Assembly: GCF_001908375.1 (NCBI RefSeq)
Contig: NZ_CP017241.1
Span: 809,001 to 873,000 of the forward strand
Reading direction: 5' to 3'
DNA length: 64,000 nucleotides
From: Rhizobium etli 8C-3
Lineage (GTDB): Bacteria > Pseudomonadota > Alphaproteobacteria > Rhizobiales > Rhizobiaceae
How positions within the stretch are numbered: position 1 is the stretch's first letter; each line of letters opens with the position of its first letter. This document shows positions 1-64,000 of the stretch, one piece after another. Position numbers and translations under genes: made by a program. The notes beneath the pieces are model-generated. The model was not told the DNA's origin. It saw nothing but the letters and a program-made list of their open reading frames with translations, and did not search any database.

Positions 1-829
1 TGATCGTGTTGCGCAATGCTCCGGTGGTCTGGAAGGCAAAGCCTACCTTGCCGGCGACAAATGCCTGTTCGCCGGCCTGCTTGGTGAAGACCGGCATACC
101 GGCTTCCTTGACCAAGCGATCGACGACCTTCATCGCCTTTTGGCCTTCCGGACCGTTGAAGGTGACCTTGCTTTCGTCTTCGGAGAGCATGGTGCCGCCG
201 GCGCCGAAGAGAAGCGCGGAGAACATCCAGTCGTCACCCTGCCAGCGGAAGTCGACGGAATCGACGCCGTTGCCAAGGGCCTTGATTTTGGCGCCTAGGT
301 CGATGACCTCGTCCCAGGTCTTCGGCGGCTGGTCTGGGTTGCCACCGGCAGCCTTAACCAGATCGGCATTGTAGTACATGATAGGGTTGGAGGTGGCGAA
401 TGCCAGACCGACCTGCTTGCCGTTGACCTGTGCGAGCTTCAGGATCGTATCCGAAAAACCCTGCTCGACCATGGACGCCTTGTCCTTGGCGATCAGTGGC
501 CCGAGATCGACCGGGACATCGCGTTCATTAGCCATGCGCAGCCGGTTCAGGCCGATGAAAGTCAGGTCTGGCATTTCGGACGTGCCGACCTGGCGCATGA
601 TCGTCTGGATGCCTTCCTCATAGGTCGCGGAAGGATTGGCGAACTGAATCTTGATGTCCGGGTTCTCTTCCATGAACTTCTTCGAAATCGTGTCCATCAC
701 GTCCTTGAAGAAGCCCGGCATCGGATAATGCACGGTGAGCGTGGTTTCGGCATGGGCCGGAAGCGAGAACGTCATGGCGCCTGTTATGGCGACGCTCGCG
801 GCGGCAAGGATCTTGGTGAAATGCTTCAT
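1..829 (-). CDS. ABC transporter periplasmic binding protein, family 1 (partial, 3' end outside window)
   Basis: This is an extracellular solute-binding protein of the MalE/UgpB type that would hand a ligand to the two permeases encoded just upstream. About 276 residues are visible. They open with a Lys-containing n-region, a hydrophobic core and a PAHA cleavage site, so the product is exported to the periplasm. The start at 829 is chosen because AGGAG lies 7 bases upstream. It is the last gene of a minus-strand operon (phosphoesterase, ATPase, permease, permease, binding protein). The C-terminus lies before base 1. The ligand is unknown; a sugar, polyol or glycerophospho-compound fits the family. 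Confidence 0.88.
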   Translation of the reverse strand, partial: MKHFTKILAAASVAITGAMTFSLPAHAETTLTVHYPMPGFFKDVMDTISKKFMEENPDIKIQFANPSATYEEGIQTIMRQVGTSEMPDLTFIGLNRLRMANERDVPVDLGPLIAKDKASMVEQGFSDTILKLAQVNGKQVGLAFATSNPIMYYNADLVKAAGGNPDQPPKTWDEVIDLGAKIKALGNGVDSVDFRWQGDDWMFSALLFGAGGTMLSEDESKVTFNGPEGQKAMKVVDRLVKEAGMPVFTKQAGEQAFVAGKVGFAFQTTGALRNTI

Positions 830-884
830 CGCATGGCTCCTGGTTCGGGGCGGCTTGGGAGGAGACGACCGGTTAGCACAAGGG

Positions 885-1733
885 TCAGCCCTTGAGGCCG
901 GTCATGGTGATCCCTTCGACGAAGCGCTTCTGGGCTAGCAGAAAGGCTACGACGAGAGGGGAAGTGATGATGAGGGTTGCGGCCATCAGGGCGCCGTAGT
1001 CGTCGCCGGCTTCCGCGGCGCGGAAGTAAAGAAGACCAAGTGGCGGCGTGGCATAGGCCTGGTTCGAAACGACGATCAGCGGCCAGTAAAGGTCGTTCCA
1101 GTGGGCGACGATCGAAAAGATTGAGAAGGCGGTGATCGCGGGCCAGGCATTGGGCACGATGACCCGGGCGATAACGCCGATCTCGCTCATGCCATCGAGG
1201 CGCGCAGCGTGGATCAGGTCGTTCGGCATGGCACGGAAGAACTGCAGGAACAGGAAGATGCCGAAGACCGAGATGGTGAAGGGGGCGACCAGCGAGACAT
1301 AGCTGTTCAGCGCCCCCGCCCGATCGAAGGCGACATAGAGCGGCAGTGCTGTCGCGTGGATAGGCACCAGCAGACCGAGCATGATGAGAACCATCATCGC
1401 CTTGGCCGCGCGGAACTTCAGTTTTGCCATGGCGTAGGCGCAGGGGATGGCGACCACCACCTGGATCACGAGGATCATCAGGCAGACCAGGATACCGTTG
1501 AACAGCAGCGTCGGCATGTGCACGCGAGACCACGCCTTGGCGAAGTTTTGCCCGTAGAACCAGTGAGTCGGGATCAGGTTGAGTGACGACGTGAAGATGT
1601 CGCTCTGCGCCTTGCCGGCGGTCGAGATCATGAAGATGTAGGGCACCAGGAAAACGATGGCGCCGAGGCTGAGGATCGAGAGCCGGGCAACGCGGCCGAG
1701 CGACATGGAGGGGGTGAAAGCGTTCCGGCTCAT
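885..1733 (-). CDS. ABC transporter inner-membrane permease (MalG/UgpE type)
   Basis: This is the second permease of the sugar-type importer (282 residues). It has about six hydrophobic segments; the first covers residues 17-37. The cytoplasmic EAA loop that docks the ATPase lies near residues 175-200 (HAARLDGMSE...VPNAWP). The C-terminus TMTGLKG is characteristic of MalG/UgpE-type subunits. The start overlaps the end of the upstream permease gene by 4 bases (ATGA), which indicates translational coupling. The substrate cannot be read from the sequence. Confidence 0.93.
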   Translation of the reverse strand: MSRNAFTPSMSLGRVARLSILSLGAIVFLVPYIFMISTAGKAQSDIFTSSLNLIPTHWFYGQNFAKAWSRVHMPTLLFNGILVCLMILVIQVVVAIPCAYAMAKLKFRAAKAMMVLIMLGLLVPIHATALPLYVAFDRAGALNSYVSLVAPFTISVFGIFLFLQFFRAMPNDLIHAARLDGMSEIGVIARVIVPNAWPAITAFSIFSIVAHWNDLYWPLIVVSNQAYATPPLGLLYFRAAEAGDDYGALMAATLIITSPLVVAFLLAQKRFVEGITMTGLKG

Positions 1734-2671
1734 ACGTAATGCACCTGCTTGTCCTGAATGCGATATTGCAGAAACATCAGCACGACGAGGATGGCGAGGA
1801 AGACGACTGTCATGGCGGAGGCATAACCGACGCGCAGGTACACGAAGCCCTCCTGGTAGATCGTGTAGAGCAGCACTTCAGACGCCTTGTTCGGTCCGCC
1901 TTCGGTGAGCGTCTTGACCGTTTCGAACACCTTGACCGAGTTAACGACGCTGACCGTGGTGACGAAGAGCGTGGTCGGCCCGAGCATCGGCCACGTGACC
2001 AGCCTGAAGCGGTCCCAGGCGGTTTTGGCGCCATCGACTTCGGCTGCGGCGTAAAGTTCACGAGGAATGGCGGTGAGGCCGGCAAGGAAGAGCACGAGGT
2101 TGAAGCCGACCGACTGCCAGATGCCGATGATCGACAGGCTGTAGAGCACGGTGTTTGCGGCACCGAGCCAGTTCGGACCGGAGATGCCGATCATGGCGAG
2201 CATCGTGTTGATCGGGCCGATCGTCGGATGGAAGAGATATTGCCACACGGTTGCCATTGCGACGAGCAGCGAGGCGACCGGTAGGAAATAGGCCGTGCGG
2301 AAGAAGGAGCGACCGATACCTTCGGCCTCGATCAGCATCGCGAGCCCCAGCGCCATGAAGATCGAGATCGGCGTCACGATCACCGCATAGACGCTCGTGT
2401 TCCACAGCGACTTCATGAAGGTGCGGTCGCCGAAGAGCTCGACATAGTTGTCGAAGCCGACGAATTCGAAGCTCGGATAGCCGAGCTCAAAATTGGTGAA
2501 GGCGAGGGCGATCACCGCCACGACCGGCAGGATGACGAAAACGAAGACGAGGAGGATGGCGGGCAGCGAAAGGAGCATCCCGACGCGGGCCTCCTGCCGT
2601 TCGGCGGCAGAGCGCCGAGTCTTCGGGACGGCCGGAACCGCGCCGATAGAAGTTGCGGCCATGTTAGCCAT
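1730..2671 (-). CDS. ABC transporter inner-membrane permease (MalF/UgpA type)
   Basis: This is the first permease of the importer, 313 residues from the chosen start MANMAATS. A longer reading frame is open upstream, but it runs inside the ATPase gene. The ATG at 2671 has GGGAGG just upstream and overlaps the ATPase stop by 8 bases. After a basic N-terminus it carries about six membrane segments and the EAA loop (AAAEVDGAKTAWDRFRLVTWP). It pairs with the MalG/UgpE-like subunit that follows. Confidence 0.92.
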   Translation of the reverse strand: MANMAATSIGAVPAVPKTRRSAAERQEARVGMLLSLPAILLVFVFVILPVVAVIALAFTNFELGYPSFEFVGFDNYVELFGDRTFMKSLWNTSVYAVIVTPISIFMALGLAMLIEAEGIGRSFFRTAYFLPVASLLVAMATVWQYLFHPTIGPINTMLAMIGISGPNWLGAANTVLYSLSIIGIWQSVGFNLVLFLAGLTAIPRELYAAAEVDGAKTAWDRFRLVTWPMLGPTTLFVTTVSVVNSVKVFETVKTLTEGGPNKASEVLLYTIYQEGFVYLRVGYASAMTVVFLAILVVLMFLQYRIQDKQVHYV

Positions 2672-3833
2672 GGGCCGCCTCCCGGACCGGGTTTTCGACA
2701 AGCGGCGCCGCGGCGAGGCGAGCGCCATCGGCGCCAAAGACGAAGATGTGTTGGGCGGCAGCTGAAAGACGCACGGCCGTACCGGCGGCAAGCCCTGCAC
2801 CTTCGGCAGGGGTGACCTTGGCAATCATTGTTTCGCCGATCGTGTCAAGCCGGCAGTAGACGATGATTTCTGAACCGAGGAACTCCACCCGCGCGACGCG
2901 GGCAGGCAGGCCGGACTCGCCCGAGCGCAACACACGGACGAATTCCGGCCGGATGCCGAGCGTGACGGGCGTATCCGCGGGCAGAATTAGATCGAGAAGG
3001 ACGCAGCGCTCGGTGCCGAGCGCGATGGCGCCTTTGGCTTCCACATGGGAGGCGATGAGGTTGATGCGCGGCTGGCCGACAAATTTGGCGACCTCGATAT
3101 GCTGCGGATTGTCGTAGATCACCTGCGGCGGAGCAAGCTGGAGCAACGAACCGCCGATCATCACGGCGACGCGGTCGGCCATCGATAGCGCTTCCGCCTG
3201 GTCGTGGGTGACGTACACGGTCGGCACGCCGGCACGGCGGTGCATTTCGACGATCTCGCCGCGGGCATGGACGCGCAGGTTGGCGTCGAGGTTCGACAGC
3301 GGCTCGTCCATCAGGAAGACGGCCGGACGGCGCACCATGGCGCGCGCGAGTGCTACGCGCTGGCGCTGGCCGCCGGACATCTGGCCCGGCTTGCGGTCAA
3401 GAAGGTGGTCGATCTTCAGCGAGGTGGACATCTCGCGCACATCGCGATGAATGGCGGCGACCGCCTTGCGCTGGCCGGGCATCAGCGGTGCGAGGAAGGG
3501 GATGCGCTGCGCCCGCGTCAGGCGGCGCATGACGAGCGGAACGGCAATGTTCTGCGCTGCCGTCAGATGCGGATAAAGAGCGTAGGACTGGAACACCATC
3601 GCGATATTGCGATCGGCGGCTCGGACCTGGCTCACGTCGCGACCGTCGATGACAATCTCGCCGCTATCCGCACTTTCGAGCCCTGCAAGGATGCGGAGAA
3701 GCGTGCTCTTACCGCAGCCCGATGGTCCGACCAGCGCGATGAACTCGCCCGGCTGGGCATCAAGGCTGACGCTTTTAAGGATCTGGTTTTTGCCGAACGA
3801 CTTGTGGATGTTAGTGAGGGTGAGTGCACTCAT
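2664..3833 (-). CDS. ABC transporter ATP-binding protein (MalK/UgpC type)
   Basis: This is the ATPase of the importer (389 residues). Walker A is GPSGCGKST near residue 37. The signature is MSGGQRQRVALARAM, Walker B is VFLMDEPLSNLD, and the switch His is in YVTHDQAEAL. A C-terminal TOBE-type regulatory domain follows (LGIRPEFVRV...). Compared with usual UgpC proteins, there is an extra stretch of roughly 18 residues between the Q-loop and the signature (TRAQRIPFLAPLMPGQRKAV). The gene overlaps the phosphoesterase stop by 4 bases, which places it second in the operon. Confidence 0.94.
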   Translation of the reverse strand: MSALTLTNIHKSFGKNQILKSVSLDAQPGEFIALVGPSGCGKSTLLRILAGLESADSGEIVIDGRDVSQVRAADRNIAMVFQSYALYPHLTAAQNIAVPLVMRRLTRAQRIPFLAPLMPGQRKAVAAIHRDVREMSTSLKIDHLLDRKPGQMSGGQRQRVALARAMVRRPAVFLMDEPLSNLDANLRVHARGEIVEMHRRAGVPTVYVTHDQAEALSMADRVAVMIGGSLLQLAPPQVIYDNPQHIEVAKFVGQPRINLIASHVEAKGAIALGTERCVLLDLILPADTPVTLGIRPEFVRVLRSGESGLPARVARVEFLGSEIIVYCRLDTIGETMIAKVTPAEGAGLAAGTAVRLSAAAQHIFVFGADGARLAAAPLVENPVREAAHG

Positions 3834-4672
3834 TCCGCCTCCTCCTGCGCTGCTCGCGCCTTCGGAGCGGAAGCGGGATAGACCTCATGGATGACGTCAT
3901 CGATGACATGTGCCGTCATGCCGGGCACGGCGACGATCTCGCTCCTCACCTCGTCGCCGAGATGATGCAAAACGGCGCCGATCAGGCGCTCGCCGGGCAT
4001 CTCGCGCTCTAACGTATCGATGACGAAGGCGGCCGATGGCCCCCATACGACGGACGTGTTCTCGAAGCGCCCCTTCCAGGCCCAGTGGAGGTGGCCGCTC
4101 GCATAGAGCGCCACGTCGTGGGCTGCCATCAGGTCGTAGACACGCTGGCGCTGCTTGGGGCGCAGGCCCCAATAACCCGTATCGCCCTCATGCGGTTCGT
4201 CAACAAACAGCGGCTTATGAGCAAACAGCGCCAGCCGGCGTCCATCACGTTCCTCGAATGCGGTCCGCAGCCATTCGAACTGCGCCTCTTCTTCCTCATC
4301 CTCGCGTCCGAAAAGAAGCGCATTGAGCCCGACGAGACGCCAGCCGTTCGCATCTTCTACAAAGCGGTCGCCGCCGGCGAGTGAGCGCCACCGGGCAAGA
4401 CGCTCGGTATTCACCGGCTGGCTCATATGGGAGAAGTGGCCGACGTCATGATTGCCAGGCACGATCAGCATCGGTGTGGAGACCTGGCGCATCAGGTCCA
4501 TCGAGAAGGAGATGTCATCCGCCTTGTCGGCGCCATCGACAGTCAGGTCGCCGGTGTGGACAATAAGGTCCGCCTCCTGGTCCTCAATCCAGCTCAGAAG
4601 TGGCGCCCAGTTGCCGTTGAAATGGGTCTTCTCGGGGCTGAAATGCGTGTCGGTGATCTGGATGATTTTCAT
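3830..4672 (-). CDS. calcineurin-like metallophosphoesterase (CpdA/GpdQ-like)
   Basis: This is a cytoplasmic dinuclear-metal phosphoesterase of the Icc/CpdA/GpdQ class (280 residues from the chosen start). Metal-ligand motifs appear in order: TDTHF near the N-terminus, HTGDLT, PGNHD, and YASGHLHW near the C-terminus. The ATG at 4672 is preferred over 4693 because CGGAGAG stands about 9 bases upstream. It is the first gene of the transporter operon. Members of this class hydrolyse cyclic nucleotides or glycerophosphodiesters. The transporter context makes an imported phosphodiester a reasonable substrate, but that is inference. Confidence 0.88.
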   Translation of the reverse strand: MKIIQITDTHFSPEKTHFNGNWAPLLSWIEDQEADLIVHTGDLTVDGADKADDISFSMDLMRQVSTPMLIVPGNHDVGHFSHMSQPVNTERLARWRSLAGGDRFVEDANGWRLVGLNALLFGREDEEEEAQFEWLRTAFEERDGRRLALFAHKPLFVDEPHEGDTGYWGLRPKQRQRVYDLMAAHDVALYASGHLHWAWKGRFENTSVVWGPSAAFVIDTLEREMPGERLIGAVLHHLGDEVRSEIVAVPGMTAHVIDDVIHEVYPASAPKARAAQEEAE

Positions 4673-4825
4673 AAATGGGCTCTCCGAGGTCATCGTCCGC
4701 CTGCGCTAAATGGCGGCGACGGCGTCTTCCTTAGAGCCCTCCCATGTCAGGCCTGTTACAGCCCTTCCACCTTTTCATCAATTCGGTCACAAAAGTTTCA
4801 CGGGCTGTTGCCTCTGTGGGCACCA

Positions 4826-4915
4826 TTTTGGGGATCAGGTTGCCAATGATGTCAAAACGGGATCCGGCACGACAGGAAAATCAAGGAATTAAGGGCTTCT
4901 GGAGAGAATTGGCTG
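4826..4915 (+). repeat. direct repeat A, left copy
   Basis: Ninety bases align without gaps to 35924-36013, with about 13 differences by hand count. The central block around AAAACGGGATCCGGCACGAC is identical. At 36.0 kb the repeat runs into the 3' end of tRNA-Gln. Here it ends in GGCTG followed by AACCT, as if the tRNA 3' end had lost GGG. Confidence 0.85.
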
Positions 4916-4922
4916 AACCTTA

Positions 4923-5055
4923 TAATTTCAATGACTTAGAAAAATCGCCTTTGAAATTCCTTATATTTTCCCGCCGCGAGCGACCGTGGATGCCACCTTT
5001 GCGCCCTGGCTTTGGGCCCCAGTCAATATGGGTGTGGAGCGGAAATAATTTCCGC
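4923..5055 (+). repeat. direct repeat B, left copy, with 17-bp palindrome
   Basis: This stretch aligns over 133 bases to 32607-32739 in the same orientation, with one compensating gap on each side. It ends in the perfect dyad GCGGAAATAATTTCCGC (5039-5055), which is conserved in both copies. It follows repeat A after seven bases. Confidence 0.85.
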
Positions 5056-5287
5056 TTCTGGGTCGAAGTTCCCGTCCTGCGGTCGCCGCGCGGAGGCCCC
5101 TTTGCGCCCTCTAGTCAGCCGTTCCGGCGGCTATGCCGAATCCCCGAAAGCAGACGTTGGGCTCGGGCCGTCTCAACATCCGATCTGGGGGTGGAGAGCG
5201 GCCACTTGCCAAGGTAGATTGGGACGACTCGAGCATGGAGCGGAAGTACAAGCGAACGGCTTCGGGCTTCGGGAGATTTGCCAAACG

Positions 5288-7023
5288 TCATTCCGGAAGC
5301 CCCGCTAGGCGATAGCCAGCCACGATATGCTGGCGCACGTCTTCCGCCGGGAAAGGCTGCGATGCCGACCAGTGCCGGATGGTGAAGTGCGGGTTGCTTA
5401 TCATGAACATTTTCGCCTCCCAGCGCGCCTCCTCCAAGCGGCCAAGCTGCGCCAGACTCGCTGCCAGCAGGCGTCGTGAAGTCGTGCGATAAGTTTCGGG
5501 CCTGCGCAGCGTTTGGACCGCTGATTTGTAATCGCCGATGGAATATTGAGCCTGGCCCAACATCCAGTAATACCAACCGGGCGGATGAGGATTGAGCCGG
5601 AGCGCCTTCCGCACCTGCTCAATGGCTTCCGCAGGCCGCCCGTTTTCCGTCGTCAGTTCTGCCTGCATCGCCCATGCGTCGGCGTGGTTGGGGTCCAGCT
5701 TGTGGGCGGCGTTGAATTCGGCATCCGAATCCGCCCAGCGGCTCTCGTGGCCCAATATTACGCCCAATACCCAGCGATTCCCTGCATCGTTCGGGTCGAG
5801 TTCGACCGCGCGCTGTGCTTCGGCAAGGGCTTTTGCGCGGTTGGGATCCATCGGTTCGTCCCAGAACTCCCAGCCCAGCCAGAGGTTCAGTGCCAGCCAA
5901 CGGTGCGCCTCCGCGTATTCCGGATCGAGCGCGATTGCCCGGTTCAGCAGGAAAATGGCTTCTTTCGCGGTGAGCGCCGTTTGCAGGCCAAGGGCCCGCG
6001 CGCGCACACAGAGGTCATAGGCTTCCAGGTTGCTTGGTCTGTTGCGCGCCGGCGCTGCGATCAGGCGGCCCACCAAAGCTTCGACAATTTTGCCGGTCAC
6101 CTCGTCCTGAACGGCGAAGATATCTTCAAGGCTCCGGTCGAATCGTTCGGCCCAAAGATGGTCACCCGCGATCGCGTCGATCAGTTGGGCATTTATACGC
6201 ACCCGCCCGCTGCCCGCCGTGCACTCCCTTCAAGAAGATGGCGCACTCCTAGCTCGCGCGCGATGCGACGCACATCCATGTGCCTGCCCTTGTAGGCAAA
6301 TGCCGAGTTGCTGGCGATGACGAACAACTCACTGGTTCTCGACAGATCCGTGATCAGGTCTTCGGTGAGGCCATCGACAAATGCCTCCTGCTCCGGATCG
6401 TTGCTCATGTTCGTAAATGGGAGGACGGCGATGGAGGGCTTGGTGGGGAGCGGCAGCGGCGCTTTGTCCGCCGGCACGCCATCTTCCGATGCGGGCGACA
6501 ACCGAATCCGGTAGACGGACACCGGTTCGGCGACGTTCTTGATCGATTGCGGACCAAGTTCGTCGAAGCCGCAATCAAGCTTCCGCTTGACCTGGTCGTA
6601 GATGCCGCCGGAGACACAGATTTCTCCCGCCCCGGCCATCGCCTGAAGTCGCACGGCGACAACGACGCCATCGCCGAACAGATCGCCGGCCTCGACAACG
6701 ACGTCGCCCAGATTAATGCCGATATGAAGGTTGATTTGCCGGTCGGCAGGCATACCCTCGTTGGCGGCCACCATCCGCTTCTGGAGTTCGACGGCGCATA
6801 AGACAGCGTTCACAGCACTTCCGAACTCCACGAGAACGCCATCACCCATCACTTTTACGACACGGCCTTGGCGGTCGCGGACCAGTGGTTCGAGGATCTC
6901 CTTTCGCCGCCCCCTTAACGCGGCCAATGTTCCTTGCTCGTCCTGGTCCAGAAGTCGACTGTAGCCCACCACGTCGGCAGCCAATATGGCGGCAAGACGG
7001 CGCTGGGCTCGTTCTTCGGACAT
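5288..7023 (-). pseudogene. class III nucleotidyl cyclase with FlgO/TolB-like and TPR regions, frameshifted
   Basis: Two adjoining frames make one protein. The first (start 7023) gives the cyclase homology domain (AAILAADVVGYSRL, VMGDGVLVEF) and the beginning of the FlgO/TolB-N-like region (SIAVLPFTNMS). It stops just after LLEGSARRAAGG. The second resumes exactly where its paralogues continue (RVRINAQLIDA...) and carries TPR-type repeats to 5288. One missing base in a G-rich run near 6200-6215 explains the break. The usual catalytic Asn of GDGVNxAxRL is Val here (GDGVVVAVRL), so cyclase activity may already have been lost. Either the frameshift is real or it is a base-calling error in the G-rich run. 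Confidence 0.85.
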
Positions 7024-7493
7024 TTCACATTGCCTTCGTAGAACGCAGAGATCGGATTGTATGACGACTATTTCAAAAGTCTATTGGGGACTTCGAGGTT
7101 CGACCGCCAGCAGGCTACATGGGGTGATCCCGCCAGTCGATTGTCCCTTTGGGCTCATGACTTGCGCTTGGGCTTGCTTCGAAGAAGGTCCGCATTGGGT
7201 CGCAACGGGTCAGACTGCTTTGCGCCATCATTTCAGCCATTCGAGCAACCTCGGCGATTTTCTGAAAGCTGCCGGTCCGCTTGACCCATCCCGAAGTCGA
7301 CAAGTGGGTGGGTCGGCGGACAGGCTCGTCGGCGCCAACTCCTGCACGTCCCGGGATCCTGGGGGCTTCCCACTACAATGAAGCCTTTCGCTATGGTAGA
7401 CCTAGAATGCTGCGAACATGAAGAACCGCTGATGGTGGACGATCAACTGAACTCGTTCGGTTGACAATAGCGCAGTCCGGGGAGGAGGTCGCC
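7024..7493 (+). other. intergenic region, no gene seen
   Basis: These 470 bases lie between two divergent cyclase genes. I find no convincing frame, RNA or repeat. The promoters of both flanking genes are expected here. Confidence 0.5.
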
Positions 7494-8930
7494 ATGGCAT
7501 CGATCGACGAGAAGAACCTCGAAGAGAAGCTGACGGCGCTAGAGTCGGCCCGGACCTGGAGTGCGCGGCTCGTATCCAAGCTCGAGAGCAACATCCGTTC
7601 GGCAAGCGACGCCGAGCTCTTCCGCATCAATCCGATCAAATTCGCCGCCGACAAGAGCCTCAACGAGGAGGAGACGATTGTTCTCTTCCTGCACGCCACC
7701 GCCCTAGGTCTCTTCGATATGACCTGGATTCTGATCTGTCCGGTCTGCTCCTGTGTCATCGATAGCTTCCGGGCTCTCAAGAATCTCCGCAGTCACTGCC
7801 GCTGCACCCACTGCCATTTGGATTTCGTGGCGGCTCTCGACGACATGATCGCGATAACCTTCACCGTGAACCCGGCCATTCGCCGCATCTCCTATCACGA
7901 TCCGCAGACGCTGACGGTGGAGGATTATCTTTTCCGCTACAGCTCGACGAGTGAGGGCTTGATCCCGGACGGAACCCCTTTCGTCCACCTGAGGGAGATG
8001 CTGAGCCGCGGATTAGCCTATATCGAGCCGGGCGAGACGACCGCTTTTGAGATAATCGCAGAGGCTGGCATATTACATGGCAGCAGCTCCGACAGCGACG
8101 CAGGTATCACATTCATTGTCGATCCCGCGCTTCCGACTGGCGAACAGCGCATTGCAATCCGTCTTGACCTCGAGTCCAGCACGCCGGACGCGGGCACCAT
8201 CGCGGCCGGCAAGGTGATTTTCGAGATGTCCAATGTCGCGGACAAACGCATCGAGTTCGGGATCCTTCAACTGCCGCCCGGCGTCGACAGGCCGCCGCCG
8301 CTCCACTTCGCGCCGTTCCTCTCAGGGAAGCGGCTGCTCACGACCCAGACGTTCCGCGACCTCTTTCGCTCCGAGGTGATCCGCAGCCACGAAGGGCTCG
8401 GCGTCACGGACATCGCTCTCCTTTTCACCGACCTGAAGGGCTCGACTGCACTTTATGACCGGATCGGAGACCTGAATGCCTTTGCACTTGTGCAGCAGCA
8501 TTTTGAGCGGCTGCAGGACGTGACGGTCCGCCACAACGGCGCGATCATCAAGACGATCGGCGATGCGGTGATGGCAGCGTTCCTGAGGCCTGCCGATGCC
8601 GTGCGCGCGGCGCTCGACATGCGCAGCGAAATCGCCTCGTTCAACAAGCGGCAGCCAGACAAGGCTCTGATCCTCAAGATCGGCGTTCACAGAGGCGCGG
8701 CAATTGCGGTCACGCTGAACGAGCGCCTCGACTATTTCGGCCAGACCGTGAACATTGCTGCGCGCGTCCAAGGCCTTGCCGACGCCGACGAGATTTTTGT
8801 CAGCCAGGACGTTTACGACGCGACCGGGGTTCGCGACGGACTGGCGGCTTTTGCGGTCGACCCGAGAACTGCACATCTTCGAGGCGTGCGGCAGGAACTG
8901 CCGGTGTTTCGGGTGGGAGGGGCCGTTTAA
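7494..8930 (+). CDS. class III adenylate/guanylate cyclase with N-terminal zinc-ribbon (DUF5939-like) region
   Basis: This 478-residue protein is probably soluble. The N-terminal part contains a Cys cluster, CPVC at about 82-85 and CRCTHC at about 102-107, typical of a zinc ribbon. An all-beta region follows, like the DUF5939 segment found ahead of some bacterial cyclases. The catalytic domain starts near residue 305. It shows both metal Asp motifs (LLFTDLKGST, TIGDAVMAAF) and the Asn/Arg motif (GQTVNIAARV), so it looks active. The ATG at 7494 is chosen for its GGGGAGGAGG ribosome site. An upstream in-frame start at 7461 has none. It precedes the GTPase/cyclase cassette by 1 kb and need not be co-transcribed with it. 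Confidence 0.88.
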   Translation: MASIDEKNLEEKLTALESARTWSARLVSKLESNIRSASDAELFRINPIKFAADKSLNEEETIVLFLHATALGLFDMTWILICPVCSCVIDSFRALKNLRSHCRCTHCHLDFVAALDDMIAITFTVNPAIRRISYHDPQTLTVEDYLFRYSSTSEGLIPDGTPFVHLREMLSRGLAYIEPGETTAFEIIAEAGILHGSSSDSDAGITFIVDPALPTGEQRIAIRLDLESSTPDAGTIAAGKVIFEMSNVADKRIEFGILQLPPGVDRPPPLHFAPFLSGKRLLTTQTFRDLFRSEVIRSHEGLGVTDIALLFTDLKGSTALYDRIGDLNAFALVQQHFERLQDVTVRHNGAIIKTIGDAVMAAFLRPADAVRAALDMRSEIASFNKRQPDKALILKIGVHRGAAIAVTLNERLDYFGQTVNIAARVQGLADADEIFVSQDVYDATGVRDGLAAFAVDPRTAHLRGVRQELPVFRVGGAV

Positions 8931-8975
8931 GGCGAGTAGAGCGATTGGCCCACGGGACCATGCGTCAGAAAAGCA

Positions 8976-8993
8976 GTGTGTGTGTGTGTGTGT
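8976..8993 (+). repeat. (GT)9 dinucleotide tract
   Basis: Nine uninterrupted GT units lie 46 bases after the stop of the DUF5939-type cyclase gene. Such tracts can slip in replication. It lies outside any supported frame. Confidence 0.9.
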
Positions 8994-9048
8994 CGAACCC
9001 CCGATCACCGAAAACTCCCGAGGGAATTGGTTCGACCCGCTCTGTTGA

Positions 9049-9230
9049 CAACGCGACTTCGTTCGGGGAGGTCAAAGTGGCCAAGGTCAGCGCTGCGATC
9101 TATCTCAGCCCACCTGTGACGATGTCGTGGGGTTGGATGCTGTTTTCCGAACCGCTGACAACAGCGATGTTCGCGGGGCGCCCTGCACATTGCGGGGCCG
9201 CACCTCCCAGAACGATTTTCCGTGTTTCCA
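9049..9230 (+). pseudogene. EamA/DMT transporter, C-terminal fragment with frameshift
   Basis: The translation VSAAIYLSPPVTMSWGW followed by MLFSEPLTTAMFAG matches the last two helices of EamA-type drug/metabolite transporters (…YLxPPvTxxWaWxxFgEpLt…G). After MFAG a one-base shift restores GALHIAGPHLPERF, the expected closing helix. No start, promoter or upstream eight helices remain, so this is a relic. Confidence 0.6.
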
Positions 9231-9802
9231 AGTTAAGCGGTCAGCTATACGCCGTCATGGCAGCCGTTGGACACAGACTTATTCGATCCCGTAAGCAGGC
9301 GTTCGGACATTGTAGCCGCACGAGTTGCGCCCGCACCTTTCGGCTCCGCCATGCTCGTCGACATGACTTTCGTCGCCTAGCCGCTGCCGGGCCAGTTCGG
9401 CGAGTTCAATCGCCTCGACTTCAAGGTAAGTATGGCCCAAATGGCAACGCAACAGCCCGTCTACCGACTTGGAATCCTGAGGCCGCTCCAGGGGCGCTAC
9501 GACCCCTTCTTGACGTCTGGAAGGTTCGTCACGCCATCGGCGAGTGCGCGCGCAAACGCCCGCAGTGTTGCCGTGTAATTGGTGAAGCGCTTCTTATCGA
9601 GCTTGATGGGACCGCCCTCCTTGAGCGCGATATTGCGCCCTGCCGCCGTCGTTACTCGAGTGATCGCCTTGCGGATGAATACCGTGATGCCGCGAGCGCA
9701 GAGATTGCGGACCGTCACTGCTCGACGACCGTGCCGCTTGCCGCGATTGATCCCCGACCAGTCGCGGCCGCCCGCTAGATGGCATCGCCCCAAACTTCCA
9801 TT

Positions 9803-9821
9803 GCTACGTCAGTGACGTAGC
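9803..9821. promoter_or_regulatory. 19-bp perfect dyad upstream of the GTPase/cyclase cassette
   Basis: GCTACGTCAGTGACGTAGC is a nine-base inverted repeat around one central base. It sits about 125 bases before the first gene of the cassette. It could be an operator; the binding protein is unknown. It does not match the CRP-type TGTGA-N6-TCACA consensus. Confidence 0.4.
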
Positions 9822-9946
9822 GCTCGGCTGCATCACGAATCGGCTTGAGTCAAGAAGATTCCGGCTTGTGGGCCGGCTATTTTGCTGACATTATTACCTG
9901 TTGACGGGGTTGCACCGTGGCAGGTGTTCAAATGGGGGGCATAAGG

Positions 9947-10612
9947 ATGGCAAAGGAACCTTCGAGTACCGCTTCTTCTGCGAATAAGGCGGACGAAAAT
10001 CTGATAGGTAATGCAGAGGGAAACGGGCTGAACTTCATGGCGGCCCAGGCCCGCGAGGGCGGGATCTCCGGTGACGCTGTAGGTGTCGACAAGATCCGCG
10101 ATCTGCTGTTCGGCAACCAGATGCAGGACTATGACCGCCGTTTTTCCAAGCTTGAAGACCGGTTCTTGCAGCGCTTTAAGGATGTCGAATCCGAGGCCAA
10201 GCGCAATCTTGAAGCGTACGAGTCAAATGCAAAGAAGCAGGTCGAATCGCTCGCGGCGCAATTGCGGAGCGAAAAAGATGCACGAGCCGAGGCCGACAAG
10301 GAGATTGACCGGAATCTTCGCGAGCAAAATCAGGCACTTGAAAAGCAGGTGCGCGCGTTGTCGGATCAATTGAGCGAGCTTGAGCGCGACGTTGCGGACC
10401 GGATAAATCGAAGCGATCATTTGCTGCGTGAGGAAATCAAGCAAAAGAATGAAAGCATTCAGATGCTAATGGAGAAAATGTTTTCCGATCTCAGCAACGT
10501 CAAGACCGACAGAAATCTTTTGGCTGGCCTGTTTGTCGAGGTTGCAAAATGCATAAATCAGGATTCCGGCGGTAGCAAGAGCAACTCGGAACGTAGCTGG
10601 AAAGTGAGTTGA
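9947..10612 (+). CDS. coiled-coil protein of unknown function, first gene of the GTPase/cyclase cassette
   Basis: It encodes about 221 residues. A Ser/Ala/Asn-rich N-terminal tail is followed by the motif VGVDKIRDLLFGNQMQDYD. Then comes a long charged heptad region (roughly residues 60-190) rich in Glu, Lys, Arg, Gln and Leu that should form a coiled coil. The C-terminus is MFSDLSNVKTDRNLLAGLF plus a short tail. There is no signal peptide or membrane span, so it is probably cytoplasmic, perhaps a scaffold for the adjoining membrane protein or GTPase. Starts at 9917 (GTG) and 9932 (ATG) are also open; 9947 is preferred for the GGGGGG tract 7 bases upstream. The gene ends 7 bases before the next one. 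Confidence 0.75.
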   Translation: MAKEPSSTASSANKADENLIGNAEGNGLNFMAAQAREGGISGDAVGVDKIRDLLFGNQMQDYDRRFSKLEDRFLQRFKDVESEAKRNLEAYESNAKKQVESLAAQLRSEKDARAEADKEIDRNLREQNQALEKQVRALSDQLSELERDVADRINRSDHLLREEIKQKNESIQMLMEKMFSDLSNVKTDRNLLAGLFVEVAKCINQDSGGSKSNSERSWKVS

Positions 10613-10619
10613 TGGGAAC

Positions 10620-13600
10620 TTGACGTCGACCGTCGACCCAATCAGACTTCCTCAAAAAGCCGCCTCGAACGATACCGAGATCGATCGCGCGGCTCTGGCT
10701 ATTCTTTTGGTCGAAATTGCTCGGAACATTGATCCGGACCATCATGCGCGTTTCGACGGAGTTCCAACCGCCGATCGTCGCATGGAAACGCTGCGCCAGT
10801 TGCTGGTCGGCCGCGAAATTTCGGAGCTTTCACGAGTTACGCATCTGCTGGGCGAACCGGAGCAGCTTGCGGAAGCAGTGGGCGGCGTTCTTCCCAGTGC
10901 AGCCGCACGGGCGCCTCATGCGCAGCTCGGCGAGGCCCTTGCGCCAGCCGTCGAGAGGGCTGTGCAACGGTCGATCCAGAAGAGCCCGCGCACGCTGACG
11001 GATATATTATACCCGGTGTTTCTGCCGGCAATTCGCAAGTCGATCGGGGAAAAGATCGACCAGACCTTTCAGTCGCTGAATGAGACTTTAAGACATATAT
11101 TTACCTGGCATGGGCTCAAGTGGAGATTTGAATCTTGGAGAACTGGTGCCAGCTTCTCGGAAGTTGTTCTGAAGCATTCTCTTGTCTATCGTGTAGAACA
11201 TGTCTTTCTCATTAACCGAAATTCGGGGCTTTTGATCGCGCATGTAACTGCCGATAATGCAACGAGCGAGGATCCTCAACTCATTTCTTCGATGCTCAGT
11301 GCAATTCAAGACTTTGTTAAAGACTCATTTAACGAGAAAGAACAGAGCGGCCTGGACACTATCCGCTTTGGGGAGCTTCGTCTCTGGTCAGAAGTTGGAC
11401 CGTTTGCGACCTTGGTTGCGGTGATCCGGGGAAATCCGCCAGAGGAATTACATGAAATAGTTCGCGATGTGTTGCTTCGCATCCATGATGAATACTCACA
11501 GGCTTTAGAGCAGTTCGACGGCGACGGTTCTCAGTTAGCCGGCATAGAGACGCAGTTGCAGACCTGCGTTGAACTGAAGCAGGAGGACTCAAACCAGGGA
11601 TTTCCGTGGCTGGTGGTGGCTGCAGTCCTGCTGGTTTTGATTCCGGCAGGCGGTTGGTTCTTTCTTTCCTGGCAATCCGGGCAGCGCTGGCAAGCCTATG
11701 TTTCGCGACTGGGGACCCAACCGGGCATCATCGTCGCCCAACAAACGGTGCGCGATGGACATTTCTACATTTCCGGCCTGAGAGACCCGCTTGGCGCCGA
11801 CCCGCAGTCGCTGTTGTCTGGAACGCATGTCGATCCCGCCCGCGTTCATTCGCAATGGCAATTCTATCAGAGCCTTGAGCCGGAGTTCGTGCTGAAGCGG
11901 CTGACGGCGTCGCTGGCTCCGCCGGATACAGTACGACTTTCGATCGTCAAGGATCGCATCGTTGCCGAGGGTGAGGCTGCCGACACCTGGATAGATCGGG
12001 CGCGCGCAGCGGCCCGACAGCTTTCGGCAGGCGGACCGGAATTCGACATCTCCAAGGTTCGTGATGTGAGCCCCGAAGCACGCGCGGCGGAGCACTGGCA
12101 GGCCTATGTGTCGCGACTTGAGGCCCAACCGGGCATCATCGTTGCGGAACAAAAGGTGCGCGATGGCCAATTCTACATTTCCGGCCTGAGAGACCCGCTT
12201 GGCGCCGACCCGCAGTCGCTGTTGTCTGGAACGCATGTCGATCCCGCCCGCGTTCATTCGCAATGGCAATTCTATCAGAGCCTTGAGCCGGAGTTCGTGT
12301 TGAAGCGGCTGACGGCGTCGCTGGCTCCGCCCAAATCTGTTCTGCTTTCGATCGTCCAGGGTCGCATCGTTGCCGAGGGTGAGGCTGCCGACACCTGGAT
12401 AGATCGGGCGCGCGCAGCGGCCCGACAGCTTTCGGCAGGTGGACCGGAATTCGACATCTCCAAGGTTCGTGATGTGAGCCCCGAAGCACGCGCGGCGGAG
12501 CACTGGCAGGCCTATGTGTCGCGACTTGAGGCCCAACCGGGCATCATCGTTGCGGAACAAAAGGTGCACGATGGCCAATTCTACATTTCCGGCCTGAGAG
12601 ACCCGCTTGGCGCCGACCCGCAGTCGCTGTTGTCTGGAACGCAGGTCGATCCCGCCCGCGTTCATTCGCAATGGCAATTCTATCAGAGCCTTGAGCCGGA
12701 GTTCGTGTTGAAGCGGCTGACGGCGTCGCTGGCTCCGCCGGATACAGTACGACTTTCGATCGTCAAGGATCGCATCGTTGCCGAGGGTGAGGCTGCCGAC
12801 ACCTGGATAGATCGGGCGCGCGCAGCGGCCCGACAGCTTTCGGCAGGCGGACCGGAATTCGACATCTCCAAGGTTCGTGATGTGAGCCCCGAAGCACGCG
12901 CGGCGGAGCACTGGCAGGCCTATGTGTCGCGACTTGAGGCCCAACCGGGCATCATCGTTGCGGAACAAAAGGTGCGCGATGGCCAATTCTACATTTCCGG
13001 CCTGAGAGACCCGCTTGGCGCCGACCCGCAGTCGCTGTTGCCTGGAACGCATGTCGATCCCGCCCGCGTTCATTCGCAATGGCAATTCTATCAGAGCCTT
13101 GAGCCGGAGTTCGTGTTGAAGCGGCTGACGGCGTCGCTGGCTCCGCCCAAATCTGTTCTGCTTTCGATCGTCCAGGGTCGCATCGTTGTCGTGGGTGAGG
13201 CTCCTGCCAACTGGATCAACCGGGCGCGGGCCGCCGCAGAACAACTTTCGGCGGACGGAGTGGTTCTGGATGTCTCGCAGCTGCGTGAGCTGAACCTTGC
13301 AGAACTTAATTATTTGAGAGAGGCCATCCAGGCGACCGATATTTTCTTCTATTCCGCCAAAGCTGTGCCGGGACCAGAGCAGATGCCGGTCCTCGACAGG
13401 TTGGCGGATCAAATAAAGGAATTCGCCAAAAATGCCCGCAAGTCAGGCGTAACAGCGCGGTTCATGTTGACCGGCCATGCAGACGCCACGGGCCGTGAGA
13501 CGGCCAACGTGTCGATCAGCGCCGCCCGCGCCGAGGCAGTTCGTGCGCTTCTCAACAAGCGCGGCGTCGCTCCGGAACTGCTGCTGGTTCGGGGCGCTGG

Positions 13601-13685
13601 CACCTTTGAGCCGGTGGTGCCTGAAAATAGTCGAACTGGGAGCTCCACCAATCGCCGGGTTTCGATTACGGTAAGCCTGGAGTAG
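10620..13685 (+). CDS. membrane-spanning OmpA-family protein with four BON-like 136-residue repeats
   Basis: This 1021-residue protein has four parts. Residues 1-325 form a cytoplasmic helical domain that I cannot assign to a family. One transmembrane span covers about 327-351 (GFPWLVVAAVLLVLIPAGGW...). Four 136-residue repeats run from about 356 to 900, each with a GLRDPLGADP motif and a BON-like strand-helix part (LSIVxxRIVAEGEA...WIDRARAAARQL). An OmpA C-terminal domain runs from about 905 to 1021 (LTGHADATGRETANVSISAARAEAV) and would bind peptidoglycan. A periplasmic anchor thus joins a cytoplasmic domain through one helix. The start is TTG with weak GGGA upstream, so the exact N-terminus is uncertain. 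It is followed 15 bases later by the GTPase gene. Confidence 0.85.
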   Translation: MTSTVDPIRLPQKAASNDTEIDRAALAILLVEIARNIDPDHHARFDGVPTADRRMETLRQLLVGREISELSRVTHLLGEPEQLAEAVGGVLPSAAARAPHAQLGEALAPAVERAVQRSIQKSPRTLTDILYPVFLPAIRKSIGEKIDQTFQSLNETLRHIFTWHGLKWRFESWRTGASFSEVVLKHSLVYRVEHVFLINRNSGLLIAHVTADNATSEDPQLISSMLSAIQDFVKDSFNEKEQSGLDTIRFGELRLWSEVGPFATLVAVIRGNPPEELHEIVRDVLLRIHDEYSQALEQFDGDGSQLAGIETQLQTCVELKQEDSNQGFPWLVVAAVLLVLIPAGGWFFLSWQSGQRWQAYVSRLGTQPGIIVAQQTVRDGHFYISGLRDPLGADPQSLLSGTHVDPARVHSQWQFYQSLEPEFVLKRLTASLAPPDTVRLSIVKDRIVAEGEAADTWIDRARAAARQLSAGGPEFDISKVRDVSPEARAAEHWQAYVSRLEAQPGIIVAEQKVRDGQFYISGLRDPLGADPQSLLSGTHVDPARVHSQWQFYQSLEPEFVLKRLTASLAPPKSVLLSIVQGRIVAEGEAADTWIDRARAAARQLSAGGPEFDISKVRDVSPEARAAEHWQAYVSRLEAQPGIIVAEQKVHDGQFYISGLRDPLGADPQSLLSGTQVDPARVHSQWQFYQSLEPEFVLKRLTASLAPPDTVRLSIVKDRIVAEGEAADTWIDRARAAARQLSAGGPEFDISKVRDVSPEARAAEHWQAYVSRLEAQPGIIVAEQKVRDGQFYISGLRDPLGADPQSLLPGTHVDPARVHSQWQFYQSLEPEFVLKRLTASLAPPKSVLLSIVQGRIVVVGEAPANWINRARAAAEQLSADGVVLDVSQLRELNLAELNYLREAIQATDIFFYSAKAVPGPEQMPVLDRLADQIKEFAKNARKSGVTARFMLTGHADATGRETANVSISAARAEAVRALLNKRGVAPELLLVRGAGTFEPVVPENSRTGSSTNRRVSITVSLE
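11685..13316 (+). repeat. four tandem 408-bp coding repeats arranged as a duplicated dimer
   Basis: Repeat units begin at 11685, 12093, 12501 and 12909, exactly 408 bases apart. Units 1 and 3 encode PPDTVRLSIVKDR, while units 2 and 4 encode PPKSVLLSIVQGR. The array is therefore an 816-bp two-unit block copied once. The last unit diverges near its end, where it joins the OmpA domain. Confidence 0.93.
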
Positions 13686-13700
13686 TGCGGAGCTAGGATA

Positions 13701-14192
13701 TTGCAAAAAAAGATCTGCATGTTGGGTGGGTTCGCTGTCGGAAAGACGAGTCTGGTTCGCAGGTTTGTGCAAAGCATCTTTTCAGATACCTACTTGACCA
13801 CGGTGGGAGTGAAAATCGACAAGAAGAGTGTCGCACTCCCGGACAAAACCGTGGATCTAATTTTGTGGGATTTGGCCGGCGAAGACGATATCGGCTCATT
13901 CCGCGTCAGCAATGTGCGGGGTGCGTCCGGGCTCGTGCTTGTCGTCGATGGAACCCGCGCCGCTACTCTTGCCGTGGCGCTCACTCTGCGCGAGCGGGCC
14001 GAGGCCGAATTCGGCGCTATGCCGTTTGTATTGCTGTTCAACAAATCCGACCTGGCCGATCGGTGGGCAATATCGGATAGTGAGATTAACGAACTCAGGC
14101 AACTTGGATGGCAAATCTATCGAACAAGCGCGCTTTCGGGTGAACATGTTGATGATGCGTTTCGTCAGCTTGCTTCGATGGTTACCAAATAG
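13701..14192 (+). CDS. Ras/Rab-like small GTPase
   Basis: It is 163 residues, the length of a bare Ras-fold G domain. All G motifs are visible: G1 GGFAVGKTSL, G2 Thr in YLTTVGVKI, G3 WDLAGEDD, G4 NKSD, and G5 TSAL. The positions equivalent to Ras Gly12, Gly13 and Gln61 are Phe, Ala and Glu. That suggests slow intrinsic hydrolysis or a partner-supplied catalytic residue (inference). There is no C-terminal Cys for lipid attachment and no membrane span. The start is TTG with GGAG 8 bases upstream. It lies between the OmpA-type gene (15-base gap) and the adenylate cyclase (3-base gap), a strong operon signature. Confidence 0.9.
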   Translation: MQKKICMLGGFAVGKTSLVRRFVQSIFSDTYLTTVGVKIDKKSVALPDKTVDLILWDLAGEDDIGSFRVSNVRGASGLVLVVDGTRAATLAVALTLRERAEAEFGAMPFVLLFNKSDLADRWAISDSEINELRQLGWQIYRTSALSGEHVDDAFRQLASMVTK

Positions 14193-14195
14193 ACC

Positions 14196-15266
14196 ATGCA
14201 TAGATTGCCAAAAGAAGTCGGAAGCTGGATTTACGATTTCTTCTACAATGAGCACTCTGTCGCATATCTGAAAATTGACGCCCAGCTTTGCATAGCTGCG
14301 AAGGGCGGTAACGTTAAACACTACGGGCTCTCATCGCTTCGCATTGGCAAGCCTGTTGCCGATCAGCTTGAATTTATGGAAGGTTTGCTGCCTTGCCCGG
14401 AGCTTCCATATCATATGGCCATGGTCGAACTGCCCAGCGGGCGTGTTGCGGACCTTCATCTTTTTGCCGGCAATGCCTGCGTGTGGCTGCTCTTTCTTGA
14501 CGCCACTGCCGAACGCGACAACAAGCAGCGGCTTCAACAGAAGGCCTATGAAATGACGCTCCTGCAAGAGAGGGAGCGGCAACTCAACGAGAAATTACAA
14601 TCGACGAACGAGGCGTTGAGGAAGAGCCAGGAGGGATTGTCGCGTGAATACCAGCGCGCCGAATCCCTACTCCTCAACATTCTTCCGGCGTCGATCGCGG
14701 AGCGGTTAAAAGCGCACAAAAAAATTGCAGACAACCACGCAGAGGTGAGTGTGCTTTTTGCCGACATCGTCGGTTTTACGGAAAGAACGCGGAGCGTCGG
14801 AGCCGTGACGACGCTCGCTATCTTAAATTACTTCTTCAAGGCGGCGGATCGGCTCTCGGAACGATACGGCTGCGAAAAGATCAAGACAATCGGCGATTGT
14901 GTGATGGTGGTCGCTGGCCTGCCCACCGCGCGATCCGATCATGCAGAAGCCCTCGCGCACTATGCACTTGAACTGCGGAAGGCGGTTAAGCGCGTACGCT
15001 TCGCAGGAGAACCGCTGAGACTCAGAATTGGAATTCACTCGGGACCAATCGTCGCTGGCGTCATAGGCAAAAGGCGCTTCGCCTATGACCTGTGGGGCGA
15101 GACCGTTAATCTCGCCTCACGCATTCAAACGTCCGCGGAGCCCGATGAGATCCGTATTTCGGATGCAACTCACCACCTGCTTGGACCAAAATTTGCTTGC
15201 GACCTACTCGAGGAAACGGAATTGCGTGGTACAGGTCGTGTGCGAATGTGGCGGCTCTCGGCTTGA
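14196..15266 (+). CDS. adenylate cyclase with PAS-like N-terminus and coiled-coil linker
   Basis: This 356-residue soluble protein has a PAS-like sensor fold at about 15-108. A coiled coil covers about 110-165 and ends in LLLNILPASIAERL, the linker motif common before class III catalytic domains. The catalytic domain covers about 180-356. Metal Asp residues lie in VLFADIVGFTERT and GDCVMV. The purine-selecting pair is Lys (KIKTIGD) and Asp (YDLWGETVNLASRI), which favours ATP. The transition-state Asn and Arg are present. It is expected to make cAMP. It lies 3 bases after the Ras-like GTPase gene, which may control it. Confidence 0.92.
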   Translation: MHRLPKEVGSWIYDFFYNEHSVAYLKIDAQLCIAAKGGNVKHYGLSSLRIGKPVADQLEFMEGLLPCPELPYHMAMVELPSGRVADLHLFAGNACVWLLFLDATAERDNKQRLQQKAYEMTLLQERERQLNEKLQSTNEALRKSQEGLSREYQRAESLLLNILPASIAERLKAHKKIADNHAEVSVLFADIVGFTERTRSVGAVTTLAILNYFFKAADRLSERYGCEKIKTIGDCVMVVAGLPTARSDHAEALAHYALELRKAVKRVRFAGEPLRLRIGIHSGPIVAGVIGKRRFAYDLWGETVNLASRIQTSAEPDEIRISDATHHLLGPKFACDLLEETELRGTGRVRMWRLSA

Positions 15267-15299
15267 TTTGCCGCTTGGCCGCCGCCGACGTCCCGAGTG

Positions 15300-15702
15300 A
15301 ACTAGGTTGCGCGACGGGGATCGAACGATGCGATTTCGTCGTTGCCGATTTAGATGCCCGGCTGATTGCAATTCGTCCGCACATCCCGGATCAATTGCGA
15401 AACTGTCGGACGGTTTCGCGTCAGGTAGCATTTGCTAAGGGTAACGCGGATGATCAGGCCGGTCGCGTTTACGGTCGACTAGAGAGGTGATCGTCCCAGC
15501 TGATCGAAACAGTTTGATAAGGCGGTAAACCCGTTGATCGGCTGACGTCGAGCTCAGTTGTAAGTTGTTTCACGTCTGCGGCGGTCATCGGACCAGTTCG
15601 ATGCTTCAGGAATTCCCGAATGCCGTCTGCGCGTTTGCACGCTTCATCTCAAAGCGCTTCATCGACTTCATCAGGAAATGCGTCAATTTGCCAAGGCACC
15701 AT
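15300..15702 (-). pseudogene. Mu/TniA-like transposase, N-terminal remnant
   Basis: A degraded reading starts at about 15702. It runs through VDEAL-(stop)-DEACKRADGIREFLKHR and MTAADVKQLTTELDVSRST. A one-base shift then leads to VYRLIKLFRSAGTITSLVDR, and later YLTRNRPTVSQLIRDVRT and FDPRRAT. This resembles the N-terminal helix-turn-helix region of Mu/TniA-type DDE transposases known from rhizobia. There are at least one TGA in place of Trp, one frameshift and two further stops. The catalytic core is missing; the remnant ends within about 35 bases of the cyclase stop codon. Confidence 0.6.
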
Positions 15703-15916
15703 CGATTATCTCGATCGCCTGAATCTCCCAAAAGCCAAGTCAAAATCTCACATTAACTGCTAAATCCCAAATTAAGTGGCACGGCAATCAATTGAAATCA
15801 TTGGCCAACGAGTCTTACATTTAAAAACAAAGCGACACTCCTCACAGCCCTACCCGCCGGCATGACCGCGACATCGTCGAATTACGGTCAGGTTTCTCGC
15901 ATAGCGAAATGAGTCG

Positions 15917-17710
15917 TCACGGTGGCAGGCCTGCGTTTCGCAAACCATCGGCCCATCGTGCGGCGTCTTCCGGTCGCCGGATCGGGAAGAAATCGTTGAG
16001 GCTGGAGAGGCGGAAATCGGGATCAAGCTGACGCAATCGTGTCATCGCCTCCGTAGCCTCTGGAGCTTGTCCAGCCAGTGCGTGGCTTGCTGCAGCGACG
16101 CAGGTTGCGATGAAGTGGACCGGCTGCTCACGAATGGCCGCGTGCGCCCATGATGACGCATCCGCGTATTGGCCAGCAAAGAAGTAGGCGGCGGCCATTG
16201 CGGCTTGCGCATTACAAATCTGGGGGTCTTGTGGGTTCAGCCGCATGGCCCGCGTGAGATGATCGATTGCCCCCTCCGGTTCGCCAAGCCAAATCCTGGC
16301 CCACCCGCTGAACAGCCATGCTGAGGCCAAATTGGGATTGAGCCCAAGAGCACGTTGCAATAAGTCTGCGCCATAATCGTGTGCGCCAAGAACATACGCG
16401 AAGGCGATTCCAGCGGTGCAGAGCGCCACCGCATCATCCTTGCCCAGGGCCGCTGCATGCCGGGCCAGCCGCTCGGTTTCGGCAGCCTCCTGCACGTGAT
16501 CGACCATCCAACCACTTGCCTTCCGCTGAGAATAGCAGCGCGCCGCCATGCCGTAAGCCGCAGCAAATTCCGGATCGAGTTCGATGGCGCGGTAAAAGAG
16601 CCGCAGAGCCTCATTGTTGGTTTCTCGGCTCCAGCAATGCAAGGCTGCCAAGCCCCGCAGGAAGTAATCGTAAGCGTCGAGGTTCTCGGTAGGCTTGTGC
16701 TTGGCCCGCTTGATCTCAGCCTGCTCGAGCTTCGGTCCGATGGCGCCGACCACGCTCGAGGTTACTCGGTCCTGCAGTTCGAAAATGTCTTCCAGTTCCC
16801 CTTCAAAGCGATCCGCCCAAATATGTACGCCCGTCGTGGCCTCAACAAGCTCGGCAGATATGCGCACTCGATTGGCCGCCCTGCGCACGCTGCCTTCCAG
16901 CACGTAGCGCACGCCTAATTCGCGCCCGACCTGCTTCACGTCGACAGCGCGCCCCTTGTACGTGAAGCTGGAATTGCGGGCGATAACGAAGAGCCAGCGA
17001 ATGCGCGACAGCCCGATGATAACCTCTTCGACGATGCCGTCGCCAAAATAGTCCTGTGCTGGATCGCTGCTCATGTTCCCAAACGGCAGTACTGCGATCG
17101 ATGGCCGGTCCGGTAACGCGGGTTCAGGCGCCCGCAACGGGATGATCTGCTCGAGGTGCGCTCGGAAGGTCCTCAGCGGGCGCGCGATATTCTTAAGGTG
17201 GTGCAAGCCCATATCGGCAAAACTAATATCGACCTTGCCATCGATCTGTCGGTATACGTCTTCGGAGATGCAGATTCCGCCGGCCTCGGAAATCTCCTCA
17301 AGCCGGGTCGCCACGTTGACACCGTCTCCCAGAATGTCATCGCCCTCGATCAGGACGTCGCCGAGATTGATTCCGATGCGGAACAGCATCCGTTGATCGG
17401 CGGGTGCCACCGCATTTCGCTCCGCCATTAACTTCTGGATGGCCGCTGCGCACGCGACGGCCGCGACGACCGAGGGGAACTCCAGTAGCACGCCGTCGCC
17501 TATGGTCTTTACAATCCGACCGCCGTGGTCTGTGATAATCGGCGAGATGGCTTCGCGGTGGCCCCGCAGCGCACGCGCCGTTCCGGCTTCATCGACTCCC
17601 ATCAGCCGACTGAAGCCCACGACGTCGGCAGCCAGAATAGCTGCCAGTCTGCGTTCCACCTGGGGCTGGCCCACGGACTCGTACCTTTCTTCCAGTTTTA
17701 AGGCACGCAC
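15917..17710 (-). CDS. class III nucleotidyl cyclase with FlgO/TolB-like and TPR regions
   Basis: This 597-residue cytoplasmic protein has a cyclase domain at about 20-190 (AAILAADVVGFSRL, KTIGDGVLLEF, GDGVNVATRL), so the metal Asp residues and the Asn/Arg pair are intact. A region starting SIAVLPFGNMSSDPAQDYFGDG resembles the FlgO/TolB-N segment of this architecture. A TPR array then runs from about 340 to the end. The start is GTG at 17710; an in-frame GTG at 17674 behind GAAAGG is also plausible. It is a paralogue of the genes at 5288-7023 and 18711-20483. A near-palindrome, GAGCCCCCCATGGGGCGCTC, lies just upstream (17719-17738). Confidence 0.9.
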   Translation of the reverse strand: MRALKLEERYESVGQPQVERRLAAILAADVVGFSRLMGVDEAGTARALRGHREAISPIITDHGGRIVKTIGDGVLLEFPSVVAAVACAAAIQKLMAERNAVAPADQRMLFRIGINLGDVLIEGDDILGDGVNVATRLEEISEAGGICISEDVYRQIDGKVDISFADMGLHHLKNIARPLRTFRAHLEQIIPLRAPEPALPDRPSIAVLPFGNMSSDPAQDYFGDGIVEEVIIGLSRIRWLFVIARNSSFTYKGRAVDVKQVGRELGVRYVLEGSVRRAANRVRISAELVEATTGVHIWADRFEGELEDIFELQDRVTSSVVGAIGPKLEQAEIKRAKHKPTENLDAYDYFLRGLAALHCWSRETNNEALRLFYRAIELDPEFAAAYGMAARCYSQRKASGWMVDHVQEAAETERLARHAAALGKDDAVALCTAGIAFAYVLGAHDYGADLLQRALGLNPNLASAWLFSGWARIWLGEPEGAIDHLTRAMRLNPQDPQICNAQAAMAAAYFFAGQYADASSWAHAAIREQPVHFIATCVAAASHALAGQAPEATEAMTRLRQLDPDFRLSSLNDFFPIRRPEDAARWADGLRNAGLPP

Positions 17711-18710
17711 TATAGCACGAGCCCCCCATGGGGCGCTCGGCTCAATTTCGAAAGTCCTTGGAAGAAGGCCGGTGCGTCGCCATCCAGCCCCTCTCTTGCT
17801 TTTCGACTAAGGTGTGAAGGCAGCTAATCCTGCTTGGTCACGTTCATTTCGCGCATCGCGCGCATGGCAAACAGGTCGCAATGACCGCGTTGGCGGAGCT
17901 GCCTGCCTCTGATCTGAATGGCATTGCGGCAAAGCCATCCTTTAGCGCACACTCGACGGCCTCGCGAAATCTGTCCCGCACAGCCATCCCCCAGTCATCG
18001 TCTTGTCAGGGCGGTCGAATCTCGCTGAATCGCGCGATCGAAGCCTACAGTCATATTTCGTCCCCACCTGCTGTAAAGGGCAATGTATTCCAATATTTCA
18101 CCTCTTTCTATTTGTCAGCGCCGATCAAATACACCACGACCGCCGCTTCGATCGCGGTCTTGCTAGGCCTTCGGCGACAGCGATACGGCCGGCGGACCTG
18201 CCGTCTACCAGAACAAGCCCAGGCTACGGTCGTATTGGTCAACGTGGCGGCCATCCCGCCGCCTGACCGACACTGCGCCCGAATTCGCTAGGGGCGCCAG
18301 TTCGTAAAGAATCGCAGAGGAACTTCCGCTCCGGACCGTCAGCGAAGTGTCCGCTTGTTGCTGCTTCGTCCCGAACCCCGAAGGCAGGTACCGGCCTGTC
18401 GCACTCGCTCGCTGCTCGAACGGCAGCTTCCGGCAAACGGCATAGGTCCTTGAATGTCGAGATGTGGGCGGTTGCGGATCGGCCAGTTCGGGGTGGGAAA
18501 CGGAATGGCAGGTTTCGGGCGGCTACGCCGCGAAAGCTGCCTTTCACCGGGCCAACGAGCTTCGGCCGGGAAGCGCCCGCATGTCGGCCGTAGAGGGCGG
18601 CTTCGCAGCTTCCTGAAAGCAGACCTTGCTGTCGATCACGCCCGCACTGGCTATTGCTCATCCTCTGTGCAAACGGCGGCAACAGGTTCAAGATCGGACA
18701 TATTCACCCG
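17711..18710 (+). other. 1-kb region without a supported gene
   Basis: Frames of 136 codons (17881-18291, plus) and 150 codons (18239-18691, minus) are open, but their residue composition is that of shadow translation and no motif is visible. It separates two paralogous minus-strand cyclase genes. Confidence 0.5.
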
Positions 18711-20483
18711 TCATTGTACGACCCCGGCATTGCGTAGTCCCTCCAAGACGAGCTCGAAATCGGCGGGGTTCTTGAAGGGCAGGACTTTGCGACGGTATTC
18801 CAATGAATAGTCGGGATTGACGCGCAGCACCTCTTGCCACGTCGCGCGAGCCTCTTCGAAACGGCCGAGGTGGCCGTAGCAGGCGGCCAGAAGCGCGCGC
18901 GAGACATCGGTGAAGCGGTTGCGGCTCACGCGCTGCAGCAACAGTTCGACGGCCTCTTCGTACCTTCGCAGTTGAAACAAGGCCAAAGCCTGAAAGTGGA
19001 GAACGACATCCGGAAAGTACGGGTTCAGGACCCTCGCCCGATCGAAATAGGCGAGTGCCTCCTCGGATCTGCCTGAATAGATTAGTGCCTCGCCGAGGCT
19101 AACCTGCCCTTCGGCGAAGTTCGGATTGAGGACTATCGCACGCTCGGCCTCGCTGATGGCTCTATCGTGCTGTCGCGAGTAAAGCTTGACCACACTCAGT
19201 GCCCAGTGTGCAACGGGATCGCTATCATCCCGCGCTACCGCCAGCGTCGCAGCCTCTTCGGCTTGCTCGATAGAGCGCTGCGGCGACGCGCTCCACCGGT
19301 TCAGGTAGTCGAGCCCGTGGGTAAGGGCGAGGAAGGCGTGCGCTGAGGCGAAGTTCGGGTCCAGTTCGACGGCACGTTGCAAAAGGTCGCGAGCGTCGCT
19401 GTTCGTTTGCTTCGTCAGCCGGTGCCACAGCTCCCGGCCGCGCAAGAAGCAGTCATACGCCTCGGGGTGCCGGGTCTGCCCCGGCGCCAGTCTTTTCCGA
19501 TCGCCCTCTGTCAGGTTGACCGCCAGTGCGTCGACAATCTGCTGTGTGACATCGTCCTGAACCGCGAATATGTCGGTGAGCTCGCGATCAAACCGCTCCG
19601 CCCATAGATGCCCGCCGGTGGTCGCGTCGATGAGCTGCGCGGTGATGCGTACCCTGTTCCCCGATTTGCGTACGCTGCCCTCAAGTACATGCCGCACGCC
19701 GAGCTTCGTGCCCACCTCCTGCACATGGACGTTCTTGCCCTTGAAAGTGAACGACGAATTGCGGGCGATGACGAAGAGCTGCGACAGCTTCGATAGCGCC
19801 GTAATGATGTCTTCCGAGATGCCGTCGGCAAAGTAGTCCTGTTCAGCGTCACCGCTCATGTTGGCGAACGGCAGGACGGCGATCGACAGCTTCGGTGACA
19901 CCGCCGTCGCCGGTTGGCTCGTCGGCGTTTCCGAGCTCCCGGCTGCTTTGGTCCCGGCGCTGCCGACTTGCAGTGAATAGACCCGGATCGGCTCGGCGAT
20001 GTTCTTGAGTTGCGTGTTGCCGAGATCGCTGACCGAGAGGTCGAGCCTCGCCTTGACTTGGCGATAGGCATCCTCGGACAGGCAGATCGCGCCCGCCGCG
20101 GCGACGCCCTCCAATCGCGAGGCGATGTTGACGCCGTCGCCCATCAGATCGCCGTCGCTTTCCTCGACGACGTCGCCCAAATGGATACCGATCCGGAATT
20201 CGATGCGACGGTCCTGCGGCACGCCGTCATTGCGCTCCACCATACCGTTCTGCACCTCAATGGCGCAGCGCACGGCGTCCACCACGCTGCGGAACTCGAC
20301 CAGCGCACCATCGCCGGTTCGCTTCACCACCCGGCCATGGTGCACGGCGATCGTCGGATCGATGAGGTCGCTGCGCAGTGCCCGCAACCTCGCCAGGATG
20401 CGGTCCTCGTCGGCGCCGGCAAGCCGGCTGTACCCAACCACGTCCGCGGCCAGGATTGCAGCCAGCTTTCGGGTCTCGCTCAT
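18711..20483 (-). CDS. class III nucleotidyl cyclase with FlgO/TolB-like and TPR regions
   Basis: This 590-residue cytoplasmic protein has a cyclase domain at about 1-165 (LAAILAADVVGYSRL, RTGDGALVEF, GDGVNIASRL), with the residues needed for metal binding and catalysis. The FlgO/TolB-N-like region (SIAVLPFANMSGDAEQDYFADG) covers about 200-310, and TPR repeats fill the C-terminal 240 residues (ALSVVKLYSRQHDRAISEAE and similar). The ATG at 20483 has GAGGAGA upstream with good spacing. No membrane span is seen, so the input is likely a protein partner of the TPRs. Confidence 0.93.
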   Translation of the reverse strand: MSETRKLAAILAADVVGYSRLAGADEDRILARLRALRSDLIDPTIAVHHGRVVKRTGDGALVEFRSVVDAVRCAIEVQNGMVERNDGVPQDRRIEFRIGIHLGDVVEESDGDLMGDGVNIASRLEGVAAAGAICLSEDAYRQVKARLDLSVSDLGNTQLKNIAEPIRVYSLQVGSAGTKAAGSSETPTSQPATAVSPKLSIAVLPFANMSGDAEQDYFADGISEDIITALSKLSQLFVIARNSSFTFKGKNVHVQEVGTKLGVRHVLEGSVRKSGNRVRITAQLIDATTGGHLWAERFDRELTDIFAVQDDVTQQIVDALAVNLTEGDRKRLAPGQTRHPEAYDCFLRGRELWHRLTKQTNSDARDLLQRAVELDPNFASAHAFLALTHGLDYLNRWSASPQRSIEQAEEAATLAVARDDSDPVAHWALSVVKLYSRQHDRAISEAERAIVLNPNFAEGQVSLGEALIYSGRSEEALAYFDRARVLNPYFPDVVLHFQALALFQLRRYEEAVELLLQRVSRNRFTDVSRALLAACYGHLGRFEEARATWQEVLRVNPDYSLEYRRKVLPFKNPADFELVLEGLRNAGVVQ

Positions 20484-21277
20484 GGCGCCGTCTCCTCACT
20501 TCCACGATAGCAGGGAGACAGAAGGCAAGAAAGAACTTTGAGCCGCTGCTCAGAGCGATCTTAGTTGAGATCGAGTTGGCCGTGGCTCATGTGGACGCAG
20601 CCGAGGTGTAGCTCCACGCAATGACTGCTCTGTCAGGCTCCCAGCCGTTCGACGCGGTCGTTCCGAAAGCCCACTCAGGATCAGGTCACGACGATGTCCG
20701 CGCCCACCCGCATGTCCGCTCTTCGAAGATCCGCAGCCCATCGCCTCGCCCAGGCGATCGCCCATTCGACTGGGCAGAGTATGACCCGTGTCGTGACCGA
20801 CGCTCTACGTGAGCGGTATGCGCAGATTGAAAAACAGAGAGGCAGGGCCTCTGTCGAAGAGAGGTGATACTGCTCGATCTGTCCGGAATGCTCTACGCCA
20901 TGTTCCATGAGCACCGATTTGAGCATCCGCACCAGCGCCATGGCGTCTCGCCCCGTTTCCACTGTCCAGTCTTCGCCCATGTCATGATGAGCTTCTCGCA
21001 CACTTGCTCGAAATCTGCGACGGCTACGACCCTCTGGCTTGCGCAACTACGGCGAGGACTTGCTGCGCCAGCACCACGAAGCACACGCCCATGATCCAAG
21101 GCACGGCCACCGCGAACCCTTATGAATAAGAGTTGCTCGACATCGTACCCAGAAGCTCAACGAACATGAACTTCCGAGTCGGAACGCTTGAGAGAGAAGA
21201 GGATTCCAATTGGCTATTCGGGGGTTAACGTGTCGCGTCGCCTCGACCTGGCTCCCTCGCATGTCCCGCCAACTGCT
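20484..21277 (+). other. intergenic region with an antitoxin remnant
   Basis: Apart from the short VapB-like frame at 20694-20867, nothing coding is supported. A 121-codon minus-strand frame (20681-21046) overlaps it and shows no recognisable motif. Confidence 0.5.
20694..20867 (+). pseudogene. VapB-type antitoxin fragment
   Basis: A 57-codon frame encodes LRRSAAHRLAQAIAHSTGQS followed by MTRVVTDALRERYAQIEKQ and GRASVEER. This is the pattern of Rv0623/VapB-type antitoxins (xxRLAxxLAxxTGxSMTxVVxxALRERxxR). Intact members usually continue another 20-30 residues to bind the PIN toxin. Here the frame stops after VEER and no PIN-domain gene follows, so it is probably a relic. Confidence 0.5.
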
Positions 21278-21961
21278 TCAATTGCCCGACTTACCCGCAC
21301 TGCAATGCTGTTGGATGAAGTCCGACAGAAAGGTTGAAGCGTGAACGCACCTCCGATGCACAGCGATCGCTTGAGGCACTTTCGAGAATGTCCCCTCAAC
21401 AACGCGGAAACCTGGATTCTCTTCGCAGAAACGTGACAGGGACTCGGTCAAGCCCGCAGCCGCATCGCACTGCGAGGATACAAGCATGTCCAGGGCGGAG
21501 GCGGGATTTTCGGTATGGAGTAGGATTGCATTTCTAACCTGTCGCTCAAGCTGCTTTGTATACGCAGCGGTTCTGGCGGCGGCAATGCGTACCCCTTTGA
21601 CGTCGACATGCTCGACGTTGCCTAGCGGGCTACTGTCTGGCACCAGAAAGCTGGCGGTCACCGTGGTATAGGGTGGCGAGAAGGAGAACCTGTCGGCACG
21701 TGAGGGATCGGACGCAATGAATGCAACGTCCCACTCTTTGTCTTCGGCAGCCGCAAGAATGTCAGCGGCCGATCCGTATCGAACCAGCGACAAACTGCAG
21801 TCGAGTTCTGCCGCAAGTGCGATCGCGATCTGCGCGCTCGGCCCTGTTAGAACGCCTGTCACTGGATCGAGTTGGACAAGTGCGGCATTCGACATGTTGA
21901 CCGCCGCTCTGATGACTCCCGTCGGTGCGATTTCAGTGAGGAGTTCATCACGTTCCGGCAT
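21278..21961 (-). CDS. family 3 solute-binding-type protein lacking a signal peptide
   Basis: This 227-residue protein has the fold signature of amino-acid-type periplasmic binding proteins ([48 protein letters not shown]). The start chosen, MPERDELL at 21961, has CGGAG 9 bases upstream and overlaps the aldolase stop by 14 bases. It leaves no signal sequence. Extending the frame to 22090 only adds shadow of the aldolase gene. It may work in the cytoplasm as a sensor or enzyme, since family 3 also includes PheC-type dehydratases. It ends a minus-strand operon for ring-fission product breakdown. Confidence 0.75.
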
Positions 21962-22739
21962 CGCGGTACGCTCCGTGCGACGCAAATCGCGCCGCGAGTG
22001 CTTCCGATCCCCTTGCCAGAACAGCGACATCGACACCAACGGCAGTAAATAGTGTTCCGAGCGAGATGCACCGTGCCGCGAAAGTCTCATCCGGGGTAAG
22101 AATGCCCGCAGGCTTGCCCAACGCTTTCAGGCGTTCAATCGCGTCGACAATTGCATCGACCACCTCCGGGTGGCTCGGTTGGCCCCTGTGTCCGAAACTC
22201 GCTGCCAGGTCTGCCGGTCCTATGAATACCCCATCCACTCCCTCTACCGAGGAAATTGACTCGAGGTTGCCAAGCGCTTCCCGCGTCTCAACTTGCAGCA
22301 ACAGGCAAACTTCCCGTTCCGCATTTTGTGCATAGTTCGCAACTCGGCCGAAACGAGTGGCGCGCGTCAGGGCAGAAACACCACGAATTCCATCCGGAGG
22401 ATATCGCACCGCCGCGACTGCGGCTTTCGCCTCGTCCGCGTTCTGAACGTAGGGAATGAGCAGTGTCTGAACGCCGATATCCAGGAAACGCTTGATGAGA
22501 ACGGGGTCATTGATGGCCGGGCGGACGACTGGGGAAACGTCGTATGGTGCGACCGCTTGCAATTGCGGCAGGACGGTCAGAACGTCACCCGGAGAATGTT
22601 CCGTGTCGAACAGGAGCCAATCGAAACCTGAAGGTGCGACGATTTCCGCGGCGTAGCTCCCCGGCAAGCCACACCACAGGCCGATCTGACTTTGACCAGC
22701 AAGAAGCTTCCGCTTGAAACGATTGATAGGATGTTCCAT
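21948..22739 (-). CDS. HpcH/HpaI-family 2-oxo-acid aldolase
   Basis: This is a class II, metal-dependent pyruvate-type aldolase (263 residues) that would split a 4-hydroxy-2-oxo-dioate, as HpaI does with 4-hydroxy-2-oxoheptanedioate. Expected residues are visible: FDTEHSP (His base), VVRP (Arg for pyruvate), [10 protein letters not shown] (metal Glu) and [10 protein letters not shown] (metal Asp). The ATG at 22739 has GAGG at proper spacing and lies 9 bases into the gap after the hydratase stop. It is translationally coupled to the next gene. Confidence 0.9.
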
Positions 22740-22747
22740 CCAGCACC

Positions 22748-23530
22748 TCACACGAACGACACGCCGAGGGCGCCAACAGGGCCGTAGTCGGCCTGAATGA
22801 CATCACCTTTCGCGATATCGACAGGACGCGTGAAGGATCCGGCCAGGACTATTTGTCCCTTCTTCAGGCCACCGCCCACAGCATGAAGTTTGTTGACCAG
22901 CCACGCGATGCCGGCGGCCGGATGTCCCATGATCGCCGCCGACACGCCCGACTCCTCGATGATGCCGTTCTTGGAAAGAGTCGCTCCGACCCAGCGGATG
23001 TCAATGTCCATCGGGCGAAATATACGGCCGCCAACGACGATGGCGCCGAAAGCCGCGTTGTCCGCAATGGTGTCGGTGATAGCTCGGGGGACTTCGGTCC
23101 GGTAGTCGATAATCTCGAGCGCCGGGACAACGAACTCGGTCGCACGCAGGACGTCATAGATCCTGGTGCCGGGCCCGACGAGATCCTCCCCCATAACAAA
23201 GGCCAGCTCGACCTCCAGGCGCGGCTTGATAAACAAGTCAGCCCTGATCTGCGCTCCGTCGTTGTAAAGCGCATCGTCAAGAATGCAGCCGTAGTCCGGC
23301 TCCGTCATCTTTGAAGCCATCTGCATTGCGCGTGACGTCAGGCCAATCTTATGCCCGACGATCCGTGCGCCCTTGGCGACCCTCGCCTCCGCCCACAAAG
23401 CCTGAATTCGGTAGGCGTCCTCGAGTTCGAGGTTCGGGTAGGTCTCGCTAGGCTGTATGATCGGCTTGCGCTCGATTTCAGCTTTGAGCAGCGCGTCTGC
23501 CGCGGCCCGGCGTTCTTCTTCGGTGATCAT
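22748..23530 (-). CDS. 2-oxo-hepta-3-ene-1,7-dioate hydratase-like protein (HpaH/MhpD family)
   Basis: This 260-residue member of the fumarylacetoacetase-fold hydratases adds water to a 2-hydroxydienoate before aldolase cleavage. Visible motifs are [12 protein letters not shown], the metal-binding [11 protein letters not shown] with Glu-x-Glu, and PALEIIDYR. HpaH of the homoprotocatechuate meta-cleavage route is the closest description I can give. It lies between the intradiol dioxygenase gene (24 bases upstream) and the aldolase in one operon. Confidence 0.9.
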
Positions 23531-23554
23531 ATCGTTTGCTCTGCTGATCGTGAT

Positions 23555-24448
23555 TTATTTGATCGGGGGACGCGGCAAAACGGCTTCGCCGGGCTCCATG
23601 ACATAGGTGTAGTCGAGCGAGAACCACGGACCAGGAATATCCGCTTCGGTCGGATGGGGCTCCTCATGACGAATGAAGTTGCCGGTCAGCGCTGCCGTGA
23701 CACCGAACTGAACATCGGAGTCGATGTTCGGGTCGCTGGGATCGAAGACCTGGGAAATCAGCGTCTTGTATCCGTGCTTGAAGATCAGTGCGTGCAGGTG
23801 CGCTGGTCGGTACGGATGGCGTCCCTGAGCTTTCAGCAGGCGTCCGACGACGCCATCGACCGGTATCGGATAGCCGACCATCTTGACGGTCCTGAACCAG
23901 AACCGACCTTGCTTGTCGGTCATGAATTTGCCGCGCAAGTTCATCTCGGCCTGGTCCGGGTCCTGGTTTTCATAAAGACCGACGGGAGATGCATGCCACA
24001 CATCCACTTCGGCGCCGGCAATTGGCCTACCGTCGCGGTCAACGACCTTGGCATGCACGAACAAGGGAGTGCCCGGCGTCTCGGATCGGATAATCGACTC
24101 GCCATTTTCGACTCGCGGAGAGTTGAGGCGCCAGAATGGGCCCAACAACGACTGGGAGGTCTCAGTCTGTCCCTTGTCGCCATTGTTCAGCAGGCAGACA
24201 AGTGAAGATACGCCAAGAGAACCGGCCATCAGCACAAACTCGTTGTGGTGATCAGCATGCAGCTTCCCGATCTCATTCAGTATGGCTGTCGCCTCCCGAA
24301 ACTCGACCTCCGTCAGTCGAACCTCGCGCACGAAGGCATGAAGATGCTTGACCATGGCCACGAGGATTTCTCGCAGGCGAGGGTCTTCAGTGCGATTCAT
24401 CACAGCGAGGACGGCTGGCGTCAGATCGCTTTCAGTTTTGATCACCAT
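23555..24448 (-). CDS. intradiol ring-cleavage dioxygenase (hydroxyquinol/catechol 1,2-dioxygenase family)
   Basis: This non-haem Fe(III) dioxygenase has 297 residues. It has the N-terminal helical dimerisation domain (about 1-100) and a beta-sandwich catalytic domain. Iron ligands are visible as Tyr in GLYENQDPDQ, Tyr in VGYPIPVDGVVG, and the His pair in RPAHLHAL. YPIPVDG is closer to hydroxyquinol than to catechol dioxygenases. The ATG at 24448 sits behind GGAGGTGATC, a near-perfect ribosome site. The operator at 24480-24493 lies within its promoter region. It is the first gene of the operon. Confidence 0.92.
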   Translation of the reverse strand: MVIKTESDLTPAVLAVMNRTEDPRLREILVAMVKHLHAFVREVRLTEVEFREATAILNEIGKLHADHHNEFVLMAGSLGVSSLVCLLNNGDKGQTETSQSLLGPFWRLNSPRVENGESIIRSETPGTPLFVHAKVVDRDGRPIAGAEVDVWHASPVGLYENQDPDQAEMNLRGKFMTDKQGRFWFRTVKMVGYPIPVDGVVGRLLKAQGRHPYRPAHLHALIFKHGYKTLISQVFDPSDPNIDSDVQFGVTAALTGNFIRHEEPHPTEADIPGPWFSLDYTYVMEPGEAVLPRPPIK

Positions 24449-24479
24449 GTGGATCACCTCCCGGTTTCCCGACTATCAA

Positions 24480-24493
24480 AATAATCGATTATT
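24480..24493. promoter_or_regulatory. putative GntR operator, dioxygenase side
   Basis: AATAATCGATTATT is a perfect 14-bp palindrome (16 bp with flanking A/T), 31 bases upstream of the dioxygenase start codon. A near-identical site lies 150 bases away beside the divergent GntR gene. The position suits repression by that regulator. Confidence 0.65.
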
Positions 24494-24642
24494 TGTCAAG
24501 GCCACGGTGCATCATCGCGGCGTCAGTTAGCCAAATGAAACAGGCTCTCTGCGTACAATCAATTGATTTTGTTAAATTTAACTAGTCGAAAAAGGGCTAT
24601 GCTCCACTTATTCGCAGATTTCAGTGCTCTCAAGTTGACACG

Positions 24643-24656
24643 AATAATCGGTTATT
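24643..24656. promoter_or_regulatory. putative GntR operator, regulator side
   Basis: AATAATCGGTTATT differs by one base from the palindrome at 24480-24493. It lies 44 bases upstream of the GntR start codon, as expected for autoregulation. Confidence 0.6.
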
Positions 24657-24700
24657 GTATCGATCATCGACAATTAGCACGGGGAGCCTTAGGACGAACA

Positions 24701-25438
24701 ATGATAGCGGATGACGACGGCGCATTTGCTCCGACGACAGAAGATGTTCCATCGTCTTCTGGCTTTCTTGACGACGGCAAAAACACGATCGGGAGCCAGC
24801 TTGCATCCCGCCTTCGTGAGGCGATCATCTCCGGCGAGCTTCAGGCCGGCAGCAAGATCAATCTCGACAAGGCGCGCAAGACGTTCAACGTAAGCCTCAG
24901 TCCGCTGCGTGAAGGGTTGGCGCGGCTGATATCGGACGGCCTGGTGGAGTTCGAGGACAATCGCGGCTATCGCGTTTCACCAATTTCCTTGGCCAATCTG
25001 GAAGAGATCACCACCCTGCGCGAAGAGTTTGAAGTCTTTGCGCTTCGCGAGTCCATGCGGCTCGGCGATGTGGAGTGGGAGGGTAACGTCATGCGCGCGC
25101 TGCATCGCCTTAACCGCACCGAGCGCGACGCGGCTCGGCCAGAGACACTGGAGCGCTGGGAAGAGCTCCACCGCGAATTTCATCTGACACTTATATCTGG
25201 CTGCGGGAAGCCGATCCTGCTCCATTTCTGCAGATTGCTTCTTAATCTCAACGACCGTTATCGCCGGGTGTTTCTGACCCGCACGTCGGGTGACCGCAAC
25301 GTCAGCCAGGAGCACAGTGAGATTGCTCAGGGAGCCGTCGCGCGGGATATGGACTACTCGTGCGATATGTTGTGTCAGCATATCCACCGCACGGGAACCA
25401 ATCTGCGCGATCACCTCGCGACAAAGGGGATCTCGTGA
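24701..25438 (+). CDS. GntR-family transcriptional regulator (FadR/FCD subfamily)
   Basis: This 245-residue protein has an N-terminal winged helix at about 30-95 (IGSQLASRLREAIISGEL, FNVSLSPLREGLARLISDGL) and a helical FCD ligand domain (EEITTLREEFEVFALRESM, LHREFHLTLISGC, DRYRRVF). The ATG at 24701 with AGGA 6 bases upstream is preferred over 24563. It is transcribed divergently from the dioxygenase operon and co-directionally with the genes that follow; its stop overlaps the next start. It probably represses both arms until a pathway intermediate binds. Confidence 0.9.
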   Translation: MIADDDGAFAPTTEDVPSSSGFLDDGKNTIGSQLASRLREAIISGELQAGSKINLDKARKTFNVSLSPLREGLARLISDGLVEFEDNRGYRVSPISLANLEEITTLREEFEVFALRESMRLGDVEWEGNVMRALHRLNRTERDAARPETLERWEELHREFHLTLISGCGKPILLHFCRLLLNLNDRYRRVFLTRTSGDRNVSQEHSEIAQGAVARDMDYSCDMLCQHIHRTGTNLRDHLATKGIS

Positions 25439-26259
25439 TGACCATCGCGACGCCAGGACCGAGCATTGAACTGGGCGTGGCGCATTTTTCATCCATCGCG
25501 CTGCCGCCCAAGGAATTCGCCGTGATGGCTGCTCGGGCGGGTTTTGCGTCGATAGGTCTGCGTCTGCACCCTGCCTTTCCCGGAGCCCCTTTCTACGAGT
25601 TGCCGGTGGGCAGCCAGAGGGTCCAGGAGTTCAAGACAGTTGCCGATAGCGAAGGCATCAAGGTGTTCGATATCGAGTTCTTCGTGATCGACGACAACTT
25701 TGTTGCGGCCTCCCATGAGGCGACCGTGGCAGCCGCTGCGAACATAGGGGCGCGCCGGCTGAGTGTTTGCGGTGATGATCGAGACGGCGGCCGTCTTGCC
25801 ACAAACCTCTCTGAGTTTTGCGCCCTCGCGGCGCGATATGGCATGTCAGTCGACATCGAAAACATGGGCTGGCGGACGGTAAGAACCTTTGGCGACAGTG
25901 TTGCGGTCGTGAATTCCTGTGGAGCAGAGAACGCTGGTGCCCTCGTTGACGGGATTCACTTCTTCCGAAACGGCGCCTCGATCGACGAGTTCCGCGCAAA
26001 TTTAGGGAAGGTAAAACACGTCCAGCTTTGCGACGTCCGCGGGCCTGCTCCCAAAACATCGGACGCAATGATCGCCGAGGCGAGAAGTGGCAGGCTCGCT
26101 CCCGGCGAAGGCGAACTGCCGTTGATGGAGCTTTGGACCGCAGCCAAGCATAGCGCCGCTATCTCGGTTGAAGTGCCGATCGCCGGGCCGGTGGACCCGC
26201 AGGCACATCTGAAACATCTGCATGACAGCGCACTGGGGATTTTGAAACCGGATCATTGA
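25438..26259 (+). CDS. sugar phosphate isomerase/epimerase-type TIM barrel (AP-endonuclease 2 family)
   Basis: This 273-residue xylose-isomerase-like barrel carries the typical metal-site stretches: VFDIEFFVID, GARRLSVCGDD, VDIENMG, LVDGIHFFRNG, VKHVQLCDVRG and ISVEVPI. The family includes isomerases, epimerases and 3-dehydroshikimate dehydratases. With shikimate dehydrogenase and dehydroquinase genes close by, a dehydroshikimate dehydratase role is attractive, but that is inference. The ATG overlaps the GntR stop by one base, so the two are coupled. Confidence 0.85.
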   Translation: MTIATPGPSIELGVAHFSSIALPPKEFAVMAARAGFASIGLRLHPAFPGAPFYELPVGSQRVQEFKTVADSEGIKVFDIEFFVIDDNFVAASHEATVAAAANIGARRLSVCGDDRDGGRLATNLSEFCALAARYGMSVDIENMGWRTVRTFGDSVAVVNSCGAENAGALVDGIHFFRNGASIDEFRANLGKVKHVQLCDVRGPAPKTSDAMIAEARSGRLAPGEGELPLMELWTAAKHSAAISVEVPIAGPVDPQAHLKHLHDSALGILKPDH

Positions 26260-26305
26260 TCCGGCGCCGACGCGGCGCGAGCCGATCGGGAGGAGGAAGT
26301 CATAC

Positions 26306-26974
26306 ATGACTTATACGTTTGATTTCGGTGCGGTCCTCGACCGCGCCCCGGAATTGCTATGGGCTTCGTTTGGGACGCTCGGCCTTTCGCTGGCCGGGAT
26401 GCTTCTCGCACTCGTCATCGGAATCTTGGGTGTCGTTGCCAGGACTTCAAAGAGCGACATCACGCGCACTCTCGTTATCGTGTTCGTCGAGGTCGTGCGT
26501 AATACGCCATTCCTGGTGCAGATCTTCTTCATCTATTTTGCCCTTCCTCTCATGGGCATCCGCCTCAATCCGACCGTCACGGCCATAATTGCTCTCGGCA
26601 TCAACGGTGGCGCGTACGCGATCGAAATCATCCGAGGTGGGGTCGAGAGCGTGTCGCGTGGCCAGATCGAGGCTGGCTTCGCCCTCGGACTGCACAAGGC
26701 GGACGTCTTCCGGCTCGTCGTGCTCAAGCCGGCGCTGCGGGCGATTTATCCCTCGCTCACAAGCCAGTTCATCATGCTGACACTGACAACGTCTGTCTGC
26801 ACGTCAATCGCCGCCTACGAGCTGACCTCGGCAGCTCAGCGAATCGAGTCAGACACCTTCCGCAGCTTCGAAGTCTATTTCACGGTGACCGCTATCTACC
26901 TGGTTATTTCGACGCTGATGATGGGCCTCTTTGCCCTCGTTTCCCGCCGCTACTTCAACTACCCGACACGATAG
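26306..26974 (+). CDS. amino-acid-type ABC transporter permease (HisMQ/GlnP family)
   Basis: This 222-residue membrane protein has an opening helix (LWASFGTLGLSLAGMLLALVIG) and the conserved VEVVRNTPFLVQIFFIYFALP segment. The EAA loop ends in GQIEAGFALGLHKADVFRLVVLKPAL. GGAGGAGG lies 8 bases before the ATG. It forms a heteromeric channel with the permease that follows. The substrate is likely a small acid linked to the surrounding catabolic genes rather than a standard amino acid (inference). Confidence 0.93.
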   Translation: MTYTFDFGAVLDRAPELLWASFGTLGLSLAGMLLALVIGILGVVARTSKSDITRTLVIVFVEVVRNTPFLVQIFFIYFALPLMGIRLNPTVTAIIALGINGGAYAIEIIRGGVESVSRGQIEAGFALGLHKADVFRLVVLKPALRAIYPSLTSQFIMLTLTTSVCTSIAAYELTSAAQRIESDTFRSFEVYFTVTAIYLVISTLMMGLFALVSRRYFNYPTR

Positions 26975-26983
26975 GAGGCAGCC

Positions 26984-27634
26984 ATGGGTCCCATCGGCGA
27001 AAATGAATTCTTCTTTTTGATGCAGGGTTTGAAGTGGACCGTGCTGCTCGCGATCGTGGGCTTCATCGGTGGGGGGATATTCGGACTCCTGATCGCGCTG
27101 CTGCGCACCTCGCAGAAAAAGCCCGCCCGGACGATCACCGCAGGATATATCGGCATCTTCCAGGGCACGCCCCTTCTGATGCAGCTCTTCGTTGTCTATT
27201 ACGGCGTGGCGCTGTTGGGCATCGAGGTCAACGCGTGGATCGCGGTCGCAATCGCCTTCACGCTCCATGCCAGTGCTTTCCTGGGAGAGATCTGGCGCGG
27301 CTCCATCGAGGCTGTGCCGAAGGGCCAGACGGAAGCCGCCAACGCCCTCGGTCTGCATTATGTCTCGCGGATGAAAGACGTCATCCTCCCGCAGGCCCTG
27401 AAAATCTCGATGCCGGCCACGATCGGCTTCCTCGTCCAGCTCATCAAGGGCACGTCGCTCGCAGCAATCGTCGGCTTCATTGAACTCACTCGCGCCGGCC
27501 AGATCATTTCAAACCAGACCTATCGACCGCTGCTCGTATTCGGGATCGTGGGCGCAATCTACTTCATCATTTGCTGGCCGCTCTCCCATGCCGGAAGTGG
27601 CCTCGAAAAACGGATGGCGAAAGCTGCCCGCTAA
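26984..27634 (+). CDS. amino-acid-type ABC transporter permease (HisMQ/GlnP family)
   Basis: This 216-residue partner permease has GYIGIFQGTPLLMQLFVVYYG, the family's conserved second segment. Its EAA loop is KGQTEAANALGLHYVSRMKDVILPQALK. It follows the first permease after 9 bases, with AGGAGG in front of the ATG. Confidence 0.93.
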   Translation: MGPIGENEFFFLMQGLKWTVLLAIVGFIGGGIFGLLIALLRTSQKKPARTITAGYIGIFQGTPLLMQLFVVYYGVALLGIEVNAWIAVAIAFTLHASAFLGEIWRGSIEAVPKGQTEAANALGLHYVSRMKDVILPQALKISMPATIGFLVQLIKGTSLAAIVGFIELTRAGQIISNQTYRPLLVFGIVGAIYFIICWPLSHAGSGLEKRMAKAAR

Positions 27635-27675
27635 CCGCTTCGCTCGAAGCAAAACTCTTGAGGAGGAGATTAAGC

Positions 27676-28500
27676 ATGCATAACAATCGTAGGAATTTTC
27701 TCGGGCTTGCACTCGCAACCGTTGCCCTCGCAGCCGTTGGCGCTGCCGCCGCCTCTGCGGCAACTATAGAGGAAATCAAGGCAAAGGGGGCGCTTGTGGT
27801 CGGCATCCAGGGTGACAATGCGCCATGGGGGTTCGTCAACTCAAGCGGCGTGCAGGACGGCTTCGACGCTGACGTCGCCAACCTTTTTGCTAAGGAATTG
27901 GGCGTGAAGGTTCAATTCCAGCCGCTCGCCGTTGCCAACCGAATTCCGGCGCTTACGACCGGCAAAGTCGATATCCTGTTCGCAACGATGGCGATGACGG
28001 AAGAACGTGCGAAATCAATTCAATACAGCAAGCCCTATGCCGCTAACACGATTTCGCTTTATGCCGCGAAGTCCGACACGGTTACGAAGCCTGACGACGT
28101 TGCGGGATGGGAGATCGGCGTTCCGAAGTCCAGTTCGCAGGATAAGGCAGTAACGGACGCCGTCGGATCCACCGCAACAGTTCGCCGCTTTGATGACGAC
28201 GCCGCAACCATCCAGGCTCTCATCTCCGGTCAGGTAAAGGCGGTTGGCGGCAACCAGTTCTATGGTCAGCGACTGGATGCGGCGAGTGCCGGCACCTATG
28301 AGCGCAAGATTAACTTTCTGACGACCTACAACGGCGTCGGGACCCGTCTCGGCGAGAAGGACTGGAACGAAGCCGTCAACGCCTTCATCGACAAGATCAA
28401 GGCCAATGGTGAGCTGGCCGCCATCACGAAGAAGTGGATGGCGATCGATCTGCCGCAGTTCCCGGAATCCATTCCGAACATCCCCTTCACCGTCAATTAA
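27676..28500 (+). CDS. amino-acid-type ABC transporter periplasmic binding protein (family 3)
   Basis: This 274-residue protein has an N-terminal export signal (NNRRNFLGLALATVALAAVG, ending AAASA). The RR-N-F-L pattern is twin-arginine-like, but a Sec route is also possible. The family 3 hallmarks GALVVGIQGDNAPWGFV, GFDADVANLFAKELG and DILFATMAMTEERAKSIQYS follow. AGGAGGAG precedes the ATG at 27676. It supplies ligand to the two permeases upstream. Confidence 0.93.
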   Translation: MHNNRRNFLGLALATVALAAVGAAAASAATIEEIKAKGALVVGIQGDNAPWGFVNSSGVQDGFDADVANLFAKELGVKVQFQPLAVANRIPALTTGKVDILFATMAMTEERAKSIQYSKPYAANTISLYAAKSDTVTKPDDVAGWEIGVPKSSSQDKAVTDAVGSTATVRRFDDDAATIQALISGQVKAVGGNQFYGQRLDAASAGTYERKINFLTTYNGVGTRLGEKDWNEAVNAFIDKIKANGELAAITKKWMAIDLPQFPESIPNIPFTVN

Positions 28501-28506
28501 GCCCAA

Positions 28507-29280
28507 ATGGAGAGTTCCGTGCTCAATTCCGCAAACGATCAACCGACGCTGATTTCCCTTGAGGACGTGCAGAAGTGGTACGGCGCTTTCCATGCCTTGA
28601 AATCCATCAGTCTGTCGGTCCGCAAAGGCGAAAAAATCGTCCTCTGCGGGCCGTCAGGCTCCGGGAAATCAACGTTAATTCGTTGCATCAATGCCCTCGA
28701 AACGATCGAGGACGGGAAGATCGTCGTGGAGGGTCAGGTACTGGACGGAAGCACCAAATCCGTCGATGCGATACGGCGCGAAGTGGGAATGGTCTTCCAG
28801 AGCTTCAATCTCTTCCCGCACATGACCGTACTTCAGAATTGTACACTCGCCCCGATGCGTGTTCGAGGCACAAGCCACGCTGACGCAGAGCGACTGGCTC
28901 GAAGATATCTCGAGCGCGTTCGAATCCTTGACCAGGCCGAAAAGTATCCTGCGCAGCTATCCGGCGGGCAACAACAACGCGTTGCCATTGCTCGCGCGCT
29001 CTGCATGGAGCCGAAGGTCATGCTCTTCGACGAACCAACCTCTGCGCTCGATCCTGAAATGGTGAAGGAAGTGCTCGACACCATGATCGGGCTCGCCCGT
29101 GACGGCATGACGATGATCTGTGTCACGCATGAAATGGGGTTTGCCCGACAGGTCGCTGATCGCGTCATCTTCATGGCCTCCGGAGAAATCGTCGAAGAGG
29201 CCGAACCGGAGATCTTCTTCAAGTCTCCCAAGCACGAACGCACAAAGACCTTCCTCGGCGAAATCCTAGCCCACCACTGA
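28507..29280 (+). CDS. amino-acid-type ABC transporter ATP-binding protein (GlnQ/HisP family)
   Basis: This 257-residue ATPase has Walker [11 protein letters not shown]-loop [14 protein letters not shown], signature [15 protein letters not shown], Walker [16 protein letters not shown], and His-switch CVTHEMGFA. It has no regulatory extension. A GTG at 28519 with GGAGAG in front is an alternative start. It completes the importer (two permeases, binding protein, ATPase). Confidence 0.94.
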
Positions 29281-29298
29281 CGTTCGAAAGGGATACCA

Positions 29299-30159
29299 AT
29301 GCACGACAAGAAATTCCTCGTGGGACTGATCGGGGCCGACATTCAAATGTCGAAGTCCCCGACTCTCCACGAAACGGAAGCGCGACATCAGGGCCTCGAT
29401 TACCGCTACGAGCTTCTCGACTTCGCCGAACGAGGCCTTCCCGCCTCGGCGCTGCCGGACCTCCTAGACGAGGAAGAGCGGCGCGGTTTTTCCGGGAGCA
29501 ACATTACACATCCTTGCAAGCAGACGGTGATCGCCCACCTCAATCGACTTTCCGAGGATGCGGAGATGCTCGGTGCGGTCAATACCGTGGTCTTTCGTGA
29601 CGGCGAGAGGATCGGCCACAACACTGATTGGTACGGTTTCTACGAGAACTTCCAGCGCGGCCTTCCGGACGTCGCGAAGTCGCATGCCATCCTGCTTGGC
29701 GCCGGCGGCGCCGGTGTCGCCTTGGCGCATGCCGCAATCAAGCTCGGGATCGAGAGATTATCGATCTTTGACCAGGATTCGAAACGGGCAGAAACCTTGG
29801 CTGGGCAGTTGAACGATCGGTTCTCAAGGGATTGCGCTCGTGCCACGACGGATGTCGGCAGCACCCTGCGCTCAGCGGACGGCCTTATCCACGCGACGCC
29901 GACGGGTATGAAGAGCCATCCTGGTTTGCCGATCGACCCGGAATGGCTTCTGCCACGGCATTGGGTCGCCGACATTGTCTACATGCCGCTCGTCACAGAG
30001 CTGCTTTCTCTCGCCGAAAGAAAAGGCTGCCGGACCCTTCGTGGCGGCGGCATGACCGTCTACCAGGCAGCAGCGGCTTTCGAATTGTTCACCGGGATTG
30101 CACCCGACGCAGAGCGGATGTCCCGTCACTTTATGGACTTGTGCCGCCTGTCGGCTTGA
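29299..30159 (+). CDS. aroE: shikimate/quinate 5-dehydrogenase (AroE family)
   Basis: This 286-residue NAD(P)-dependent dehydrogenase interconverts shikimate (or quinate) and the 3-dehydro form. Motifs are IGADIQMSKSPTLHE for substrate binding, NITHPCK with the catalytic Lys, GAVNTVV, NTDWYGF with the catalytic Asp, the Rossmann GAGGAGVALAHA, and GGGMTVYQAA. The catabolic context (importer, dehydroquinase, ring-cleavage genes) suggests a degradative copy rather than the biosynthetic aroE. AAAGGGA precedes the ATG. Confidence 0.92.
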   Translation: MHDKKFLVGLIGADIQMSKSPTLHETEARHQGLDYRYELLDFAERGLPASALPDLLDEEERRGFSGSNITHPCKQTVIAHLNRLSEDAEMLGAVNTVVFRDGERIGHNTDWYGFYENFQRGLPDVAKSHAILLGAGGAGVALAHAAIKLGIERLSIFDQDSKRAETLAGQLNDRFSRDCARATTDVGSTLRSADGLIHATPTGMKSHPGLPIDPEWLLPRHWVADIVYMPLVTELLSLAERKGCRTLRGGGMTVYQAAAAFELFTGIAPDAERMSRHFMDLCRLSA

Positions 30160-30173
30160 TGGCGAGATCCCAA

Positions 30174-30542
30174 ATGCCGCATATCATTATCGATTATAGC
30201 CGGGGCGCAGGCGAGCATGTAGCCATGGACCGGCTCACGCTGACCGTGCATCGCTGCGTTCGAGATGGCGGCCTTGTGAAACCTTCCGCCGTGCGCACGC
30301 TTGCGCGGGAGGCGACATACTCCTGCGTGGGCGATGAGCATGTCGATAATCATTTCATCCAAATCATCGTGCGGATGGCACCGGGTCGTACTGCAGAGAC
30401 CAAGCAGAAGCTTCTCACTGCCGTTCTCGACGCCGCGCGGGCGATCGCCGCGCCTGCTCTCGAAGCGGGAAGGCTCGGCTTGCGCGCAGATCTCTACGAG
30501 TCGGACCCTGATTTTGCTGTTCAAGCAATCGCGTTCGTCTGA
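30174..30542 (+). CDS. 5-carboxymethyl-2-hydroxymuconate isomerase-like protein (HpaF/CHMI family)
   Basis: This 122-residue member of the tautomerase superfamily starts MPHIIIDYSRGAG. Processing of Met leaves the N-terminal Pro that serves as catalytic base in this family. For that reason the ATG at 30174 is chosen over the one at 30159. The C-terminal half (NHFIQIIVRMAPGRTAETKQ) matches the second tautomerase-like segment. HpaF isomerises the product of homoprotocatechuate meta-cleavage, so its presence beside an intradiol enzyme is odd. Confidence 0.85.
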   Translation: MPHIIIDYSRGAGEHVAMDRLTLTVHRCVRDGGLVKPSAVRTLAREATYSCVGDEHVDNHFIQIIVRMAPGRTAETKQKLLTAVLDAARAIAAPALEAGRLGLRADLYESDPDFAVQAIAFV

Positions 30543-30575
30543 CCAGGACGACGTGCTCAAGAAGGACACTATGCT

Positions 30576-31025
30576 ATGAGCCTGATCTACGTTCTCAATG
30601 GACCAAACCTCAACCTGCTTGGCAAACGCCAGCCGCACATCTACGGGCATGAAACGCTCGCAGACGTAGAGGCGGACTGCCGCAAACTGGCAGCCGAACT
30701 CGGCCATGAAATCCGCTTTCATCAGAGCAACCGGGAATACGAGATCATCGATTGGATTCATGAGGCGCGCGAGGACGGTGCGGGCATCGTCATCAATCCG
30801 GCGGCCTTCACCCATACCTCACTCGCCATCCTTGACGCTCTGAACACATTTGAGGGGCCTGTGATCGAGATCCACATCTCCAATGTGCACAAGCGCGAAA
30901 GCTTCCGATACCATTCGTTCGTTTCGCACCGCGCGGACGGCGTGCTTTGCGGCCTTGGAACAGAAGGATACCAGCTTGGCATCCGGCGCGCGGCGACAAT
31001 GATCAAGGCGGCGGGCAATGGCTGA
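30576..31025 (+). CDS. aroQ: type II 3-dehydroquinate dehydratase
   Basis: This 149-residue dehydroquinase converts 3-dehydroquinate to 3-dehydroshikimate. The N-terminal [19 protein letters not shown] contains the catalytic Tyr and loop Arg. [23 protein letters not shown] and [16 protein letters not shown] (catalytic His) follow. Type II enzymes serve both biosynthesis and quinate catabolism; the setting favours catabolism. AAGGA lies 9 bases before the ATG. The next gene starts 7 bases after its stop, or overlaps it if the earlier ATG is used. Confidence 0.95.
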
Positions 31026-31032
31026 GGTGACC

Positions 31033-32070
31033 ATGACCAAACGGGTTAAGCTGGCCGTAGTTGGGGCAGGCCTCATCGGTAAGCGCCATATTCAGCACGT
31101 ACTGGCCGAGCCCTCGGCGCAACTCAGTGCCGTGGTCGATCCCACGCCGGTTGGCGAGACCATTGCCAAGGAAGCCAGCGTGAAGTGGTTTCCAAGCTTC
31201 GCGGACATGATTGTCGCAGACCGACCTGATGGGATCATCGTGGCTACGCCCAACCCGGCTCACGTCCAGAACGGGTTGGAAGCCGTCGAAGCCGGCATTC
31301 CCGCACTCATCGAGAAGCCTATCGCCGACGACATTAAATCCGGGGAAAAGCTGATCGCAGCGGCTGAGGCAAAAGGTGTTCCTCTTTTGACCGGCCATCA
31401 CCGCCGACACAATCCGGTGATGCATAAGGCAAAGGAAATCATCGAAAGCGGGAAGCTCGGCCGCGTTCTTGTTGTCAATGCGATGTTCTGGCTATTCAAG
31501 CCCGATGACTACTTCGACATCTCGTGGCGTCGTGAGCGCGGTGCGGGGCCGGTTTTCCTCAATCTCATCCACGATGTCGATAATCTGCGCTACCTCTTCG
31601 GCGATGTGGCTGCGGTTCAAGCACGCGAGTCCAACGCGGTGCGCGGCAACGCAGTTGAGGAAACGGCCGTGATCCTGATCGAGTTCAAGAATGGAGTTTT
31701 GGGAACTGCGACAGTCTCGGACGCGGTGGTCGCACCGTGGAGCTGGGAGATGACAACCGGAGAGAATCCGGCTTACCCCAAAACCGAGCAATCCTGTTAC
31801 ATGATTGGTGGAACGCACGGGTCGCTGGCTGTTCCGTCGCTCGAGGTCTGGCGCAATCCTGGTAAACGGAGTTGGTGGGAACCATTTGACCAAACGCGTA
31901 TCGAGGTCGACGACGAGGACCCGCTCGGTCTGCAGATCAGGCAATTTTGCAAGGTGATCCGGGGAGACGAACCGCCGCTTGTCAGCGGGCGTGAGGGGCT
32001 CGAAACCTTGAGGGTAGTCGATGCGGTAAAACGCTCGGCGGCAACGGGAGAACGTATCGAGTTGAACTGA
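31033..32070 (+). CDS. Gfo/Idh/MocA-family NAD(P)-dependent oxidoreductase
   Basis: This 345-residue protein has a Rossmann motif VVGAGLIGKRHIQHV, the conserved EKPIADD (catalytic Lys), and GHHRRHNP. The family's C-terminal alpha/beta domain contains NLIHDVDNLRYLFGD. It oxidises a polyol-like hydroxyl; in this cluster shikimate, quinate or a related cyclitol is a candidate. An ATG at 31018 overlapping aroQ is possible, but GAGG directly before 31033 favours the later start. It is the last gene of the plus-strand operon. Confidence 0.9.
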   Translation: MTKRVKLAVVGAGLIGKRHIQHVLAEPSAQLSAVVDPTPVGETIAKEASVKWFPSFADMIVADRPDGIIVATPNPAHVQNGLEAVEAGIPALIEKPIADDIKSGEKLIAAAEAKGVPLLTGHHRRHNPVMHKAKEIIESGKLGRVLVVNAMFWLFKPDDYFDISWRRERGAGPVFLNLIHDVDNLRYLFGDVAAVQARESNAVRGNAVEETAVILIEFKNGVLGTATVSDAVVAPWSWEMTTGENPAYPKTEQSCYMIGGTHGSLAVPSLEVWRNPGKRSWWEPFDQTRIEVDDEDPLGLQIRQFCKVIRGDEPPLVSGREGLETLRVVDAVKRSAATGERIELN

Positions 32071-32275
32071 CGCCTGAGTAATTTGACCGCCTTTCACCCT
32101 TCGCGTCTCCTGCATCCGATGTAACGAGAACGCCGGCTCAACACCGACGTTAGGCATCGCGCTTCTGGCGGAGGAAATCGTCGCCGCTCTGTCTTCGCCG
32201 CCATCGAAACGCGCCTGCTCTGGCAACGACGCAACGCTTCATCCAATTTCTGGGGTGACTGGTTGAAGCCGACTT

Positions 32276-32311
32276 AGGCAGAAATCAACGTCTGCCTTGA
32301 CGTGCCTTTTT
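32276..32311 (+). terminator. weak stem-loop with distal T-run
   Basis: AGGCAGA and TCTGCCT can pair around an eight-base loop (32276-32297). A TTTTT run follows nine bases later (32307-32311). It lies about 205 bases after the last gene of the shikimate/aromatic cluster. The gap before the T-run makes it a poor intrinsic terminator. Confidence 0.3.
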
Positions 32312-32606
32312 GTCTTTCGGTACTTGGAGCCGGATGACCGCAACGGGTCGAATCGAGCCATGCGCCGACTGGCCTGCTGATGACAGCTTTTAGTGCACAG
32401 CGGAAGAATTTGCCCCCTGACAAATTGGGTCCCCAGCTAGTTTTCGTGCGATCGTAGATTGCGACATCGGCGTAGCGCGAACCGGCGGGTGCCGGCGCTG
32501 GAGAAACTAGCATGTAGCTGTAAAATCTGCAGAATTTTTGGCTATGATCGTCAGATCACAATGAGGCGCTACAGGCTAATTGTGCTTACCTAGAAGGATT
32601 CGCACA

Positions 32607-32739
32607 TAATTTCGATGACTTAGCCAAATCGCCTTTGATTTCCCTATATTTTCCTGCCGCGAGCGACCATTGGATGCCACCTTTGTGCCCTGGCTTTGGG
32701 CATCAGTCAACCGGCGGCGTAAGCGGAAATAATTTCCGC
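32607..32739 (+). repeat. direct repeat B, right copy, with 17-bp palindrome
   Basis: This is the partner of 4923-5055, in the same orientation. The stretches TATATTTTCC, GCCGCGAGCGACC, GGATGCCACCTTTG and CCCTGGCTTTGGG are shared. The dyad GCGGAAATAATTTCCGC is at 32723-32739. Confidence 0.85.
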
Positions 32740-32902
32740 GCTGAGCGCCGCTACCGAACTGGCGACCACCGCGGCACGGCGGCTTCGCGCCCGCATAGTG
32801 GTCATCGAGCCACCGGCCGCCGTTGCTGCAAAGCGGCTATGACGCCGCGACAACGCGGGTGGCAGTTCCGCCAAAAGCCGCCATTCCGCCCCATGCGGGT
32901 GA

Positions 32903-34123
32903 TTAGATCACGAATTCCTCCTCGTACGTCTGTGGCTCGGGAACGACCGTAACCTCCACCGGAACGATCCAATTGGCCGCGTAGCTCTCGCAGTCGGAAC
33001 GCTGGAGGTCGGGCTGCACGCACCCCGCCCCATCGATCGCGCGACATCGCAGTATATATCGCCCCACTTCTTCAGGGGTCCACATGTACTCCCACAAGCG
33101 CCATGCAAAGGGACGTTCTGTTTCGAGGAGCCGTCCCTCGCGCCAGCCCCTGCCATCTCCCGTGCAGACGTGCACCTGCCGGATAACGGCCTCTCCGCTC
33201 CAGGCGGCTCCGAAAATCCGGTACGGTTGGCCGGCGATGAGACGCGCCCCCTGTACGGGACGCGCGATCTGCGCTTTGACCTCCATCTCCGCAAGAGGGA
33301 CCAGCCTGGGTTCCCCGAGGCTGCGCTCCCAACGGAAATAGTCGCGCGCCTGCCAGTAGCCAAGGAACGGTTGTTCCACAACCGTGATATGCGTGATCCA
33401 CTTGACCCAAGCCATGCCGAACCAGCCACCCACGACCGCGCGTAGCGGGTAGCCGTGATCGCGCGTCAACGGTTCCTCGTTCATCGAATAGGCAAGGATC
33501 GTGCTGTCAGCGATGGCCTTCTCAAGTGGTAAACTGCGCGCAAAAGCGATGGGGCCGGGAGAAGCCGTTTTCTTGTTCGTGTCGACGACGCCGCTGTCGG
33601 CGCCTACGAGCAGAACCTCACGTGCGGTTCGCTTAACGCCCGCCATTTCCAAAATATCGCGCAGAAGAACACCTGTCCACGCGGCATTCCCGACGGCTCC
33701 GTTCTGCCACTGCAACCCCTCCTTCGGAGGCACATAGTAGACGCGGCCGTTCCCTGCACACTCGACGACGGCGGTGAAAGTCGTGCTCCGCATCGCCTTG
33801 ATGCTGTCGAGGTCAAGTTCGATCGGCCTCTCCACCGCCCCGCCAACGCGCAATCTCCAGTCTCGCGCATCGAGGTCCGGCGACGGGAAATGGTTTCGCA
33901 CGAAGAACAGCTCGGTTGGGATCAGCCAATCGGAGAGCGACGCAAACGGAAACTCGGTGTTCTGTGGGGATTTCTGTCGAACTATTAGACTGGGTTGCTC
34001 TGGTGTCGGCATAGTCCTCGTCTCCCCTTCCAAGAGCACAACGTTGGCACTCGGTCGCGCGAATTCCGGTTCGATCACACCGGCCCTCGCAGTGCGTCTG
34101 TCGCGTTCCGCCTTCGGCCGCAT
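32903..34123 (-). CDS. sulfite-oxidase-family molybdopterin oxidoreductase
   Basis: This 406-residue protein has the molybdenum-pterin domain with the Mo-ligand Cys in VVECAGNGR. GDHGYPLRAVVGGWFGMAWVKW-type residues follow (TRDHGYPLRAVVGGWFG is visible), then the C-terminal dimerisation domain (AWSGEAVIRQVHVCTGDG). No haem domain, signal peptide or twin-arginine motif is present, so it may be cytoplasmic or wrongly started. An ATG at 34012 with GAGG upstream would shorten the N-terminus by 37 residues. Its electron acceptor is not encoded nearby. Confidence 0.88.
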   Translation of the reverse strand: MRPKAERDRRTARAGVIEPEFARPSANVVLLEGETRTMPTPEQPSLIVRQKSPQNTEFPFASLSDWLIPTELFFVRNHFPSPDLDARDWRLRVGGAVERPIELDLDSIKAMRSTTFTAVVECAGNGRVYYVPPKEGLQWQNGAVGNAAWTGVLLRDILEMAGVKRTAREVLLVGADSGVVDTNKKTASPGPIAFARSLPLEKAIADSTILAYSMNEEPLTRDHGYPLRAVVGGWFGMAWVKWITHITVVEQPFLGYWQARDYFRWERSLGEPRLVPLAEMEVKAQIARPVQGARLIAGQPYRIFGAAWSGEAVIRQVHVCTGDGRGWREGRLLETERPFAWRLWEYMWTPEEVGRYILRCRAIDGAGCVQPDLQRSDCESYAANWIVPVEVTVVPEPQTYEEEFVI

Positions 34124-34194
34124 TCTAGCAGATACCGCACGTTCCTCGGATCGACCTCGATTTGGCCCATGTCTCTTTCGCGCCCGCTTGTCGT

Positions 34195-34866
34195 TCAGGC
34201 ACTACCGCTGGAGAAGACCAGCAACATATTGTTGGTAGGCATCTCGATCGTCTCGCGGAGATTAAGTCCAGCGGCCTCACCCACGTGTTCAAGATCAGCG
34301 ATATCACGCACACCCCAGGATGGGTTGCGCTCCTTTAGAGCCGCGTCGAAAGCAGCGTTCGAGGGTGCGTTGTGTGCCCCGTCGCGCATGAATGGGCCGT
34401 AGAGAAGAAGAAGCCCACCAGCGTGAAGCAAACGGCCAGCTCCTGCGAACAATCCTAAGCTTGCCGCCCATGGCGCGATATGGATCATATTGATCGACAC
34501 GATGGCGTCAAAATGCCCCGTTTGTTCGACGCCCCATTGGCCTGAGCACACATCAATATCCCGCGGTGCCAGCACATTCTTCAGCCCTGCGAATTTGATC
34601 CAGCTAGACGTGCTGGTGCGGGCGTCGGCATCCGGATCGCTCGGCTGCCAGGTGAGGTTGGGCATTGCTCCCGCAAAACACACGGCGTGCTCGCCGGTCC
34701 CGCATCCAATCTCCAGCACGGCGCCACGTGTGGGAAGGACACGTTTTAGGACCGCGAGGATCGGCGCCGAATTTCGCGCAACGGAAGGTGAGAACATGCG
34801 CTGGTCGGCGCTTACGTCGCGCTGTTCCAGCGCAACAGGCGAACGGTCCTTCTTCTCTGGGGGCAT
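34195..34866 (-). CDS. DUF938-family SAM-dependent methyltransferase
   Basis: This 223-residue protein has SAM motif I VLEIGCGTGEHAVCFA, an acidic loop (WQPSDPDADA), and FDAIVSINMIHIAPW. The DUF938 pattern GLLLLYGPFMRDGAHNAPSN is also seen. The methyl acceptor is not known for this family. It lies 71 bases upstream of the sulfite-oxidase-like gene on the same strand. Confidence 0.88.
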   Translation of the reverse strand: MPPEKKDRSPVALEQRDVSADQRMFSPSVARNSAPILAVLKRVLPTRGAVLEIGCGTGEHAVCFAGAMPNLTWQPSDPDADARTSTSSWIKFAGLKNVLAPRDIDVCSGQWGVEQTGHFDAIVSINMIHIAPWAASLGLFAGAGRLLHAGGLLLLYGPFMRDGAHNAPSNAAFDAALKERNPSWGVRDIADLEHVGEAAGLNLRETIEMPTNNMLLVFSSGSA

Positions 34867-35105
34867 TGGCCTCGAAATCCCCTTTGGGCGATGTCTCCCA
34901 CCTTATAGCTGAAATGATGGGACTGGAACCGAGGATTTCGGACTTACGAAGGGGTCGCCGGCGCGTGCGTTCGGCCGTGACTGCATCTCCGACTCAGTGT
35001 CTGTCATTGGTCCGGCCACAGCACGTCACTCATGCGCCAGTACTGCCTTTGCCGATGCGAATTGACGATCATAGAAAATCCGCACTGAAAGAACGACGCC
35101 CGCGA

Positions 35106-35445
35106 TCAGGTATCGAACCAGCACCAAAGTCCCACCGCCGCGAGCGCCAGCGGCACGCCGATCCACAATGATCGAACCGAGTTCAATCCCTCGGCCGTGA
35201 ACATTGACCAGAGCAAGGCCGACCATCACCAGCGCCAACGGCCTCATAAGCGATCGCCATGGCAATGACCCCTGGCGCTGGTTCCCAATGACCATCAAGA
35301 CGATCGGCACCAGGCCGAGAAAGGCCGGAGCGATGACGGGACCGGCAAAGACCGCCGCTCCCGTCACCGTCAGGAAGTAGCCGACATATCCTATGAAAGC
35401 GAGCCAAATTGCCTGCAAACAGTTGCGAAGCGTCAGATGGAGCAT
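35106..35445 (-). pseudogene. EamA/DMT transporter fragment, frameshifted
   Basis: From ATG 35445 the frame reads LRNCLQAIWLAFIGYVGYFL, TGAAVFAGPVIAPAFLGLVP and SLMRPLALVMVGLALVNVHG, which match the first helices of an EamA domain. A one-base slip near 35190 moves the continuation to WIGVPLALAAVGLWCWFDT, followed by TGA. The second half of the transporter is absent. An SDR fragment starts almost at its 5' end on the other strand. Confidence 0.6.
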
Positions 35446-35465
35446 GATGCCCTTCTGCGAAAGCA

Positions 35466-35912
35466 GAATGCAAAGCCCGACCAGCGACCGGATCGCTCGT
35501 TCGATCCGCGAGCAGACAGGCCACACCATCGAGACCGTCACCGCCGACCTGACATCGGCCGATGACGTGAACCGCGTCGCCAGCCTGATCGCCGACAATG
35601 CCGGGATCACCATGCTGATCAACAACGCTGGCGTGGGAGCGACCGCACCACTGCTGCAGTCCGACGTCAAAGCGATGAGCGCGATGATCGCCCTCAATGT
35701 CGAGGCGCTGACGCGGCTCACCTACGCGACCGTCCCCGGCTTCGTCGAACGCACCCGGGGAACGATCGTCAACATCGCATCGTTCGTGGCGATCACGCCC
35801 GAAAGACTGAACGGCGTCTACGGCTGGTCTAAGGCCTTCAGCCAGGCCTCCGGCAGGAGCTTGAAGGCAGCAATGTCCACGTGCAGGTCGTCCTTTCGCC
35901 TGGGCATCACCT
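35466..35912 (+). pseudogene. short-chain dehydrogenase fragment, truncated at both ends
   Basis: The readable core is ADLTSADDVNRVASLIADNA, then MLINNAGVGATAPLLQSD and GTIVNIASFVA, with the catalytic YGWSK. The NAD-binding TGxxxGIG start is missing. After YGWSKAFSQ the frame slips, because EGSNVHVQVVLSPG, the expected continuation, appears in another frame. It sits between the EamA fragment and repeat A, next to tRNA-Gln. Confidence 0.65.
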
Positions 35913-35923
35913 TTGGGCATCAG

Positions 35924-36013
35924 TTCTGGGCATCAGCTCGCCATTGATGCCAAAACGGGATCCGGCACGACTTGAAAATCAAGGAATCAAGGGATTTTAG
36001 GGAGAATTGGCTG
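35924..36013 (+). repeat. direct repeat A, right copy, abutting tRNA-Gln
   Basis: This is the ungapped partner of 4826-4915. Its last bases are the encoded CCA, the discriminator and the end of the acceptor stem of the minus-strand tRNA-Gln gene. The repeat is therefore the tRNA's 3' terminus plus its 3' flank. Confidence 0.85.
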
Positions 36014-36081
36014 GGGAACCTGGATTCGAACCAAGATCGACGGAGTCAGAGTCCGCTGTTCTACCATTGAACTATTCCCCA
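36008..36081 (-). tRNA. tRNA-Gln (anticodon CUG)
   Basis: Seventy-four bases including an encoded CCA fold as a cloverleaf. The acceptor pairs TGGGGAA/TTCCCCA, the D-arm is GTTC...GAAC, and the anticodon stem is GCGGA/TCCGT with loop CTCTGAC. The T-arm is CTTGG-TTCGAAT-CCAGG. Anticodon CTG reads the Gln codon CAG. Confidence 0.96.
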
Positions 36082-36295
36082 GCAGAGTGCGGCCGGCATG
36101 GCGGCTCCGCTGGTGTGCGGCGCTTATAAACAAAAGCCGGAAGAATGCAAATACCTGTTTGGAAAAATTTCCGAACCCAATCGGGTGGGGCCGAGCAGGT
36201 CCCGGATTTGAATCCAAAAAGAATTTGGCGATTTTGCTTCGCGCTGGTATTCTCGCGGCAACGCAAAAACTAACGAGCGCCTGCTGCATACCGTC

Positions 36296-37894
36296 ATGGA
36301 CTTGCGCGGCGCGTGGAAAACAAACGTGGAAGACCCCGAAGGCGGCGCAAGGCCGCAATTTGACGGGGCGTCAGCGGCAGCGCGCAGGGATGGCAAAAAA
36401 TCCCGGCGCCGGAAAGGCAAACGGGGCGGTCAGTCCCGCAATGCGCCTCATGCCGCTTCGCAGGCCTCCTCCGAGACATCCGGAGAGGCAGCGCGCCCGA
36501 TGGAAGCTGCAGCCGGGAACCCGGCTCGCAAGCGCAAACGCCGGCGCCGCGGTAACAGCGGCCAGCGGCATGATGGCCCAGCGGTCCAGCATCATGAGAA
36601 GCCGGCTTTGGCCGCGCAAGCGGATGGCGGAGCTTCATCCAGCCGCCGCAACCGGCGCAAGCACCGTGGAAAACGCGGCCTGCAGGGTCGTCCGCTGGCG
36701 CCTGGCAAATCCATCGGCCAGCCGGGCATCGCTGCCCAGCCTGCCGCCATTGCCAGCGATCCCGTCATTGCGAGAGCCCCGACGATAGCAAAGGCCAATG
36801 GACATTCCGAGCCTCGAAACGATGGCCTCAATCGGGGCGGCCGGCCGCCTGAACGCGAGCGCCGCGATCACGCCGAGCATCCCTGGCCGGACGAACTTTA
36901 TGCTGCGCTCGACCTTGGAACCAACAATTGCCGTCTGCTGATTGCCCAACCCACCCGACCGGGACAGTTCCGCGTCGTCGACGCCTTTTCGCGCATTGTG
37001 CGCCTCGGCGAGGGGCTGGGCGCAAGCGGCCGCCTTTCCAACGAGGCAATGGACCGCGCTGTCGATGCGCTGCGCGTATGCGCCGGGAAGCTGAAAAGCC
37101 GCGAAATCCGCCGCATGCGGCTGATCGCCACTGAAGCCTGCCGCCAGGCCGCAAACGGGGCCATTTTCCTTGATCGCGTCGTTGCCGAAACAGGCCTTGA
37201 ACTCGAGATCATCGACCGCGAAACGGAGGCCCGCCTTGCCGTATCCGGCTGCTCGTCACTGGTCGGACGCGAAACGCGTTCCGTCGTGCTTTTCGATATC
37301 GGCGGCGGCTCCTCGGAAATAGCAGTCATCCGCATCGGCGAGAACCGGTTCAGCCGCCTTGCCAATCACATCACTCACTGGACCTCGCTGCCGGTCGGTG
37401 TCGTCACCCTTTCCGAGCGCCACGGTGGCCAGCATGTAACACCGGAAAGCTTCGAGACCATGGTATCGGAGGTGGGGGGCATGCTTGCCCGGTTCGACTG
37501 CCCGGAAATCGAGGTCGCACATTCTGGCGATTTTCACCTGATCGGCACGTCCGGCACGGTGACGACGCTGGCAGGCGTCCACCTCGACCTGCCGCGCTAC
37601 GACCGCCGCAAGGTGGATGGCATCTGGCTTTCGGATGACGAGGTTTCGGCCATGCAGGCGAAGCTTCTCTCGTGGGATTTCGAGAGCCGCGCCGCCAATC
37701 CCTGCATCGGGCCGGACCGCGCTGACCTGGTACTTGCCGGCTGTGCCATTCTGGAGGCAATCCGCCGCCGCTGGCCGAGCCCGCGCATGCGCGTCGCCGA
37801 CCGCGGGTTGAGAGAGGGCCTCCTGACCGACATGATGGCGGACGACGGCGTCTGGCGGCGCCATCGAAACCGCCGCGGCCAGCGCGCAAGGTAG
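36296..37894 (+). CDS. ppx: Ppx/GppA exopolyphosphatase with long basic N-terminal extension
   Basis: This 532-residue protein has a Ppx/GppA phosphatase domain from about residue 198 onward ([68 protein letters not shown]). It hydrolyses polyphosphate and/or pppGpp. The first ~195 residues are rich in Arg, Lys, Gly and Ala ([23 protein letters not shown]) and look disordered; they may bind RNA, DNA or polyphosphate. It is followed 7 bases later by rlmE, so the two are probably co-transcribed. Confidence 0.93.
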
Positions 37895-37901
37895 GGAAAG
37901 A

Positions 37902-38621
37902 ATGACCAAGGCACCGATCGCGGGCAACCGCACCGGCCGCAAGCTCGGCCAGCGCGTCAAGAAGAAGAAGCTCAAGGCCTCCTCGCGGCAATGGCTACAG
38001 CGCCATATCAACGACCCCTACGTGCAGCGCGCGCAGCTCGAGGGCTACCGGGCGCGGGCCGCCTTCAAGCTGCTGGAGATCGATGAGAAGCACAATATCC
38101 TGAAAGGCGCGCGCCGCATCATCGACCTTGGCGCCGCACCGGGCAGTTGGTCGCAGATCGCCGCCAAGGTGACGGGCTCGACCGACGAGGATATCCGCGT
38201 CGCGGCCATCGACTTTCTCGAAATGGCGCCACTTCCCGGCGTGAAGATCCTGCAGCTCGACTTTCTCGATCCCGACGCGCCGACGAAACTGATGGAAGCT
38301 GTCGGCGGTACGCCGGATTTGGTGATTTCGGACATGGCGGCCCCCACGACCGGTCACCACCGCACGGACCATCTGCGAACGATGCATCTTTGCGAAGTTG
38401 CCGCGCATTTTGCCGTCGACGTTCTGGGCGAAGGCGGCCATTTCCTCGCCAAGACCTTTCAGGGGGGAACGGAGCGCGAATTGCTCAACATGCTGAAGCA
38501 GCATTTCCGTCAGGTAGTGCACGTAAAGCCGGCTTCCTCGCGTGCCGAATCGGTTGAGATGTTCCTGCTGGCGAAGGGCTTCAAGGGCCGGAAGCCAGTC
38601 ACGGACGCTGCGAAAGCTTGA
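37902..38621 (+). CDS. rlmE: 23S rRNA 2'-O-ribose methyltransferase (FtsJ/RrmJ)
   Basis: This 239-residue enzyme methylates the ribose of U2552 in 23S rRNA. The K-D-K-E set is visible: Lys in [10 protein letters not shown], Asp in [17 protein letters not shown], Lys in FLAKTFQGG, and Glu in [16 protein letters not shown] motif I is [14 protein letters not shown] basic N-terminal stretch ([19 protein letters not shown]) is typical of alphaproteobacterial members. It shares a transcript with ppx. Confidence 0.97.
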
Positions 38622-38679
38622 TCTTTGGCATCGTCTGTGGCGATGATGGCGGCTTGCAGGATTGGAATGCCACTATCTG

Positions 38680-39063
38680 ATGCTACTTTACGTCACTCTC
38701 GGAACCAATGACATCGAGCGCGCCCGGCGCTTCTATGACGCCGTTCTGCCCGCGCTGGGTTACAAGCTTCAGCGTCTTTCTGACGAGGAGATCGGCTATT
38801 CCGCCGATGGCGACACGCGCTCACGCCTCTGGATCGTCACGCCGTTCAACCGCCGCCGTGCCACCGCCGGCAACGGCTCGATGATCGCGCTCAGCGCCGA
38901 AACGCGCGCCGATGTCGATGCGTTCTATGCGGCGGCACTCGCTGCGGGCGGTACTGATGACGGCAAGCCCGGCTTGCGCGCCTATCATGCAAATTTCTAC
39001 GCCGCCTATATCCGCGATCCCGACGGCAACAAGCTTGCTGCCGTTTGCGAAAAGCCGGAATAG
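38680..39063 (+). CDS. VOC-superfamily (glyoxalase/bleomycin-resistance-like) protein
   Basis: This is a single 127-residue VOC domain: LYVTLGTNDIERARRFYDAV at the N-terminus and AYHANFYAAYIRDPDGNKLAAVC at the C-terminus. It probably forms a metal-binding dimer; the substrate is unknown. The ATG at 38680 is chosen over an in-frame TTG at 38662 because homologous domains begin at this point. It converges on the efflux gene 6 bases downstream. Confidence 0.88.
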   Translation: MLLYVTLGTNDIERARRFYDAVLPALGYKLQRLSDEEIGYSADGDTRSRLWIVTPFNRRRATAGNGSMIALSAETRADVDAFYAAALAAGGTDDGKPGLRAYHANFYAAYIRDPDGNKLAAVCEKPE

Positions 39064-39069
39064 AAGGGC

Positions 39070-40491
39070 TTACTTCACCGCTTGTTGCTCGGTCTCTATG
39101 GCTGGGCCGATCCGCTTGACGCGATGGCCAGAAACCAGCGCCCCTGCATTTCTGTCCATGCGAATGAAGGGGATCGTCGCCACGACCGTCAGTCCTGCGA
39201 TGACGTAGAAGGCTAGCTGGAAGTCGGCGACCTGCAGTGCCTCGCCGCGAAAATAGATGGATGTCTCAAGGATTGCTCCCGCCACTGCAACGCCGAGCGC
39301 GAGGCTGATCTGCTGCATTACCGAGCTCATCGATGTGGCCTGGCTTGCTTCTCGATCCTCAATATCGGCAAAGGCCAGTGCGTTCACGCCGGTGAACATG
39401 AACGAACGCGAGAAGCCGCCGATGAGCAATACCGTAATGATGACGAGATGCGGCGTTGCGGGCGTGAAGAAGCCGGTTACGATTGTTACGATCGTTGTGA
39501 CCGAGGCTGCCGAAAGAAGCGTCGTGCGGAAGCCGGTGGCGGCGAAAACGCGCCGCGCCATGAATTTGGTAGTGATCGCGCCGATTGCTCCGGAAAAAGT
39601 GATGAGGCCAGACTGGAACGGTGTCAGACCAAAGCCGAGCTGCAGCATCAGCGGCGTCAGGAAGGGCATGGCACCGACGCAAACGCGGAACAGATTGCCG
39701 CCCGTCGTCGCAGCACGGAAAGTCGGGTTGCGGAAGAGGTTCAGGTTCAGGATCGGGGCTGGGTGGCGCTTGGCGTGACGCACGTAAAGATAGCCGCAAA
39801 GAAAGCCGGTCAAGGTGGATGTGACACCGATCGCCGGCGGCAGCGCCGGAAGGCTTACGACCGAGAGGCCGAAAACGACACCCGCTGCGGAAAGCGAAGT
39901 CAGCATGAACCCGGTGAAGTCCAGTTTCGGCGGCATGGTTGCTTCAATCTCCGGAAGAAAGATTGTTGCAAGCCAGACGCCGATGATGCCGACCGGTACG
40001 TTGATCAGGAAGATCCAGTGCCAGCTGAAATAGGTCGTGATGAAGCCGCCGAGCGGCGGACCGGCGAGCGGACCGACAAGGGCAGGGATCGTCAGCAGCG
40101 CCATGGCGGAAACCAGTTCGCTCCGCTGGGTCGTGCGCAGGAGAACGAGGCGGCCGACCGGCGTCATCATCGCGCCGCCCATGCCTTGCAGGAAGCGGGC
40201 GAAGACAAACTCGACCAGGTTGGAAGAGACCGCACAGAAGATCGAGCCGATGACGAAGACGCAGATTGCAAGCCGGAAGATGCGCTTGGCGCCGAACCTG
40301 TCTGCCATCCAGCCACTGACTGGAATGAAAACCGCAAGCGACACCATGTAGGAGGTCAGCGCCAGCTTCAGCGTAATCGGCCCGACATGCAGGTCGCTGG
40401 CGATTGCGGGCAGGGCGGTCGAAATGACGGTGGAATCCATCGGCTCCATGAAGAGCGCGACGGCGAGGATCAGCGGTACAATGCGGTTCAT
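39070..40491 (-). CDS. MFS multidrug efflux transporter, DHA2 (EmrB/QacA) type
   Basis: This protein of about 473 residues has some 14 hydrophobic helices. Its hallmarks are LFMEPMDSTVISTALPAIA in helix 1, GWMADRFGAKRIF after helix 2, GMGGAMMTPVGRLVLLR, and ALLTIPALVGPLAGPPLGGF (the antiporter motif C). The ATG at 40491 is preferred; a TTG at 40566 would add 25 residues of low similarity. No regulator is adjacent. Confidence 0.92.
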   Translation of the reverse strand: MNRIVPLILAVALFMEPMDSTVISTALPAIASDLHVGPITLKLALTSYMVSLAVFIPVSGWMADRFGAKRIFRLAICVFVIGSIFCAVSSNLVEFVFARFLQGMGGAMMTPVGRLVLLRTTQRSELVSAMALLTIPALVGPLAGPPLGGFITTYFSWHWIFLINVPVGIIGVWLATIFLPEIEATMPPKLDFTGFMLTSLSAAGVVFGLSVVSLPALPPAIGVTSTLTGFLCGYLYVRHAKRHPAPILNLNLFRNPTFRAATTGGNLFRVCVGAMPFLTPLMLQLGFGLTPFQSGLITFSGAIGAITTKFMARRVFAATGFRTTLLSAASVTTIVTIVTGFFTPATPHLVIITVLLIGGFSRSFMFTGVNALAFADIEDREASQATSMSSVMQQISLALGVAVAGAILETSIYFRGEALQVADFQLAFYVIAGLTVVATIPFIRMDRNAGALVSGHRVKRIGPAIETEQQAVK

Positions 40492-42503
<2,012 letters not shown>

Positions 42504-42505
42504 TC

Positions 42506-43066
42506 GTGACTGCGGGCAGCCGGATACCGCCTTGGATGATCGGGCTGCTTGCTATTGTCTGCCTCGCAGTATTGGCATGGACGACCTTCGGCTTCGTCCT
42601 GCCGTTTCGGCATGAAACCGGAAAAACGGTGCTTGACGCCTATTTCACCGGCTATGATCACCCCGCTGTTAGCGCCATGCAGAAGGTGCTGGGCGAAAAC
42701 GATGTCGCGCGTGCGCTGCTGCGAAGCATGTATCTTGGTCCGGAGCTCGTCCTGCCTGCGCTGATGACGATGCTTCTCTTCACGATTGTCCTGAAGCTCC
42801 AGCCGGGCGGTAGCTATTTCGGCAAACCGATGCATCCAGCTTTCATCAAGGCGATTTACGGCCTGCCGTTCATCTACGGTTTTGCCGATTATGCGGAGAA
42901 TCTCTCCAGCTTGATTGCTTTCGGTGGCGGCAGCGCTGCATCATCCGCCGCTGCGTTGTTGCCTTGGATGACAAAGCTGAAATTTGCAGCACTCGTTGTC
43001 TCGGCAATCGTCATCCTTCGTTTCGTCCTGATCCGTCTGACGCCTGGAGATATCGACGATCGATAG
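42506..43066 (+). CDS. integral membrane protein of unknown function
   Basis: This 186-residue protein has four likely membrane helices (about 11-31, 85-103, 115-135, 155-178) and no known motif. GTG at 42506 lies 2 bases after the guaB stop, so co-transcription is likely. An in-frame ATG at 42536 is an alternative. Function not recognised. Confidence 0.75.
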   Translation: MTAGSRIPPWMIGLLAIVCLAVLAWTTFGFVLPFRHETGKTVLDAYFTGYDHPAVSAMQKVLGENDVARALLRSMYLGPELVLPALMTMLLFTIVLKLQPGGSYFGKPMHPAFIKAIYGLPFIYGFADYAENLSSLIAFGGGSAASSAAALLPWMTKLKFAALVVSAIVILRFVLIRLTPGDIDDR

Positions 43067-43133
43067 GCTGGAAAGTGCCGGCATTTTCTTCTACTGCTTT
43101 GAAAAATATGAGAGAAGGAGCAGAGGAGACACT

Positions 43134-43553
43134 ATGACCGGCACCGAAATCTTCTGGCCCATTATTGCCCATGTCGCGCTGGTCTATGGCCTCTACATGC
43201 TGCTCAGCCTCCGCCGCCGGAAAGCGGTGGAAGTCGGCAATGTGAATCTTTCGGATTTTCGCGAAAACCGTAGCGAGCCGCCGGAAAGCCTCTTCGTCAA
43301 GAACAGCATCGCCAATCAGTTCGAGCTGCCGGTTCTCTTTTATGTCTGCTGCATCCTGCTCTACATCACCGAGGCCGACAATATCGCCGCCCTCGTGCTC
43401 GCCTGGATTTTCGTGGCGTTGCGGTATGCCCACGCTTTCGTGCATGTCACGAGCAACCGCATGCGTTTCCGCAGTCCGCTCTTTGCAGCTGGCTACGTGG
43501 TGCTTGGTGCCATGTGGGCGTGGCTCGCCGGCTGGGTGGCCTTCAGCGGGTAA
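43134..43553 (+). CDS. MAPEG-family membrane protein
   Basis: This 139-residue protein has four helices: FWPIIAHVALVYGLYMLLSL, the region FVKNSIANQFELPVLFYVCC, VLAWIFVALRYAHAFVH, and a final helix. ANQFELPVLFY and RYAHAFVHVTSNRMRFR are diagnostic of the MAPEG group, which includes glutathione-linked membrane enzymes. A GGAGCAGAGGAG tract precedes the ATG. No catalytic assignment is possible. Confidence 0.88.
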   Translation: MTGTEIFWPIIAHVALVYGLYMLLSLRRRKAVEVGNVNLSDFRENRSEPPESLFVKNSIANQFELPVLFYVCCILLYITEADNIAALVLAWIFVALRYAHAFVHVTSNRMRFRSPLFAAGYVVLGAMWAWLAGWVAFSG

Positions 43554-43635
43554 CGCAGTTTTGTTCCTGCGTTATCGGAGGCTGACCTATCTTCTCTCAT
43601 CGGGCTTTGGCTGAGCGAGAAATGAGGAGGTTTAC

Positions 43636-44508
43636 ATGGACAAGCCGGAAATCACGCAGGCTATGATCAACGCCTATGACGAATATACGCATCTGACGCT
43701 GGACCGGCGCAGTTTCATGGACAAGCTTACGAAGCTTGCAGGATCGGCGGGTGCTGCCGCCGTGATCGCGCCGATGCTGGCGGCAAGCAAGGCGAGCGCG
43801 GAAATAGTCCTGGCAAACGACGAGCGGCTGAAGGCGCAGGATGTCTCTTATCCCGGCGGCAGTGGCGAGATGAAGGGTTATCTGGTCGAACCGAAGGAGG
43901 CATCGGGAAAGCTCGGCAGCGTTATTGTCATTCACGAAAATCGCGGCCTTAATCCGCATATCCGCGACGTCGCCCGCCGCACAGCGCTGGAAGGCTTCGT
44001 GGCGCTGGCGCCGGATTTCCTGTCGCCGCTTGGCGGCACGCCTGAAAACGAGGATCAGGCGCGGGAAATGTTCGGCAAGCTTGAGCCTGCCGCAACCGTC
44101 GCGAATGCCGAAGCAAGTCTCAAGTACCTGAAGACGCTTCCTTCCGCCAATGGCAATGTCGGCGCTATCGGCTTTTGCTGGGGTGGCGGGGTCGTCAACA
44201 ATTTGGCGACGCAATCGCCGGAGCTGAAGGCAGGCGTTGCCTATTATGGTGCGCAGCCCAAGGCTGGCGTGGCGAACATCAAGGCGGCGCTTATGTTGCA
44301 CTATGCCGGTCTCGACGAGCGCATCAATGCCGGCATCGATGCCTACAAAAAGGAACTGGAGGCAAACGGCAAGAGCTTCCAGATCTTCGTATACGACGGC
44401 GTAAACCATGCCTTCAACAACGACACGTCCGCGGCGCGCTACGACAAGAAGGCAGCCGATCTTGCCTGGAGCCGCACCATAGAGTTCTTGAAGAAGAACC
44501 TGGCCTGA
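43636..44508 (+). CDS. dienelactone hydrolase family protein, probably exported
   Basis: This 290-residue alpha/beta hydrolase has the nucleophile Cys in GAIGFCWGGGVV. The acid is in LDERINAG and the His in VYDGVNHAFNND. IVIHENRGLNPHIRDVARR is the usual oxyanion region. The N-terminus (LDRRSFMDKLTKLAGSAGAA...KASA) looks like a twin-arginine signal set back by about 22 residues. The ATG follows a perfect AGGAGG. The substrate is unknown; a dienelactone role is only a family label. A strong terminator follows. Confidence 0.9.
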   Translation: MDKPEITQAMINAYDEYTHLTLDRRSFMDKLTKLAGSAGAAAVIAPMLAASKASAEIVLANDERLKAQDVSYPGGSGEMKGYLVEPKEASGKLGSVIVIHENRGLNPHIRDVARRTALEGFVALAPDFLSPLGGTPENEDQAREMFGKLEPAATVANAEASLKYLKTLPSANGNVGAIGFCWGGGVVNNLATQSPELKAGVAYYGAQPKAGVANIKAALMLHYAGLDERINAGIDAYKKELEANGKSFQIFVYDGVNHAFNNDTSAARYDKKAADLAWSRTIEFLKKNLA

Positions 44509-44620
44509 TCATGATGCAACGGTCGTTTCGTGCTGCTCTGGAAACAGCACGGGCGAAGGCTCGATACGGTCCGTGCACAGCCGGCCGCTGCCGAACGATT
44601 GATCCGCAGCTTTGAGTGAC

Positions 44621-44647
44621 AAAATCGGGGCTTGTCGCCCCGATTTT
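44621..44647. terminator. intrinsic terminator
   Basis: AAAATCGGGGC pairs perfectly with GCCCCGATTTT around the loop TTGTC. The flanking A and T tracts make it usable from both sides. It lies 113 bases after the dienelactone-hydrolase-like gene. Confidence 0.85.
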
Positions 44648-44777
44648 CATATGCTTCTGGCGTCTGTTAAAATGCAAGCTATTCGATTTACGGCGCATGA
44701 ATACCTGCGTGCCATATCGCTCGGATGCGCCGGTTTGAGCCATTTTCCGTCGCTCAACGATAATTCATGGGAACGAT

Positions 44778-45407
44778 ATGAGCGCGCAGGGTATGGATCG
44801 TATCGGCCTTCGCCGGAAGCCGAAGCAGGAACGCAGCATCCAGAGACTTGATTTGATCCTCACCGCTGCCGCAGAGCTGATCGCACAAAAGGGCGTCAGC
44901 GCCATGCGCATGACCGAGCTCGCCGCCGCAGCCAAGGTGCCGATCGGCTCGGTTTATCAATATTTCCCGGAGAAGGCGGCGATTGTTAAAGCGCTCTTCG
45001 ACCGGCATGCGGCTGCAGTGCAGGCGAAAACGGCCGTCATGTTTTCCAACGTCCAGTCCCTCGATGAAGCATTGGACCTGATCTCGGTGATGATCGACTG
45101 GTACTATAACGAGTACCGCAACGACGCCACTTATCTCGGCGTCTGGATGGGAACGGAGACCGACCAGGATCTCCTGCAGCTCAACATCCAGCACAGCAAT
45201 AGCGTAGCCGAAATTTTCCTCGAGGCAATAAAGCGGATCGCTCCGGAGATGCCGGAAGTCGATATGCAAGCGCGCACTTACCTTTTCAGCCACCTGATCG
45301 GCGCCTCGATCCGCCTTGCGGTCAAGAGCGACGAAAAGCTGGCAAAAAGGATGCTGGACGAATGGAAGCACGTCATCCGCGCTTCGCTTTTCGCCGAGGC
45401 GGCCTGA
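44778..45407 (+). CDS. TetR-family transcriptional regulator
   Basis: This 209-residue protein has an N-terminal TetR helix-turn-helix (RLDLILTAAAELIAQKGVSA, MTELAAAAKVPIGSVYQYFP). The ligand domain is helical and not assignable to an effector. It converges with the LysR gene 3 bases downstream. No obvious target is adjacent. Confidence 0.92.
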   Translation: MSAQGMDRIGLRRKPKQERSIQRLDLILTAAAELIAQKGVSAMRMTELAAAAKVPIGSVYQYFPEKAAIVKALFDRHAAAVQAKTAVMFSNVQSLDEALDLISVMIDWYYNEYRNDATYLGVWMGTETDQDLLQLNIQHSNSVAEIFLEAIKRIAPEMPEVDMQARTYLFSHLIGASIRLAVKSDEKLAKRMLDEWKHVIRASLFAEAA

Positions 45408-45410
45408 ATC

Positions 45411-46367
45411 CTACCAGCTCGGTACCATGTTGGCGGCCTTCAGGCGCGGATACTGCCGCGCATAGGCCGTTTTCACATCCGGTTCCAGATTGTCGTCGAC
45501 TACCGCAGGCGTGATGTTGTCGAGGCAGGCGGTGATATGCGCCGTGATCGCATTCATCAGCGAGATTGAAACCCCCGGGCGCTTCATGATGCCGATCTGC
45601 ACCGGCGGCAGGGCAGGAAAGCCGTCAGCCTGGCTCAGAACCTTCATGCCCGTCCGCAATGCCGATTCAGGCATCACTGAAACCGCCATGCCGGCGAGCA
45701 CGGCAGCGGCAACCACCGTGCATGACCAGCTTGTGAAGAGGATCTGATGCTCGCGACCCACGGCATCGAGCGCCGAACAGGCAAGTTGCCGCCACTGGCA
45801 ATCGCGGCGTCCGACAGCAAGCGGCACAGGAGCGTCGTCACGGATAGGGTGGTTGGCGGAGCCGACCCAGCAGAGCGGTTCGGTCCTGACGACGTCGGAC
45901 ATGCGTTCCCGCGGATTATGTGTCACCAGCGCGATGTCGAGTTCGCCTTTGTGCATACGCTCTGCCAGATCCACCGAAGGTTCGCACACGATGTATAGCT
46001 CCACATTCGGATGGGTCTTGGCGAAACGACCGATGATCTCCGGCATGTAGCGGTCGGCGTAGTCGTCCGGCGTGCCGATGCGCAGCATGCCTTCGAGACG
46101 GTTGTCGTCGAAAGCGGCGATTGCCTCGTTATTGAGGCGGATGATGCGGCGAGCGTAATTCAGAAGTTTTTCGCCCTCGACCGTCAAGCGGTTGCCGCGG
46201 CCGTCCTTGATGAAGAGCTGCTTGCCGATCCGCTCCTCGAGGCGACGCATCTGCATCGAGACAGCCGATTGCGTCTTGTAGACGCGATCGGCCGCCTTGG
46301 TGAAGCTGCCGGAATCTATGATGGCGATGAAAGTCTGCAACTGGTCGATATCAAGAGGCGCGGACAT
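45411..46367 (-). CDS. LysR-family transcriptional regulator
   Basis: This 318-residue protein has a winged helix at 1-65 (FIAIIDSGSFTKAADRVYKT, QSAVSMQMRRLEERIGKQLF) and a periplasmic-binding-like effector domain. It is divergent from the small DUF1127 gene with about 198 bases between, so it may regulate that gene or itself. Confidence 0.93.
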   Translation of the reverse strand: MSAPLDIDQLQTFIAIIDSGSFTKAADRVYKTQSAVSMQMRRLEERIGKQLFIKDGRGNRLTVEGEKLLNYARRIIRLNNEAIAAFDDNRLEGMLRIGTPDDYADRYMPEIIGRFAKTHPNVELYIVCEPSVDLAERMHKGELDIALVTHNPRERMSDVVRTEPLCWVGSANHPIRDDAPVPLAVGRRDCQWRQLACSALDAVGREHQILFTSWSCTVVAAAVLAGMAVSVMPESALRTGMKVLSQADGFPALPPVQIGIMKRPGVSISLMNAITAHITACLDNITPAVVDDNLEPDVKTAYARQYPRLKAANMVPSW

Positions 46368-46565
46368 GGGATCACCTATAACGATTGCTGATAATAACCA
46401 TTAGAAACATTCGTTGGACTGATCAATAGGTCTTTGGCATCTTCGGGATGCAAATCAAGCAAAGTGACGGACAGACACCTGCTGTCCTGCCTAGGTTTCA
46501 GCCCTCCCTCCCGCTCGACCTCGCGGGAGGGGTGGGCTGTTGCGCCCGAAAGAAAGGAGAGTTCA

Positions 46566-46865
46566 ATGCGCATGATTGACCAGACTGTAGAACTCGACTG
46601 TGCCAAGCAGGCCGCGACGTTTTCCCAGCGTCTCGGAGGAACCCTCGCGCCGCTGACGGCTCTCTTTCGCGCATTCCGCAATCGCAGAGCGATCAATGGC
46701 CTGAATGACCTCGACGACAATCAGTTGCGGGATATCGGCCTGACGCGGGCCGATGTAACCGCCGCCCTGTTGACGTCGACCTTCTTCGAGGATCCGTCGG
46801 CACATCTGACGAACTCGGCGCGCCGTCGCTGGCGCCTTGCGATATTCCGCTCCTGCGTCGATTAG
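46566..46865 (+). CDS. DUF1127 (YjiS-like) small protein
   Basis: This 99-residue protein ends in the DUF1127 motif (RNRRAINGLNDLDDNQLRDI, GLTRADV). Such proteins in alphaproteobacteria act in small-RNA-linked or phosphate/carbon responses; this one is longer than the 45-50-residue minimal forms. The ATG at 46566 has AAGGAGA 6 bases upstream. It is followed by a clear terminator and so is monocistronic. Confidence 0.9.
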   Translation: MRMIDQTVELDCAKQAATFSQRLGGTLAPLTALFRAFRNRRAINGLNDLDDNQLRDIGLTRADVTAALLTSTFFEDPSAHLTNSARRRWRLAIFRSCVD

Positions 46866-46913
46866 GAGCGGCCAGTTTCCCCGCAGGGTGATAGCCAATA
46901 GCCCTGCCGCTTG

Positions 46914-46954
46914 ACCCGGTGACCGGCTTTCCCAAGCCGTCTCCGGGTTTTTTT
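46914..46954 (+). terminator. intrinsic terminator of the DUF1127 gene
   Basis: ACCCGG pairs with CCGGGT, enclosing an inner GGCTT-TCCC-AAGCC hairpin, and ends in seven T residues (46948-46954). Confidence 0.85.
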
Positions 46955-47814
46955 CACGTCTTCGAGGAAGCCTGGCCCTTGTTAGGCAGATATGTCTCGA
47001 AGATTGATTCCATGCTTTTCTGGTAGCCCCTCTGCACCTCAAGCCCGCTGTCGAACATGGTGTTGAGCACCTTCAGATAATTTTCCGCCTGGTCCTTTGC
47101 CTCTTCCTTCGCAGGCTCTGGCGCCCTTTGCGCCGCCGGCTGATTGAGGGTCCCCATCATGTCCTGAAATGCCTTGACGAAGGGATTGTCGAGATACGGA
47201 TTGGCTGGTGCGCTCTTGGATGCTGGCTGGGGCGTGCTGAACATCAGCTGCATCGCCTGCGTGAACGGATTGTCGAAGATGTTCGGCTCGGATGCCGTTT
47301 TCGGCTTTGGCGCAAAACCGGTACTTTCCAGCCATTTCTGAATCGTTTCGCCCATCTGGGTATTGACGAAGGGGTTGACGGGCGAGGCCATCTGTCCGGT
47401 CGCTTGCTTGAAGAGCCCGCCCATCAATGTATCGGCCATCACCGGCAGCATCTGCTTGTAGATCTCCTGGCCAATGCCGGTCATCTGGGCGGCTTGTGCT
47501 GCGACGGCGCGCGAAACCTCCTTGGAGCCGAAAAGTTGGCCGAGAATACTGTTACCGTCCGAGATGCCCTCCGGGGTGAAGGCCTTCGTCATATCCTCGA
47601 AGTATTTGGTATAGTTGCCGGACGCCACCGCCTGCATCAGGCCCATGAAGTCATAGGGATTGCTCGTGCTGCGCTTCAGCCCGGCGGAAAAGGCGGGCAT
47701 TAGCGCCGCCATTGCCTTGGTCGCCTGTTCCTGGGCAAGGTTGAACTGCTTGGAGATGGCCTCCATCGCTGCGCCATTTTGTGCCTGCATCATCATGTCG
47801 AAGAGTGGCAACAT
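46954..47814 (-). CDS. DUF937-like protein, Met/Gln/Pro-rich, unknown role
   Basis: This 286-residue protein starts MLPLFDMMMQAQNGAAMEAI, an opening like DUF937 proteins. Its central region is helical (AVAAQAAQMTGIGQEIYKQM, LPVMADTLMGGLFKQATGQM). The PF/NPF-rich C-terminal half is probably disordered (ANPYLDNPFVKAFQDMMGTL). No signal peptide or membrane helix is seen. The ATG at 47814 has GGGGGAGGAA; an earlier in-frame start at 47877 has none. Function unknown. Confidence 0.82.
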   Translation of the reverse strand: MLPLFDMMMQAQNGAAMEAISKQFNLAQEQATKAMAALMPAFSAGLKRSTSNPYDFMGLMQAVASGNYTKYFEDMTKAFTPEGISDGNSILGQLFGSKEVSRAVAAQAAQMTGIGQEIYKQMLPVMADTLMGGLFKQATGQMASPVNPFVNTQMGETIQKWLESTGFAPKPKTASEPNIFDNPFTQAMQLMFSTPQPASKSAPANPYLDNPFVKAFQDMMGTLNQPAAQRAPEPAKEEAKDQAENYLKVLNTMFDSGLEVQRGYQKSMESIFETYLPNKGQASSKT

Positions 47815-47897
47815 GACATTCCTCCCCCGTTCTCGTGCTTGTGAATCGTCACTATAAACGGAAATCGGAATGCGCAAACGGCTTTTTGCCGACTACT

Positions 47898-49271
47898 TCA
47901 GTACTGATATTCCTCAAAGACCGGCTCGACGGAGTGCTGCCAGCGGCCATTGTAACGCGCCAGCAGGTCCTCGGCCAGCGTCGCTTTTTTCGCCATCACC
48001 TCGTCGAGCGGCGACAAGAAGATGCTCTCATCCTGGCCTTCCTTGTTCAGCCGGTTGCGCGACCTCAGACCCGCCTTCGAAATACCGATGACCTCGCGGG
48101 CGGTTTCGTAAAGGGCCTGGCCGCGGAACTCGGCCTTCAGGCCGGCCGTGGGGACGGCATCGCGCAGCGCGCTGACTTCGGCAAATGTCCAGTTCTTCGT
48201 CATCTGATCGGCCGCATCGAGCGCGGCGTCGTCATATAGAAGGCCCACCCAGAAGGCGGGCAGGGCACAGATGCGGCGCCACGGGCCGCCGTCGGCTCCG
48301 CGCATCTCGAGGAAACGCTTCAGGCGAACGTCGGGGAAGAGCGTCGAAAGATGATTCGTCCAATCGCCCATCGTCGGCTCCCACGCGGCGACCTCGCCCT
48401 TCAGCGCGCCGTTCATGAACTGGCGGAAGGTGACGTGGGTACAGTCATGGTAGTGGCCGTCGCGGACGATGAAGTACATCGGCACGTCGAGCGCCCATTC
48501 CATATAGTGCTGGAAGCCGAAGTCGTCGCGGAAGGTGAAATCGAGCAGGCCGGAGCGCCGGTTGTCCGTGTCGCGCCAGATGTCGCCGCGCCAGGAAAGC
48601 ATGCCGTTCGGCTGACCTTCGGTGAAGGGCGATGAAGCGAAGAGCGCAGTTGCCAGCGACTGAAGCTTCATCGACACGCGCATCTTCTTCTGCATGTCGG
48701 CTTCGGAGGAGAAGTCAAGGTTCACCTGGATCGTGCAGGTGCGGTACATCATGTCGAGGCCCTTGGTGCCGACCTTCGGCATGTAGCGGGTCATGATGTC
48801 GTAGCGAGATTTCGGCATGCGCGGCGTCTCGGCGAGCGTCCACTTCGGGCTGCCGCCGATGCCGAGGAAGCGAATGCCCATCGGCTCGGCGATTTCGCGC
48901 AGTGTGGCGAGATGCGAATTGGATTCCCTGCAGGTCTCGTGGATCGTTTCCAGCGGAGCACCCGAAAGCTCGAATTGGCCGCCGGGTTCGATCGAGATCG
49001 CGCCCATACCCTGTTGCTCGGCAAGACCGATGATGTTTTCGCCGTCCATGATCGGATCCCAGCCGTTCTTTGCCTGCAGGCCCTTCAGAAGGGCCGAGAT
49101 GCTGGCCGTGCCGGCATAGGGAACGGGGGTGTTGCCCGCACGGAAGAAGGCGAACTTCTCATGCTCGGTGCCGATGCGGAATTGCTCTTTCGGCTTGTTC
49201 CCCGCAGCAATGTAATCGGTCAGCTCCTGCACCGAAGATATCGGTGTCTGGTCGGTAGTATCGCGAGCCAT
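47898..49271 (-). CDS. gshA: glutamate-cysteine ligase, plant/alphaproteobacterial type
   Basis: This 457-residue enzyme catalyses the first step of glutathione synthesis. RIGTEHEKFAFFR, GAISIEPGGQFELSGAPL and ETCRESNSHLA are signature segments of the GshA form shared by alphaproteobacteria and plants. LDFSSEADMQKKMRVSMKLQ also fits. It stands alone with its own promoter region and faces rsmE across a 148-base gap. Confidence 0.96.
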   Translation of the reverse strand: MARDTTDQTPISSVQELTDYIAAGNKPKEQFRIGTEHEKFAFFRAGNTPVPYAGTASISALLKGLQAKNGWDPIMDGENIIGLAEQQGMGAISIEPGGQFELSGAPLETIHETCRESNSHLATLREIAEPMGIRFLGIGGSPKWTLAETPRMPKSRYDIMTRYMPKVGTKGLDMMYRTCTIQVNLDFSSEADMQKKMRVSMKLQSLATALFASSPFTEGQPNGMLSWRGDIWRDTDNRRSGLLDFTFRDDFGFQHYMEWALDVPMYFIVRDGHYHDCTHVTFRQFMNGALKGEVAAWEPTMGDWTNHLSTLFPDVRLKRFLEMRGADGGPWRRICALPAFWVGLLYDDAALDAADQMTKNWTFAEVSALRDAVPTAGLKAEFRGQALYETAREVIGISKAGLRSRNRLNKEGQDESIFLSPLDEVMAKKATLAEDLLARYNGRWQHSVEPVFEEYQY

Positions 49272-49419
49272 TCAACGTAACCTGTATTCTGGGGAACGCC
49301 CGGTAGCCCGGACAATTGGAAGGGTGATTAGTGCCGGTCTCACGTATGTTGCAAGTGAAATTCTTTCAACGATGCATCAAAAAAATAGCGGGCTGTTTCA
49401 ACAGAGCCTGATTTGAAGG

Positions 49420-50157
49420 TCAATTCCAGTCGCCGACAGCCGCCTGGATCACCGCCATGGCCGCAACCGCAGCCGTATCGGCGCGCAGGATACGGGGCCC
49501 GAGCGGAATGGCGGTGACGAAATCGAGGCCGCTCAGCCGCGCGCGCTCCTCCTCCGAAAAGCCGCCTTCCGGCCCGACGAGAAGCGCAAGCTGCTTTTCT
49601 TCGATCTTCTTCAGCAGTGGCAGCGGGTTTTGCCCCGCATCGCCCTCGTCGCAAAAAATGATCCGCCGATCTTGCGGCCAGCTGTCGAGCAAATCGAAGA
49701 GTTTCACCGGCTCGGCAATTTTCGGGATGGCGAGGATGCCGCATTGCTCTGCCGCCTCGACAGCATTGGCCCGCAGTTTATCGAGATTGGTGATCTTGCC
49801 CTGTACGTGTTGCGTCATCACCGGCTGCAGCACGCCGGCGCCCATCTCCACCGCCTTTTGCACGAGGTAGTCCAGCCGGCCGACCTTTAGCGGCGCAAAA
49901 AGATAGTGCAGGTCGGATGGGGCCGGCTGCTTCCGGGTCTGCTCGGTTGGCGTCAGCAGGATGCGCTTGCGGGTCGGGAAGGAAAGGTTCGCCTTCCACT
50001 CTCCGTCTCGGCCGTTGAATACCAGGATTTCGGCGCCTTCCGTCATACGCAGCACATTGGCGAGATAATTGTACTGGTCGGAACTTGCCTCCACCGCGGC
50101 GCCCGGCGACAAGGAAGAATCGACGAAAAGCCGTTGCATGCGGAAATTGGCGCGCAT
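49420..50157 (-). CDS. rsmE: 16S rRNA (uracil1498-N3)-methyltransferase
   Basis: This 245-residue SPOUT-fold enzyme has an N-terminal PUA-like region ([34 protein letters not shown]). The knot has [13 protein letters not shown] and [17 protein letters not shown]. The ATG at 50157 is preferred to the TTG at 50166. It follows pit, separated by 15 bases, on the same strand. Confidence 0.95.
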
Positions 50158-50172
50158 CTCAAACAATCCCGA

Positions 50173-51669
50173 TCAAACGAAGAGGGCGAACATAACCAAA
50201 TAGAGCAACGCCGCAAGCGCCGCCGACACAGGCACGGTGATGATCCAGGCGGCGATGATGGTCATGAAATGCGAGCGCCGCACAAGATAGCGGCGGCGCG
50301 CCTCATGCACGTTGGGATCTTCCGGTTCTTCGATCGCCCAGGCCTCGGCCTTGCTGCGCATATATTCGACGCGGCGCTTGGAATTGCGCGTGTACCATTC
50401 GCGAAAGAAACCGACGCCGAAGACGGCGCCAACGGCGATGTGCGTCGTGCTGACAGGCAGTCCGAACCAGGACGCGACGATGACGGTAAAGGCCGTCGAT
50501 AGTGCGACGCAGTAGGCCCGCATCGGATTGAGTTTGGTGATCTGATCGCCGACAAGGCTGATGAGCCGCGGGCCGAACAGCAGCAGTCCGACGGATATAC
50601 CGAGGGCACCGATCAGCATCACCCAGAGCGGCGGCGCATCACCGCCAGATGCAAGACTCGAGGTCGAACGCACGATCGCCGAAAGCGGTCCGATTGCGTT
50701 CGAAACGTCGTTGGCGCCGTGTGCGAATGAAAGCAGCGCTGCAGAGCCGATCAGCGGGAACTTGAAGAGAATGCGCAGCGAACTGTTGCGGTTTTCGAGG
50801 CCTTGCGATTGCCGTGCGACGATCGGCATTGACACTGCCCAGGCAACGAGGCCGGTCGACAATCCGAATGCAAGGATCGTCGGTGACGAATATCGCCCGG
50901 CGGGGGTAAGCTGCAAGATCATATAAGCTGCAAAACCGCCGGTCATCAGGCCAATCAGGGCCGGAACCCAGCGCCGTGCTGCCGCGATCTTGTCGACACG
51001 GTAGATGATCAAGGTCTTGACGAGGTAGAGCAGACCAGCGGCGATCACACCGCCGATCAGCGGCGATGTCATCCAGCTTGAGGTAATTTCCACCATGACG
51101 CGCCAGTTGACGGGGTCTGGTCCGACAGCGGCAATTCCGGCTCCGATCACCGCGCCGACAATCGCATGTGTCGTCGAGACCGGCGCGTTCAGCCAGGTGG
51201 CAAGATTGATCCAGAGCGCTGCGGCCATCAGCGCGGCCATCATGATCCAGGCAAGCAGGTCCTTGGGAAGCTGTACGGTATCGATGATACTCGAAGAGAT
51301 CGTTCTGACCACCGCTCCGCCGGCGACCGTTGCTCCAAAAACCTCGAAGGCCGCCGCGATAAAGAGTGCCTGTGCCATCGTCATGGCACGCGCACCGACG
51401 GCAGCGCCGACATTGTTCGTCACGTCGTTCGCGCCAATGTTCATGGCCATGTAGGCAGCAAGCGCGGCAGCGGCGATGACGAGAACGGCGCCCTGCCGGT
51501 CGAAGACGTAGACGCCTGCAAAAAGCATCGCCAGGCCGAGAAAGATCAGGCCGAGGCCCGGCGCGACCAGCTTGCGCGCGACGAACTTCGCCGCGTCCTC
51601 GGCATGGGTGATTTTGTCGAGGTCCTTGTCGAGCGTTCGTTTGGTAAGAACGGGAGTTCGGCTGGGCAT
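50173..51669 (-). CDS. pit: PiT-family inorganic phosphate transporter
   Basis: This 498-residue membrane protein has two PiT signature copies, AAYMAMNIGANDVTNNVGAA and ALLSFAHGANDVSNAIGPLS. The GANDV motifs are diagnostic. It contains about ten helices with a central loop and a cytoplasmic segment near the C-terminus (FREWYTRNSKRRVEYMRSKA). It imports phosphate by proton symport. AAGGAAC precedes the ATG. The DUF47 partner often found beside pit is not here, and no Pho box is obvious upstream. Confidence 0.95.
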   Translation of the reverse strand: MPSRTPVLTKRTLDKDLDKITHAEDAAKFVARKLVAPGLGLIFLGLAMLFAGVYVFDRQGAVLVIAAAALAAYMAMNIGANDVTNNVGAAVGARAMTMAQALFIAAAFEVFGATVAGGAVVRTISSSIIDTVQLPKDLLAWIMMAALMAAALWINLATWLNAPVSTTHAIVGAVIGAGIAAVGPDPVNWRVMVEITSSWMTSPLIGGVIAAGLLYLVKTLIIYRVDKIAAARRWVPALIGLMTGGFAAYMILQLTPAGRYSSPTILAFGLSTGLVAWAVSMPIVARQSQGLENRNSSLRILFKFPLIGSAALLSFAHGANDVSNAIGPLSAIVRSTSSLASGGDAPPLWVMLIGALGISVGLLLFGPRLISLVGDQITKLNPMRAYCVALSTAFTVIVASWFGLPVSTTHIAVGAVFGVGFFREWYTRNSKRRVEYMRSKAEAWAIEEPEDPNVHEARRRYLVRRSHFMTIIAAWIITVPVSAALAALLYLVMFALFV

Positions 51670-51733
51670 GCTGTTCCTTGGGTCAAATCCTGCTTTGGCG
51701 CCCCATTATCCTAGCAGCGCAAGAAGGCAGGAA

Positions 51734-52282
51734 TCATTCCGCTGGAATCTGCCTGGGCAAGCTTGCCTGAGGCCGCTCGCCCATCCTTCGTTTGAAGAGT
51801 AGGAAGAGATCGCGAAGCTCGGGCTCGTTGACACGCTTGACCGCCTCGTCGCAGGATACCCACTCGATCACACGTTCGCCCTTTTCCTTGAAGTTCTTGA
51901 CGACATCGGTGACCTCAAGCACGTAGACCTGGACCTTGCAGGTTACTTTCAACCCGTCCTTCAGCATCTTCGGATAGGTATAGGAGCCGAGTGGCTCGTG
52001 TTCGACGGCGCCGCGCGCGCCCGCTTCCTCAAGGGCCTCACGGGCCGCTACCTCATAGGAGCGCTTGCCGTTCATCGGCCAACCCTTTGGGATGACCCAG
52101 CGTCCCGTATCGCGGCTCGTCATCAAGAGAACCTCGACCTCACCGGTCTTCTTCTTCACCCGGTAGCAGAGCGCAGCATATTGCAGTCGCGGCGGACGAC
52201 GGAACATTAGCTGCACATCAGAAGCCAGTCGGGCTAGAATCGTCAATTGTCGGGTCACCTTTAAGTCTGCCTCAGGAATCAC
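51734..52282 (-). CDS. Nudix hydrolase (diphosphoinositol-polyphosphate-hydrolase-like)
   Basis: This 182-residue protein has a Nudix box ending AAREALEEAGARG after WVIPKGWPMNGKRSYE. The REALEEAG core is intact, but the first Glu of GX5E is replaced by Lys in the strict alignment, as in related rhizobial proteins. The order VIPKGWP is typical of the DIPP-type subgroup. The start is GTG at 52282; GTG 52258 behind GAGG or ATG 52207 are alternatives. The substrate is unknown. Confidence 0.88.
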   Translation of the reverse strand: MIPEADLKVTRQLTILARLASDVQLMFRRPPRLQYAALCYRVKKKTGEVEVLLMTSRDTGRWVIPKGWPMNGKRSYEVAAREALEEAGARGAVEHEPLGSYTYPKMLKDGLKVTCKVQVYVLEVTDVVKNFKEKGERVIEWVSCDEAVKRVNEPELRDLFLLFKRRMGERPQASLPRQIPAE

Positions 52283-52538
52283 TAATGTAAGCTTCGCACG
52301 GAAAGCTTACACGGTCCATGCGCCGTTTGACGGTAAGGGACACGATCTATACTTCGAATAAGGAAATTCGTTGCCGTTCCGCTTCGAAATTCCGTCAGAT
52401 CGTGTTCTGATTCCGTCCTTGCACAGCTGTTCAATATGACGCCGGCGGACGTCTCATTCAATGCCGGGAAATCTTATCCTCCGAATTCTCCCAAGATATG
52501 GCGGCTATGTCTTCTGCTGCTCAACTCTCGTGCCTCGC

Positions 52539-53435
52539 CTAAAGTTCCCAGTACGGAACCGGACCGTAGAGGTCGGCGAGATAGTCGATGAAAAGGCGGA
52601 CCTTGGCCGGTAAAAACTGGCGACTGGGGTAAACTGCCGAGAGCGCCAGATTGCGGGAACCCTCATAGTCTGGCAGCACCTGCACGAGGTTGCCGCTCTT
52701 GAGTTCATCGCCGATATCCCAGGTGGAACGCAGCGCGATGCCGAGCCCTGCGATCACCGTCTCGCGGATTACCTCGCTGGAATTGGTAACGAGCATGCCC
52801 TCTGGCCGAAGGCTCATCGCGCCGCCCGGTCCTTCAAGCCGCCATACGTCATTGTTGTGCGCCGGCAGACAGCGATGGTTCTTCAGGTCGTCGATGGCTT
52901 GGGGCGTCCCATGCATGTTGAGGTAGGAAGGGGCGGCACAAAGCAGGCGCCGGACCGGCGCGAGTCTTCGAGCGACGAGGCTGGAATCGGTGAGTTCGGC
53001 AATGCGGATAGCCAGGTCGAAGCCGCCGCCGACGATATCGCTTAGTTCATCCGTCAGCACGAGGTTGATCGCAAGCTGTGGGTGTTCATCCATGAACGCC
53101 TTGAGATGCGGCGCGATATGCATGCGGCCGAACGACGTGGGTGCCGATATCTTTAGCGTGCCGTGCATCATCGCCGAGCGGCCGGAGATGTAATATTCGG
53201 CTTCCTCCAGCCCGGCGAGAATGCCGAGCACGCGATCGTAGAAACCCTGGCCGGCCTCGGTCAACGAAATCTGGCGGGTCGTGCGTTGCAAGAGACGTGT
53301 GCCAAGCCTGTCTTCCAGCCGTTTGATGCGCTTGGAAACGACGGCCGGCGAGAAGCCGAGCAGCCGTCCGGCAAGCGACATGCTGCCGGTCGAAACGACC
53401 TTGGCAAATATCTCGAGATCACCCAGATTTGTCAT
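52539..53435 (-). CDS. LysR-family transcriptional regulator
   Basis: This 298-residue protein has an N-terminal helix-turn-helix (FAKVVSTGSMSLAGRLLGFS, PAVVSKRIKRLEDRLGTRLL) and the CrgA-like effector domain. MTNLGDLEIF at 53435 is taken as the start, matching family N-termini. An ATG at 53465 with TAGG 5 bases upstream would add ten residues. It is divergent from glcDEF with about 136 bases between, so control of glycolate use is plausible. Confidence 0.9.
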   Translation of the reverse strand: MTNLGDLEIFAKVVSTGSMSLAGRLLGFSPAVVSKRIKRLEDRLGTRLLQRTTRQISLTEAGQGFYDRVLGILAGLEEAEYYISGRSAMMHGTLKISAPTSFGRMHIAPHLKAFMDEHPQLAINLVLTDELSDIVGGGFDLAIRIAELTDSSLVARRLAPVRRLLCAAPSYLNMHGTPQAIDDLKNHRCLPAHNNDVWRLEGPGGAMSLRPEGMLVTNSSEVIRETVIAGLGIALRSTWDIGDELKSGNLVQVLPDYEGSRNLALSAVYPSRQFLPAKVRLFIDYLADLYGPVPYWEL

Positions 53436-53571
53436 AGCGGTTCTAGACTTTTTCCCTTTTGGCATAAATGCCTAGCATTTGCGCCAGTTTCGGGAAAGTG
53501 CTAAGCCAAAGAGCCGGTTGTCGTGGAGGACGCGCCGGTTTTCGCCGCCATTCGTCCGAAGGAAGCGCGCC

Positions 53572-55011
53572 ATGTCCGAGGCCATCAGTTTTCTCGCTCC
53601 GCGCGCCGATGTGCTGGCCCGCCGCCGCCAGATCGTTGATGATCTCGTCGACCTGCTGCCGCCCGAATGTCTCGTTCACGAGGCGCGAGAACTCGTGCCC
53701 TTCGAAACAGATGCCTTCGTTGCCTATCGCCGGGTGCCACTTGCCGTCGCATTGCCATGCACCACCGTCGAAGTCGCAGCCGTGATGAAATACTGCCATC
53801 GCTACGGCATTCCGATCGTGCCGCGCGGGGCGGGCACGTCGCTCTCAGGCGGGGCCATCCCGCAGGAGGATGCGGTCGTGATCGGGCTTTCCAAGATGAA
53901 CCGCATTCTGGAAATCGATTATCAAAACCGGGCAGCCGTCGTCCAGGCGGGCGTCACGAACCTGAATATCTCCGATTCCGTCTCCGCGGATGGTTTCTTC
54001 TACGCGCCCGATCCCAGCTCGCAGCTGGCCTGCACGATCGGCGGCAACATCGGTATGAATTCCGGCGGTGCGCACTGCCTGAAATACGGCGTCACGACCA
54101 ACAACCTGCTCGGCGTGAAGATGGTGCTGACGGATGGAACGGTGATCGAGCTCGGCGGCAAGGCGCTTGATGCGGGAGGTTACGACCTGCTGGGCCTGGT
54201 TTGCGGCCATGAGGGACAGCTCGGCATCGTCACCGAAGCGACGGTTCGCCTGATCGCGAAGCCCGAGGGTGCGCGGCCGGTGCTCTTCGGCTTCGACAGT
54301 TCCGAGGAAGCCGGTTCCTGCGTTGCCGATATCATCGCGGCGGGCATCATTCCAGTGGCGATCGAGTTCATGGATAAGCCGGCAATCGAGATATGCGAGG
54401 CCTTCGCCCATGCGGGATACCCCCTCGATGCCGGTGCGCTGCTGATCGTCGAGGTCGAAGGCTCCGAGACGGAGATGGACGCCATTTTGAAGAACATCGT
54501 CGAGATCGCCCGCCGTCATGGCGTGACATCCATTCGCGAGAGCCAGTCGGCGACGGAGGCGGCACAGATATGGAAAGGTCGAAAATCCGCTTTCGGGGCG
54601 ACGGGGCGGATTGCCGACTATATCTGCATGGACGGGACGGTGCCGCTCAGCCAGCTTTCCCATGTGTTGAAGAAGACCTCGGAGATCGTCGATCGCTACG
54701 GACTGCGCGTCGCAAATGTCTTTCACGCGGGCGATGGCAACATGCACCCGTTGATCCTTTTCAATGCCAACGACCCGCAGGACGCAGCGCGAGCCGAGGC
54801 CGCCGGAAACGACATCCTGAAGCTTTGCGTCGATGCCGGGGGCTGTCTCACCGGCGAACACGGCGTCGGCATCGAAAAGCGCGACCTGATGCGGCATCAG
54901 TTTTCCGACGTGGATCTCGCTCAGCAGATGGCCGTGCGCGCCGCCTTCGATCCGGGCTGGCTGCTCAATCCGTCCAAGGTCTTCCCGCTTGATGGGCGCG
55001 TGGCCTTATGA
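53572..55011 (+). CDS. glcD: glycolate oxidase FAD-linked subunit GlcD
   Basis: This 479-residue FAD protein has a PCMH-type FAD-binding domain (VPRGAGTSLSGGAIPQEDAV, CTIGGNIGMNSGGAHCLKYG, GHEGQLGIVTEATVRL). The glycolate oxidase C-terminal domain has VFHAGDGNMHPLILF and GCLTGEHGVGIEKRDLM. It oxidises glycolate to glyoxylate as part of GlcDEF. The ATG at 53572 has AAGGAAG 7 bases upstream. Its stop overlaps glcE by 4 bases. Confidence 0.97.
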   Translation: MSEAISFLAPRADVLARRRQIVDDLVDLLPPECLVHEARELVPFETDAFVAYRRVPLAVALPCTTVEVAAVMKYCHRYGIPIVPRGAGTSLSGGAIPQEDAVVIGLSKMNRILEIDYQNRAAVVQAGVTNLNISDSVSADGFFYAPDPSSQLACTIGGNIGMNSGGAHCLKYGVTTNNLLGVKMVLTDGTVIELGGKALDAGGYDLLGLVCGHEGQLGIVTEATVRLIAKPEGARPVLFGFDSSEEAGSCVADIIAAGIIPVAIEFMDKPAIEICEAFAHAGYPLDAGALLIVEVEGSETEMDAILKNIVEIARRHGVTSIRESQSATEAAQIWKGRKSAFGATGRIADYICMDGTVPLSQLSHVLKKTSEIVDRYGLRVANVFHAGDGNMHPLILFNANDPQDAARAEAAGNDILKLCVDAGGCLTGEHGVGIEKRDLMRHQFSDVDLAQQMAVRAAFDPGWLLNPSKVFPLDGRVAL

Positions 55012-56207
55012 ACGATTTTCTACCTAAGACGGAAGAGGCCGCAGCCTCGATCATTCGTGAACACGCGGCCGCCGGTAGGGCGCTTGCCATATGCGGCGGC
55101 AACACCCGCTCGGGGTTAGGAAATTCTGTTGCGACGAAGGACCGGCTGCGTTCGACCGGTCTGACGGGCATCGTCTCGTATAATCCCGGCGAGATGGTCA
55201 TGACCGCGCGCGCCGGTACACCGCTTGCAGAGGTCGAGGCGGCGCTCGCGGAAAATGGACAGATGCTGGCTTTCGAGCCGATGGACCACCGTCCGGTCAT
55301 GGGCACGTCCGGTGAGCCGACCATCGGCGGCGTCTTTGCCGCTAACGTCTCCGGTCCTCGCCGCTTCGTAGCAGGGGCGGCACGCGACAGCCTGCTCGGC
55401 ATCCGCTTCGTCAACGGCAGGGGCGAGATCGTCAAGGCGGGCGGGCGGGTGATGAAGAATGTCACAGGCCTCGATCTCGTCAAGCTGCTGGCCGGTTCGC
55501 ACGGCACGCTCGGCTTGCTGACGGAGGTCACCTTCCGCGTGCCGCCGCGCCCGAAAACGGAAGAGACAATGGTCATCTCAGGCCTCAACGATGCGGAAGC
55601 AGCCGCTGCGATGGCTTCGGCGATGGCGCAGCCGGTCGAGGTTACAGGTGCGGCCCACCTTCCTTTGACCGTCACCTTTAAATTTTTGGGCGGCAAGCTT
55701 GCTGAAGGCGGGGCGACCGCTCTGAGGATCGAAGGTCTGCCTGCCTCCGTTGAAGCGCGTGCTGAAAAGCTGGCGTCGGCGATGTCGGGCTTCGGCACGG
55801 TCGCAAGATTGGCCGATCCCGAAAGCCGCCAGCTCTGGCACGAGATACGCGACGTGCTTCCTTATGCCGATGAAACAATGCGCCCGGTCTGGCGCATCTC
55901 CGTCGCTCCGACCATCGGTCACCAGCTCGTCGCCGCCCTCCGCCTCGAAGCCGGCGTCGACGCCTTCTACGATTGGCAAGGCGGTCTGGTCTGGATGCGG
56001 ATGGAGGCTGATGCGGAAGCGCAGCTCATCCGCCGTTTCATCAAGGCGCTGGGCGGCGGCCACGCCACGCTGATCCGGGCAACCGAGCCGGCGCGCGCTG
56101 CCATTTCGGCGTTCCAGCCGCAACCCGAAGCCGTCGCGCAGCTGTCGGCGCGGGTGAAAGAGAAGTTCGATCCGGCAGGAATACTCAATCAGGGAAAGAT
56201 GGGGTGA
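55008..56207 (+). CDS. glcE: glycolate oxidase FAD-binding subunit GlcE
   Basis: This 399-residue subunit has the short FAD-binding half of the GlcD fold (LAICGGNTRSGLGN, VSYNPGEMVMTARAGTPLAE, MGTSGEPTIGGVFAANVSGP, GRVMKNVTGLDLVKLLAGSH) and a C-terminal tail ending FDPAGILNQGKMG. It is translationally coupled to glcD (ATGA). Confidence 0.96.
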   Translation: MNDFLPKTEEAAASIIREHAAAGRALAICGGNTRSGLGNSVATKDRLRSTGLTGIVSYNPGEMVMTARAGTPLAEVEAALAENGQMLAFEPMDHRPVMGTSGEPTIGGVFAANVSGPRRFVAGAARDSLLGIRFVNGRGEIVKAGGRVMKNVTGLDLVKLLAGSHGTLGLLTEVTFRVPPRPKTEETMVISGLNDAEAAAAMASAMAQPVEVTGAAHLPLTVTFKFLGGKLAEGGATALRIEGLPASVEARAEKLASAMSGFGTVARLADPESRQLWHEIRDVLPYADETMRPVWRISVAPTIGHQLVAALRLEAGVDAFYDWQGGLVWMRMEADAEAQLIRRFIKALGGGHATLIRATEPARAAISAFQPQPEAVAQLSARVKEKFDPAGILNQGKMG

Positions 56208-56417
56208 TATGATGGCCGTTATCCGCTTGTGGCAGCAGCCCCGCCTGCTCCGAGGGGACATCTCCCCCAGAAGGCAGGAGACTGGCAATGCATCGCGTGC
56301 GCTCTTTCCACTCTGGTCCAACTTCGACGGCAGGGCCGTCCCATCCGATCCTCCTTGTGCGCGAAACGTCGGGAAGGACAAAGGCGGGTATTTCTGCCCA
56401 ATGCCGGGAGCTGCCTG
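56208..56417 (+). other. 210-bp spacer inside the glc operon
   Basis: The glcE-glcF spacing is unusually long for this operon. A 69-codon frame spans it (56209-56418), and its stop overlaps the glcF ATG (TGATG). Its product (RGDISPRRQETGNASRALF) looks like translated repeat sequence, not a conserved protein. No second copy was seen in the window. Confidence 0.45.
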
Positions 56418-57728
56418 ATGCAGACCAATTTCACCGCCGAGCAGCTAAGCGATCCGCACGTCGCCGCATCCGAGAAGATTCTGCGCAAATGCGTCCATTG
56501 CGGTTTCTGTACCGCGACCTGTCCCACCTATGTGACGCTCGGCAACGAGCTCGATAGCCCGCGCGGCCGCATTTATCTCATCAAGGACATGCTGGAAAAC
56601 GGCCGGTCCGCGGATGCCAGATTGGTTACACATATCGACCGCTGTCTCTCCTGCCTGGCATGCGTGACGACCTGTCCCTCCGGCGTCGACTACATGCATC
56701 TGGTCGATCACGCCCGGGCCCATATCGAAAAGACCTATAAGCGTCCTTTCATGAACCGGTTCACGCGCGCCATCCTGGCGGCGGTGCTGCCCTATCCGGG
56801 CCGCTTCCGCCTGGCGTTGAAGCTTGCGAAGCTCGCCAGGCCGCTCCAGGGGCTGATGCGTGCGCCGGCCTTGAAGCCCTTTGCCGCGATGCTGGCACTT
56901 GCGCCGAAACAGATTCCGGCGCCATCGCCCTTCTCGATGCCGGGAACTTATGCTGCGAGGGCGCAAAAGCGGGGCAGGGTCGCTATTTTGACGGGTTGCG
57001 CTCAGCCGGTTCTCGATCCCGCGATCAACGAGGCGGCGATCAGGCTTTTGACGCGCCTCGGCATCGAGGTCGTAGCGCCCGCCGGCGAGGTCTGCTGCGG
57101 CTCGCTGGTGCATCACATGGGCCGCGAGGGGCAGGCGCTTGCAAGCGCACGGGCAAATGTCGACGTCTGGACGCGCGAGATCGAGAAGGGTGGCCTGGAC
57201 GCGATCATCATCACCGCCTCCGGCTGCGGCACTACGATCAAGGACTACGGTCACATGCTCCGGCTTGATCCCGCCTATGCACAAAAGGCAGCAGGCGTGG
57301 CGGCATTGGCCAAGGACATCACGGAGTTCCTGGCATCGCTCGACCTGCCTGCCAATGCGCCGAAGGGCCTGACGGTCACCTATCACTCTGCCTGCTCCAT
57401 GCAGCATGGCCAAAGGATCACCATGGCGCCGAAACAGCTTCTGAAGGCGGCCGGCTTCACGGTGCGCGATCCGGCCGAAGGCCATCTCTGTTGCGGTTCG
57501 GCTGGAACCTACAACATCATGCAGCCGGATATCTCTGCGGCACTGAAGGTGCGCAAGGTGAAGAATCTCGAGGCGACGAAGCCGGATGTGATTGCGACCG
57601 GCAATATCGGCTGCATCACGCAGATCGCGACCGGTACGGCGATCCCGATACTGCATACGGTTGAACTGCTTGATTGGGCATATGGCGGCGATATACCGCA
57701 AAAATTAAGAGGTTTTCCGCTATCGTGA
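56418..57728 (+). CDS. glcF: glycolate oxidase iron-sulfur subunit GlcF
   Basis: This 436-residue subunit has two [4Fe-4S] motifs near the N-terminus (CVHCGFCTATCPTY and CLSCLACVTTCPSGVDY). Two CCG domains follow (LTGCAQPVLDPAIN...VCCGSLVHHMG and YHSACSMQHGQRI...LCCGSAGTYNIMQ). It passes electrons from GlcDE to the respiratory chain. Longer readings upstream are open, but MQTNFTAEQL at 56418 matches family N-termini. Confidence 0.96.
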   Translation: MQTNFTAEQLSDPHVAASEKILRKCVHCGFCTATCPTYVTLGNELDSPRGRIYLIKDMLENGRSADARLVTHIDRCLSCLACVTTCPSGVDYMHLVDHARAHIEKTYKRPFMNRFTRAILAAVLPYPGRFRLALKLAKLARPLQGLMRAPALKPFAAMLALAPKQIPAPSPFSMPGTYAARAQKRGRVAILTGCAQPVLDPAINEAAIRLLTRLGIEVVAPAGEVCCGSLVHHMGREGQALASARANVDVWTREIEKGGLDAIIITASGCGTTIKDYGHMLRLDPAYAQKAAGVAALAKDITEFLASLDLPANAPKGLTVTYHSACSMQHGQRITMAPKQLLKAAGFTVRDPAEGHLCCGSAGTYNIMQPDISAALKVRKVKNLEATKPDVIATGNIGCITQIATGTAIPILHTVELLDWAYGGDIPQKLRGFPLS

Positions 57729-57766
57729 GTCGGGCCGGTTTTCGGCCGGTCACGGAGTTCGGCGCT

Positions 57767-58198
57767 ATGCGGCGTACAATCATATCGCTTGCAGGTCTGC
57801 TCGGCGCGGCAGGGGCCGCTCACGCCGACAGCCGGTTTTTTTGCTCCACGGACGATAGTAGCGCGCGGTTCACGATCGAAAGTGGCTTTCAGGATGAGGC
57901 TGGCCACAGACTCAATCATTTCCGTGGCGCGCTGATCGTCAAGAACGAATCGGTTCCCGAGGTCTTCAGGAAACGCGTATTCGATTCCAGCAAACTCACG
58001 AACCGCTGGTCGCATGATGGTGAACTTCGCCTCGAGATTTTCGATGATGGCAGCGAAGATGCCAAGGACCAGTCACTCAGCCTCGTCATCCTGGCCGAGG
58101 GCCGCGGGAAGACCTTTTCGGGCACCTACGGGCTGATGGTCAGTGGCGACGGAAAGCCGTTCACCGCCAGCGGCAAGGTCAGCTGCGGATCCAAGTGA
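57767..58198 (+). CDS. secreted protein of unknown function
   Basis: This 143-residue protein has a signal peptide (MRRTIISLAGLLGAAGAAHA, cleaved before DSRFFC) and a beta-rich mature part with two Cys (one near each end) that could pair. GGAG lies 9 bases before the ATG. No motif is recognised. It begins 38 bases after glcF and may be read through from that operon. Confidence 0.75.
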   Translation: MRRTIISLAGLLGAAGAAHADSRFFCSTDDSSARFTIESGFQDEAGHRLNHFRGALIVKNESVPEVFRKRVFDSSKLTNRWSHDGELRLEIFDDGSEDAKDQSLSLVILAEGRGKTFSGTYGLMVSGDGKPFTASGKVSCGSK

Positions 58199-58246
58199 GG
58201 CGTCACGGCTTGAACAGGCCGCAACAATCTTGCCTGATGTCAATAT

Positions 58247-58270
58247 GAAAAGGGCGGCACAAGGCCGCCC
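58247..58270 (-). terminator. intrinsic terminator of the L,D-transpeptidase gene
   Basis: On the minus strand GGGCGGC pairs with GCCGCCC around CTTGT and is followed by TTTT. It lies 14 bases after the stop of the transpeptidase gene. Confidence 0.75.
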
Positions 58271-58283
58271 GTCATATCAGTTA

Positions 58284-58955
58284 TCAGCCACCACCGAAGA
58301 TGGTGCGCAGCACGTCGATGCCCCTGTCCTGGAAAGCGACGTTGCCTTGCTTGTTGCCGGGGCCGATGACGATCACCTTCGTGCCGACCGGCGCGCGCGA
58401 ATAAAGGTGGATGACGTCGTTATTCATCATTCGGATGCAGCCGGAAGACATGTTGAGTCCGATCGTCCAGGGCTGATTGGTGCCGTGGATTCGGAAAATC
58501 GTGTCGCGTCCGCCCTTGTAGAGATACATGGCGCGCGCGCCGAGCGGATTGTCCTCGCCGCCCTCCTGAAAGGCGGGAATGATATGCCCCTTGCGGGCTT
58601 CGCGGATGCGCATCTCGGCCGGCGGCGTCCAGCTCGGCCACTCGGCCTTGCGGCCAACCCTGACGACGCCCGACCAGCCGAATCCATCACGGCCGACACC
58701 GATGCCGTAGCGGGTGGCGCGGTTCTTCGACTCGACGAAGTAGAGATACTTGTTGTTGGTATCGACGATGATCGTCCCCGATGCCTCGTCGGTCACAAGC
58801 CGCACGAGTTTGCGCTTATACTGCGGCTTGACGAACTTCGACTGCGCAACGTGAACGACCGGCGCGGCATCGTGGGCGGGTCGGGCAATGGCGGGCGTTA
58901 TGGCGATGGAAAAGGCAATGCCGGCGGCCACAAGGCCGGAGGCGACTTTCAGCAT
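58284..58955 (-). CDS. L,D-transpeptidase (YkuD domain)
   Basis: This 223-residue periplasmic enzyme forms 3-3 cross-links in peptidoglycan or attaches proteins to it. A signal peptide ends near TPAIA. The YkuD domain has IIVDTNNKYLYFV and GVGRDGFGW. The catalytic stretch FRIHGTNQPWTIG...SSGCIRMMN carries the His and Cys. GAGGGGA precedes the ATG. It is a paralogue of the next gene upstream on the same strand. Confidence 0.94.
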   Translation of the reverse strand: MLKVASGLVAAGIAFSIAITPAIARPAHDAAPVVHVAQSKFVKPQYKRKLVRLVTDEASGTIIVDTNNKYLYFVESKNRATRYGIGVGRDGFGWSGVVRVGRKAEWPSWTPPAEMRIREARKGHIIPAFQEGGEDNPLGARAMYLYKGGRDTIFRIHGTNQPWTIGLNMSSGCIRMMNNDVIHLYSRAPVGTKVIVIGPGNKQGNVAFQDRGIDVLRTIFGGG

Positions 58956-59070
58956 GATCGATTCCCCTCAAAAGCAAGATCGGGCTGAAGCTACCTGAAC
59001 TTCAGCCCGATTCAAGATCGGTTGCCCCTGCATTGCACTTTTCGAGTGTGGGGCCGGCTGAATCCCGGCG

Positions 59071-59808
59071 TTAGATGACAATAACCCGCGTACCGACGTT
59101 GACGCGTTCGTAAAGGTCGACCACGTCTTCGTTGCGCAGCCGGATGCACCCGGACGAGACGGCGCTGCCGATCGTCCAGGGCGCGTTGGTGCCGTGGATA
59201 CGGTAGAGCGTCGAGCCGAGATACATGGCGCGCGCGCCAAGCGGGTTCTCTGGGCCGCCATCCATGCGCGCAGGCAGGTAATGGCCCTTCGCGGCTTCGC
59301 GACTGATCATGTCGGAAGGCGGCGTCCAGGCCGGCCATTCCGACTTGCGGGTAATCTTGTGCGCGCCGGCCCACTCGAAGCCCGGCTTGCCGACGCCGAC
59401 GCCATATCGCCGGGCCTTGCCGTTTGCCATCACGAGATAGAGAAAGCGGTTGTTGGTGTCGATGACGATCGTGCCCGGCTTTTCCTTGGTTTCGTAATCG
59501 ACCATCTGCGGCAGATATTGCGGCTCGATCTGATGGCGGATCACCGGTAGTCCGGGACGAACGGCCGCAACCTGCTGCACGGCCGGCGCCCGGCGGAAGA
59601 ACCGGCGCTGGAAGAAGCCGCGCTGCTGCACGGCGGGGCGCTGGTAGACGACGGGACGAACGCTGCCGCCACCGAGCTGGTTGAGCCACGGCGCAGTGAG
59701 ATCGGGGCTGAGAACAACCGGCGGGCGGCTCGCATATCGATCGTCGCCGAGCGCCGGCGAGACAAGAAGGCCGATCAGGCCGGCGGCAATCAAGACGGAT
59801 TTCATCAT
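59071..59808 (-). CDS. L,D-transpeptidase (YkuD domain)
   Basis: This 245-residue paralogue of the preceding enzyme has a signal peptide (MMKSVLIAAGLIGLLVSPAL, then GDD). An Arg/Pro/Gln-rich linker follows (about 45-85). The YkuD domain contains IVIDTNNRFLYLVM and YRIHGTNAPWTIGSAVSSGC with IRLRNEDV. A second ATG one codon later is an equivalent start. The 115-base gap between the paralogues suggests separate transcription. Confidence 0.94.
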   Translation of the reverse strand: MMKSVLIAAGLIGLLVSPALGDDRYASRPPVVLSPDLTAPWLNQLGGGSVRPVVYQRPAVQQRGFFQRRFFRRAPAVQQVAAVRPGLPVIRHQIEPQYLPQMVDYETKEKPGTIVIDTNNRFLYLVMANGKARRYGVGVGKPGFEWAGAHKITRKSEWPAWTPPSDMISREAAKGHYLPARMDGGPENPLGARAMYLGSTLYRIHGTNAPWTIGSAVSSGCIRLRNEDVVDLYERVNVGTRVIVI

Positions 59809-60018
59809 CGGACGGACTCTCTACAAATGACCGAGAATGCATGAGGGCGGCATTTCTGCCTGACAGAATGCTGCCATCATCCAGCCAGCGAATGGTAAAG
59901 ATCGATTCAGTAAAAGCCGGCCTTCGCGATAAAGTTTTCGTCAGGGTTACTCTTCGGTTTGGAAACAAGGTTTCTAAATGGTAAAGCCGGATTCTGAGCG
60001 CAGGAGCGGCGAAGAAGA

Positions 60019-60648
60019 ATGAGCGAATCGGGTATCATCACCGGCAACGACGGCAAGAGCCGCTGCCATTGGCACGCAAATCTCCCCGACTACATGCGCT
60101 ATCACGACGAGGAATGGGGCCGGCCGGTCACCGACGATATCCGCCTCTTCGAGAAAATCTGCCTCGAGGGTTTTCAGTCTGGCCTCTCCTGGCTGACGAT
60201 CCTGCGCAAGCGCGAGAATTTCCGCGCTGCCTTTGCGGGCTTCGATTTCGAAAAGATTGCGCTCTTCGACGAGCGGGATATCGAGCGCTGCCTGAACGAT
60301 CCCGGCATCGTGCGCCATCGCGGCAAGATCGTCTCGACGATCAACAATGCACGGCACGCGATTGCTTTGAGGTCAGAATTCGGTTCGCTCGCGCATTATT
60401 TCTGGAGCTATGAGCCGCAACTGCACGAACGTCCGGCCCTCGTCGACCGCCAGCATGTTGCCGCCAATCCGACGACGCCGGTATCGGTAAGGATATCGAA
60501 GGATTTGAAGAAGCGCGGCTGGACCTTTGTCGGTCCGACCACAGTTTATGCCTTCATGCAGGCAATGGGTCTCGTCAACGATCATATCGAAGGCTGCTTC
60601 TGTCGTGTCGAAGTGGAGGCGATGCGCGCGGCATTGGTACGCCCGTGA
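60019..60648 (+). CDS. tag: DNA-3-methyladenine glycosylase I
   Basis: This 209-residue enzyme removes 3-methyladenine from alkylated DNA. SRCHWHANLPDYMRYHDEEW, EKICLEGFQSGLSWLTILRK and NDHIEGCFCRVEVE carry the zinc Cys/His set. FVGPTTVYAFMQAMGLVNDH is the usual C-terminal signature. Its stop overlaps the next gene (GTGA). Confidence 0.96.
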   Translation: MSESGIITGNDGKSRCHWHANLPDYMRYHDEEWGRPVTDDIRLFEKICLEGFQSGLSWLTILRKRENFRAAFAGFDFEKIALFDERDIERCLNDPGIVRHRGKIVSTINNARHAIALRSEFGSLAHYFWSYEPQLHERPALVDRQHVAANPTTPVSVRISKDLKKRGWTFVGPTTVYAFMQAMGLVNDHIEGCFCRVEVEAMRAALVRP

Positions 60649-61148
60649 AAGTGTGGGTCCGAACCGTTGCGGCAGTCCTGATGTTTACCACGGCGGCACT
60701 TGCTCAGGCGCCGCAACTCGACCCTGGCGAAAAGCTCGAGAAGCTGCAGTTCCCGGCCGTTACAATGCAGATCAAAGGCTGGACCAAGTTCGGCAACAGC
60801 GATGTCTATACTCTGCCAGTGCGGGCCGGTCAGCGTGTGAAGATCAGCTTCACGACCAAGAGCCAGTTCGCGTTTCTTGCGATTTTCGATCTTTCGAAGA
60901 CGGATGACGAAGCTTTCTTCGGGACGGACGAGGACGGCACGACGCTTGATGTGATCGTAAAGGATAACACCACGTGGTTTTTGCGGCCCTATTATTCCAA
61001 GGTCTCGCCACGCCGTGGTCTGGGAGCCCCGTATACGCTGCTGATCGAGCCGCAGCCAGTCGGCGAGCCGCAGCCCGCCACACCGCAAGAGCCGGAGCGC
61101 CCTTCACTCTTTCGGCCTGCACCCTCGAAATCCGGCACCGGCGAATAG
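60645..61148 (+). CDS. secreted protein of unknown function
   Basis: This 167-residue protein starts with GTG overlapping the tag stop. A signal peptide ends near AALAQA. The mature part is beta-rich (AGQRVKISFTTKSQFAFLAI, GTTLDVIVKDNTTWFLRPYY), like a pre-peptidase or galactose-binding-type sandwich. It has a Pro/Glu-rich tail. No function can be named. Confidence 0.75.
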   Translation: MKVWVRTVAAVLMFTTAALAQAPQLDPGEKLEKLQFPAVTMQIKGWTKFGNSDVYTLPVRAGQRVKISFTTKSQFAFLAIFDLSKTDDEAFFGTDEDGTTLDVIVKDNTTWFLRPYYSKVSPRRGLGAPYTLLIEPQPVGEPQPATPQEPERPSLFRPAPSKSGTGE

Positions 61149-61149
61149 G

Positions 61150-61854
61150 TCAAGACAGTTCGCCGAGCAAGCTGCCAAGCTCGCCAAGGTGGGCGATCTT
61201 GCGAAAGCGTGGCGCATCCTTGGGTTCGTCGACGTGCTCCAGAACCCAAGTCAGTTCATGCGGCACGAAGACGCCGTAGCTTCCGGCGGCAATCGCCGGC
61301 ACGATGTCGGATTTCAGTGAGTTGCCGACCATCATCGCCCGCTCCGGACCATCTCCGACCTTCGAGAAAATCCGGCGATAGGTGACCGCGGACTTCTCCG
61401 AGACGATCTCGACTGCATCGAAGAAATCGCCGAGGCCGGACTGCGCGAGCTTGCGTTCCTGGTCGAACAGGTCGCCCTTGGTGATCAGCACGAGCAGGTA
61501 ATTTCCAGACAGCTCTTCCAGCGTCTCGCGCACATGCGGCATTGTCTCGACCGGATGGGACAGAAGATCGCGGCCCGTATCGAGAATTTGGGCAATGACG
61601 CTCGTTGGCACCTTGCCTTCGGTGATTTCGATTGCTGTCTCGATCATCGACAGCGTGAAGCCCTTTATGCCGAAGCCATAGTGACTGAGATTGCGCTTCT
61701 CTGCCTCCAGTAGACGCTCCGAAATTTTCGGACCCTCGGCGAAATCGGCGAGCATTTCCCTAAATTGCGCTTCGGTCAGCCGGTAATATTGTTCGTTCTG
61801 CCAGAGCGTATCATCGGCATCGAAGCCGATAGTCGTCAGCGCATGTGTGCTCAT
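61150..61854 (-). CDS. HAD-superfamily hydrolase
   Basis: This 234-residue phosphatase-like protein has motif I FDADDTLW (nucleophile Asp), motif II VLITKGD, a Lys in IVSEKSAVTY, and motif IV MVGNSLKSDIVPAIAAG. It has a helical cap inserted after motif I. The ATG at 61854 has CAGGAGC 6 bases upstream. It ends 1 base from the convergent gene. The substrate is unknown. Confidence 0.92.
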   Translation of the reverse strand: MSTHALTTIGFDADDTLWQNEQYYRLTEAQFREMLADFAEGPKISERLLEAEKRNLSHYGFGIKGFTLSMIETAIEITEGKVPTSVIAQILDTGRDLLSHPVETMPHVRETLEELSGNYLLVLITKGDLFDQERKLAQSGLGDFFDAVEIVSEKSAVTYRRIFSKVGDGPERAMMVGNSLKSDIVPAIAAGSYGVFVPHELTWVLEHVDEPKDAPRFRKIAHLGELGSLLGELS

Positions 61855-62051
61855 CTCAAGCTCCTGCAATCCATGAAGCAATCTATTGAGCGGCTGCGTC
61901 GAGACAAGGGCTTTTGCTTTTTCGTCGCAGCACCGTGCATTGGCGTTGAAAAGCAGATGATCGGCATTAGGTAACTATCGCCCACCTGCAGCCAGCCCCC
62001 GGCTGTGCCTGACATGTGCGGGCCAACAATCAAAAAAATCGGTTCAGCAGT

Positions 62052-62071
62052 CCGCAAGCGGCCGCTTGCGG
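62052..62071. promoter_or_regulatory. 20-bp perfect palindrome upstream of the aldo/keto reductase
   Basis: CCGCAAGCGGCCGCTTGCGG reads the same on both strands and ends 21 bases before the start codon at 62093. It may be an operator or a 5'-UTR hairpin near the ribosome site AAGGAAA. Confidence 0.5.
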
Positions 62072-62092
62072 CCGACACAAGGAAATTTCTCC

Positions 62093-63142
62093 ATGCGATA
62101 CAATCAACTCGGAAATACGGGACTTTTTGTCTCGGAAATCTGCCTCGGCACCATGACTTTCGGCGAGGCGGTCAGCGGCACCATGTGGGGTTCCATTGCC
62201 GATGTGGACCAGAAGGCGGCAGACCAGATCGTTGAGCGCTCGCTCGCTGCCGGCGTCAATTTCATCGACACCGCAGATGTCTATTCCTCCGGTGAATCAG
62301 AAAGGCTGCTCGGCCAGGCGCTGAAGAACCTCGATGTTCCGCGCAAGGACGTCGTCATCGCCACCAAGGTTTACGGCGTGATGGGCGACAAGCCGAACGA
62401 TCGCGGCGCATCGCGCGGTCACATCATGGATTCTGTCGAGGCCAGTCTGAAGCGGTTGCAGACGGACCATATCGATCTCTACCAGATCCACGCAACCGAT
62501 CCCGTCACCCCGATCGACGAGACACTGCGCGCTTTCGACGATCTCATCTCGCGTGGCCTCGTGCGCTATATCGGCGTTTCCAACTGGCAGGCGTGGCGGA
62601 TCGCCAAGGCGCTCGGCATTTCCGAGCGCCGCGGCTTGGCCCGTTTCGAAACCGTCCAGGCCTACTACTCCATCGCCGGTCGCGATCTGGAGCGGGAAAT
62701 CGTGCCGCTGATGAATGAGGAGAAGATCGGCCTGATGGTCTGGTCGCCGCTCGCAGGCGGTTTACTCTCCGGCAAATTTGGCCCCGGCGCGCCAGGCAAC
62801 GGCGAAGGCCGCCGCGCCAATTTCGACTTTCCGCCAGTGGACAGGGAAAAGGCCTGGGCCTGTGTGGCCGTCATGCGCGATATTGCCGAGAAGCACGGCA
62901 GCAACGTCGCAACCGTTGCGCTCGCTTATGTCCTTGCAAAACCATTCGTGACCAGCGTCATCATCGGCGCCAAGCGCATCGATCAGCTCGACCAAAACCT
63001 TGCCGCCGTCAGGCTGAAGCTCGATGCTGGCGACATGGAGAACCTCGATAGGGTCAGTGCGTTGGCACCGGAATATCCAGGCTGGATGCTGTCGCGCCAG
63101 GGTGCGGCCCGCCGGCCGGAACCGTTTGAGCCGAACGCCTAA
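62093..63142 (+). CDS. aldo/keto reductase
   Basis: This 349-residue NADPH-dependent barrel enzyme has an N-terminal MRYNQLGNTGLFVSEICLGT. The catalytic tetrad stretch includes GVNFIDTADVYSSGESERLL (Asp, Tyr) and ATKVYG (Lys). DLYQIHATDP carries the His-bearing strand. The C-terminal IIGAKRIDQLDQNLAAV contacts the cofactor. AAGGAAA precedes the ATG. The physiological substrate is unknown. Confidence 0.94.
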   Translation: MRYNQLGNTGLFVSEICLGTMTFGEAVSGTMWGSIADVDQKAADQIVERSLAAGVNFIDTADVYSSGESERLLGQALKNLDVPRKDVVIATKVYGVMGDKPNDRGASRGHIMDSVEASLKRLQTDHIDLYQIHATDPVTPIDETLRAFDDLISRGLVRYIGVSNWQAWRIAKALGISERRGLARFETVQAYYSIAGRDLEREIVPLMNEEKIGLMVWSPLAGGLLSGKFGPGAPGNGEGRRANFDFPPVDREKAWACVAVMRDIAEKHGSNVATVALAYVLAKPFVTSVIIGAKRIDQLDQNLAAVRLKLDAGDMENLDRVSALAPEYPGWMLSRQGAARRPEPFEPNA

Positions 63143-63155
63143 GAACGGCGAACTG

Positions 63156-63186
63156 AAACGCCGGTGCGGGAAGCGCCGGCGTTTTT
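63156..63186 (+). terminator. intrinsic terminator of the aldo/keto reductase gene
   Basis: AAACGCCGG pairs with CCGGCGTTT around TGCGGGAAGCG and continues into a T-run (63182-63186), 14 bases after the stop. Confidence 0.9.
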
Positions 63187-63531
63187 GCTGATGACGCTCA
63201 TTGCCGCGGGCTTTCAGCCAGGCATTCATGTCTGCGATCTCCGCTTCCTGAGACTTGCCGCGCCGCGCCGGGGGAACCGTGGACGCGCCCGGATCGTGGA
63301 GGAAGGGCAGCGGCTCTGCGTTGAAGGGATACTTTGGGCAAAGCTTGGCGCCCGCTCGGAAAATCCTCCGCTTTCAAGCGGGCTAAGATGTTAAGGTCGT
63401 TCCCGCCCATTAGGTGGGCTGCCCTTCGATCTTCGATTCTGCCTTGCGCTTCAAGTCCCTGAGCCCTTGCCGCTATCCTTCCAATCCGCTAGGAAACCGC
63501 CACTGTCACGATTGAGCGGAATGCTTTGGAA
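63187..63531 (+). other. intergenic region before hisS
   Basis: About 345 bases with no supported gene. A minus-strand reading contains KSQEAEIADMNAWLKARGN, faintly like the end of a DUF305 domain, but it is too short to call. The hisS promoter is expected here. Confidence 0.45.
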
Positions 63532-64000
63532 ATGAACGAGAAGCAGAAGAAACCACAAAAGCTCAAGGCTCGCTTGCCGCGCGGCTTCGTCGACCGTTCG
63601 GCCGCCGATATCCGCGCAGTCAACGAGATGATCGCAAGGATACGCGAGGTCTATGAGCATTATGGTTTCGATCCGGTCGAAACGCCGCTCTTCGAATATA
63701 CCGACGCGCTCGGCAAGTTCCTGCCCGACAGCGACCGCCCGAACGAGGGTGTCTTCTCGCTGCAGGACGATGACGACCAGTGGATGAGCCTGCGCTACGA
63801 CCTGACGGCGCCGCTTGCCCGCCACGTCGCAGAGAATTTCAACGAGATCCAGCTACCTTACCGCACCTATCGCGCCGGCTACGTGTTCCGCAATGAAAAG
63901 CCGGGTCCCGGCCGCTTCCGCCAATTCATGCAGTTCGATGCCGACACCGTCGGCGCGCCAGGCGTGCAGGCCGATGCCGAAATGTGCATGATGATGGCCG
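63532..64000 (+). CDS. hisS: histidyl-tRNA synthetase (partial, 3' end outside window)
   Basis: The first 156 codons of a class II aminoacyl-tRNA synthetase are visible. They include [38 protein letters not shown], and motif 1/2 regions with [16 protein letters not shown] and [20 protein letters not shown]. The extended N-terminus and [19 protein letters not shown] fit the alphaproteobacterial HisS branch. The gene continues beyond base 64000. Confidence 0.95.

What the first reader, a model, noticed from the sequence alone, without database searches (positions are those of the whole stretch)
9947..15266. Four-gene cassette: coiled coil, OmpA/BON membrane protein, Ras-like GTPase, adenylate cyclase
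The genes are packed with gaps of 7, 15 and 3 bases. They encode (1) a cytoplasmic coiled coil, (2) a protein with cytoplasmic domain, single membrane span and long peptidoglycan-anchored periplasmic part, (3) a Ras-fold GTPase and (4) a PAS/coiled-coil adenylate cyclase with ATP-type substrate residues. Seen: gene order and motifs. Known: Ras controls adenylate cyclase in yeast, and prokaryotic Ras-superfamily GTPases of unknown role exist. Inference: envelope state is passed through the OmpA protein to the GTPase and on to cAMP synthesis, an analogue of Ras-cyclase control.
Basis: partly seen in the sequence, partly recalled or inferred. Interest (0 to 1): 0.85.

Follow-up and report, generated by a model that had tools for sequence, protein, structure and literature searches.

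The report
Ras-like GTPase system with adenylate cyclase
A soil bacterium carries a compact four-gene signalling cassette, of a type described from genomes in 2014, in which a Rab/Ras-like GTPase sits between a wall-anchored membrane protein and an enzyme that makes cAMP; relatives in other phyla keep the switch and swap the enzyme.

Summary
In detail: genes, order and gaps of 7, 15 and 3 bases are as stated. The cassette is not new in kind. Wuichet & Søgaard-Andersen (PMC4316618, section 18 read) described this neighbourhood for "Group 1 Rup" GTPases, with a GGDEF/EAL or histidine-kinase output bearing an invariant glutamine. Here the output is a class III adenylate cyclase.

Added here: (1) The OmpA protein's "unknown" cytoplasmic domain is predicted to have a longin/roadblock fold, that of MglB and of Rab exchange-factor subunits. 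(2) The output's N-domain is a PAS fold plus signalling helix. Its Gln115 is invariant in 89 of 89 outputs across six enzyme classes; none of 117 GTPases has the usual catalytic Gln61. (3) In 398 Pseudomonadota genomes all 47 N-domain hits lie directly 3' of such a GTPase. (4) Outputs are swapped; the window's cyclase clade groups with PP2C systems.

Best reading: envelope state sets the GTPase through the longin domain, and the GTPase controls cAMP synthesis through the PAS-helix. Binding, direction and Gln115's role are inferred. GTPases without an adjacent output also lack Gln61, which speaks against a universal glutamine-in-trans mechanism.

The parts
9947..10612 (+). Coiled-coil cytoplasmic protein, 221 aa (component 1)
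   Evidence: ORF; similar genes found 5' of the OmpA-type gene in relatives; invariant G56, nearly invariant R51, F55, K186, D188, R189, L192 in a 32-row alignment
10085..10126 (+). Conserved N-terminal motif VDKIRDLLFGxQM
   Evidence: A9; weak profile match to the N-terminus of the OmpA-type protein, E 0.0016, probability 16%
10502..10555 (+). Conserved C-terminal motif KTDRxxLAxLFxExA
10620..13685 (+). Peptidoglycan-anchored transmembrane protein, 1021 aa (component 2)
11184..11588 (+). Cytoplasmic longin/roadblock-fold domain (residues about 189-323)
11610..11666 (+). Single predicted transmembrane helix (residues 331-349)
   Evidence: hydropathy maximum 2.53
11685..13316 (+). Four periplasmic repeats of 136 aa
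   Evidence: exact 136-residue spacing; 100-129 of 136 residues identical between copies
13374..13655 (+). OmpA peptidoglycan-binding domain
   Evidence: PF00691 E 2.8e-12, residues 919-1012
13701..14192 (+). Rab/Ras-like small GTPase of the Rup kind, 163 aa (component 3)
   Evidence: PF00071 E 3e-27; best solved relative by sequence Rab23, E 5.5e-24
13869..13883 (+). G3 motif DLAGE: Glu61 where Ras has the catalytic Gln
   Evidence: 0 of 117 GTPases have Gln here, Glu in 92; codons checked
14196..15266 (+). Output protein: PAS, signalling helix and class III adenylate cyclase, 356 aa (component 4)
14253..14504 (+). PAS-fold domain (residues 20-103)
14505..14612 (+). Signalling helix (residues 104-139)
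14538..14540 (+). Invariant Gln115 (codon CAG)
   Evidence: 20/20, 117/118 domain hits, 89/89 outputs; lies away from the helix's hydrophobic stripe; codon checked
14730..15260 (+). Adenylate cyclase catalytic domain
   Evidence: PF00211 E 1.2e-50; ATP-type residues by alignment to AC9

Best explanation
This is a Group 1 Rup-type G-protein signalling system with a cAMP output. A transmembrane protein anchored to peptidoglycan by its OmpA domain reads the state of the envelope through a repeat-built periplasmic arm. It carries that state to a cytoplasmic longin/roadblock domain, which (as in MglB, TRAPP or Mon1-Ccz1) binds the Rab/Ras-like GTPase and sets its nucleotide state. The coiled-coil protein helps to assemble or place the complex. 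The GTPase docks on the PAS and signalling helix shared by the family's outputs and so switches the homodimeric adenylate cyclase. The invariant Gln115 on the outer face of that helix is part of the docking site and may supply the catalytic glutamine that the GTPase lacks. Shown: gene order, domains, predicted folds, conservation, exclusive adjacency, output swapping. Inferred: binding, direction of signalling, sign of regulation, exchange or GAP activity, Gln115's role, the envelope signal.
For: Four-gene order conserved in Pseudomonadota and other phyla. Output N-domain 47 of 47 directly 3' of a Rup-like GTPase in 398 genomes. The N-domain stays while the enzyme changes: histidine-kinase ATPase 26, cyclase 24, sigma-54 activator 8, PP2C 6, GGDEF 5, EAL 5, HD 5 of 89. 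N-domain identity follows GTPase identity (r 0.886 over 1770 pairs), with almost no extra effect of sharing the same output (+0.018). Predicted longin/roadblock fold of the OmpA-type protein. Gln115 invariant while Gln61 is absent. Gln115, residue 118 and Leu122 lie away from the hydrophobic stripe.
Against: Five of 52 GTPases have no adjacent output N-domain; all five were fetched (L041, L043, L044, L046, L069) and all lack Gln61, so a Gln from the output cannot be the general answer. 19 of 116 loci lack a detected output N-domain and 18 lack the OmpA-type one (some are contig ends). Seven of 54 OmpA-N hits have no GTPase hit beside them: two are matches of 58 residues only, five are longer. 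The OmpA-N model is weak overall (pLDDT 65.4, pTM 0.44), and the sequence profile alone reaches only E 0.37 to a roadblock protein. No complex was modelled. GTPase/HD-GYP pairs without an OmpA-type gene in the DNA held exist (L064, L120). Correlated identities could reflect shared descent alone. The hydrophobic moment is modest (0.24-0.52) and assumes a regular helix.
Confidence: 0.6

Rival explanations
1. Gln115 is a structural residue of the PAS-linked signalling helix (helix register or PAS-helix junction). The GTPase acts elsewhere and gets its hydrolysis help from the longin domain or from its own conserved Glu61.
For: GTPases with no adjacent output N-domain also lack Gln61; MglB, a roadblock protein, acts as a GAP through switch-I contacts (passages of PMC11016934; that it supplies no Gln is recalled).
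Against: Gln115 and Leu122 lie 116-144 degrees from the hydrophobic stripe, i.e. probably exposed. Gln115 is invariant across unrelated enzymes, while mean column identity in the output alignment is 9%.
Confidence: 0.35
2. The longin domain is a scaffold or localiser (as Ragulator is for Rag GTPases) and not an exchange factor or GAP; it keeps GTPase and cyclase at the inner membrane near peptidoglycan contacts.
Against: The divergent subtype keeps a small upstream gene, longin-OmpA and GTPase without an adjacent output, so the longin-GTPase link seems basic; the five best Foldseek hits are Mon1-Ccz1 and MglB, a GEF and a GAP.
Confidence: 0.3
3. Reverse flow: the cyclase's PAS domain senses a ligand and acts as GAP on the GTPase, whose real target is the envelope protein.
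For: Gln sits in the output and is missing from the GTPase.
Against: Very different enzymes occupy the output slot. Of eight stand-alone N-domains not cut by a contig end, six are followed by a second N-domain joined to an enzyme, which fits a downstream branch better.
Confidence: 0.12
4. Co-transcription without a direct functional link.
For: No interaction data exist here.
Against: 47 of 47 exclusive adjacency, order kept in loci from several phyla, N-domain tracking the GTPase.
Confidence: 0.03

Closest known systems
Group 1 Rup systems (Wuichet & Sogaard-Andersen 2014, PMC4316618)
   Same: Coiled coil; conserved domain, membrane helix and OmpA; Rup GTPase without G3 Gln; output with N-terminal invariant Gln (section 18 read whole; other passages).
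   Different: They name GGDEF/EAL or histidine kinase as typical output; here adenylate cyclase, and in relatives also sigma-54 activators, PP2C and HD-GYP. They call the OmpA protein's domain unknown and count 0 of 121 Rup sequences coupled to MglB; here it is predicted longin/roadblock. Their list of Group 1 taxa names no Alphaproteobacteria, so this lineage may be unclassified in their scheme.
MglA/MglB polarity switch
   Same: Small Ras-like GTPase with a roadblock-fold partner.
   Different: The conserved G3 Asp is kept in GTPases other than MglA, and MglA has Thr78 there (abstract start of PMC3000849); here Asp57 is in 117 of 117. The partner is membrane-spanning and wall-anchored.
Actinobacterial conservons (CvnA-D)
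   Same: Operon of a signalling enzyme, a roadblock protein, an unknown protein and a GTPase.
   Different: MglA-type GTPase and a membrane histidine kinase; no OmpA domain is mentioned there.
Eukaryotic Rab-GEF modules with longin/roadblock subunits (TRAPP, Mon1-Ccz1, CPLANE)
   Same: Longin fold next to a Rab-like GTPase.
   Different: Exchange activity unproven; bacterial, single transmembrane chain with peptidoglycan anchor.
Ras control of yeast adenylate cyclase Cyr1 (recalled)
   Same: Ras-fold GTPase and class III cyclase.
   Different: No RA domain in the Pfam scan; proposed link through a PAS-helix; cyclase exchangeable with other enzymes.

Membership tests
Group 1 Rup system | Single-domain Ras-superfamily GTPase of 150-240 aa with Asp in G3 | tested here: met
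   163 aa, PF00071; Asp57 in 117 of 117
Group 1 Rup system | G3 catalytic Gln absent | tested here: met
   Glu61; 0 of 117 have Gln
Group 1 Rup system | Neighbouring cytoplasmic coiled-coil gene | tested here: met
Group 1 Rup system | Neighbouring protein with conserved domain, membrane helix and OmpA domain | tested here: met
Group 1 Rup system | Output enzyme whose N-terminal region has an invariant Gln | tested here: met
   Q115, 89 of 89. That this is the paper's Gln is inferred; its logo was not seen
Group 1 Rup system | Output typically GGDEF/EAL or histidine kinase (typical, not defining) | tested here: not met
   Adenylate cyclase; relatives include both typical classes
Group 1 Rup system | GTPase falls in the paper's Group 1 clade | not tested
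   The paper's sequences and supplementary table were not available here; its Group 1 taxa list names no Alphaproteobacteria
MglA family | Thr in place of G3 Asp | tested here: not met
   Asp57 in 117 of 117
Longin/roadblock domain | Fold: five-stranded sheet with flanking helices | tested here: met
Longin/roadblock domain | Sequence-profile match | tested here: inconclusive
   Only PDB hit up to E 10 is a roadblock protein, E 0.37
Longin/roadblock GTPase regulator | Binds the GTPase and changes exchange or hydrolysis | not testable with these tools
   Needs biochemistry
PAS domain | PAS fold | tested here: met
Class III adenylate cyclase | Catalytic domain with both metal Asp, substrate Lys/Asp, transition-state Asn/Arg | tested here: met
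   PF00211 E 1.2e-50; residues by alignment to AC9; roles recalled
   No BON among matches at E <= 1; weak similarity cannot be excluded

The most novel reading that the evidence does not exclude
A general plug-in G-protein receptor of bacteria: a transmembrane, wall-anchored longin-domain exchange factor, a Rab-like GTPase that cannot hydrolyse GTP well alone, and exchangeable output enzymes whose shared PAS-helix is effector and GAP at once by supplying the missing catalytic glutamine in trans. The adenylate-cyclase version would be a bacterial counterpart of Ras-controlled cAMP synthesis, and the longin/Rab-like pairing would be a bacterial parallel or forerunner of eukaryotic Rab-GEF modules.
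Probability: 0.3. Interest if true: 0.88.

Novelty: new variant of a known kind. Interest (0 to 1): 0.62.

Why it matters
The 2014 paper finds eukaryotic Rab/Ran/Ras/Rho proteins very similar to Group 1 Rup GTPases and says none had been characterised. I found no later experiment on them in the held library. A predicted longin/roadblock partner and a shared PAS-helix docking element turn an unknown operon into a concrete, testable switch. A cyclase output gives an easy enzymatic read-out. If right, bacteria have an envelope-to-second-messenger G-protein pathway with swappable outputs (cAMP, c-di-GMP, phosphorylation, sigma-54 transcription).

Tried and rejected
Categorically new four-gene cassette: rejected because PMC4316618 section 18 describes the neighbourhood. 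MglA family: rejected on G3. BON repeats: no Pfam match. Sequence-only recognition of the OmpA-N domain: E 0.37. Sequence-only recognition of the output N-domain in PDB: only implausible hits such as Nop2, replaced by the PAS fold match. Viral carriage of the OmpA-N domain: no relative confirmed in viral contigs. Coiled-coil against OmpA-N profile comparison: only a 32-column motif, probability 16%, left as a lead. A GTPase-output complex was not modelled: the structure tool returns no coordinates, so the Gln115-to-nucleotide distance could not have been read.

Rows dropped and limits before counts. and A8: one search listed 90 output references after leaving out 22 loci as near-copies or fragments; two (L088 opposite strand, L146 far hit) were left out and the window added, giving 89; 74 GTPases; 17 loci dropped as near-copies or fragments, and loci without a classified enzyme left out; 60 rows (the same 17 loci dropped, and first outputs scoring under 60 bits). 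In the 116 loci at least two contigs occur twice (L054/L071, L065/L076). In one search one of 54 rows (L127) shows G at the Gln column through an insertion; the HMM alignment gives Q there. The HMM was built from rows that all had the Gln. The searches scored at most 10 and 6 candidates a genome, so weak unlinked hits could have been missed. One search kept the best 80 of 573 confirmed stretches. Enzyme labels come from my own seeds: one search shows that L130, L127 and L133, unlabelled there, are a PP2C protein and two histidine kinases by Pfam, and that the cyclase label of L080's first output has no Pfam support at E <= 1 (48 bits to one cyclase seed), so it is unsure. The regular-expression cyclase mark of L098 was false (PAS).
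Full report
What is there. Four genes lie on one strand at 9947-10612, 10620-13685, 13701-14192 and 14196-15266. Pfam gives OmpA, Ras and Guanylate_cyc for the last three. The first is a coiled coil with no family above its curated cut-off. The window belongs to a 7.3-Mb genome with one copy of the GTPase. By protein hits the host is close to Rhizobium/Mesorhizobium.

It is a known kind. Section 18 of PMC4316618 (read whole; other passages) describes Group 1 Rup GTPases with three conserved neighbours: a cytoplasmic coiled coil, a protein with an unknown domain often followed by a membrane helix and OmpA, and an output enzyme, typically GGDEF/EAL or histidine kinase, whose N-terminus has an invariant Gln. 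The authors noted that this Gln might stand in for the one missing from the GTPase. Their Table 1 counts 0 of 121 Rup sequences coupled to MglB. Their list of Group 1 taxa names no Alphaproteobacteria, so the window's lineage may be unclassified there. No experimental work on these systems turned up in searches of the held library; I saw listings only, except the papers cited.

How regular it is. In 199 genomes of the family the GTPase appears in 6 at E <= 1e-10 (the window's own among them, two divergent), and in none of the three other genomes listed for the genus. In 398 Pseudomonadota genomes it appears in 49, the output N-domain in 44 and the OmpA-N domain in 51. By position, 47 of 47 output N-domains lie directly 3' of a GTPase, and 47 of 54 OmpA-N domains lie 5' of one; of the seven others two are short fragments. 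Of 52 GTPases 42 have both neighbours and none has neither. A scan of genome contigs gave 80 further loci (the best of 573 confirmed) in many phyla. Over 116 loci, 85 have GTPase, OmpA-N and output N-domain, 13 lack the output, 12 lack OmpA-N and 6 lack both; several of these end at contig edges.

Outputs are swapped. Of 89 outputs, Pfam finds HATPase_c in 26, Guanylate_cyc in 24, sigma-54 activator in 8, SpoIIE/PP2C in 6, GGDEF in 5, EAL in 5 and HD in 5. Some operons carry two outputs, for example cyclase then kinase in cyanobacteria (L087, L095, L097), or a stand-alone N-domain then a kinase (L111, L115, L134, L143, L148). On a tree of 74 GTPases the window's clade of nine cyclase systems joins five PP2C systems of Variovorax/Limnobacter (99/98), and output type needs at least 13 changes. 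Rhodopila (L130), left out of the tree as unlabelled, has a PP2C output and is still nearer to the window (GTPase 61%, N-domain 51% identity). N-domain identity follows GTPase identity (r 0.886, 1770 pairs, 0 of 500 shuffles as high); sharing the same enzyme adds only 0.018. Shared descent explains part of this.

The GTPase. G3 has Asp57 in 117 of 117 and never Gln at 61; Glu stands there in 92. The GTPases without an adjacent output (L041, L043, L044, L046, L069; also L045) lack Gln61 too. So the output's Gln cannot be the general catalytic answer.

The cyclase. It aligns with both halves of AC9; D190, D234, K230, D298, N305 and R309 are in place, so a homodimer with two ATP-type sites is expected (roles of residues recalled).

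Judgement. Confidence is high for system identity, good for the folds, moderate for GTPase-to-output control, and low for the Gln-in-trans chemistry.

Noticed in passing
window 6193-20483: Five class III cyclase domains lie within about 14 kb (genes 6193-7023-, 7461-8930+, 14196-15266+, 15917-17710-, 18711-20483-), with two more 20-25 kb upstream of the window's start; the genome has 39 in 7.3 Mb.
   Followed up: partly
window 11685-13316: The periplasmic arm is four near-identical 136-aa repeats. Many relatives are about 613, 749, 885 or 1021 aa long, i.e. they differ by steps of one repeat, as if arm length varied by recombination.
   Followed up: partly
window 10085-10126, 10502-10555 and the N-terminus of 10620-13685: The coiled-coil protein and the OmpA-type protein share short look-alike motifs (IRxLLxG; by eye also DRxxLAxLxxExA), possibly a common docking peptide (profile match of the first: E 0.0016, probability 16%).
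   Followed up: partly
L041, L043, L044, L045, L046: A divergent subtype in relatives of the window's order and family has longin-OmpA and GTPase, and in L041, L044, L045 and L046 a small upstream gene with the IRxLLFG-like motif, but no detectable output N-domain nearby.
   Followed up: partly
L063, L064, L120: GTPases paired with an HD-GYP output; L064 and L120 have no OmpA-type gene in the 8 kb or more held upstream, while L063 ends too close to judge.
   Followed up: no
L111, L115, L134, L143, L148: Cyanobacteria have a stand-alone PAS-helix protein of 133-137 aa right behind the GTPase, then a kinase with a second such domain.
   Followed up: partly
window 9001-16500: The cassette region is a little lower in GC (blocks 0.55-0.57, one 0.61) than the 9 kb before it (0.59-0.64), but blocks at 21-30 kb are 0.555-0.593, so this is weak; the cassette is absent from the three other listed genomes of the genus, which fits transfer or loss.
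   Followed up: no
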